A stretch of 33,599 nucleotides of DNA, taken from positions 1-33,599 of the forward strand of contig JAFWIK010000006.1 in NCBI GenBank assembly GCA_017514905.1, written 5' to 3'. The stretch comes from Candidatus Saccharimonadota bacterium. Lineage in GTDB: Bacteria; Patescibacteriota; Saccharimonadia; Saccharimonadales; Saccharimonadaceae. Positions 1 through 33,599 of the stretch are shown here, one piece after another. Position numbers and translations under genes: made by a program. The notes below the pieces were generated by a model that did not search any database, had not been told where the DNA came from, and saw nothing but the letters and a program-made list of their open reading frames with translations. Numbering within the stretch: position 1 is the first letter of the stretch; every line of letters starts with the position of its first letter.

Positions 1-366
1 TCTAGTAGCTATTGTTGCATTAGTGTTAATGAGATCAGTATTACCTAGTGTACTAGGATTACCTGAATAGCCTATAGCATAGACACTATAGCCATTAGGA
101 TCATTACAGGAAGCTACTATATTAGTAGTGCCTATATTACCTGTGAAGGCAGTGCCTGGTGTGATAGTAGCTGTATGGGAGTTATTGCCAGAACCGGTCA
201 TAGTACAGGCGGCAGAGACGTTGACGGAGGCGTCTGCAGAAGTGTTGGCTGCAGAGACATAAGTATTGGTTAGAATGCAGCCTGATAAAAGTATAATACT
301 AAACAATGCACCAAAAGAAATAATAGACAACTGAACTAAATTAAAGGATTGTCTAGGTATGATCAT
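1..366 (-). CDS. Secreted or lipid-anchored surface protein, 5' part (cut by window edge)
   Basis: The frame is open from an ATG at 364-366 to the left edge, giving 122 residues without a stop; the C-terminal part lies outside the window. The N-terminus has a short charged n-region, then a hydrophobic segment at about residues 11-29, followed by LSGC, which fits a lipobox with Cys30, and slightly later VSAANTSA, which would also suit signal peptidase I. After this comes a Ser/Thr/Asn/Gly-rich beta-type stretch with two cysteines, similar in style to the N-terminal part of the large surface protein at 14167-16671. I infer it is another member of that surface-protein group, probably with a FISUMP-like C-terminus outside the window. 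The exact anchoring mode and function cannot be seen. A -10 box lies only 9 bases upstream of the start. Confidence 0.7.
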   Translation of the reverse strand, partial: MIIPRQSFNLVQLSIISFGALFSIILLSGCILTNTYVSAANTSADASVNVSAACTMTGSGNNSHTATITPGTAFTGNIGTTNIVASCNDPNGYSVYAIGYSGNPSTLGNTDLINTNATIATR

Positions 367-375
367 ATTAAGTAC

Positions 376-381
376 ATTATA
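376..381 (-). promoter_or_regulatory. -10 box of the partial surface-protein gene
   Basis: A perfect TATAAT on the minus strand lies 9 bases before the ATG at 366. The -35 region is poor. The mRNA would start within about 3 bases of the ATG, and no Shine-Dalgarno sequence is visible. Confidence 0.5.
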
Positions 382-496
382 GCATAAACGGATTAGGATA
401 TGACTATAAAGACAACACTAAAATATATTAATTTAACAGGCTCTTGAGCGCTAGCGAAACGTCTGTGGAATTTATACATTTTAGGGATTAATTACT

Positions 497-1273
497 CTAA
501 TCTGCTAGCGTTAAAACTTCATATCCATCCGCTGTTACTAATATAGTATGCTCACAATGACATCCAATTGAACCATCCTTCATCTTTACACTCCAGCCAT
601 CATCCTTATCTACATAGTTCGCTGGTTTTCCTAAACACGACATCGGTTCAATACAAATCGTATCCCCCTCCACTAATTTATACCCTGTTCCTTTCCTACC
701 ATAATTTGGTACTTCCGGTGCTTGATGCATTTCCTTATCTATTCCATGACCGATATAATTCTCAATCACTCCTAAGTGCCCCTTACGTAAAACTTTCTCT
801 ACCGCATGCCCAATATCACCAATGTGTGCTCCCGGTTTCACTTGTTCAATTCCCTCCCATAATGCTGATTCTGTCACCGAAATCATTTTCTTTACGGCTG
901 GCGATCCAGTATCTCCTACCAACATCGTAAACGCTGCATCTACATAGTAGCCTTTATATTTTATTACTTCGTCAAATGAGACTTTGTCTCCTTCTTCCAA
1001 TACTTCGTCTTTTGGTGCCCCATGCACCAACTCATCATTTATCGAAATACAAATTGCTCCCGGAAAATCATCATCTAAATCATCGTAAGCAACTCCTGCA
1101 CCTCGCTTCACAATCTCTTCCCTCACCCAAGTATCAATCTCTTTTCCGGTCATTCCTGGTTTAACATATTCTTTCAAATCCCTCAATAAATTCCCCAAAA
1201 TTTTTCCCCCTTCTCGCATAGCAGTAATTTTCTCTGTAAGTTCCTTCGTCGTACTATTCTCTTTATTCACCAT
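497..1273 (-). CDS. map: Methionine aminopeptidase, type I
   Basis: This enzyme removes the initiator methionine from nascent proteins in the cytoplasm. The pita-bread fold ligands can be placed: Asp in VSFDEVIKYKG and the second Asp 11 residues later in YYVDAAFT, His in YIGHGID, Glu in CIEPMS and Glu in CEHTILV. The length of about 258 residues is normal for the family. I prefer the ATG at 1273, which overlaps the adk stop codon by a few bases and has a GGTGGAG sequence about 13 bases upstream; a GTG at 1294 is the alternative. It follows adk directly, so the two are almost certainly co-transcribed, as in many bacterial ribosomal-protein-linked adk-map pairs. In the helix HQAPEVPNYG the usual metal-site neighbourhood is kept, so it should be active. 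Confidence 0.95.
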   Translation of the reverse strand: MVNKENSTTKELTEKITAMREGGKILGNLLRDLKEYVKPGMTGKEIDTWVREEIVKRGAGVAYDDLDDDFPGAICISINDELVHGAPKDEVLEEGDKVSFDEVIKYKGYYVDAAFTMLVGDTGSPAVKKMISVTESALWEGIEQVKPGAHIGDIGHAVEKVLRKGHLGVIENYIGHGIDKEMHQAPEVPNYGRKGTGYKLVEGDTICIEPMSCLGKPANYVDKDDGWSVKMKDGSIGCHCEHTILVTADGYEVLTLAD

Positions 1274-1856
1274 AACTATGTTCGATTTCTCCACCGTTTA
1301 CATCATCTTTCTGCTTAGTAGCATCCGGATTTAGCTCTTCTACTACCGTCACCAATCTATCAGTAACTGCCTCTATATCGCCCACACCGTCCACTCGCCG
1401 AATCTTAATTCCCTTCGCTTCAAATAGTGGCAAAATTGCATTAATATTCTGTTCGAAAATCTCAAAACGTCGTTCTACGCTAGCCCGCTCTTTATCGTCA
1501 TCTCGTCCTCTTAAAGTCAAACGTTCAATCAATTCTTCTTTTGGCACTTCCAAAATAATTGCTCCATCAATTTTATCCGCCATATTATCGGCGATATATT
1601 TAGCCTGTTCAACGCTTCTTGGATATCCATCCAAAATCACATCAAAGCCTTCTTCTTCATTCTTCTTTATCTCTCGATCCATCAAGCGGATCACATCTTC
1701 ATCTGGTACTAGTTGACCACTTTTAGTTAATTCTTCATATTCGCCTGTTGCTCGAATTACATCTCCCACTGATAACCATCGCCAACCAAAAATCTCAGAC
1801 AACGCTTTCCCCTGAGTACCTTTACCTGAACCTGCTAAACCAAACAATACAATCAT
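1263..1856 (-). CDS. adk: Adenylate kinase, short form
   Basis: It interconverts ATP + AMP and 2 ADP. The P-loop GLAGSGKGTQ is at residues 6-15. The AMP-binding region includes LSVGDVIRA (28-36) and LDGYPRSVEQA, and the LID is short, with LRGRDDDKERASVERRFEIF in place of a long or zinc-binding LID. The C-terminus after about residue 180 is a hydrophilic tail (DATKQKDDVNGGE) that overlaps the map start. A good AAGGAG lies 9 bases before the ATG. The gene has its own extended -10 promoter just downstream of the rpsU terminator, so adk-map forms an operon. An assignment to another nucleoside monophosphate kinase is possible but less likely. Confidence 0.93.
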   Translation of the reverse strand: MIVLFGLAGSGKGTQGKALSEIFGWRWLSVGDVIRATGEYEELTKSGQLVPDEDVIRLMDREIKKNEEEGFDVILDGYPRSVEQAKYIADNMADKIDGAIILEVPKEELIERLTLRGRDDDKERASVERRFEIFEQNINAILPLFEAKGIKIRRVDGVGDIEAVTDRLVTVVEELNPDATKQKDDVNGGEIEHSYGE

Positions 1857-1877
1857 TTTATTTTTCTCCTTTTTTCT

Positions 1878-1883
1878 ATTCTA
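1878..1883 (-). promoter_or_regulatory. Extended -10 promoter of adk-map
   Basis: TGATAGAAT on the minus strand gives an extended -10 (TG-n-TAGAAT) about 22 bases upstream of the adk ATG, directly after the U-tract of the rpsU terminator. The leader is short but includes an AAGGAG. Confidence 0.45.
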
Positions 1884-1892
1884 TCACATTAA

Positions 1893-1921
1893 TGAAAAAA
1901 TCTCCCCCTGTAGGAGAGATT
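1893..1921 (-). terminator. Intrinsic terminator after rpsU
   Basis: On the minus strand AATCTCTCC pairs with GGGGAGATT (one G-U pair) across a short loop, followed by a run of six T. It begins at the rpsU stop codon and precedes the adk promoter. Confidence 0.8.
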
Positions 1922-2138
1922 ATTTCAAGCCCAACTTTATACGTTCGGTCTTTTCAGCTTTGCGTTGTTCACGAATAATTGCCTTTAACCTACGCTCTCT
2001 CTTAGAAATCGGTTTAGAAAAACGCATTTGTGATTTCTTCAAAGGCATCATTCCACTCTGCAAAACTTTTCGGTTAAAACGTCGAATAATGTTTTCGTTC
2101 GCTTCGCCTTGATCTTTTCTTGTAACTTTTATAGCCAT
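1920..2138 (-). CDS. rpsU: Small ribosomal subunit protein bS21
   Basis: This is a 72-residue basic protein with the bS21 signature: VTRKDQGEANENIIRRFNRK near the start, then KKSQMRFSKPISKRERR and a Lys/Arg-rich helical tail ending KLGLK. It binds the 30S head-platform region and takes part in mRNA-anti-Shine-Dalgarno interaction. The ATG at 2138 (MAIKVTRK) fits the family start; a GTG nine bases upstream is an alternative. An extended -10 (TGATATAAT) ends 9 bases before the ATG, so the mRNA is almost leaderless. It lies between tRNA-Asp and adk, with its own terminator. Confidence 0.92.
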   Translation of the reverse strand: MAIKVTRKDQGEANENIIRRFNRKVLQSGMMPLKKSQMRFSKPISKRERRLKAIIREQRKAEKTERIKLGLK

Positions 2139-2147
2139 ATTCTCCAC

Positions 2148-2156
2148 ATTATATCA
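2148..2156 (-). promoter_or_regulatory. Extended -10 promoter of rpsU
   Basis: TGATATAAT on the minus strand, with TATAAT at 2148-2153 and a gap of 9 bases to the ATG at 2138. Initiation about 7 bases downstream leaves a leader of about 3 bases. Confidence 0.6.
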
Positions 2157-2182
2157 CAGATTACCGAATAAATCAATAAAAA

Positions 2183-2259
2183 TGGCGGAACCGACGAGAC
2201 TCGAACTCGCGACCTCTGCCGTGACAGGGCAGCGCTCTAACCAACTGAGCTACGATTCC
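2183..2259 (-). tRNA. tRNA-Asp (anticodon GTC)
   Basis: The minus strand folds into a 77-nt cloverleaf. The acceptor 5' strand GGAATCG pairs with CGGTTCC (one G-U), followed by discriminator G and an encoded CCA. The D arm contains AGCTCAGTTGGTTAGAGC, the anticodon loop is CTGTCAC (GTC), and the T arm contains GTTCGAGTC. It stands alone between the DHH-like gene and rpsU. Confidence 0.97.
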
Positions 2260-2268
2260 ACTCGTTCT

Positions 2269-2297
2269 ATTATACCCTACTAAGCATAAAAACGCAA
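2269..2297 (-). promoter_or_regulatory. Promoter of tRNA-Asp
   Basis: On the minus strand, TTGCGT (2292-2297), a 17-base spacer and a perfect TATAAT (2269-2274) end 9 bases before the first base of the tRNA. Confidence 0.7.
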
Positions 2298-2300
2298 GTT

Positions 2301-4226
2301 CTACATTCCTGGAATCTTGAAGGCAGCTGGATCTACTGCTTGCGGCGCATAAACCTGATCTTGCATCGCTGGTTGTGTACCTAATGGCGTATTTTCATCG
2401 CCCGCTACTGGGGTTGGTTCAACAACTGGTGCAGCCGCTTCTGGTGCGGGAGCATCCATGTCAATCGGTGGTGCTGGTGGTGGTGGCAATACTTCATCTC
2501 CTGGCATCGGCATATAATTAATCTCTGGCACACCATTAATCTCTGGGTTTGTCGGCACCGCTGGCGCTCCTGCCATTGCTGGATTCTCACCTACAACCGG
2601 TTCTTCACTTACTATCGATGCTGTAGGCTCTGAAGTACTTCCTACACTAGCCAAAGCATCTTCTAGCATTTGTCCATATTTTCCAGCTTCTCCATCACCA
2701 ATCAAACCGGCACCTGCCATGTCAGAATCACTTGGTGGTTGAATTATCTTCTCCGGTTTATCGCTCACAAAATCACTACTTGGATTTTCCGTGGTAGTAT
2801 CAGTCCCCACCACTTCGGGTTCGCTGTTATCACCAGATTCAACATTAGATTCAGATTCCGTTTTTGGCTCACTTTTTGCCTCTGTTTCCGCCTTCGCCAC
2901 CATATCTGCATCGTGGCTTGCTTCTTCTTTTACTTCATTTGCCACTTCTGCAACATCAGCCAAAGAATCCGTTCCCTTTGTAGCATCAATCTTCAGTGGT
3001 CCCTTATTAGATTCTTCTGTTATTTCCGCGCCAGCTGCTGCTAGACTAGCCTCAGCCGCCTTCAAATCATCTAATAAAGTCGATTCTTTCTCTGTCACGG
3101 TGCCAGTTACTACTTTAGTCTCATCAACTCCCTCTTCATTACCATGTTCAATGTCCAATTTTGTTGGATCATAGTTTTCATCTTTTGTCTCGCCCGCCAT
3201 TCCTGGTAAACCAAACAATTCATTTTCAATATCAGGTGTTATATTCTTAGAGACCAATTGCTGATTCGCACCAGATTCCATCAGTCGTGAGGCCATCTTC
3301 ATCGTTTCCGGAGTCGTACCAGCGTTCGAAAATCTATTCGTTGCCGCCACTATACCAGTCAAGAATGCCGTAGCTTCTTCCTTGCCAATTTCAACTTTGC
3401 TATTTGCGCTATACAACAATCTAGCAATCATTTCAGATACTGAACTTGCCGACTTATCACTCCATTCAATTTCACCCAACTTGCCTGGGTTGCCCGTTGT
3501 AATATTAATTATTACCGCGTCGTGCATAATTCGACCGTGCTCGCGCAAAGCAGCATCTAGATCTACTCCGTTAGCAACGTCTAATGCTAACACCAAATCC
3601 ACGTTGTAATCACCATATGAAAATTCCAAATCCTCTTCAACAATCTTAGACTTATAAGGTGTAATATAAATCTTTACAAATTCACCGTCCAATTTATATC
3701 TTAGGTGATCCGCTTTCTCTTTATTAAGCGCAATTACAAAATCTTGTAAAGTATCTACTGAATCTTCAAAAGTTTCTTCTGGTTTCAAAAATTCCAATGC
3801 ATTTGGAGTCGCACCAGAATAAATCGCTGTTGCTCTCTTGCCTAACTTATCCAAATACAAAGATAAACCAATTGCCGCCGCCATTTCATCTACTGACGGA
3901 TCAGACGAAAGCGCCACTAATACATTATGTGCTTCACTAATTTTACGTGCTACTTCGGCCGGAGTTTCTGGATCTACTACTGATTGCGTAGTAGCTTTCT
4001 CTGGATTCTCATCTGGAGTCACTGGCGTTACTACTGCATCCGAGACTGGCGCTGAACTAACCGCATCCGGAACAACTGGTTCTGGAATCGGGGCAGTCGC
4101 TGCTTCAGTCGGCGCACTTGGCGCTTCTGGCGCAGTTGTAGTTGACGCGTCATCCGGTGTTACAGTCGGCAAAACCGGAGCTGCTGCGCTCGCTGGATTA
4201 GGCATTGTTGAATTATCGTCAGGCAT
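2301..4226 (-). CDS. DHH-family phosphoesterase-like protein with degenerate catalytic motifs and long low-complexity ends
   Basis: The central part (about residues 95-335) resembles the DHH/NrnA fold. NVLVALSSDPSVDEMAAAIGL sits where motif I (DxDxxAS) is expected, VDLVLALDVANG where motif II is expected, and IINITTGNPGKLGEIEWSD aligns with the segment that usually reads INIDHHxxN, followed by SASSVSEMIARLL and FLTGIVAATNRFSN. The DHH triplet itself is replaced by TTG and the first aspartates are largely missing, so phosphodiesterase activity is doubtful. The N-terminal 90 residues are Ala/Pro/Thr-rich, and the C-terminal 300 residues are acidic and Pro/Ala-rich, ending with a PPPPAPP run, which suggests disorder or a scaffold. 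No signal peptide or membrane segment is seen. AAGGA lies 6 bases before the ATG. Function is unknown; it could be a nucleotide-binding scaffold. Confidence 0.75.
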   Translation of the reverse strand: MPDDNSTMPNPASAAAPVLPTVTPDDASTTTAPEAPSAPTEAATAPIPEPVVPDAVSSAPVSDAVVTPVTPDENPEKATTQSVVDPETPAEVARKISEAHNVLVALSSDPSVDEMAAAIGLSLYLDKLGKRATAIYSGATPNALEFLKPEETFEDSVDTLQDFVIALNKEKADHLRYKLDGEFVKIYITPYKSKIVEEDLEFSYGDYNVDLVLALDVANGVDLDAALREHGRIMHDAVIINITTGNPGKLGEIEWSDKSASSVSEMIARLLYSANSKVEIGKEEATAFLTGIVAATNRFSNAGTTPETMKMASRLMESGANQQLVSKNITPDIENELFGLPGMAGETKDENYDPTKLDIEHGNEEGVDETKVVTGTVTEKESTLLDDLKAAEASLAAAGAEITEESNKGPLKIDATKGTDSLADVAEVANEVKEEASHDADMVAKAETEAKSEPKTESESNVESGDNSEPEVVGTDTTTENPSSDFVSDKPEKIIQPPSDSDMAGAGLIGDGEAGKYGQMLEDALASVGSTSEPTASIVSEEPVVGENPAMAGAPAVPTNPEINGVPEINYMPMPGDEVLPPPPAPPIDMDAPAPEAAAPVVEPTPVAGDENTPLGTQPAMQDQVYAPQAVDPAAFKIPGM

Positions 4227-4245
4227 TTAATTCCTTTCTATTCAA

Positions 4246-4274
4246 ATCTTACCATAAGCCTTTCAAAAATACAA
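4246..4274 (-). promoter_or_regulatory. Promoter of the DHH-like gene
   Basis: On the minus strand, TTGTAT (4269-4274), a 17-base spacer ending in TGG and TAAGAT (4246-4251) form an extended -10 promoter, 19 bases before the ATG. Confidence 0.55.
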
Positions 4275-4285
4275 GTATTTGACCC

Positions 4286-4314
4286 TTTACTTTTTCAGAG
4301 AAAAGAGTTATAAT
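4286..4314 (+). promoter_or_regulatory. Promoter of rpsT
   Basis: TTTACT (4286-4291), a 17-base spacer and TATAAT (4309-4314). The leader is about 33 nt and carries AGGAAG ahead of the start. It is divergent from the promoter of the DHH-like gene. Confidence 0.6.
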
Positions 4315-4353
4315 TATAAGAAGTCAATAATTTTTAATCTATATAGGAAGAAA

Positions 4354-4722
4354 ATGCCGATTATCAAATCTGCCAAAAAGGCTGCTCGTCAAGCCGAAAA
4401 GCGCACCGAGCACAATAAAGGAATTAAGAAAGATATTAAAGCCGCACTTAAGGCTTTCAAAGATAACCCTTCTGCAGAAACTCTGTCCAAGGCTCAATCC
4501 GAATATGACAAAGCTGCTAAGAAGAATTTATTAAAGAAAAACACCGCTTCACGTCGTAAAGCTAAATTGCATCAAATCGCAAAAGATGCTGGCGTTAAGC
4601 TAGGTACCACCAAGAAAACTGCAGCCAAGAAGCCTGCTACCAAGAAATCCGCTGCTAAGAAAACTACCACGAAGAAACCTGCAGCAAAAACGAGCAAATC
4701 AACGTCCAAGGCTGCAGCTTAG
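4354..4722 (+). CDS. rpsT: Small ribosomal subunit protein bS20 with Lys/Ala-rich C-terminal tail
   Basis: The first 85 or so residues match bS20: MPIIKSAKKAARQAEKRTEHN, three helices rich in Lys/Ala, and KNTASRRKAKLHQIAKDAG. It binds 16S rRNA in the small subunit body. The ATG at 4354 has AGGAAG just upstream; an in-frame ATG at 4279 would add about 25 residues unlike the family and overlaps the promoter. The protein is 122 residues, against about 85-90 for typical bS20. The extra C-terminal part is made of KKTAAKKPATKKSAAKK-like repeats resembling histone H1 or other nucleic-acid-binding tails. The last 59 bases overlap the 3' end of holA on the other strand. Confidence 0.93.
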   Translation: MPIIKSAKKAARQAEKRTEHNKGIKKDIKAALKAFKDNPSAETLSKAQSEYDKAAKKNLLKKNTASRRKAKLHQIAKDAGVKLGTTKKTAAKKPATKKSAAKKTTTKKPAAKTSKSTSKAAA

Positions 4723-5272
4723 AGTCCGCTTTTAATTGCATATCTAGTTTAGAGAGTTCCAAAAGAGCTCTCTTTTCTTTTACACCTGGTCGCGCTTGAT
4801 AATCCTTTAGCGCTTGACTTGCTAACAATCCCGCAAACATCATCGGATCCTGTTCATTCTCAATTTTTCTCACCATTTCCACCGCCTTAACCCCATCTCG
4901 TTTCGCAGTCTTATAAATATCAAACACTAATCCCGCATTCACGTCTTTCGGCGGCACAAATTCTCGAAACTCTATTTTATCTTTTAGTTCCTTATATGTA
5001 CTGGAGCGTTTATCAATTTTGCTTTCAAACAATGCTACTTTATGAGGCGTTTCCAAATATTCTGGTATTTTTTCAAACACCGCCTTATTAACACCCAAAT
5101 CACGAATCAAAATAGCTCGCTCATCTACAAGTAATGACCCGCCCAGCATCAAACTCGGCAAATCCGTCGCAACCAAATCTGCTCCTTCTACTATTTCATA
5201 TTCCGAGCCCAAAAACCTGCGTATCTCCGCCTGCGCTCGCACCCTATCTTCGCCATAAAACACTTTAATCAT
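4664..5272 (-). CDS. holA: DNA polymerase III delta subunit, compact form
   Basis: Delta loads the sliding clamp as part of the clamp-loader complex. The N-terminal MIKVFYGEDRVRAQAEIRRF and the C-terminal LLELSKLDMQLKADSKLQPW followed by a hydrophobic helix match HolA ends, and LASQALKDYQARP fits the middle helical domain. At about 203 residues it is much shorter than the usual 330-340, with the linker domains reduced. The ATG at 5272 overlaps the mutM stop; a GTG three bases earlier is possible. It is co-transcribed with mutM. The 3' end overlaps the tail-coding part of rpsT by 59 bases. The assignment rests on the two termini, so confidence is moderate. Confidence 0.72.
   Translation of the reverse strand: MIKVFYGEDRVRAQAEIRRFLGSEYEIVEGADLVATDLPSLMLGGSLLVDERAILIRDLGVNKAVFEKIPEYLETPHKVALFESKIDKRSSTYKELKDKIEFREFVPPKDVNAGLVFDIYKTAKRDGVKAVEMVRKIENEQDPMMFAGLLASQALKDYQARPGVKEKRALLELSKLDMQLKADSKLQPWTLICSFLLQVSSW
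4751..4782 (+). terminator. Intrinsic terminator of rpsT, lying inside holA
   Basis: AGAGAGTT pairs with AGCTCTCT (one G-U) across a 7-base loop and is followed by TTTCTTTTA, 28 bases after the rpsT stop. The sequence is also antisense to holA codons. Confidence 0.7.
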
Positions 5273-6113
5273 CACTTAGCCTCTGACATTGCGGACAAAA
5301 ATGTGTCCCTCGTCCCGCAACTTTAATTTTCTTAATTTCCGTTCCACATCTTTCGCACGGCTGTCCGTCCAGATGATATACCTTTGCAAACAAATCCAAA
5401 TAATTCCCTCGCGAACCATCTGCTTTTACGTAGTTTCGCATAGTAGATCCACCCGATTCAATTGATTTTTCCATCACTTCACAGGCCGCCTTCAACAAGC
5501 CCGAAACTTCGTCTAAGCTCAAACTCCCCGCCTTTCTTGCAGGATGAATCTTTGCTGCGAATAATGCCTCATCTGCATAAATATTCCCCAGCCCACACAG
5601 AATCGTTTGATCTAAAATCACCGCTTTCACTGCTGAATTTTTATGTCTTTGCATCTCATTATATAATTCCGTCGCCTTCATTTCCCAGGGTTCTTTTGCC
5701 AACTTTCGAATAAATGCATCGTCCATTACCTCATTTGTTGGCAACACTTTGATAAACCCAAATTTTCGCTGATCGTTAAAATACAACATCCCCTTATCAA
5801 ACTCAATCACTACTCGTGTCTGTTTATTCGGCAATTCCGCTACAAAATTCTCACTTGGATGCCCTGCCGCATATCTTTCCGCCCCATCATATATTAACTG
5901 TCCCGTCATTCTAAGATGTATCATTAGTGACATATCATTGTCTAAATCAATTATTAATGCCTTACCAAATCTTCTAATATCACGCACTCGACCATAAACT
6001 GGTTTTCCAATAAATGACTTTTCGCATAACACTTTTATTTGCTTAATTTTTGCACCCAAAATAAAGCCTTTAAGGCCTCTTTTTACTGTCTCAACTTCCG
6101 GCAACTCTGGCAT
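5265..6113 (-). CDS. mutM: Formamidopyrimidine-DNA glycosylase
   Basis: This base-excision repair enzyme removes 8-oxoguanine and formamidopyrimidines and cleaves the abasic site. The N-terminal catalytic PELPEVETV is intact (Pro2, Glu3). The beta-sandwich domain has RRFGKALIIDL with the conserved Lys and MIHLRMTGQL; the H2TH domain has CGLGNIYADEALF; the C-terminal zinc finger has CERCG and CPQCQ, with GRGTHFCPQC at the end. The length of 282 residues is normal. The -10 box TAAAAT with upstream TG is 6 bases before the ATG, so the transcript is probably leaderless. holA starts inside its stop codon, so the two are an operon. Confidence 0.96.
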   Translation of the reverse strand: MPELPEVETVKRGLKGFILGAKIKQIKVLCEKSFIGKPVYGRVRDIRRFGKALIIDLDNDMSLMIHLRMTGQLIYDGAERYAAGHPSENFVAELPNKQTRVVIEFDKGMLYFNDQRKFGFIKVLPTNEVMDDAFIRKLAKEPWEMKATELYNEMQRHKNSAVKAVILDQTILCGLGNIYADEALFAAKIHPARKAGSLSLDEVSGLLKAACEVMEKSIESGGSTMRNYVKADGSRGNYLDLFAKVYHLDGQPCERCGTEIKKIKVAGRGTHFCPQCQRLSDD

Positions 6114-6119
6114 ATTTTC

Positions 6120-6128
6120 ATTTTATCA
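6120..6128 (-). promoter_or_regulatory. Extended -10 promoter of mutM-holA
   Basis: TGATAAAAT on the minus strand, with a 6-base gap between the -10 box and the ATG at 6113. Transcription would begin at or next to the first base of the start codon. Confidence 0.6.
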
Positions 6129-6178
6129 TAAAAAACCGAGTTTTCCACCAAAACACTACATATAGCGTAAAAAAGTCC

Positions 6179-6207
6179 TTGACAGCCACTAAATATGGAT
6201 ATACAAT
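6179..6207 (+). promoter_or_regulatory. Strong promoter of the NrdD-like gene
   Basis: A perfect TTGACA (6179-6184), a 17-base spacer and TACAAT (6202-6207). It resembles the sigma-70 consensus closely and leaves a leader of about 40 nt with AAAGG before the start. Confidence 0.85.
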
Positions 6208-6253
6208 AGGTTCCAGGTAATGCTTATAAACTAAACAGAAAGGTCAAAAAACC

Positions 6254-6691
6254 ATGAAGAATATTATCTACCGCAATCCATCTGACGCCGAAAATTTCGA
6301 CATCAAAAGATTCACTAAATCGCTCGCAAAATATGCAAAAATTTCCGAGAAAGAAGCAAAAGAAGCTCTCACGGATTTTGACCACTATGACACTTTACAC
6401 GTTTCTTGCCTTGTAGAAGCTGGCACTAAGCTTCTCGCTCAGAAAGCTGGCCAAGAAGCTGCTGAGGATTATTTCAACGCACATGCCGAATACTTTGATG
6501 AAGGCAAATTCGAACGCTTGCGCCGCATTACCGGTTATCTTGTTGGTACTCTTGACCGCTGGAACGACGCTAAAAAAGCCGAAGAGCATGCCCGCGTCAA
6601 ACACTCCGTCAACTCCTGTGTTGATGACGCCACTCGTTTGGTCGCTCTAGAAACACAGGCTATGGCTCACAACATCGCCTACGCTAGATAG
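6254..6691 (+). CDS. Small protein with NrdD glycyl-radical-like C-terminal region
   Basis: The 145-residue protein has an N-terminal part (about 1-80) that is helical and vaguely like an ATP-cone regulatory domain (FDIKRFTKSLAKYAKI, then LVEAGTKLLAQKAGQEAAEDYF). It then has RLRRITGYLVGTLDRWNDAKKAE followed by HARVKH, which resembles the C-terminal glycyl-radical loop and tail of anaerobic ribonucleotide reductase NrdD (in E. coli a CGYLG segment followed by FNAGKQEE and RRVKH). The Gly in RITGYL would be the radical-site equivalent. No full NrdD or activase NrdG is in the window. It may be a stand-alone spare-part glycyl-radical protein (compare GrcA/YfiD for pyruvate formate-lyase) or a regulator; this is inference from remembered sequence. 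It has a strong consensus promoter and its own terminator, so it is probably highly expressed. It converges with polA. Confidence 0.45.
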   Translation: MKNIIYRNPSDAENFDIKRFTKSLAKYAKISEKEAKEALTDFDHYDTLHVSCLVEAGTKLLAQKAGQEAAEDYFNAHAEYFDEGKFERLRRITGYLVGTLDRWNDAKKAEEHARVKHSVNSCVDDATRLVALETQAMAHNIAYAR

Positions 6692-6693
6692 AA

Positions 6694-9051
6694 TTACAAC
6701 TCGCCCCAGTTTTTACCAACCGTAATATCAAGGGCGAGTTTTATTTTGAGTTCTGGAGCCACCGTCTCCATTTCACTTTGCAAAACTTTCTTAACTTTAT
6801 CGGCCAATTTAGCATCACATTCTACAATTAACGAATCGTGTACCTGCATCACTAATTCTGCCCCAGCAGGTAAACTGGCGTCCACTCGAATCATCGCTCG
6901 CTTCATCAAATCCGCTTCTGTTCCTTGAATCGGCATATTCTGAGCTGCCCGTTCCGCCGCCTGACGAATAATAAAATTAGAAGACTTAACGTCCGGCGTC
7001 GGCCTACGTCGACCATAATAGGTTTCAACATAGCCCTTCTCTCGTGCCTGTGTCAAAATCGTTTCTAGATACTCTTTAATCGGCGCTCTTAATCTAAAAT
7101 AGTTATCAATGAACTCTTTAGCTTGGCCGATCGGCATTTTTGCTGCATCCGCTAACCCTTTTACACTCATCCCATATAATATGCCAAAATTAATCACTTT
7201 CGCCGCTCGTCTTTGTGCTTTCGTTACTTTATCAATTGGTACGTTAAACGCTTCAGCCGCCGTCTTTGTATGAATATCTATGCCTTTATTAAAATCATTT
7301 ATTAGCGCTTCATCACCTGCTAACACTGCTGCTAATCTTAATTCAAATTGTGAATAATCTGCCGAAACTAATACTTTGCTTTCTGGCGCCACAAAACCCG
7401 TTCTTATTCGTTTTCCCGCCTCCGTTCTCACCGGAATATTTTGCAAATTCGGATCCTTAGACGATAATCGCCCCGTCGCTGTCACATTTTGCGTAAACGT
7501 CGTATGAATTCTATCCTCATCGTCTGCCAATTCTGGCATTGGAATAATATATGTAGACAATAATTTGGCCGCCTCTCGATATTCTATCAATTTTGGTACA
7601 ATTGGATGCAATTCTTTCAATTTAGCCAGTTCTTTCGCCCCCGTAGAATATCCCCTCGTAGTTTTCTTTATACCTTTCACCGGTAATTCAAGTTCCACAA
7701 ACAATACTTCTGACAACTGCACCGGCGAATTTACATTGAACTCTTTCCCTGCCAAATCCCAAATTTCACGCTCCAGTCTTTCTACTTCTTTCGCATATTC
7801 TACTTTCAATTTTTCAAAATACTCACGGTCAATCAACATCCCCTTCTTTTCCATTTTGTACAAAATCGGAATCAACGGCAAATCAAACTCTTTATACACT
7901 TTATATAATTTTGGTAGTTTTTCCATTTCCTGCCGTTGTACTTTATAGGCAGTTTTTAGATCCATTGGATCATAATGATCCATTTGCTTTCGTTCTAATG
8001 GATTTAGTAAAAATTCCGCCTGTCCCAAATCCCAAAACTCTTTTCCATTTAAAATCTCTTCTGCTTGTTTCTTGTCATCGTGCATCAGTTGTTTAACGTT
8101 CCAATCAAGAATAGTATCTTTACTAATTTCAATATTATATTTTTTTATTTCTTCCTTACCTTTATTATCATTTTTTTCTAAATTGAACTTTCGTATCAAA
8201 GAATAGAATTCTAATTTTTCTAAACCGAATCGAACTCTCTCTGGAGCAAATTCAAATTCCGGCACCTGAGTTAAAGATACTGGAGCATCAAACATTATTT
8301 TTGCTAATTTTTGAGACATATATGCCGATTTTTTACCCTCTATCAATTTCTTCTGTACTGATCCCTTTATTTCATCAATGTGTTCATATATTCCGTCTAA
8401 CGAATCATATTCATTTAATAATTTCGCCGCCGTTTTCTCTCCCACTCCTGGAACTCCCGGAATATTATCTGATGCATCTCCCTTCAACGCTTTTAAGTCA
8501 AGAAATTGTGATTTTTTGATCCCGTACTTTTCTTCTATTTCTTTTACATCAATTTGTTGAATGTTAGAAAAACCTTTCATAATTCGCCACATATGTGTAT
8601 TCTCATCCACAATTTGTAACATATCTAAGTCAGATGAGATGATATACGTTTCCCATTCACACTCACCATTCTTATTCATCTCTTCATCCGCCTGTCGACT
8701 CAAAGTCCCAATAATATCATCTGCCTCATATTTCGACACTTCTATAAATGTCCATCCTAAGTCGTTAATTAATTTCTCAAGCAAAGGAATCTGTGCATAA
8801 AAATCTTCTCCTGGTTTTACTCGCCCTGCCTTATAATCAGCAAAAATTTCTCTTCTTCGCGCCGCCGAGTCCCGTGAATCCCACGCTACTACCACTTTAG
8901 TCGGGTTCAAACGCTCTACAATCTCCATTGCAATTGCCGCAAATCCATACACACCACCCGTTGGTGTCCCATCGGACAAAGATAAAGCACCCATCGCATA
9001 ATAGCCTCGATAAAACACCGATTTTCCATCAATGATTACTAATCTTTTCAT
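6694..9051 (-). CDS. polA: DNA polymerase I, with reduced 3'-5' exonuclease region
   Basis: Pol I fills gaps in repair and removes RNA primers from Okazaki fragments. Residues 1-290 are the 5'-3' exonuclease: LVIIDGKSVFYRGYYAM, KYEADDIIGTL, ISSDLDMLQ, LKGDASDNIPGVPGVGEKTA. Residues about 300-365 are only a remnant of the proofreading domain: the DxE active-site block is not found, though FWDLGQAEFLLNP resembles its end. Polymerase motifs follow: TATGRLSSKDPNLQNIP, motif A DYSQFELRLAA, motif B RRAAKVINFGILYGMS (with the Phe position that favours exclusion of dideoxynucleotides) and motif C VMQVHDSLIVE. The length of 785 residues is less than the 928 of E. coli. It is last in an operon with the kinase and membrane protein genes. 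Confidence 0.96.
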   Translation of the reverse strand: MKRLVIIDGKSVFYRGYYAMGALSLSDGTPTGGVYGFAAIAMEIVERLNPTKVVVAWDSRDSAARRREIFADYKAGRVKPGEDFYAQIPLLEKLINDLGWTFIEVSKYEADDIIGTLSRQADEEMNKNGECEWETYIISSDLDMLQIVDENTHMWRIMKGFSNIQQIDVKEIEEKYGIKKSQFLDLKALKGDASDNIPGVPGVGEKTAAKLLNEYDSLDGIYEHIDEIKGSVQKKLIEGKKSAYMSQKLAKIMFDAPVSLTQVPEFEFAPERVRFGLEKLEFYSLIRKFNLEKNDNKGKEEIKKYNIEISKDTILDWNVKQLMHDDKKQAEEILNGKEFWDLGQAEFLLNPLERKQMDHYDPMDLKTAYKVQRQEMEKLPKLYKVYKEFDLPLIPILYKMEKKGMLIDREYFEKLKVEYAKEVERLEREIWDLAGKEFNVNSPVQLSEVLFVELELPVKGIKKTTRGYSTGAKELAKLKELHPIVPKLIEYREAAKLLSTYIIPMPELADDEDRIHTTFTQNVTATGRLSSKDPNLQNIPVRTEAGKRIRTGFVAPESKVLVSADYSQFELRLAAVLAGDEALINDFNKGIDIHTKTAAEAFNVPIDKVTKAQRRAAKVINFGILYGMSVKGLADAAKMPIGQAKEFIDNYFRLRAPIKEYLETILTQAREKGYVETYYGRRRPTPDVKSSNFIIRQAAERAAQNMPIQGTEADLMKRAMIRVDASLPAGAELVMQVHDSLIVECDAKLADKVKKVLQSEMETVAPELKIKLALDITVGKNWGEL
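6698..6747 (+). terminator. Intrinsic terminator of the NrdD-like gene, lying inside polA
   Basis: A perfect 9-bp stem AACTCGCCC / GGGCGAGTT surrounds a 25-base loop and is followed by a T-rich tail (TTTTATTTT). It lies in the last codons of polA on the opposite strand. Confidence 0.6.
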
Positions 9052-9052
9052 T

Positions 9053-9484
9053 TTATAGTCCTATATACTCTCGCCCCACCTTACGCGAAATTAAGCTTTT
9101 TATTGTCGCTAACACCTTTGGATGCTCTCGACAACTTCCCAGTTCGCAAATTTCCGCCGTATCACCAGCGTCTAATTTCAAACTTGTAGTGCTAATTCCA
9201 TCGTAAATCAATACCACCCGGTTTGCTCCGTCTTTCGTAAAGCTTTCATCTTCAACCAAAATATGATCGTCATACACATAATAAGTCGTCCGCACATTGC
9301 TACCTTCTGCATAATTATCCGCTACCGCAAATCGATAATCTGGTGGCACTGCAGCCGAAATATCACCATTCATCACATTCATGAAAGTCACAATCAATAT
9401 CGCTATTGCTACCGCTCCCAATCCCCATAGAGTGTAACGCATCCAGTTACCTTTTTTATAAGAAACTGCTGTCATCTCCACCAT
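9053..9484 (-). CDS. Conserved-looking single-pass membrane protein, function unknown
   Basis: I do not recognise this 143-residue protein. It has a short basic N-terminus (SYKKGNWMRY), one transmembrane helix at about residues 16-38 (TLWGLGAVAIAILIVTFMNV), and an extracytoplasmic domain of about 100 residues with several beta-like segments (TTYYVYDDHILVEDESF, NRVVLIYDGIS) and two cysteines in CELGSC. The start could be the ATG at 9484 or the ATG at 9475; neither has an ideally spaced Shine-Dalgarno sequence. It lies 5 bases after the kinase gene and one base before polA, so it is inside that operon, but nothing links it to DNA replication functionally. Confidence 0.7.
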   Translation of the reverse strand: MVEMTAVSYKKGNWMRYTLWGLGAVAIAILIVTFMNVMNGDISAAVPPDYRFAVADNYAEGSNVRTTYYVYDDHILVEDESFTKDGANRVVLIYDGISTTSLKLDAGDTAEICELGSCREHPKVLATIKSLISRKVGREYIGL

Positions 9485-9489
9485 AGCGC

Positions 9490-10056
9490 TTAAAACCCTA
9501 TTTCCTTCAAAATCTTATCAATCTCGTTCTGCATATCTTCAATCGTCCCATTGTTCAAAATATAATAGTCCGCCGCTCCGATTGGTCCACCCTTCTCCAA
9601 ATTTTCAATTTCGCTTCGGTCCCTCTCACGGATTGCGTTTTTATCAAACGCCCTTTCTGGACGTTTTGCCACTCTAGCATATCGTAAATTCTTATCTACT
9701 ACAATTGCAATAAAAGTCATACGGCCAGGAAACTCATGCTTTAAAGTCTTGTATTCCGTCCAAGAATACACTCCATCTAAAATTATTCTTTTCTGTCCTG
9801 CTTTAATCAAATCGTGTGTTTCAGCAATTACTTGTTTGACTACCCAGTCCGTTCCCTCAGTCTCTCGGATCATCTCTCGGAATTCTTTTTCACTTTCTCC
9901 GTCTTCCGTACGCTCAATTCCTCTTTTTTCCATTTCTTTATAAATCATCCCGCCGAAATACACTTTTGGATATCCTTTAGCCGTCAAATGATCCACCGCC
10001 ACCGATTTTCCACTTCCACTCATTCCAACAAAAGCAATGATTTTTACATTATCCAT
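9490..10056 (-). CDS. P-loop kinase related to dephospho-CoA kinase / archaeal UPF0200
   Basis: The Walker A motif GMSGSGKS is at residues 11-18. The following VYFGGMIYKEMEKRGIERTEDGE, IRETEGTDWVVKQV, RIILDGVYSWTEYKTLK and RDRSEIENLEKGGPIGAADYYILNNG resemble the archaeal UPF0200 family and, more distantly, CoaE, which phosphorylates dephospho-CoA. The length of 188 residues fits either. CoaE would complete CoA synthesis; another nucleotide kinase role is possible. The resemblance is from memory. An extended -10 TGATATACT ends 6 bases before the ATG, giving a leaderless mRNA. It heads the operon containing polA and is divergent from the phosphotransferase gene, with only 29 bases between the starts. 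Confidence 0.7.
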   Translation of the reverse strand: MDNVKIIAFVGMSGSGKSVAVDHLTAKGYPKVYFGGMIYKEMEKRGIERTEDGESEKEFREMIRETEGTDWVVKQVIAETHDLIKAGQKRIILDGVYSWTEYKTLKHEFPGRMTFIAIVVDKNLRYARVAKRPERAFDKNAIRERDRSEIENLEKGGPIGAADYYILNNGTIEDMQNEIDKILKEIGF

Positions 10057-10062
10057 ATAATA

Positions 10063-10071
10063 AGTATATCA
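10063..10071 (-). promoter_or_regulatory. Extended -10 promoter of the kinase-polA operon
   Basis: TGATATACT on the minus strand, with a gap of 6 bases to the ATG at 10056. It faces the phosphotransferase promoter, and the two -10 boxes are only 6 bases apart (10063-10068 and 10075-10080). Confidence 0.55.
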
Positions 10072-10080
10072 TGTTATAAT
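10072..10080 (+). promoter_or_regulatory. Extended -10 promoter of the phosphotransferase gene
   Basis: TGTTATAAT on the plus strand, with GGGGT between it and the ATG at 10086. The 5-base gap points to a leaderless mRNA. Confidence 0.6.
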
Positions 10081-10085
10081 GGGGT

Positions 10086-10898
10086 ATGGCTAAATATTTT
10101 ACTACTAAAGATCCCTTAGATACAATTATCACCGAAACTCTTCCAGATCATAAAATTTTACATACTAAACATATTTTAACTGGTTGGACTAATATCGTAA
10201 TTGAAGTTACTACCGACAAAGGCGCTTTTTTCTTCCGCTTTCCTCGCAATCCCTTTTGGTCCAAAATGATTGTCAAAGACGCCGCTGTTTGTAATTTCGT
10301 AGATGGTAAAACCAGTTTCTATACTCCCCAAATGAAGCTTTGTTATGATAAAAAACATCGTCCTTTTTCCGTCCATCAAAAAATCGAAGGCTACTGTTTA
10401 GGTGATCGTATTTATCATCTTTCCCATACCGCTCTTACCGGCGCCGCTTATGATGTTGCTAAATTTATCAAAGAACTTAGCAATATCAATCTTAAAAACG
10501 CTCCCGATAAAGTCAAATATCCTCTTTCTGATTTCTTAAAGGAACTAGATTACCAACATTATGATCAACACATTGATGCCGATCATGACTACATTAAACA
10601 AACCGAACTAGACAACCTTGTCCACGGTGATTTAAATCTCGGCAATATTCTGCTAGATAAAAACGACAAGGTTATTGGTGTTATTGATTTTTGTTTTGCC
10701 GGTACTGGTAATCCTAATATGGATGTTGCTCGCATGCTTTCTCGTCCTGCTCCTGCCGAATTTACTAATACTCTTATTCAACAGTTCGACAATCCCGATG
10801 AGATTCATCGCATGACCAAAGCCTGGCAACATATCGATGCTGGCTACGCTAATCACATTCGCGCCAACTTTCCCGAGATTAATCTAAATCAGTTGTAA
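10086..10898 (+). CDS. APH/choline-kinase-type phosphotransferase
   Basis: The 270-residue protein has the kinase-like fold motifs of the APH family: a nucleotide-binding N-lobe with FFFRFPRNPFWSKMIVKDAAV, the catalytic loop LVHGDLNLGNILLD (about residues 177-190, catalytic Asp in HGDLNxxN), and the metal-binding VIGVIDFCFAGTGNPNMDVARML. Family members phosphorylate small hydroxyl compounds such as aminoglycosides, choline, homoserine or sugars; the substrate cannot be told here, and drug resistance should not be assumed. It is a single-gene unit on the plus strand. Its end overlaps the zeta-like gene by 20 bases, and no terminator is visible. Confidence 0.85.
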   Translation: MAKYFTTKDPLDTIITETLPDHKILHTKHILTGWTNIVIEVTTDKGAFFFRFPRNPFWSKMIVKDAAVCNFVDGKTSFYTPQMKLCYDKKHRPFSVHQKIEGYCLGDRIYHLSHTALTGAAYDVAKFIKELSNINLKNAPDKVKYPLSDFLKELDYQHYDQHIDADHDYIKQTELDNLVHGDLNLGNILLDKNDKVIGVIDFCFAGTGNPNMDVARMLSRPAPAEFTNTLIQQFDNPDEIHRMTKAWQHIDAGYANHIRANFPEINLNQL

Positions 10899-11685
10899 GG
10901 TATTTTATTTTTGCTTCCCGTCGCTCATCATCATCTTGTGCAGGCATTTCAGTTCGTGCCGAATAATCATTAAACACACTTAGACATTTCTCTACCGGTC
11001 CATCATACACCGGTTCTTTATCATACACACTCCATAACACTATACGAGTTTCCGCCGCTTCTTTAGCATAGAACTCCAACGCTCGCGCCGTTGCTCGGAT
11101 AAATTCTAGTTCCGTTTCTTTACTGTGTCGCCATGCTCGTCCTGACAAATATTTTTCTGTCACTGTTGGCGATACTGCAATCATCAAAATCAACATTTGA
11201 TAATCGGCCCCTTTTACCATCTTAAGTAATATTCCTTCCATTTCTGGATCCAGCAAAGTAACGTCTAATACTACATCATATCCACCTTTAATCAATTCTA
11301 CCAATGTCAGAAACAGCATAATCGTTGCAAATTCATCCGTCATCTTTCGTAAGTTTTCTTCACCATAGCATTCTTTAATCTCTTCATAATGCGGATGATA
11401 TTCCACAAATCGCCTTGCCGCCATTAGAATTGGCTCAAAGTTATTTTTTTCACAATAGGCTTCTACCGCCGGTAAAATTTGTGTCGTCTTCCCCGAACCC
11501 GAAACCCCCGCAATTCGAATCAAATGACGGTTCTTAGTCGCTGCCGTCGTAAAATCGCTAATTATCTTCTCTAAAATTACCGGATATTCCGCTAACCCCA
11601 CTTGCCATTCTTCTTTTACTTGTGAAGGCCAGTGACTACGCATATATTTAATAATTTTTACGAGTTCTGGATTACTTTCAAGCAT
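10879..11685 (-). CDS. Zeta-toxin-like P-loop kinase
   Basis: Residues 57-68 contain the Walker A IAGVSGSGKTTQ. Then come ILMAARRFVEYHPHYEEIK, which resembles the zeta toxin block ending in HPxY, GGYDVVLDVTLLDPEMEG, and SGRAWRHSKETELEFIR, where zeta toxins have substrate-binding arginines. Zeta toxins phosphorylate UDP-GlcNAc, but related kinases have housekeeping roles. The aspartate that precedes the HPxY block in zeta appears to be Ala here (AARRF), so activity is uncertain. No epsilon-like antitoxin lies next to it. It overlaps the lipid kinase gene by 28 bases, with AAAGGCGG before its ATG, and is last in the rpoD operon. It may be a nucleic acid or metabolite kinase instead. Confidence 0.6.
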   Translation of the reverse strand: MLESNPELVKIIKYMRSHWPSQVKEEWQVGLAEYPVILEKIISDFTTAATKNRHLIRIAGVSGSGKTTQILPAVEAYCEKNNFEPILMAARRFVEYHPHYEEIKECYGEENLRKMTDEFATIMLFLTLVELIKGGYDVVLDVTLLDPEMEGILLKMVKGADYQMLILMIAVSPTVTEKYLSGRAWRHSKETELEFIRATARALEFYAKEAAETRIVLWSVYDKEPVYDGPVEKCLSVFNDYSARTEMPAQDDDERREAKIKYLTTDLD

Positions 11686-12569
11686 TTTTCCGCCTTTCTA
11701 ATTTCAATTTTTTTCGCATCTTTAAACACTAACGATTCTCCCTCCGCTTGCATCTCAACCCGTCCTGGCTCCACAAATTCCAATGTGTCACCCTTTGTTT
11801 CACTACCCGGAATTCGTACCAAAACACTTTTAGCCATCAATTTAAACAATCGCCAGAAATTCGTCAACCTATCTGTCTCGCTCCGAAATTCTTTCGGCTT
11901 CAAATAGTCCTCTCCTCCTTTCATTACCCTAGCCATACTTCTACCATTCACCGCCGCATAATCCGACGTCTTTCGATGTTGCAATACTCCATTTAGTTTA
12001 AATTCCGGAATAAACTGTTTTTTGTGACGATTTTTAAAATACCAACCTATTAAGTGCGTATACGAGCCAATATACCGCCCCGTTTTCTTCTTTAACACTT
12101 TTCGCATTTTAGCTTCATCATATAATTTCACTGCTTCCGCCGTCATACCCATCGTGACATAGCAAGTTGCGTAACGTATGAATTTTCCATCTACAATTAT
12201 TTCTAATGGGTAATACTTCTTTTCTTGTGTTTTTTTATTAAAAATATCTTCAAAATCTCGCGTTTTTAAAGTTCGTGCCAAATCATTGAAATTCCCATAT
12301 GGCAATACAGCCAACGTTACGTCTTTTTCTGATTGCATAATTGCGTTCACCGCAATTACTGCCGTCGCATCACCTCCAGCGGCTAGTACCATATCTCCAT
12401 TTTTTAATACTTTTGCAAATTTTACCGCATTCTTGTCTACATCGGTCTGCTCAACTTCGTATTTCCCGATCATATAGCCAGCTAAATCTCGTACTTTATC
12501 TAGTACTCCGATTTTTACATCCGCATAGCGTGAAGACCGCGGATTATAAACAACCAAAAGCCTTTTCAT
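11658..12569 (-). CDS. Diacylglycerol/sphingosine-type lipid kinase (DagK/YegS family)
   Basis: The N-terminal catalytic domain shows LLVVYNPRSSR at residues 4-14, the ATP-binding motif MVLAAGGDATAVIAVNAIM at about 60-78, and LAVLPYGNFNDLARTL at about 87-102, where most family members have GTxNDFAR. The C-terminal beta domain follows, with YAAVNGRSMARVMKGG and LEFVEPGRVEMQAEG. Members phosphorylate diacylglycerol or related lipids, or produce phosphatidic acid from recycled lipids. The enzyme is soluble or peripheral, with no membrane helix. It is between the pilin and zeta-like genes; the AAGG upstream of the ATG is weak. Confidence 0.85.
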   Translation of the reverse strand: MKRLLVVYNPRSSRYADVKIGVLDKVRDLAGYMIGKYEVEQTDVDKNAVKFAKVLKNGDMVLAAGGDATAVIAVNAIMQSEKDVTLAVLPYGNFNDLARTLKTRDFEDIFNKKTQEKKYYPLEIIVDGKFIRYATCYVTMGMTAEAVKLYDEAKMRKVLKKKTGRYIGSYTHLIGWYFKNRHKKQFIPEFKLNGVLQHRKTSDYAAVNGRSMARVMKGGEDYLKPKEFRSETDRLTNFWRLFKLMAKSVLVRIPGSETKGDTLEFVEPGRVEMQAEGESLVFKDAKKIEIRKAEKCLKVIQNS

Positions 12570-12581
12570 TTCGTCAAATCC

Positions 12582-12950
12582 TTAAGTTCGCAACAGCCAA
12601 TTTAATATTGCATAAATCAACACATAAGCCACCAACCCAATTACAATCTCAAGTAACCTCTTCTTAGCTTTACGAGTTTTTTCCTCATTTCCACCAGCAG
12701 TCAAATACTGAATCCCCACTATCGTTATTCCCAATACGCCTAGAATACCAACCCCAATCGTCATTATATCCACCACTAAATTCAAAATGCGAGTAACTTC
12801 ATTACTGTCGCAACTACATCCATTGCTAAGAATTGATGTGCTTACGCAGCCACTTTTTATTTGGTCGTCACTACAAGTTGCCATCACCGGTGCACAGACC
12901 ATCATCCCCCCCATGAATACCGCCATTAATCCACACAATATTTTTTTCAT
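12582..12950 (-). CDS. T4SS pilin-like (VirB2/TrbC type) small membrane protein
   Basis: The 122-residue protein begins with a signal peptide (MKKILCGLMAVFMGGMMVCAPVMA, cleavage after about residue 24), then a short Cys-rich extracytoplasmic stretch with five cysteines (CSDDQ, GCVS, GCSCDS), then two transmembrane helices at about 54-79 (VVDIMTIGVGILGVLGITIV) and 97-118, joined by a charged loop GGNEEKTRKAKKR. This two-helix layout with GIQYLTAGGNEEK is typical of pilin proteins annotated in CPR bacteria (T4SS_pilin family). It may form a pilus or a membrane pore used for host contact or DNA uptake. AGGGAAAAG precedes the ATG. No other T4SS gene is in the window. Confidence 0.75.
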   Translation of the reverse strand: MKKILCGLMAVFMGGMMVCAPVMATCSDDQIKSGCVSTSILSNGCSCDSNEVTRILNLVVDIMTIGVGILGVLGITIVGIQYLTAGGNEEKTRKAKKRLLEIVIGLVAYVLIYAILNWLLRT

Positions 12951-12959
12951 TTCTTTTCC

Positions 12960-13928
12960 CTACCTTAAATACTCGTGTAGTTTCTTAGTTTCTTTGTTCT
13001 TCCTCAGTTTCGACAACGCTTTAGCTTCAATCTGGCGAATACGTTCACGAGTCACATCAAATTCATTGCCCACTTCCTCTAAAGTATGCGGTCGACCGCC
13101 CCCAATCCCGAATCTTAACCGAATAATTTTCTGTTCTCGATCAGTCAAAGTAGCAATGATTTCTGATAGTTGTTCTTTCAAAATCTGATTTGCCGCACTA
13201 TCCTCTGGCGAATCCCGTTCCTCATCTTCCACAAAATCACCCAACACCGAGTCCTCATCATCACCTTCACGCCCCACTGATGCATCTAGTGAGGCAATAT
13301 CCTGTTTAATCCGCATCACATAGTCCACCTTCTCAGGTTCCATGTCTAGTGCCTTAGCAATTTCTTCATTAGTTGGCTCGCGGTTTAATTCCGAGGTCAA
13401 TTTGCGAGTAGTCCGAAGCACTTTGTTAATCGTCTCCACCATATGTACCGGAATCCGAATCGTCCGTGCCTGATCCGCAATTGCCCGGGTAATCGCTTGC
13501 CGCACCCACCAAGTCGCATAGGTCGAAAACTTAAACCCTTTATCTGGATCAAATTTCTCCACCGCACGCAAAAGCCCTGTATTACCTTCTTGAATCAAAT
13601 CTAAGAAATCCAACCCCCGCCCACCATAGCGCTTAGCAATAGATACCACCAGCCGCATATTGGACTCCACCATCTTATCCTTAGCCTTCTTGTCGCCCTT
13701 CACAATACGCTGAGCCAGCGCCGCCTCTTCTTCGGGAGTCAATAAAGGAATCTTACCAATTTCACGCAAGTACAGCCGTACCGAATCATCCGCAAAAGCA
13801 TCCACATTCTCCGCCGTAATGGCTAGCTCTTCATCCGAGAGTTCTTCCTCTCTTTCCAAATCCCCCGTTTCAGGTTCATCAATATCCAATTCTTTTGCGT
13901 TCAAAATATCATCTTTTTTACCGCTCAT
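12960..13928 (-). CDS. rpoD: Principal sigma-70 factor of RNA polymerase
   Basis: The protein directs RNA polymerase to -35/-10 promoters. Region 1.2 ([18 protein letters not shown]) starts near residue 47. Region 2 contains [38 protein letters not shown] and [19 protein letters not shown]. Region 3 follows [10 protein letters not shown], and region 4 has the helix-turn-helix [20 protein letters not shown]. At 322 residues it lacks a long region 1.1 and the non-conserved insert. The first 45 residues are very acidic. Its own promoter (TTGCGG-17-TATAAT) ends 8 bases before the ATG. It is the first gene of an operon with the pilin and two kinases. Confidence 0.96.
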
Positions 13929-13936
13929 TGTTCTCT

Positions 13937-13965
13937 ATTATACCTTACTCCACCCATTCCCGCAA
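13937..13965 (-). promoter_or_regulatory. Promoter of the rpoD operon
   Basis: On the minus strand, TTGCGG (13960-13965), a 17-base spacer and TATAAT (13937-13942). The ATG at 13928 is 8 bases away, so the mRNA has 0-2 leader bases. Confidence 0.7.
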
Positions 13966-13978
13966 GCTTTTTCTTTCC

Positions 13979-14005
13979 GCGACCCTCGCGCTTGGCTCGG
14001 GTTGC
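13979..14005. repeat. GC-rich imperfect palindrome upstream of rpoD
   Basis: GCGACCC pairs with GGGTTGC (one G-U) around a GC-rich centre. It lies between the rpoD promoter and the end of the surface-protein gene. It stands out from the AT-rich intergenic background and may be a remnant of a palindromic element. Confidence 0.4.
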
Positions 14006-14098
14006 ATCTTTCCTTTTTGTGAGTGGGAGACAAACCACGGATGGGAAACAGAAGGAATAACAACGGCAACTAGGGGAACATACCGCCGTAGGAGGCGA

Positions 14099-14129
14099 GA
14101 GAAAAGCAGAGACTTGCTCTGCTTTTCTC
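14099..14129. repeat. Perfect 13-bp hairpin downstream of the surface-protein gene
   Basis: GAGAAAAGCAGAG is followed by a 5-base loop and its exact complement CTCTGCTTTTCTC. No T-run follows the stem on either strand, though the stem itself carries TTTT. It may still terminate transcription of the surface-protein gene or stabilise its 3' end. Confidence 0.7.
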
Positions 14130-14147
14130 GAGATGACGCCCGGCGGA

Positions 14148-14168
14148 AGACTTTACAAAGTAAAGTCT
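14148..14168. repeat. Perfect 9-bp hairpin at the stop codon of the surface-protein gene
   Basis: AGACTTTAC, the loop AAA and the complement GTAAAGTCT. The second arm includes two bases of the TAG stop codon (14167-14169). It is followed on the minus strand by the 13-bp hairpin, so the mRNA 3' end is strongly structured. Confidence 0.75.
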
Positions 14169-16671
14169 ACTGAGCTATGCATCTCAATGAGTAGCCGAGG
14201 TTGAGATCGTAATAGTCCGCGGGATTGATGAAGCTAGCACTCGCGCGGAGGCGGTACATGCGGGTCCTATCGTACCACGTAGAGGACCACCAGTTGCCGT
14301 AGCCGCCCTGATTGTACGCCGAGCCACTGGTGAAGTTGCCCGAGAGAGGCATAGAGAGATTGTATTGGAGGCTATTAGTGTCTGTGGCTGTTTCGGTGGT
14401 GTTGTAGTAATTATAGAGGTTTTGGAATTCACCAGTGGGTGGGTTAGCAGTGAGGTTTATAGTTTTACCACCACCGGGCATACGCCAACCAGATGGGCAA
14501 AGGTCTTCAGTAGCGTTACCGGAGGGGCTACCAGGAGAAGTGCCGTTACCGTAGCAGTAGGAGCCTGCACTGGCTGCACAGTAGTTGTAGTAGACGCCTA
14601 TTTTACCGCTACCTGCACCATAGCTGGTGGTAACGGTGTCTTTAGTCCAACCAGTACCACTTGATACAGTCATGGGGATACTATAGTAGTTTTGGGAGCT
14701 AGAAGTCCAGGCTACGTTGTTGATTTTAGCGGTAGGATATTGATCGCTGGTGGTGCCGCCACCGTTCTTGAAATAGTTAAGGGTGGTAGCAGAGGCGTGG
14801 GTGTTAGAGGCGGTGATGCTGTTTAGGGTGGTGGAGTTTGCAGGGTCTAGGCGAAGGTTGTCTAGCATCCAGTATTTGTTGTCTGCTAGTTTACTAATTT
14901 TGTATTCTTCTCCATCTCGGATATCGCATACCGTAGCAGTACTGCCAACGTTCGGTAATAGTGATGCGATAGTAGATGAAGTAAGATTTTGCATTATAGT
15001 AGACCCAGCACAGAATTGTTTACTGGTGACACCAATAGTAGCAGCCCCAGCACCTACAGTAAACTCCTTGCCGTTTAGGGTACCAGCACCAGAAGTCTTG
15101 GTGATGGTGTTGGTATTGTAGCCAGAAGCGTGAGTGGGTTTAATGGTATAGGTGTCACCCTGAAGAAGGGTAGCAGTCTGGCCACTAGCGGTAATGGTCT
15201 TTACAGTAGTGCCATTACTATCTATGATGTCTATACTGGAAGTATTGCTATCCATGGTGAAGGTAATAGTTTGCTCCTGTTGCCAGACGGCATAGAGGGT
15301 TTTGGTTTCGCCTTCGTTTCCTGGGATATTGGCCATTACATCAGATTCGTCTGTATATTCTACTTGGCTAGGCAGACCACTGCCTGGAGTAGTCTGGGTG
15401 GTGGACCAACCGTGGAAGATGGCGCCTTCGTCAGTAGGAGTGGCGTATTCACCGGAAGCGACAGAACGCGTGATGGCAGGGTTTGCAGTAATAACGGCGT
15501 AGTAGCCATACGTACCAGATGACGCTATGTACGTATCATTATAGAACCCAAAAGTGACAGTATCGCCAGAAATATCACATTCTTTAGTAGTTTGTGTAGT
15601 GCCACCCAACTTTGGTCCTGCCCCATCACAAGTAATTCCTGAAGAATAGTTGTTTTTAGCAGAATTATTTGGATAATTACCAGCCCAGATGACCGCCCAG
15701 TCATAGGAGGTACTTTCTGTAGCATAAGTAATTTTGACATGGAGAGATGATGCGCCATCTATAGTAATTACGTCAGTAAGATCTTTTCCAGTGCTGTAGT
15801 CATCATACTTACCATTTACTATGCCGTCATCGCTGATATTTGGTGTATGGGAATATTTGGTTGTGGATATGTGAGTAGTGGTAGAATTATAATTAACTCG
15901 GTTCAGTGTCTCCCCATCATAAGTCAAGCCATTACCCTCATATTCTACACAGAGCTTGGTAGGGTCACAGTCTAGGACATGAGAGTTACCTACAGCAGTA
16001 ATGACGAAGGTATTGTTTTCATAAGTCTGGAAGCCTAAGTCACTGGTGACTCTAGCGCCAATAGACAAAGTATAGTTATTGCTAGAACTATCACTTGTGA
16101 TGTCTATAATGTCTGCAGTATCAGTGGGGGAGGGGAGATAGTTAGTGTTAGAGGCTCTTTGTTCAGTACTGGTATTATAGTGCATACTGGGTTTATAGCC
16201 CCATTTGTTATTGTAGCTGGTATTAATATTGAAGGTATTTTGATCTATGGCTGAGGAGATGGAAGTGATAGATTTAGTGCTATCTGTGGTGCCAGTAAGG
16301 CTAGTATTACCACCACCAGTAATGGCTAAGGTATAGCCAGAAGCAGGAGCATTGGATACACTAATGTTGATATTACCACTATCTGCAAAGGTACCAGTAC
16401 TTGATGGTGCTACAGTAATAGATGGGTTGCCGGAGATGGAGACGGTGATGCTGTCTGCAGCGTGGGTGTCTAGATTACTAAAGAAGAATGGGGATGCTAG
16501 GAGGAATAATGACGCAACAAACATCAACGGGTGGCGCCACTTGGGGGACCCCATTCGAGCTTGCTCGCCCCTTGGGACGCGAATTGCCAAAGGCAAACGA
16601 GAATAGGGGAAAAGTGGCGACAGGACCCGTTGAGAAGATGTGATTTTGTTTAATGTCTGAGACATCTTCAT
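14167..16671 (-). CDS. Large secreted surface protein with FISUMP C-terminal domain
   Basis: The start at 16671 (MKMSQ) is chosen because GGAGG lies 5 bases upstream; the longer frame from 16683 lacks a close Shine-Dalgarno sequence. Residues 1-12 form a short n-region, about 13-50 are the in-frame palindromic insertion, and 50-68 form the hydrophobic signal segment (MFVASLFLLASPFFF), cleaved near THAADS. Ser/Thr/Asn-rich beta domains follow, including SITVSISGNPSITVAPSS. Further on are an InlB-type B repeat (IFHGWSTTQTTPGSG with TLYAVWQQ) and a PEGA-like piece (SSIDIIDSNGTTVKTI). The C-terminal FISUMP domain has YKISKLADNKYWMLDNLRL, LCPSGWRMPGGG, GNWWSSTW and GYSLRCIAQ. It is probably exported and cell-surface exposed, possibly for host-cell contact. 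About 834 residues. Confidence 0.9.
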   Translation of the reverse strand: MKMSQTLNKITSSQRVLSPLFPYSRLPLAIRVPRGEQARMGSPKWRHPLMFVASLFLLASPFFFSNLDTHAADSITVSISGNPSITVAPSSTGTFADSGNINISVSNAPASGYTLAITGGGNTSLTGTTDSTKSITSISSAIDQNTFNINTSYNNKWGYKPSMHYNTSTEQRASNTNYLPSPTDTADIIDITSDSSSNNYTLSIGARVTSDLGFQTYENNTFVITAVGNSHVLDCDPTKLCVEYEGNGLTYDGETLNRVNYNSTTTHISTTKYSHTPNISDDGIVNGKYDDYSTGKDLTDVITIDGASSLHVKITYATESTSYDWAVIWAGNYPNNSAKNNYSSGITCDGAGPKLGGTTQTTKECDISGDTVTFGFYNDTYIASSGTYGYYAVITANPAITRSVASGEYATPTDEGAIFHGWSTTQTTPGSGLPSQVEYTDESDVMANIPGNEGETKTLYAVWQQEQTITFTMDSNTSSIDIIDSNGTTVKTITASGQTATLLQGDTYTIKPTHASGYNTNTITKTSGAGTLNGKEFTVGAGAATIGVTSKQFCAGSTIMQNLTSSTIASLLPNVGSTATVCDIRDGEEYKISKLADNKYWMLDNLRLDPANSTTLNSITASNTHASATTLNYFKNGGGTTSDQYPTAKINNVAWTSSSQNYYSIPMTVSSGTGWTKDTVTTSYGAGSGKIGVYYNYCAASAGSYCYGNGTSPGSPSGNATEDLCPSGWRMPGGGKTINLTANPPTGEFQNLYNYYNTTETATDTNSLQYNLSMPLSGNFTSGSAYNQGGYGNWWSSTWYDRTRMYRLRASASFINPADYYDLNLGYSLRCIAQ
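16524..16633. repeat. In-frame palindromic element inside the surface-protein gene
   Basis: The two ends are inverted copies: TCAACGGGT at 16524-16532 and its complement at 16625-16633. Further in, CGCCACTT and then CCCC plus ATTC blocks recur in the same order from both ends. Inside are small hairpins (GAGCTTGCTC; TTGCCAAAGGCAA). The segment encodes residues 13-50, a Pro/Arg-rich stretch between the n-region and the hydrophobic core of the signal peptide. It is GC-richer than its surroundings. Confidence 0.75.
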
Positions 16672-16712
16672 GTAGACCTCCATTTGGTTATTAATCCTCC
16701 CATGGCGGCCAT
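16668..16712 (-). CDS. Putative 14-residue leader peptide, coupled to the surface-protein gene
   Basis: AGGAG (16717-16721) lies 4 bases before an ATG at 16710-16712. The frame reads MAAMGGLITKWRST and stops at TGA, which overlaps the ATG of the surface protein in ATGA. The overlap suggests translational coupling. The Shine-Dalgarno of the main gene (GGAGG, 16677-16681) lies inside the small frame, so ribosomes reading it would affect access to the main start. No codon bias of an attenuator type is obvious. Confidence 0.4.
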   Translation of the reverse strand: MAAMGGLITKWRST

Positions 16713-16720
16713 ATATCTCC

Positions 16721-16883
16721 TATTAAAAATGGCACCGCTCAGGGTGCGATCCACAATTGTCGGACAGCATAAAGCTTTAAAACAACCAAGGCCCTGAACG
16801 ATGCCATTTAAGCTGTCTTAAACATGCTTTATGCCGAATTACAATAAAGTGCTGTCCAAATAAGGACAATCGTAGATCGCTAT
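16721..16883 (-). ncRNA. Structured RNA: 5' leader or small RNA upstream of the surface-protein gene
   Basis: A perfect TATAAT (16890-16895) should start an RNA near 16883. The 5' GATCTACGATTGTC pairs over 14 bp with GACAATTGTGGATC (two G-U). Inside, GGACAG pairs with CTGTCC and GCATAAAGC pairs perfectly with GCTTTATGC; within that is a TTTAAG / CTTAAA hairpin. Alternatives compete: ATAAAG can pair with nearby CTTTAT, and a second GACAGC can pair with the same GCTGTC. After the closing stem comes GCACC-loop-GGTGC then ATTTTTAAT, like a weak terminator, followed by AGGAG and the leader ORF. It does not match tmRNA, RNase P or SRP RNA consensus that I know. It could be a riboswitch-like leader or an independent small RNA. 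Confidence 0.6.
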
Positions 16884-16889
16884 ACCCCT

Positions 16890-16895
16890 ATTATA
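16890..16895 (-). promoter_or_regulatory. -10 box for the structured leader and surface-protein gene
   Basis: TATAAT on the minus strand followed by AGGGGTATAGCG; the -35 region is poor. It is about 180 bases upstream of the leader ORF start and is the best promoter for this transcript. Confidence 0.55.
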
Positions 16896-17002
16896 CCGCA
16901 TTTTACCCACCCATTAAGCATTTTCATGCATTTTTTACGCATTTCCGCCCATTTTTATCAACATTTCTCCGTTTTCCCCTCCCCGCCCCTGTATTAGCAC
17001 TC

Positions 17003-17031
17003 TTGACACTACAGTGCCAGCGTGCTACAAT
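17003..17031 (+). promoter_or_regulatory. Promoter of dnaK
   Basis: TTGACA (17003-17008), a 17-base spacer and TACAAT (17026-17031). Start of transcription is expected near 17038, just before the CIRCE operator. The -35 is directly preceded by another TTAGCACTC half-site (16994-17002). Confidence 0.85.
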
Positions 17032-17041
17032 AGAGATAAGT

Positions 17042-17068
17042 TTAGCACTCTAGCACAACGAGTGCTAA
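17042..17068 (+). promoter_or_regulatory. CIRCE operator (HrcA-binding inverted repeat)
   Basis: The exact consensus TTAGCACTC (17042-17050), nine bases, then GAGTGCTAA (17060-17068). In other bacteria HrcA binds this element to repress dnaK and groE operons at normal temperature. hrcA is not in the window. Confidence 0.97.
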
Positions 17069-17108
17069 CGAAATCAACGAAATTTAAATAATTCATGGAG
17101 GAATAATT

Positions 17109-19001
17109 ATGAGTAAAATCATCGGAATTGACCTTGGTACCACCAACAGTGCCTTTGCATATATGGTTGCCGGTAAACCAGAGGTCATCACTAACGCTGA
17201 AGGCGATCGCACTACCCCATCTGTAGTTGCCGTCACCAAAAAAGGCGAACGCTTAGTTGGTAAAGTCGCTCAACGTCAGCGTGTTACCAATCCTAAGAAC
17301 ACTATTTATGGCATTAAGCGTCTTATTGGTCGCAAATTTAGCGACAAGGAAGTTCAACGCGACACCGAAATCAGTCCTTATAAGATCGTCAAAAAAGGTA
17401 ACGGCGTTGCCGTAGAAATGGACGGCAAAGAATATACCCCAGAAGAAATTTCAGCTATGGTTCTCAGTAAAATCAAAGCTGACGCTGAAGCTTTTCTCGG
17501 TGAACCAGTAACTGAAGCTATCATCACCGTACCAGCCTACTTCGACGATTCACAGCGCCAAGCTACCAAAGATGCCGGAAAAATCGCCGGTCTAGAAGTA
17601 AAACGTATCATCAACGAGCCCACTGCCGCCGCTTTAGCTTACGGTCTCGAATCTAAAAAAGACGAAAAAATCGTCGTTTTCGACCTTGGTGGCGGTACTT
17701 TCGATGTATCTATTCTCGAACTTGGTGACGGTGTTTTCGAAGTGATGTCTACCAACGGTGACACTCACCTCGGTGGTGAAGATTTTGATAATGTAATCGT
17801 CAACTTCCTCGTCGACGAATTCAAAAAAGAATCCGGTATCGACATTAAAAGTGACGCTGCTGCTATGCAACGCGTTAAAGATGAGGCCGAAAAAGCCAAG
17901 AAAGAGCTCTCAAGTAGCACTTCTACCGACATCAACCTTCCCTTCCTTTCTGCCGATGCCGACGGTCCTAAACACTTTGAGTACACATTAACCCGAGCCA
18001 AACTCGAAGAATTAGTCGAGCCTCTTTTGAGCCGTCTCGCTGAACCAGTAGAAAAAGCCTTAAAAGATGCCAAACTTGCTACTAAAGACATTGACGAAAT
18101 CGTCATGGTCGGTGGTATGACCCGCATGCCAGCTGTAGTCGAAAAAGTTAAATCTATCTTTGGTAAAGACCCAATGCAAGGTGTTAACCCCGACGAAGTC
18201 GTAGCCGTAGGCGCAGCCATTCAAGGTGGCGTTCTGCAAGGTGATGTTAAGGATATCTTGCTCTTAGACGTTACCCCATTAACCTTAGGTATCGAAACTA
18301 TGGGCGGTGTTCGTACTCCGTTAATCGATCGTAATACTACTATTCCTACTAGTAAATCCGAAGTATTCTCCACCGCATCAGACAACCAACCACAGGTAGA
18401 AATCCACGTCCTTCAGGGCGAACGCGAATTTGCCGCTGACAACAAATCTCTCGGTCGCTTCATTTTAGACGGCATTGCCCCAGCTCCTCGTGGCGTACCT
18501 CAAATCGAAGTTACCTTCAATCTCGATGCTAACGGTATTCTTAACGTTACTGCTAAAGATAAAGGTACTGGTAAAGAGCAATCTATCACCATTCAAAACT
18601 CCGGTAACATGAGTAAAGACGATATCGAAAAAGCTCAAAAGGAAGCCGAAGCTCACGCTGAAGAAGACAAGAAAAAGAAGGATTCTGTCGACGCAAAAAA
18701 CCACCTAGAAAATACTATCTATCAAGCTGAAAAAATGCCTAACGACTTCAAAGACAAAATCAGCGACGAAGATAAAGACACCATTAAGAAAGCCGTTGAA
18801 GAAGCTAGAAAAGTTCTTAACGACGACAAAGCCGACAAGGACGCCTACGAAACAGCTACTAAGGAATTAAGCGATCGCATCATGCCTATCGGTGCCAAGA
18901 TGTATCAAGCTCAAGCCAACGATGCGCCTAAATCTGAAGACGCTAAATCAGATGACAAATCCGACGACGAACCCGTCGAAGGCGAAGTCGTAGATAAATA
19001 G
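17109..19001 (+). CDS. dnaK: Chaperone protein DnaK (Hsp70)
   Basis: DnaK is the ATP-dependent chaperone that binds hydrophobic peptide stretches in the cytoplasm. The ATPase domain has [14 protein letters not shown] (5-18), [28 protein letters not shown] and [13 protein letters not shown], and [12 protein letters not shown]. Substrate binding starts after the linker [19 protein letters not shown], with [15 protein letters not shown] and VLQGER. The C-terminal helical lid ends in a Lys/Asp-rich tail, [16 protein letters not shown]. Its length of 630 residues is typical. GGAGG lies 7 bases before the ATG. It is transcribed alone from a CIRCE-controlled promoter, with a terminator after it; grpE and dnaJ are not adjacent, unlike in many bacteria. 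Confidence 0.98.
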
Positions 19002-19018
19002 TCTCTATTCTTCCCTAT

Positions 19019-19048
19019 CAAAATGCCCCCGAAACAGGGGGTATTTTG
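19019..19048 (+). terminator. Intrinsic terminator of dnaK
   Basis: CAAAATGCCCCC and GGGGGTATTTTG form a 12-bp stem with one mismatch or wobble around the loop GAAACA. The ATTTT of the 3' arm serves as the T-rich part. It lies 17 bases after the stop codon. Confidence 0.8.
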
Positions 19049-19068
19049 ATGAACAATTGCCTTCTCTG

Positions 19069-19077
19069 TGTTATAAT
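19069..19077 (+). promoter_or_regulatory. Extended -10 promoter of pta-glmM-GNAT
   Basis: TGTTATAAT, with TATAAT at 19072-19077 and 6 bases (ATACCT) before the ATG at 19084. The mRNA should start on or next to the A of ATG. Confidence 0.65.
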
Positions 19078-19083
19078 ATACCT

Positions 19084-19848
19084 ATGAAAATCATCATACC
19101 AGAACTAAATAATCCAACCATTCAAAAGGCCATACAAAACTTTCCTAAAGTTGAGTTTTTGTCTGCGGGCAATCTAGTACACGCTACCGAAATACTAAAT
19201 CAAGGTCAAGCCGACTCTATTCTTTCGGGTCTAGATTACTCCTCACGCGACGTTCTAATTGCTATGAAGGACAATCTTCCCCTTAAATCAGACTTCTTTT
19301 CTAGTTCTTTTATCTGCGAGAAAGGTGACCAAATTTACGCTCTTGCCGACGGCGGAGTCAATAAACTCCCCAATAAGGAACAGCTTTACACCATCGTCGA
19401 AGATACTACCGAAACCTTCATTGCATACACCGGCAAACAGCCTAAAATCGCCATGCTTTCTTATTCCACCAACGGTTCTGGCGGTAAAAATCCCGATCTT
19501 GAGAAAATCCATTTCGTCATTGACCAAATCCGTCAAAACCACCCCGATTGGCTCATCGGTGGCGAAATGCAATTAGACACGGCTATCATCCCTGAAATAT
19601 CTGCCAAAAAATACCCTGAATCAGTCATCAAAGGCCAAGCCAACATTCTCATCACTCCAGATCTGAATTCTGGCAATATTCTATACAAAGCCATGGAACG
19701 CTTTGGTGGCTTTACCGTTGCTGGCCCCATGATTCAAGGCTTTGCCACCCCTCTTGCTGATCTTTCTCGTGGTAGCACCACCAAAGATGTTACTCTTACG
19801 TTAAAAGTATTAATCAAACAAATCGAAAGGAATTCACAAAATGCATAA
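19084..19848 (+). CDS. pta: Phosphate acetyltransferase, compact form
   Basis: Pta interconverts acetyl-CoA plus phosphate and acetyl phosphate plus CoA. The C-terminal signature NILITPDLNSGNILYKAMERF ends with a glycine-rich GPMIQGFATPLADLSRGSTTKDV, which holds the residues of the PTA_PTB active site, and the middle has KIAMLSYSTNGSGG. The protein is about 254 residues, against about 325 for single-domain Pta, and its N-terminal part is shorter. I choose the ATG at 19084 because the -10 box lies directly before it; an upstream in-frame start at 19057 would be upstream of the promoter. The glmM start overlaps its last 8 bases. No acetate kinase gene is adjacent. Confidence 0.85.
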   Translation: MKIIIPELNNPTIQKAIQNFPKVEFLSAGNLVHATEILNQGQADSILSGLDYSSRDVLIAMKDNLPLKSDFFSSSFICEKGDQIYALADGGVNKLPNKEQLYTIVEDTTETFIAYTGKQPKIAMLSYSTNGSGGKNPDLEKIHFVIDQIRQNHPDWLIGGEMQLDTAIIPEISAKKYPESVIKGQANILITPDLNSGNILYKAMERFGGFTVAGPMIQGFATPLADLSRGSTTKDVTLTLKVLIKQIERNSQNA

Positions 19849-21160
19849 ATTCGGTACTGATGGCATCCGTAGTAAAGCCGAAAATTTCAATGCTGATTTT
19901 CTTGCTCGCATCATCAAAGGCATTACTAACTACGCTGGTGACAATATTAAAATATTCCTCGCCGGTGACACGCGAGAATCTTCCGAATGGATCATTCAAG
20001 ATCTGGCAATCGCTTGCGAAACTTTTGGCATTGAATACAGCATCGCCGGCGTTCTCCCCACCCCAGGCATCAATTATTGTTTCTATGAAATGGGCTTTGA
20101 CTTCGCTATTGATGTCACCGCTTCTCACAATCCTTACACCGATAACGGCATTAAGGTTTTTGAAAGAGGAGAAACTCAAGGCGCTAAACTTTGTGAAAAA
20201 GGACGCCAAGCCATTGAAGCCGCTCTCGAAGATCCAAATTTTTCCTACGAGCCAGCTTCTCTTACCGACCGAGAAGATTTGCATACTGAAGCTCTCGATT
20301 TATACATCAAGCACCTCGAAGATTACATCGGCCAAGCCGACTTTAGCCATCTCCATATCGGTATGGACTGCGCTAACGGCGCCACTAGCGTTGTGAATAA
20401 GACTATCTTTGAAAAACTCGGTGCCAAAGTAGAACTTATTAATTGTCAGCCCAACTATAACACTGAAATAAATAAAGATTGTGGTAGTACTCATCTTGAC
20501 GCTCTTAAACAACTTGTCACCGAAAAACATTTAGATTTCGGTGTTGCTTTCGACGGTGATGGCGATCGTTGTCTCGGTGTAGATGCCGAAGGTAATGAGG
20601 TAGATGGTGACGAAATGCTTGCCTTCCTCTCTCAATACCTTGGCCTAGATGGTATTGTGACTACTGTTATGGCCAACCAAGGTCTCTTGAATTGGGCTAA
20701 AGACGCTAATATACATGCTGAAATTACCGCTGTTGGTGATCCTAACGTTGTCGCCGCCATGATTGAACAAAACATCAAAATCGGTTCCGAACAAAACGGC
20801 CATGTCATTCTCCCTGGTCATACGTCCGGCGACGGCATGTTGACCGCTCTCGTAACTACCAAAGCCGTTGCAGAATCTAATAAATCTTTGCACGCTCTCG
20901 CCAGTATCATTACCAAATTCCCTCAAATCATCCTCAACATGGAAGCAACCCCCGATCAAAAGCAAGCTTTGAAGGATAAAGCTGCAGCCAAACAGCTCTT
21001 ACTAGAATATGATCAGAAATTAAAACCCGTAGCCGGCCGCCTGTTAGTTCGCCCTTCCGGCACCGAGAATTTAATCCGCATTACCATGTGGGGCAACGAC
21101 GCCAAAGCTATTGAACAGTTAGCTAATGAATTAAAAACTAAATTAGGAGAAACCCTATGA
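19841..21160 (+). CDS. glmM: Phosphoglucosamine mutase
   Basis: GlmM converts glucosamine-6-phosphate to glucosamine-1-phosphate on the way to UDP-GlcNAc. The N-terminal KFGTDGIRS is at residues 3-11. The catalytic serine is in VTASHNPYTDNGIK (about residue 93); the Mg site is in FDGDGDRCLGVD; the sugar-binding loop is GSEQNGHVILPGHTSGDG; and the phosphate-binding loop is RPSGTENLIRI near the C-terminus. The length of 439 residues is normal. Phosphomannomutase is the main alternative, but the ASHNPxxDNGIK and GEQxGH pattern and the glmS gene nearby favour GlmM. It overlaps pta at its start and the GNAT gene at its stop (ATGA). Confidence 0.93.
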   Translation: MHKFGTDGIRSKAENFNADFLARIIKGITNYAGDNIKIFLAGDTRESSEWIIQDLAIACETFGIEYSIAGVLPTPGINYCFYEMGFDFAIDVTASHNPYTDNGIKVFERGETQGAKLCEKGRQAIEAALEDPNFSYEPASLTDREDLHTEALDLYIKHLEDYIGQADFSHLHIGMDCANGATSVVNKTIFEKLGAKVELINCQPNYNTEINKDCGSTHLDALKQLVTEKHLDFGVAFDGDGDRCLGVDAEGNEVDGDEMLAFLSQYLGLDGIVTTVMANQGLLNWAKDANIHAEITAVGDPNVVAAMIEQNIKIGSEQNGHVILPGHTSGDGMLTALVTTKAVAESNKSLHALASIITKFPQIILNMEATPDQKQALKDKAAAKQLLLEYDQKLKPVAGRLLVRPSGTENLIRITMWGNDAKAIEQLANELKTKLGETL

Positions 21161-21597
21161 TTATCACTACATTAAAAGAATACACCCCAGCTACCGCTCA
21201 ACGCGTTCGTGAATTACTCATTCAACTATCGCGCAGCGGTAAAGATAAAGGCGAAATCCCTGAAGAATGGTTCAAAGACATTATCGCTTCCCCTTGGCAT
21301 GACATGCTCATTGCCGAAGAAGATGGCGAAATATTAGGTATCGCTACCCTTTCCGTCACTATGGGCCCTGGTATCCGCAAAAACGCCTATCTCGAAGATT
21401 TTGTTACTGATAGCAACGTCCGTGGTAAAGGCGTAGGCGGTAAATTATGGGACGCTATGTTAGAGTGGGCCAAAGAAAAAGGCTGCAAAAATCTTGAATT
21501 TACTTGTGGCAACGGTCGCGAGGCCTCGCAGGAATTTTACAAGCACAAAGGTGCTGAAGTTTACGACACTAATTTCTTCCGCAAGCCAATCGAATAA
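21157..21597 (+). CDS. GNAT-family N-acetyltransferase
   Basis: The 146-residue protein has the GNAT fold: MLIAEEDGEILGIATLSVT, then the acetyl-CoA binding block LEDFVTDSNVRGKGVGGKLWDAML (RGKGVGGKL is the pyrophosphate-binding loop), and LEFTCGNGREASQEFYKHKGAE near the end. The substrate is not shown. Its ATGA overlap with glmM and shared transcript with pta suggest a role in acetylating an amino sugar such as a glucosamine phosphate, or an amino group on the glycan; this is inference. The 3' end overlaps the O-antigen-ligase-like gene by 37 bases on the opposite strand. Confidence 0.88.
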   Translation: MIITTLKEYTPATAQRVRELLIQLSRSGKDKGEIPEEWFKDIIASPWHDMLIAEEDGEILGIATLSVTMGPGIRKNAYLEDFVTDSNVRGKGVGGKLWDAMLEWAKEKGCKNLEFTCGNGREASQEFYKHKGAEVYDTNFFRKPIE

Positions 21598-23072
21598 ATT
21601 AACGCTGGCAACAGATAAATATGCAGGGCATTAGGTAACCCTGAGAAGAACAAGAGCGAAATACCATACGCTATTAATAAGCATATTAGTACTACTTTCA
21701 AAGGACTTTTCCAAAATACTTTTAGCACCATAACTAAACTAAATACCACTAAAACTACCCCTATGACGCCTATCTCTAACAATAGTGAAGCATATTGGTT
21801 TTGCACGATTTCTTTTGGTGCCGGCGATAAATCATTAATGTATAGTGCCTGTCCTGCTCCCCCCAATCCTACCCCAAACATCGCCGTCGCAAAATCCTGT
21901 GACCATATTTTTACCGCTGCATCTGATAACCTTAACCTCGTGTCGGTTGATTCCGCTACGTAACCACTAAACGTAGCCTCACCCGCTTGATTATCGCTCG
22001 TCGAGCCCTCATTGACTTCTGTTTCCTCCACCGGCACCGCATTGTCGCGTATATCTATTACTCCTAAGGATAAATGGTTAAGTACTTTTGCTACACCCGT
22101 TTTATATGTGTCATTAGTCGAACTTGCTGCCGCCATAATCCCCTGCGCATTCAAAGTAAAGAGGAACGCCAGTATTATCACTGGCCACACTAACAGCGCC
22201 TTCCACTTGCGTGATTGGGTTATTCTCCAAATTATCATCACCACCATCGCTATCAAGAATGCATAAATTGCTCCTCTCGAAAACGTCAGAAACAGAGTTA
22301 CTAACAAAACAAAAAATAATAATACGATAATAGGCTTGCGAAAATTGCAATCGGAAAGGGTGGTATGATGCTTTGGCGAAGCGGCATTTCGGAGCGCGGC
22401 AGCACGAGAGTTAGCGCCGGCCGCCCGTGGCGACGGGCCGGCCGGACGCGGCCGCGAGCAAAGCATCAACCACCCTGCTATAATTGTTGGTGCAAGCAAC
22501 AAATTCCCCATAAACTGTGGCTCTATCGCAAATCCATCCGGATGCGGGAATCCGAACATTCCACTTACACATCCTTCACACATCAAACTAGCTTCTCTTG
22601 GCACCCCTACTAAATCTAAAATACACTGAACCCAACACCAAACGCATATTACTAGGGAAGATCCGAAAAACACCTTCCAAAAATTATCTCTAAAACCCTT
22701 CTTATCAAACGCCTTTCTCAGTTCGAAAAATCCATAAATCGCAAAATACAGTAACCACACTATTCCTACCGTCAATAATCCTCGTATTGAATTCAGTGAC
22801 CACAGCACCGAAATCGTTAGCCAAAGTGGCAATAATAGCCACATCCATCTCTGTAAAATCCCTTTCCAGAAGCCTCGTTTCTGCCAACTCATTATTAGAA
22901 CTAACACATCAAATAATACCAACCACACAAGTGGTAACGATATTTCAAAATTCATCGACTCACTACTACCAAAATGCATCAATGGCTGATATGAAAAAAA
23001 CAACACCCCAGGCAATATATAAATCATCCCTCTAAACACTTGCTCTAATCTATTTTTTGTCGTTTTTTGCAT
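21561..23072 (-). CDS. O-antigen ligase / polymerase-like membrane protein with in-frame palindromic insertion
   Basis: The protein is polytopic, with about 10-12 hydrophobic helices (for example YILPGVLFFSYQPLMHF, WLVLFDVLVLIMSW, LLWLLLPLWLTISVLW). LFLTFSRGAIYAFLIAMVV is typical of the Wzy_C/O-antigen ligase family, and a large loop follows between helices in the C-terminal half. Such enzymes transfer or polymerise lipid-linked glycans outside the membrane. Around residues 199-239 a GC-rich Arg/Pro/Ala stretch (SRPRPAGPSPRAAG and on) interrupts a loop between helices and is encoded by the palindromic element. The gene start overlaps the GT4 gene by 23 bases. It is last in the glmS operon. 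Confidence 0.8.
   Translation of the reverse strand: MQKTTKNRLEQVFRGMIYILPGVLFFSYQPLMHFGSSESMNFEISLPLVWLVLFDVLVLIMSWQKRGFWKGILQRWMWLLLPLWLTISVLWSLNSIRGLLTVGIVWLLYFAIYGFFELRKAFDKKGFRDNFWKVFFGSSLVICVWCWVQCILDLVGVPREASLMCEGCVSGMFGFPHPDGFAIEPQFMGNLLLAPTIIAGWLMLCSRPRPAGPSPRAAGANSRAAALRNAASPKHHTTLSDCNFRKPIIVLLFFVLLVTLFLTFSRGAIYAFLIAMVVMIIWRITQSRKWKALLVWPVIILAFLFTLNAQGIMAAASSTNDTYKTGVAKVLNHLSLGVIDIRDNAVPVEETEVNEGSTSDNQAGEATFSGYVAESTDTRLRLSDAAVKIWSQDFATAMFGVGLGGAGQALYINDLSPAPKEIVQNQYASLLLEIGVIGVVLVVFSLVMVLKVFWKSPLKVVLICLLIAYGISLLFFSGLPNALHIYLLPALIYSIGLRKKLVS
22357..22476. repeat. In-frame palindromic element inside the O-antigen-ligase-like gene
   Basis: The ends AGGGTGG and CCACCCT are inverted; next to them ATGATGCTTTG and CAAAGCATCA pair again, leaving a 120-base unit (40 codons, multiple of three). 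The centre holds a strong hairpin, CCGGCCGCCCGT against ACGGGCCGGCCGG, with one bulge. GC content is far above the flanking DNA, and the encoded residues are Arg/Pro/Ala-rich and hydrophilic in an otherwise hydrophobic protein. No tandem target duplication is obvious. Confidence 0.78.
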
Positions 23073-24213
23073 TCTTCTTCTCGCACTTCTTGATGAAATC
23101 TTTTAGCTCCTTATCAAATCGTTTTTCATCATATTTCACCGCTGTTTTTGCCACTCGTTCTCGATTAAATTTCATCTTTTCAAATTTCAAAATCGCCTCT
23201 GCCAAAGACTTAGCTGTCTGTTCTTTAAACAATATCCCATTTTTCTTATCATGAATATAATCAAGAGATCCACCCTCAGCATAAGCAATCACCGGACAAC
23301 CAGCTGCCAAAGCTTCCACTGGTGCAATTCCAAACGGTTCCAAACTAGGGAACAAATACCCCTTTGCCTTCTCTAAATATTTCACCAGTTCGGCCTTCTC
23401 CATCACCGGCAGAAATTCCACCAAACCCGATCCTGCGGCTAATTTTACTAATTTTTTATGTTCTGGACCTTCACCAATTACCACCAATTTCCGCTGTGTC
23501 ATCATGCATGCTTTCACCGCCAAATCCAATCGTTTCCAATTCACCTGCCTTGCAGTCACAATATAAAAGTTTTCCACAGGTTTTCCACCGTTTGACCTCT
23601 TAAAAGTCTTCACATCTACCGGTGGATTAACAATAACTGATTCCCTCCCATAATATTTCTTTATCTGTTCTTTTGCGTAATTAGAAATCGTCACATAATA
23701 ATCTGGATTTTGTGCCGCCTTTAAATCTGCTTTTCTTAGCGGTTTCACCATCAATCTAAAGAAAAATCTCACAAATGGGTTCAGCACACCAAATCCTGGA
23801 TTCTTGATATAGTCATCATACATTTGCCAATAGTACTGAGTTGGAACGTGACAGAAAGAAATATGTATCCCTTTAGGGTTCTTCACGTTCTTAACTCCCC
23901 GTTCGTGAAGCTTTCGACCGGATTTCACTGACTTAGCCTCCGCCCCTGTTATCGAAATAATCAAATCATATTCCGATAAGTCTAAACGCGAAAAATATCT
24001 CTGTCGAAACGGCCCCAGTATTCGTCTCATTCCAGTCGGGAATTTCTGTAACCACCCCGTTCTTATGTCAGCATCGTCAAACCAACTGATTCCCTTTGGA
24101 TCATATTTCGAAGTGTAAATTGGCGCTTTTGGATACATCTGGTGTATTTTTAGCAATACCTTCTCCGCCCCACCTACATTCGTTAGCCAATCACATACTA
24201 ACGCAACTTTCAC
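23050..24213 (-). CDS. Glycosyltransferase family 4
   Basis: The GT-B fold is indicated by the N-terminal VALVCDWLTNVGGAEKVLLKI with the GGAE motif and the C-terminal nucleotide-sugar site SLEPFGIAPVEALAAGCPVIAYAEGG, with the E-x7-E pair, and ARQVNWKRLDLAVKAC before it. It resembles WbaZ-like mannosyl- or galactosyl-transferases that add sugars to undecaprenyl-linked glycan; the sugar is not determined. No signal peptide; it acts at the inner membrane face. The start is GTG, and its GTGA overlaps the stop of the sugar-phosphate transferase gene. It is 387 residues, with a Lys-rich C-terminus. Confidence 0.92.
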   Translation of the reverse strand: MKVALVCDWLTNVGGAEKVLLKIHQMYPKAPIYTSKYDPKGISWFDDADIRTGWLQKFPTGMRRILGPFRQRYFSRLDLSEYDLIISITGAEAKSVKSGRKLHERGVKNVKNPKGIHISFCHVPTQYYWQMYDDYIKNPGFGVLNPFVRFFFRLMVKPLRKADLKAAQNPDYYVTISNYAKEQIKKYYGRESVIVNPPVDVKTFKRSNGGKPVENFYIVTARQVNWKRLDLAVKACMMTQRKLVVIGEGPEHKKLVKLAAGSGLVEFLPVMEKAELVKYLEKAKGYLFPSLEPFGIAPVEALAAGCPVIAYAEGGSLDYIHDKKNGILFKEQTAKSLAEAILKFEKMKFNRERVAKTAVKYDEKRFDKELKDFIKKCEKKNAKNDKK

Positions 24214-25634
24214 TTTGCACCATCCCTTTTTAGTACCGATACAATCGTCTTAAAGAAAATCTGTGCATCTAGCATCAAAGACCAATTTCTTACGTAATAA
24301 ATATCCAGTGCTCGTCTCTCCTCAAACGGAATATCGCGTCGCCCAGACACCTGTGCAAACCCCGTTAAACCCGATTTTACTGTCAAAATCAACGATCTAT
24401 CACCATAATCCCGTAGTTCTCCAGGCAGTAACGCCCGTGGCCCAATCAAAGAAATATCACCCTTTAAGATATTAAATAACTGTGGTAGCTCATCTAATGA
24501 AGTTTTTCTGATGAAATGTCCAAATTTGGTAATTCGTGGATCATCTTTCAGATAATCTCCACCTTTACGATACTTAGAAATTAGCTCTGGCTTACCCATC
24601 TTAATAAAAGCTTCTTCCGCCGTCATGCCATTATATTCCGGTTTCATTGACCGAAACTTGTAACATTTAAACCTTCGATTATATCGTGTTAAACGTTCAT
24701 CTTTATAGATTGCTGGACATTTAAAATCGTTGCATTTTATAATAATCCACACAATCAACATCGGAATCGCCCCAATAATCAAACCACATATAGCCACAAA
24801 CAAATCAAATGCCCGTTTGATAATCACATAACCACCAGTTAGCGGCGTTGTTAATACCAGTACCGCTGGCGTCGCCCCAATTAATTCCATGTCTCCAAAA
24901 TGCGACGACAACGCTGTTTCATTTGGCACATAGTAATACAACATGTGCCTCTCCACAGTTTGTTTATACACATATTCTGTAGACTTTTCATCTGTCTGAA
25001 AAATCACATCCGCCTTCGTTTTCTTTAGAGCATCCTTAAGCGACGAATACTGATGCGTTTTTAAATCTTTCGGAATGTATTTTTTCGAAGCCACAATACC
25101 CACTAAACGATACCCTGCTTCCGGAGTTGTAGTCATATAGTCTGCTAAATATTCCGTATTTTTCGAATTACCGATAATAATTGCTCGTTTTACTCCGTAA
25201 TCATTCTTAAAAATTTGTCTAACAACAAAACGCACAATAATACGCTCCACTAATAGGAAAATAAACGACAGCAATACCGAGGTTAATGCCATTACCCTTA
25301 CTGGGAATAAATCTTCCCCCACAAAGAAATCATACACAATTAACGCCGCTACTGATAGCACTGCCGCCAAAACCAACCGTCCTCTTTCCGGTAAACGCGA
25401 ACTCCCCAGGAAAATATTTTTGCGATACAAACCTAACGCTGCTAGGATGATCAACATAATCGGCACCAGTAGTACTACTGTTCTCACGAAATCAAAAAAC
25501 TGAAATTCGAATGTCCATGGTCTGGGGTCAACCTTTACTCGGATGAAATAGGCCATCGCAAACGATAAAATCAGCGCTAGCGCATCCCCAATAATCAACA
25601 AAACTCGTAAAATATAGTCGGATTTCTTCCGCAT
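24210..25634 (-). CDS. Polyprenyl glycosylphosphotransferase (sugar transferase)
   Basis: This enzyme starts lipid-linked glycan synthesis by moving a sugar-1-phosphate onto undecaprenyl phosphate. The N-terminal half has four or five transmembrane helices (for example LLIIGDALALILSFAMAYFI). A cytoplasmic CoA-binding-like domain follows (RAIIIGNSKNTEYLADYM). The C-terminal catalytic domain has KRAFDLFVAICGLIIGAIPM, YKFRSMKPEYNGM, DDPRITKFGHFIRKTSLDEL, PQLFNILKGDISLIGPRALLP and GLTGFAQVSGR. It is 474 residues, of the WbaP/EpsE-type. It follows glmS by 9 bases and shares a 4-base overlap with the GT4 gene. Confidence 0.94.
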   Translation of the reverse strand: MRKKSDYILRVLLIIGDALALILSFAMAYFIRVKVDPRPWTFEFQFFDFVRTVVLLVPIMLIILAALGLYRKNIFLGSSRLPERGRLVLAAVLSVAALIVYDFFVGEDLFPVRVMALTSVLLSFIFLLVERIIVRFVVRQIFKNDYGVKRAIIIGNSKNTEYLADYMTTTPEAGYRLVGIVASKKYIPKDLKTHQYSSLKDALKKTKADVIFQTDEKSTEYVYKQTVERHMLYYYVPNETALSSHFGDMELIGATPAVLVLTTPLTGGYVIIKRAFDLFVAICGLIIGAIPMLIVWIIIKCNDFKCPAIYKDERLTRYNRRFKCYKFRSMKPEYNGMTAEEAFIKMGKPELISKYRKGGDYLKDDPRITKFGHFIRKTSLDELPQLFNILKGDISLIGPRALLPGELRDYGDRSLILTVKSGLTGFAQVSGRRDIPFEERRALDIYYVRNWSLMLDAQIFFKTIVSVLKRDGAK

Positions 25635-25643
25635 ACTCTAATT

Positions 25644-27470
25644 TTACTCTACTGTAACAGATTTAGCAAGGTTCCGCGGCTGGTCTACATCTAGTCCTTT
25701 AGCTAATGCCGTATAATAAGCAAACAGTTGCGCAATTAGGTTCATTAATATTGGTGCTAAGAGTTCAATATCGCTCTTAATTTTTATTACGTTTTCCACC
25801 GGCAAATCAAATTCCTTGCTATTTGTCACGACGATTACGTGCCCGCCTCGTGCTAGTACTTCTTGAACATTTGACACTGCTTTATCATACAATTCGCCCT
25901 CTGGGACTAAAGCAAATTCAAAGAAACGGTCATCTACTAGTGCCAATGGTCCATGTTTCAACTCTCCAAACGCATAAGCATTTGCATCAATGTATGAAAT
26001 TTCCTTTAATTTCAAAGCGCCTTCCATCGCTGTTGGATAAGCCGTATCTCGTCCCAAATAAATCGCGTGATCATAATCTTTATAATTCTCTGCTAATTTC
26101 TTTACTGGCTCGTTAAATTCATCTAGAACTTCGCGAATCTTCTCTGGTAATTTAGATATTTCGTTTACAAACGGTCTCAAAATATTAGTCCTGACGCCCT
26201 TAGCCTGTGCAATCGTTAATCCAAACATTATCATCGCTACCGCTTGTGAAGTAAATGCTTTGGTCGAAGCTACAGAAATTTCTGGCCCCACGTGAACATA
26301 AGTACCACCATCTACTTCGCGTGCAATCGTTGAGCCAATTGCGTTTACGATTCCGATAGTCTTAATTCCCTGTTTCTTGATTTCACGCAGACATGCTAAA
26401 GTATCTGCCGTTTCACCAGATTGTGAAACAATCAAGGCCACTGAATCTTTCGGAATATATGCTTGACGATAACGGTACTCACTTGCAATCACTACTTCTA
26501 CCGTTACTTCCGGAGCAAATTGTTCAATGTAATAAGAAGCCAAAAGCCCAGCATTGTATGCTGTACCACAGCCCACAATTACTAAGTGCTTTATTTTTCT
26601 TAGTTCGCTCTCAGACAATCCCGGTCCACCTAGCATCACCATGCCATCTTTGATCTTTACGCGACCACGTAAAGTTTCTTTCAAAGATTCTGGTTGCTCC
26701 ATGATCTCTTTTAGCAAGAAATGATCATAGCCATCTTTTTGAATAGCTGCGAGGCTCGTTTCAATTTCTTCTACCTTGGCCGACACTGGTTCCGCATTCA
26801 AAGTCTTGATTTCCACACTGTTCTTAGTAATGGTTGCTACTTCACCATCATTCAGATAAATTGCTTGCTTAGTGTGACCTAGTAAGGCCGAAGCATCTGA
26901 AGCGATCAAAGTCTCCCCATGCCCAACACCAATCACTAGTGGTGAACCAGCTCGAGCTACTACAACTTCTTCCGGGTTTTTAGTTGAAATCACCGCGATT
27001 CCATAAGTACCCTTGGTTAACTTCAACGCTTGCACTACCGCATTGACTAAAGGATACTTACCACCCTCGTAAAATGAATCAATTAAAGCTGCTAATACTT
27101 CCGAGTCAGTCTCTGACTTAAAATCGTATTTAGACAATGCCTTCTTTAATTCTTTATAATTTTCAATAATACCATTGTGCACTAAGAAAATGTCACCTAC
27201 TTGATGTGGATGCGCATTTGTCTCGCTTGGTTCACCATGTGTCGCCCATCGTGTATGACCAATCCCAATCTTATCATCTCGCTTATTCTGAGCTAATTTC
27301 TCTTCCAAATCTATAATTTTACCTTTAGTTTTCACTAAAGTTGGTTTACCGCTTGCATCTAAAGTCACAATTCCGGCTGAATCATATCCCCGATATTCCA
27401 ATCGTTTCAATCCTGACACTAGAAAATCTTGTGCATTTTTGTCCCCCACATAACCCACAATTCCACACAT
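25644..27470 (-). CDS. glmS: Glutamine--fructose-6-phosphate aminotransferase (isomerising)
   Basis: GlmS makes glucosamine-6-phosphate from fructose-6-phosphate and glutamine, the first committed step to UDP-GlcNAc. Cys2 begins the glutaminase domain (MCGIVGYVG), with RLEYRGYDSAGI, GHTRWATHGEPSETNAHPH and ETDSEVLAALI. Two SIS domains follow, with GCGTAYNAG, SQSGETADTL and EISVASTKAFTSQ, and the C-terminal PRNLAKSVTVE that closes the active site is intact. Its length of 608 residues is typical. The leader is about 25 nt and has GGAG at 8 bases; no glmS ribozyme is seen there. It heads the glycan operon and matches the glmM gene 5 kb away. Confidence 0.97.
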   Translation of the reverse strand: MCGIVGYVGDKNAQDFLVSGLKRLEYRGYDSAGIVTLDASGKPTLVKTKGKIIDLEEKLAQNKRDDKIGIGHTRWATHGEPSETNAHPHQVGDIFLVHNGIIENYKELKKALSKYDFKSETDSEVLAALIDSFYEGGKYPLVNAVVQALKLTKGTYGIAVISTKNPEEVVVARAGSPLVIGVGHGETLIASDASALLGHTKQAIYLNDGEVATITKNSVEIKTLNAEPVSAKVEEIETSLAAIQKDGYDHFLLKEIMEQPESLKETLRGRVKIKDGMVMLGGPGLSESELRKIKHLVIVGCGTAYNAGLLASYYIEQFAPEVTVEVVIASEYRYRQAYIPKDSVALIVSQSGETADTLACLREIKKQGIKTIGIVNAIGSTIAREVDGGTYVHVGPEISVASTKAFTSQAVAMIMFGLTIAQAKGVRTNILRPFVNEISKLPEKIREVLDEFNEPVKKLAENYKDYDHAIYLGRDTAYPTAMEGALKLKEISYIDANAYAFGELKHGPLALVDDRFFEFALVPEGELYDKAVSNVQEVLARGGHVIVVTNSKEFDLPVENVIKIKSDIELLAPILMNLIAQLFAYYTALAKGLDVDQPRNLAKSVTVE

Positions 27471-27502
27471 ATCAAAATCTCCGTTAACTTGATAATACCC
27501 CT

Positions 27503-27511
27503 ATTATAACA
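27503..27511 (-). promoter_or_regulatory. Extended -10 promoter of the glmS operon
   Basis: TGTTATAAT on the minus strand, TATAAT at 27503-27508, about 32 bases before the ATG. The short leader leaves no room for a glmS ribozyme. Confidence 0.6.
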
Positions 27512-27539
27512 CAATGGAATAAAAATTGTGTGCCGTCTT

Positions 27540-28514
27540 TTAAGCCTTTGTTTCAGCGTGTAATTTCTTAAACTTTGTCGATTTCTTGTCTAATTCATCA
27601 AAGTCAGATTCAGTGATTTTTTCGCTCTTACCAGACTCAATAAAGTTACGCAACACTCCAACCAGGATAAACGGTCGTACAAATACTGAATGGATGATGG
27701 CCCACATTGTTACACCGCCAATACCAGCCGTTATTAACATCACATTTTGTGCATTAGATAGGAATGCTGGCACCTCATTACCCTCTGAACTAAACACGTC
27801 AACTAACGATACTCTCAAAGCCTCAAACGCATCTGGAAATGCCATCGTAATAAGATAAGTAATTCCGAAAAATACCCCACCAATCAATACGAACGAAACT
27901 AAACTCATACCAAACATCCGGCCCATATTCTTTGCAAACGTCTTGCCGTGTTTAAAGAACAATACTGCCCCTTCAAGTGTTGCTTTTCCAGCTTTTTCAT
28001 TCTTCTTATAAAATACCCAACCAAGACAACAATCACAAAGGTATCCTACAATCGTCTGAATTACACCTGAAATCGTACCACCTACAGCTCCACCAGCATC
28101 GCCGCCAACTGCTCTACCAACTGACGTGATCGCATTACCAATCTGTTCAAAGATGCCTTTAATCACACTGGTTGCCGCATAGTATGCCGCCACTGTCAGG
28201 AATCTTTCTTTTACAACTTTCTTACCCGCAGCATACACATCATTCGGTAACTTCCCTTCTGATACACCCTGTGTCATCATCGCAATCTGTCCCGCCTTGA
28301 AGAGATAAGCCACAAAGTGCGATGCAATCGCCACAATAATAATACCTATTACTATACCGATCGCTAAACCGACTAGTCCGTTACTAGCAAATTTGTCTGC
28401 CAAAATAAATCCAGCCGCAGCTAAGATTATAATAACGACAATCGACATCACATCCCATGCCAATCGCCTCAGCGAAAACGTTAAAGTTCGCTTATAGATT
28501 TCTTTATTATCCAT
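27540..28514 (-). CDS. Multi-pass membrane protein, function unknown
   Basis: I do not recognise the family. After the first 20 residues there are about six hydrophobic segments: a Val/Ile-rich pair (SIVVIIILAAAGFILADKF and GLAIGIVIGIIIVAIASHF), a Gly/Ala-rich stretch (VGGDAGGAVGGTISGV), one near YLCDCCLGWVFY, one at MSLVSFVLIGGVFFGITYLI and one at VMLITAGIGGVTMWAIIHSVFV. The charged C-terminal tail has FDELDKKSTKFKKLHAETKA. I set the start at 28514 (MDNKEIYKR) because GGGAG lies close upstream; the longer reading starts inside the -10 box. It is a single-gene unit with its own extended -10 promoter. Confidence 0.8.
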   Translation of the reverse strand: MDNKEIYKRTLTFSLRRLAWDVMSIVVIIILAAAGFILADKFASNGLVGLAIGIVIGIIIVAIASHFVAYLFKAGQIAMMTQGVSEGKLPNDVYAAGKKVVKERFLTVAAYYAATSVIKGIFEQIGNAITSVGRAVGGDAGGAVGGTISGVIQTIVGYLCDCCLGWVFYKKNEKAGKATLEGAVLFFKHGKTFAKNMGRMFGMSLVSFVLIGGVFFGITYLITMAFPDAFEALRVSLVDVFSSEGNEVPAFLSNAQNVMLITAGIGGVTMWAIIHSVFVRPFILVGVLRNFIESGKSEKITESDFDELDKKSTKFKKLHAETKA

Positions 28515-28539
28515 ACTCTCCCTTTCTAATATTAATTTC

Positions 28540-28548
28540 ATTATATCA
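28540..28548 (-). promoter_or_regulatory. Extended -10 promoter of the membrane-protein gene
   Basis: TGATATAAT on the minus strand, TATAAT at 28540-28545. The ATG in the overlapping longer reading is part of this -10 box, which supports the later start at 28514. Confidence 0.6.
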
Positions 28549-28621
28549 TATTACGACCCACCTATGGCAATTGTTGATTTCATTTAACAATCATAATATT
28601 GTATTTGCTATAAAACTTATG

Positions 28622-28691
28622 TATAATCATATCAAGGAGTTTAATGTAATAATGAAAAAATAAAAATTCTAATTGGTGTCAAAGAATATCT
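28622..28691 (+). pseudogene. Possible dead small gene or start-stop element
   Basis: TATAAT (28622-28627) and AAGGAG (28634-28639) precede an ATG-TAA start-stop pair (28644-28649) and then ATG AAA AAA TAA. If one A were added in the A-run at 28655-28660, the frame would stay open for about 21 codons (MKKIKILIGVKEY and on). It may be a decayed gene start, a regulatory minigene or chance. Confidence 0.2.
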
Positions 28692-28779
28692 GATAAGGCT
28701 ATCCAGTTCTAATTAAGTTATTCTTTTCCATAACCGCCATTATATACAGCAATGAACTTCCGTTATAAAGATTATGAGT

Positions 28780-29271
28780 TTATTTATTGGTTGGATCATC
28801 TATAGCTCTACGTTTTTCTTGAAAAACAAGTCTATCATAAAAAAGATAGTTCAAAACCATTGTGACGATATTAACAAGAATAAAAATCGTCGTGCTTTCA
28901 ACAAAATTATAATCAAACGGAAGATGCAAAGCACTAGAAATGCCAAAAAGAAATCCGTAAAATAGTTTTATCTGCGCAAAAAGCCATGTAAACAATGGAC
29001 TAATAACCACGGCTGTTACACCATTCCATACAAAAAACATCACTTTATTATGCTTTGTCACGATGCGTTCGCGCCAAGTAATTTTTGAATGTAGAATAAA
29101 AGCAAGAATAGTAGCCAGCAAGTAAGAAATAATACTATCCACCCAAAGCAACTCATTATTGTTAAAAACAACACGTGCTAAAAAAGTATAAATGACAAAA
29201 TTAAATAGTGCTAAAATAACGCCAATAACGGCAAATTTACTAACACGTGCTGTCGTAATCTTAGTTCCCAC
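28780..29271 (-). CDS. GtrA-like membrane protein
   Basis: The 163-residue protein has four transmembrane helices: SKFAVIGVILALFNFVIYTFL, IISYLLATILAFILHS, MFFVWNGVTAVVISPLFTWLF and the last around FILVNIVTMVLNYLFYDRLVF. This layout, with the FAVIGxxxxxxNF start and the NYLFYDRLVF end, is that of GtrA, proposed to flip undecaprenyl-phosphate-linked glucose across the membrane for surface glycosylation. The start is GTG, 6 bases after a TATAAT, so the mRNA would be leaderless. It is divergent from the GtrB-like gene, with 48 bases between them, matching the classical gtrA-gtrB partnership. Confidence 0.88.
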   Translation of the reverse strand: MGTKITTARVSKFAVIGVILALFNFVIYTFLARVVFNNNELLWVDSIISYLLATILAFILHSKITWRERIVTKHNKVMFFVWNGVTAVVISPLFTWLFAQIKLFYGFLFGISSALHLPFDYNFVESTTIFILVNIVTMVLNYLFYDRLVFQEKRRAIDDPTNK

Positions 29272-29277
29272 TTCATA

Positions 29278-29283
29278 ATTATA
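29278..29283 (-). promoter_or_regulatory. -10 box of gtrA-like gene
   Basis: TATAAT on the minus strand, with 6 bases (TATGAA) to the GTG at 29271. Together with the opposite TATAAT at 29308-29313, it gives two leaderless promoters in a 48-base divergent region. Confidence 0.6.
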
Positions 29284-29304
29284 GCATTTATAACCTATAA
29301 TACA

Positions 29305-29313
29305 TGTTATAAT
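29305..29313 (+). promoter_or_regulatory. Extended -10 promoter of the gtrB-deacetylase-gtrII operon
   Basis: TGTTATAAT with TATAAT at 29308-29313 and 6 bases (TAACCT) before the ATG at 29320. No Shine-Dalgarno is present before the start. Confidence 0.6.
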
Positions 29314-29319
29314 TAACCT

Positions 29320-30279
29320 ATGAAAAAGTTGGTTTCGGTGGTGATACCGGTTTATAATGAGGCGGCTGGAATTCAGAGCTTTTTGAAGGATGAACTGGTT
29401 CCTGTGTTAGAAAAGCTTAAGGAAAACATAGAAATCGTCATCGTAGATGACGGGTCGACCGACCAGTCTTTAGAAATAATCAAGGGCTGTAAATTCCCGC
29501 GACAAATCATCGTGAAAATAGTCGCTTTGATGAAAAATTTTGGCAAAGAAATTGCCTTGACGGCTGGTCTGAAAGAAGCCGAGGGCGATGCTGTAATTAT
29601 GATAGATGCCGACGGTCAGCACCCCGCTGAAGAAATCCCTAAAATGGTTGAAAAATGGCAAAAAGGCGCTAAGATTGTGACCGCCCTCAGAGGTTCGAAT
29701 ACCACTGAACATAAATTAGGTTCACATTTATATTATACTTTGATGCGTAAAGTTGGCGATAAAAACATCGTCGAAGGTGAAATGGATTTTAGGTTATTAG
29801 ACCGAGAAGTGGTAGATGAGTTTAACCAATTTACCGAGCATAATAGATTAACACGTGGTTTGATTGGTTGGCTGGGCTACTCGCAAGAGTATATCGAAGT
29901 CCAAACTAAAGATCGTATTAATGGCAAGCCAACTTACGGCATTAAAAAACTCGCAGCTTTGGCTGGTGATAGTATTGTGTCGGCTTCACGTACGCCTTTG
30001 ATTGCTTTTGGCTACATTGGTTTATTTATCATGGCAGTTACATTTGCGCCGGGTTTATTCCAATTAATCCAAGAATATATTCTAGGCGATCCTTTAAAGT
30101 TAGAATGGGGTGGCGGGGTGGCTGTGAGTTTGTTTGTGGCGTTTTTGGTGGGGCTAGTGTTAATTTCGCAAGCTATAACGGCGCTATATATTTCCCAAAT
30201 TCATGCCGAGGCCAAAAATCGTCCACTCTATACAGTTAGCAAAGCCAAATCAGTAGGGTTAAAAAATGGCAAAAAATAA
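29320..30279 (+). CDS. GtrB-like glycosyltransferase family 2 (polyprenyl-phosphate glycosyltransferase)
   Basis: GT-A motifs are clear: SVVIPVYNEAAGIQ (6-19), IVIVDDGSTDQS, NFGKEIALTAGLKEAEGD, the DxD motif MIDADGQHP, and DFRLLDREVVDEF. The C-terminus has two transmembrane helices (LIAFGYIGLFIMAVTFAPGLF and AVSLFVAFLVGLVLISQAI). This is the architecture of GtrB and other enzymes that transfer glucose (or another hexose) to undecaprenyl phosphate on the cytoplasmic side. The likely partner flippase GtrA is encoded divergently, and the deacetylase start overlaps its end by 14 bases. Confidence 0.92.
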   Translation: MKKLVSVVIPVYNEAAGIQSFLKDELVPVLEKLKENIEIVIVDDGSTDQSLEIIKGCKFPRQIIVKIVALMKNFGKEIALTAGLKEAEGDAVIMIDADGQHPAEEIPKMVEKWQKGAKIVTALRGSNTTEHKLGSHLYYTLMRKVGDKNIVEGEMDFRLLDREVVDEFNQFTEHNRLTRGLIGWLGYSQEYIEVQTKDRINGKPTYGIKKLAALAGDSIVSASRTPLIAFGYIGLFIMAVTFAPGLFQLIQEYILGDPLKLEWGGGVAVSLFVAFLVGLVLISQAITALYISQIHAEAKNRPLYTVSKAKSVGLKNGKK

Positions 30280-31054
30280 AATTTTACTTAGTTTCGATAT
30301 TGAAGAGTTCGATTTGCCTCGCGAAAAAGGGAAAGATATTTCACTGGAAGAGGGAGTAAAAATTTCTAGCGCGGGAACAAAAAAAATCCTCAAAATTTTG
30401 GCTCGGCATCAAGTCGGGGCGACTTTTTTTATTACCGGAAATTTTGCTAAAACTAATCCGGAGTTAGTTAAGAAAATAGAAAAAGCTGGACATGAAATTG
30501 CTTGCCATGGGGTGGACCATTTTTGCCCTAGTAAAACTGACCCGGAGAAGTCTAAAAAAATCGTTGAGCAAGTCGCTGGAGTAAAAGTTAGCGGTTATCG
30601 TCAGCCACGAATGTTTAAAGTGAGCCATAAAGAACTAAAACGTCAGGGGTATTTGTATGATTCTAGCGTGAATCCGGCGTTTGTGCCTGGGCGATATAAT
30701 AATTTCAAGATTCCGAGGAGAGTTTTTATTAAATCTGGCATGATTGAAGTTCCGGCATCGGCGGCAACTTTTTTGCGCATCCCGATGTTTTGGCTGGCTT
30801 TACATTTATTCCCGAAGCATTTTTATCTAGGCCTAGCAAAGTCGGTTTTAAAAAGGCAAGATTATTTCACGACCTATTTCCATCCGTGGGAGTTTACCGA
30901 TTTTGGCGACTTTAGGGCGTCTTGGTATATCGCTAAAAATAGCGGCGAAAAGTTGGTCGAACGGCTGGATTGGTTGATTGAAAAATTAAATACGGGTAAA
31001 AATAAGTTTATGACATATCGCGATTACGTAAAGGAGTGGCAAAATGAAAATTAA
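30266..31054 (+). CDS. Polysaccharide deacetylase (NodB-type, DUF3473-like)
   Basis: The NodB-type metal-dependent fold is seen in ILLSFDIEEFDLPRE (the first Asp at residue 11), GATFFITGNFAKTNPELVKK, the histidine pair CHGVDHFCP, GYRQPRMF, and YFHPWEFTDFG near the end. These match the subgroup of polysaccharide deacetylases that remove N-acetyl groups from envelope amino sugars. No signal peptide is present, so it would act in the cytoplasm on a lipid-linked precursor or use another route out. It lies between the GtrB-like and GtrII-like genes with overlaps on both sides. Confidence 0.88.
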   Translation: MAKNKILLSFDIEEFDLPREKGKDISLEEGVKISSAGTKKILKILARHQVGATFFITGNFAKTNPELVKKIEKAGHEIACHGVDHFCPSKTDPEKSKKIVEQVAGVKVSGYRQPRMFKVSHKELKRQGYLYDSSVNPAFVPGRYNNFKIPRRVFIKSGMIEVPASAATFLRIPMFWLALHLFPKHFYLGLAKSVLKRQDYFTTYFHPWEFTDFGDFRASWYIAKNSGEKLVERLDWLIEKLNTGKNKFMTYRDYVKEWQNEN

Positions 31055-32582
31055 AAAACAGATTAAACGATTAACTGCTGAGTTTTATAAGTTTACGTAT
31101 GAGCGTCGTTATTTATTAAAACCGTTTGTTGTGTTGTTTTTGATTTATCTTGTGGCGATTTCGGCGATTTTGCTCGCGGGCGTGCATTATGCCGACGACA
31201 TCGCTCGCACCAGCTACGGCTATGCTGGTTGGGCGGGGTTTAGTAGGTATCTTAGTACAATTTTGTCGCATGGGCTGCATGCTGATAATTATTTATCTAA
31301 TATTGCGCCTTTGCCACAAATTATTGCAGTGGGATTTTTGGCGGTGGCTAGCGTGATAGTGATTTGTTTAGTTTCGGGAAAAGAAGTGTTCAAAGAAAAA
31401 TGGACGCGGTGGATTTGGCGAGTAATTGCAGTAGTGCCTTTAGGGCTTTGCCCATATTTTTTGGAATGCCTCTCGTATCAATACGATGCTCCGTATATGG
31501 CGCTTTCGGTTTTGTTTGCGGTTTTTCCGCTAATCTTTCGTAAAAAATCACGCACTATTTATATGACAGTGTTAGTGCTTTCTTTAGGGGGAATGTGCAT
31601 GACTTATCAGGCTTCGGCGGGTATATTTTTGGTGTTAATGTTGTTTTTGGGATTGAAGGACTGGAACGAAGGCGGAAAGACGAGTTGGCGAGAGAGTTTA
31701 AAATTTTTAGTTTGGTCGGGTGCTGGGTTTTTGTTGGTCATGCTGGTTTTTTCGAAATTCTTGATGATTCCAAAAGAATCTTACGTATCAAATGATATAC
31801 CAGAACTTAACATTTTCCTTTCGGAATTCGTTAAACATTTAGATCAATACTTTAATCTTGTGGTTACAGATTTTAAATTACTGTGGTTGGTGCTAATTGG
31901 TATTATTGGACTCTGCTTTGTATTGCTATTTACTATGCGTAGTAGACAAAACAAAATTTTAGCTGTATTCGTAGCGGTTGTTGGATTATTATTGATGCTA
32001 ATTGCAATTTATGCTCCTTACTCGGCGTTAGCTAAACCGCTTTATGCGACCAGAGCAATGTACGCAATTGGTTCTTTGATTGCAGTAGCGGGGGTATATA
32101 TTATTTCGGAGCGTGGTTGGCAAAAACTAGCCACAGTGCCAGTTTTTGTGCTGGCTTGGTGTTTCTTTGTGTTTGCTTTTACTTATGGCAACGCCCTGAA
32201 AGAACAAAACGACTATCGCAATATGCAAGTGAATATGGTGATTAGCGATTTGAACGAGTTATTGCCCAAGTTGAGCAGTAATACTAAAAATCTCCAAATT
32301 GGCGGACAAATCGGCTATACGCCGGTGATCACTCACATGCCAAACGAAAATTACTGTATCATTCATCGTTTGATTAAATCAACTTTTGGTCGTAATGTGC
32401 CATGGATGGCGTATCGGTTGACAGAGGGTCCGATACTTCCAGGTACATCTTATGATTCAAAACTTAATTTGCAAAATAAAAATCTACCAACTTTGAAAGA
32501 TACAGTTTTCTATACCATTAGAGGTGATAATCACAATGTTTTGGTTGAATTCAAAGGTGAGCAAATGAAAGTCGACTTCTAG
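31044..32582 (+). CDS. GtrII-like membrane glucosyltransferase
   Basis: The 512-residue protein has about 11 transmembrane helices (for example PFVVLFLIYLVAISAILLAG, IIAVGFLAVASVIVICLVS and VLVLSLGGMCMTYQASAGIF). The first extracytoplasmic loop holds HYADDIARTSYGYAGW with the DD pair typical of the GtrII family and, more broadly, GT-C enzymes. It would transfer the sugar from undecaprenyl phosphate to the surface glycan on the outer face, completing the GtrA/GtrB pathway. The C-terminal about 120 residues are hydrophilic. GGAG is 7 bases before its start, and the gene overlaps the deacetylase gene by 11 bases. It ends one base before the convergent GNAT. Confidence 0.85.
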   Translation: MKIKKQIKRLTAEFYKFTYERRYLLKPFVVLFLIYLVAISAILLAGVHYADDIARTSYGYAGWAGFSRYLSTILSHGLHADNYLSNIAPLPQIIAVGFLAVASVIVICLVSGKEVFKEKWTRWIWRVIAVVPLGLCPYFLECLSYQYDAPYMALSVLFAVFPLIFRKKSRTIYMTVLVLSLGGMCMTYQASAGIFLVLMLFLGLKDWNEGGKTSWRESLKFLVWSGAGFLLVMLVFSKFLMIPKESYVSNDIPELNIFLSEFVKHLDQYFNLVVTDFKLLWLVLIGIIGLCFVLLFTMRSRQNKILAVFVAVVGLLLMLIAIYAPYSALAKPLYATRAMYAIGSLIAVAGVYIISERGWQKLATVPVFVLAWCFFVFAFTYGNALKEQNDYRNMQVNMVISDLNELLPKLSSNTKNLQIGGQIGYTPVITHMPNENYCIIHRLIKSTFGRNVPWMAYRLTEGPILPGTSYDSKLNLQNKNLPTLKDTVFYTIRGDNHNVLVEFKGEQMKVDF

Positions 32583-32583
32583 G

Positions 32584-33090
32584 TTATTCATTCATGATTT
32601 TTTCAAATTCAAACATCCCGCCTTCTTTTTCGAAGTCGTGATTTGTTTGCTCGTCATTGGGCTCTTCATGTTCAAAATAGCGAACGATTTTGAATTTTAG
32701 TTTATTGACGTAAAAATGGATATTTCTCTTATCAAAATATGGCGTGCAGGTTTTCCAGACTTTTATATTTGGATACATAGCTTCAATTTCTTGCCAAATC
32801 CGTTGGCCGATACCTTTGCCCTGAATACCGACCTTAACGAACAGAAAATCTAATTCGCCCTGGCTAGTTTTATCATCTATAGTAATTATGGCTCCGCCAA
32901 CAATTGCGTTTTGGTCCATCATAGCATAGGCGTGCGAGTTAGGCTTTTTTAGGTCGCGGTCAACGTCTTTTTCTGGTAAGATTTCAGAATCACTTTTACC
33001 AAAGATAGACTCATAGCCACACTGAAAAGCCGCCTGCATCAGGTACTTAAACTCTTTTGTGTCATCGCTTTTGAATTTTTCAATCTTCAT
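32584..33090 (-). CDS. GNAT-family N-acetyltransferase
   Basis: The 168-residue protein has the GNAT pattern: AYAMMDQNAIVGGAIITID, ELDFLFVKVGIQGKGIGQRIWQEIE with the acetyl-CoA loop QGKGIGQRI, and HFYVNKLKFKIVRYFEHEE near the C-terminus, which is acidic. The substrate is unknown. It is a single-gene unit converging with the GtrII-like gene. A TATAAT is 9 bases before the ATG and a 6-bp inverted repeat lies upstream, so the mRNA has almost no leader. Confidence 0.88.
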   Translation of the reverse strand: MKIEKFKSDDTKEFKYLMQAAFQCGYESIFGKSDSEILPEKDVDRDLKKPNSHAYAMMDQNAIVGGAIITIDDKTSQGELDFLFVKVGIQGKGIGQRIWQEIEAMYPNIKVWKTCTPYFDKRNIHFYVNKLKFKIVRYFEHEEPNDEQTNHDFEKEGGMFEFEKIMNE

Positions 33091-33099
33091 TATATTAAG

Positions 33100-33124
33100 A
33101 TTATAGTACGCTTCAAGATGAAGC
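33100..33124 (-). promoter_or_regulatory. Promoter and small inverted repeat of the second GNAT gene
   Basis: TATAAT (33100-33105) is 9 bases before the ATG at 33090. Just upstream, GCTTCA-AGA-TGAAGC (33110-33124) is a perfect 6-bp inverted repeat in the -35 to -10 spacer, placed where a repressor could act. Confidence 0.4.
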
Positions 33125-33165
33125 CTTGATAAAAGAATCTTTTCTATAACCGCTACGCAAAAAGG

Positions 33166-33369
33166 GTGATTTTTGAGATTAAATCACCATTTAATTTGTG
33201 TCTAGAACCTGAGTTTTCCTTTAGTGACCCTGTTGGTGAGGGGCGACCAGACATACTTATTCGGTTATGCATGGTTGTAGACTGGTGTATTGACCACCCC
33301 GAATACACGGCTAAAATCAAGGTTATACCTAAGAAAGACTACCCGGTACTGATGCCCTGCGAGTTCTGA
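33166..33369 (+). CDS. Small hypothetical protein (uncertain)
   Basis: A 67-codon frame starts with GTG; no ATG start or good Shine-Dalgarno is present, only GGG just before. The translation (VIFEIKSPFNLCLEPEFSF and on, ending DYPVLMPCEF) has a mixed, protein-like composition with four cysteines, and codons look ordinary for this genome. The frame stays open to 33133 upstream. It may be a real small gene or a fragment of one. Nothing indicates function. The rest of 33091-33535 shows no other gene. Confidence 0.3.
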   Translation: MIFEIKSPFNLCLEPEFSFSDPVGEGRPDILIRLCMVVDWCIDHPEYTAKIKVIPKKDYPVLMPCEF

Positions 33370-33481
33370 GATATACATATACAGGCAAAGAGATTCGAAC
33401 TTTTAAAAATATATGGCTTAACTGAAACCGCAGAGGCTTAAAACAATGACAATGGAGAAAATAAAAGAATATCAATGTCAA

Positions 33482-33490
33482 TGATATAAT
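33482..33490 (+). promoter_or_regulatory. Extended -10 promoter of the last gene
   Basis: TGATATAAT, with TATAAT at 33485-33490, about 45 bases before the ATG. The leader carries AGGAG (33525-33529) at 6 bases from the start. Confidence 0.55.
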
Positions 33491-33535
33491 AGTAACTAGA
33501 ATATTGAGCAATTATATCTTTAAAAGGAGACCTTT

Positions 33536-33599
33536 ATGGCATTACAACTAACCAACGAATGGGACAAAGTATTCGAAAAAAGCGACAAAGTAAACCACA
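33536..33599 (+). CDS. Alpha/beta hydrolase, 5' part (cut by window edge)
   Basis: Only 21 codons are present, beginning MALQLTNEWDKVFEKSDKV. The stretch NEWDKVFxKSDKVNH is a start I associate with dienelactone-hydrolase-like / YcjY-type alpha/beta hydrolases, in which KVTFxNRxG usually follows. The active site is outside the window, so this is a tentative family call. It has a good Shine-Dalgarno and an extended -10 promoter. Confidence 0.5.
   Translation, partial: MALQLTNEWDKVFEKSDKVNH

Follow-up and report, generated by a model that had tools for sequence, protein, structure and literature searches.

Palindromes within protein-coding sequence have been on record in Rickettsia since 2000, and each family of these Rickettsia palindromic elements (RPEs) is said to encode a conserved peptide. 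To our knowledge, the mechanism by which they move is unknown, they have no known transposase, and neither local inverted arms nor a three-way junction nor an orientation along the replication strand has been described for them. Members of the IS200/IS605 group have foldable ends and an insertion that is tied to the replication strand. RPEs are short palindromes dispersed in a reduced genome, and many of them lie in frame in housekeeping genes (PMC10969869; PMC6649704). Palindromes in coding genes are also found in Magnusiomyces, as the untranslated byps, and in nematomorphs, where the repeats belong to conserved coding sequence and do not form a dispersed family of elements built on a common core (PMC6649704). 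REPs are extragenic and 20–40 bp long (PMC3733652). For Saccharibacteria or other CPR bacteria no report of palindromic elements was found in the open literature, subscription papers being mostly outside the scope of this search. Here we describe a dispersed multi-copy family of palindromic elements with a conserved three-way-junction fold in the Nanosyncoccaceae, beginning with two elements on a 33,599-nt stretch of Candidatus Saccharimonadota DNA (contig JAFWIK010000006.1, hereafter the window). The genome to which the window belongs (G000) is a Candidatus Nanosyncoccus-like Saccharibacteria assembly from ruminant gut, 700 kb in 26 contigs and 87% complete.

Two palindromic elements in one window

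The features of the first element and its host gene are as follows.

16516–16532, plus strand: left arm of the type-A element, host locus-specific bases and the terminal CGGGT; pairs with 16625–16650 in both DNA and RNA folds
16527–16552, plus strand: 5' half of the type-A element, ACGGGTGGCGCCACTTGGGGGACCCC; homologues on G000 contigs C3 and C7 and in relatives G004, G005, G021, G028 and G029
16563–16599, plus strand: nested module C, GCTCGCCCCTTGGGACGCGAATTGCCAAAGGCAAACG; copies 88–97% identical on G000 contigs C11 and C12 and in G003, G005, G007, G012 and G028
16602–16630, plus strand: 3' half of the type-A element, AATAGGGGAAAAGTGGCGACAGGACCCGT
16625–16650, plus strand: right arm of the type-A element, the terminal ACCCG and host locus-specific bases
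14167–16683, minus strand: host gene, encoding a surface protein (838 aa) from a large family of paralogues

The original prediction held that a 110-base segment at 16524–16633 has inverted ends and is inserted in frame in a signal peptide. The inverted ends are real: the arms TCAACGGGT (16524–16532) and ACCCGTTGA (16625–16633) are complementary at 9/9 positions, an 11-nt repeat TGGCGCCACTT / AAGTGGCGACA matches at 91%, and CCCCATTC stands opposite GAAT-A-GGGG, leaving a single bulged base in the pairing. The RNA fold of the segment (z −3.75) is stronger than all 200 dinucleotide shuffles, and the DNA fold with flanks gives z −4.57 against such shuffles. Its limits have to be redrawn, since the pairing runs on into host DNA (ACAAACATC...GATGTgattTTGT, about 16516–16650) and the segment is a composite, in which a type-A element (GGGTGRCGCC...GGCRRCAGGACCC) carries the 37-nt module C in its loop. 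Copies of module C recur outside this segment, and several of them occupy the loop at the hairpin tip of a type-B element.

The predicted position also holds, as the segment is in frame in the minus-strand ORF 14167–16683 and encodes residues about 17–54 of 838, between the n-region of the signal peptide and its hydrophobic core. A strict orthologue of this gene was not found, and the evidence at this site therefore comes from paralogues; all 19 paralogous surface proteins compared, from G000 and its relatives, lack the Pro/Arg stretch and have an ordinary signal peptide. The suggestion that such a site before the signal core is favoured because it spares folding survives only in a wider form, the tolerance being general to variable surface loops and not specific to signal peptides.

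The second palindrome of the window, which we call type B, lies in frame in another gene.

22357–22375, plus strand: left arm, AGGGTGGTATGATGCTTTG; pairs with 22459–22476 with one bulge
22384–22452, plus strand: core, a three-way junction with the tip hairpin CCCGTGGCGACGGG at 22424–22437; recurs in G000
22459–22476, plus strand: right arm, CAAAGCATCAACCACCCT
21561–23072, minus strand: host gene, Wzy_C/O-antigen-ligase-like (Pfam PF04932, E 5e-14)

The whole palindrome (22357–22476) contributes a Pro/Arg/Ala-rich stretch to the Wzy_C-like protein. DNA searches of G000 found 6 places with the first segment and 22 with the second, namely the window copy and 21 others that are up to 97% identical. 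The type-B tip motif CCCGTRRMGACGGG has 33 copies in G000 and at most 39 in any one genome; 150 of the 170 genus genomes contain it, against two hits over all 170 for a reversed-pattern control. Across the class it is present in 118/393 genomes and 11/152 genera; beyond its own genus it is found in 25 genomes of eight genera in the same family, and other families give only single hits in two genomes. Two of three inspected out-of-genus loci (L267 and L268) share the architecture including the long local arms, and the third (L266) is a chance match to the tip motif. The related contigs are from Candidatus Saccharibacteria of sheep, goat, yak, buffalo and deer gut, and one is from Candidatus Nanosyncoccus alces. 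Parts of the first segment and a related element thus recur across the genome and the genus, and such copies elsewhere were what the original prediction called for as support.

Insertion sites and reading frame

The majority of G000 copies are in frame, free of stop codons and within essential or housekeeping genes. By our own reading of the translations, these host genes presumably encode tRNA synthetases (LeuRS at two sites, ValRS, AlaRS, TyrS, ArgS and PheT), replication and repair proteins (LigA, UvrB, UvrD, PriA and, on contig C11, PolA), and also TrmD, TruB, IscS, Dus and a PepN-like peptidase. Four copies are intergenic, in terminator-like stems (L042, L051–L053). At all eight aligned essential-gene sites the extra residues are missing from relatives, which supplies the clean presence and absence that an inserted segment should leave. 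In the closest genome (G081) most of the G000 sites are empty, the UvrB and PriA insertions are common to both, and TruB and PolA carry an element that differs from that of G000. The TruB loop of G081 (L252) holds a different palindromic element in the same loop as the G000 copy (L050). There are two different polA genes in the one bin, at 6694–9051 of the window and on contig C11 (L007), of which one carries an element and the other has the site without it; the G000 bin is probably a mixture of two related species.

In 20-kb samples 28 of 38 elements lie in genes, 17 in sense and 11 in antisense. Taken together, the 103 distinct elements are read in both orientations and in four main codon phases, the tips being in sense phase 1 (34), sense phase 0 (18), antisense phase 2 (20) and antisense phase 0 (14). 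Only 38% of the frames through an element are open, and every coding copy examined keeps its frame open. Such a use of frames would be expected under selection for an open, translated frame; proteomic data are lacking.

The Rickettsia precedent invoked in the original prediction therefore applies to behaviour. Like RPEs, these elements are dispersed, selfish-looking palindromes of about 100–150 bp that lie in frame in unrelated protein genes, and the orthologous sites of relatives are empty. However, the single conserved peptide attributed to an RPE family is absent, as the Saccharibacteria elements are read in both orientations and four main frames, and the host phylum differs. By analogy they may be regarded as elements of the same kind as RPEs, with no homology shown.

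Repeated gain and loss in LeuRS

The gene for LeuRS has two insertion hot spots. At site 1, the 80 named loci are either empty (about 10 codons) or hold inserts of 19–54 codons, which are of different kinds and have different arms at the same codon position. On a 69-tip LeuRS protein tree, built with the insert left out, presence at this site has changed at least 18 times, and the elements have thus been repeatedly gained and lost. In the Thermus LeuRS structure 1h3n the insert would take the place of a four-residue link between the catalytic and editing domains. An AlphaFold model of LeuRS made with 18 sequences was poor (pLDDT 49) and uninformative. One LeuRS allele (L179:2539–2719) appears to hold a partly deleted element that retains its local arms, a possible excision intermediate.

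A fold specific to one strand

The 59 distinct tip-type elements share a common plan, which consists of an outer stem P0, a hairpin P1, joining strands and a hairpin P2 with the tip. P0 is made of the locus-specific arms and a few bases of the element. One subfamily has a conserved P1 loop, GACRACGGGA, on a covarying stem, with 92% of cells paired, 10 double changes and none of 500 shuffles scoring as high. RNAalifold on a global alignment of the 59 elements recovered only the P2 stem because the subfamilies were misaligned, and P1 was tested separately. A search of the window against Rfam at the gathering threshold returned tRNA only, which gives no support for an intron, ribozyme or other known RNA, and five element loci searched at E values up to 5 gave one chance hit. 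On one side of the outer stem, a bulged base recurs at a constant spacing from the core (L136, L145, L166, L175, L176 and L179), a conserved structural detail in or beside the local arms of many copies.

The element strand has the lower fold energy, compared with its complement, in 53/59 cases (mean difference −7.9 kcal/mol). Read on the element strand, the arm mismatches comprise 38 G.U and 7 A.C; the ratio is 15:2 in sense copies, 20:4 in antisense copies, and 23:6 under a stricter definition that trims the arms back from the element. For the coding strand it is 122:106 with no significant bias, and selection for mRNA structure is rejected. As the G.U excess is found in sense and antisense copies alike and not on the coding strand, the relevant fold is that of the element's own strand. 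Because elements from the same genome, and likewise the many copies in LeuRS, are not wholly independent of one another, the P values given here are guides.

Orientation follows the replication strand

Element orientation is uniform along contigs, for example in 9/9 copies over 160 kb of contig C9 of genome G129. In the 20-kb samples, drawn from five genomes, the element strand coincides with the C-rich one in 33 of 35 cases (p = 4e-8); overall it does so in 79/97, the bias being weaker in gene-rich short loci (22/31 and 23/30). The type-B element of the window conforms, being on the plus strand with a skew of −0.16; type A has a bias of 9/13, which is not significant (p = 0.27). With respect to the genes the sense to antisense ratio is 17:11, so that orientation follows the replication strand and not the gene. 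The leading strand is usually G-rich, and the element strand therefore corresponds to the sequence of the nascent lagging strand, an assignment made from GC skew only.

Short palindromes with a strand-asymmetric fold recall REPs and BIMEs. RAYT (PF01797) or other Y1 proteins, which would be expected of a REP/RAYT system, occur in none of 24 genus genomes, while 7 of the 40 genomes in the set have RAYT. The elements also differ from IS200/IS605, as no Y1 transposase was found for them and they have inverted arms specific to each locus instead of a fixed target tetranucleotide.

Origin of the arms and a model of insertion

Arms of about 15–25 bp that are specific to the locus are present in nearly all copies. 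The median pairing score is 17 for an arm with its own partner and 6.5 for swapped pairs; only the median is usable, as homologous LeuRS flanks inflate the upper tail of the swapped set. One element has two G000 copies, in LeuRS (L054) and in Dus (L056), with unrelated arms of 20–28 bp. Inspection of the flanks, by eye only, showed inverted locus-specific arms and no fixed direct repeat of the kind that the target-site duplication of a MITE would leave. The estimate of how much host sequence an insertion adds depends on where the core is taken to end. In a first version of this net-length test one new arm fits (deviation 0.7 nt, against +24 for none and −23 for both), and with a fixed core almost no new arm fits (+4.8 nt, against −12.6 for one and −30 for both). 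Since the result varies with the core limits, the one conclusion drawn from it is the exclusion of two new arms, on which both versions agree. The native arm could not be cleanly identified from any pair.

We lean, on balance, towards a non-autonomous selfish palindromic element whose folded single strand inserts in the nascent lagging strand and gains one host arm by fold-back synthesis. No insertion has been observed, and the mechanism as a whole is inferred. The mobile form would be a folded single strand, either DNA or RNA copied to DNA, that becomes attached at the 3' end of the nascent lagging strand. The 3' end of the element would then fold back onto its own 5' end and prime synthesis over 10–25 nt of the adjacent host strand, giving the inverted local arm, before synthesis goes back to the chromosome template. 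Insertions in variable loops that preserve the frame would survive and be translated as flexible Arg/Pro/Ala-rich stretches, and the pairing of the arms may be maintained by selection on the fold of the strand or by template-switch correction. No dedicated enzyme for the elements was found, and the machinery is most likely supplied by the replication and repair enzymes of the host. In yeast break repair, fold-back synthesis produces inverted duplications mostly of 5–34 bp (PMC11724301), so no special enzyme is needed for this step. Where the strand comes from (excised DNA or an RNA copy) and how it is joined are inferred only.

Alternatively, the arms could be old host hairpins, the element having entered the loop of a pre-existing local hairpin such as a terminator, another element or a quasi-palindrome. 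Module C and other modules do sit exactly in type-B hairpin tips (L020, L045 and L050), the four intergenic copies are in terminator-like stems, and the fixed-core length test leaves little space for a new arm. We nevertheless consider this origin unlikely, as the empty LeuRS sites (51 and 28) have hairpin scores like those of random places in the gene, which implies that arm complementarity was acquired at or after insertion, and long prior palindromes in conserved coding loops are very improbable.

Another conceivable route is reverse transcription of a structured RNA at a nick, with the cDNA then completed by fold-back. The strand-specific, covarying fold with its G.U excess would suit an RNA, and reverse transcriptases are present in 95/170 genus genomes, so that an RNA intermediate is possible in some lineages. 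However, none was detected in G000 (87% complete) or in G004, both of which carry elements, there is no promoter or transcript evidence, and the reverse transcriptases may belong to diversity-generating retroelements; as an explanation of the spread it seems quite doubtful. That the arms arose later, by compensatory point mutations under selection for the fold, agrees with the G.U excess and covariation in so far as these show that the fold matters, yet each copy would need many substitutions to build locus-specific arms of about 15–25 bp, and this we hold to be very improbable. Ribosomal bypass of an untranslated mRNA hairpin, as with the byps of Magnusiomyces mitochondria, is suggested by hairpins with locus-specific closing stems within essential genes but is scarcely credible, as the frame is open in every coding copy examined even though only 38% of frames through an element are, mRNA-strand pairing is not favoured, and antisense copies retain the fold of the non-mRNA strand; membership among the byps fails on the same open frames, again without proteomics.

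The combination of in-frame inserts, locus-specific stems and strand bias points to an unusual route by which minimal selfish DNA spreads, probably one that has not been described. Whether it amounts to a new mechanistic class can be proposed only tentatively; such a class would comprise a transposase-free foldable single strand of about 75 nt that acts on the nascent lagging strand, makes its own inverted host arm as a locus-specific hairpin lock, nests in the tips of other copies and, throughout a Patescibacteria family, enters the same loops of essential proteins again and again. The 170 searchable genus genomes, with LeuRS hot spots and many sister pairs of empty and filled sites, offer an independent and abundant system, and together with the covarying fold and the strand signature they make the origin of such elements testable by comparative genomics. 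The hosts are ultra-small Patescibacteria, usually considered streamlined, and they bear dozens of inserts in essential enzymes, which affect annotation, protein modelling and phylogenetic alignments.

The surface gene and its surroundings

The surface protein family that hosts the first element is strongly expanded, with members in 58/60 genomes and 19 matches in G000, and it may be linked with the reverse transcriptases of the genus as diversity-generating retroelements. Between the surface gene and dnaK lies an A+T-rich palindromic region (16720–16890), whose minus-strand fold has z −5.3. It has two pairings that exclude each other, one of them ending in the terminator-like CCCTGAGCGGTGCCATTTTT, and may serve the surface gene as an attenuator-like leader. 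A perfect CIRCE operator (TTAGCACTC-N9-GAGTGCTAA, 17042–17068) is located upstream of dnaK and suggests control of this gene by HrcA.
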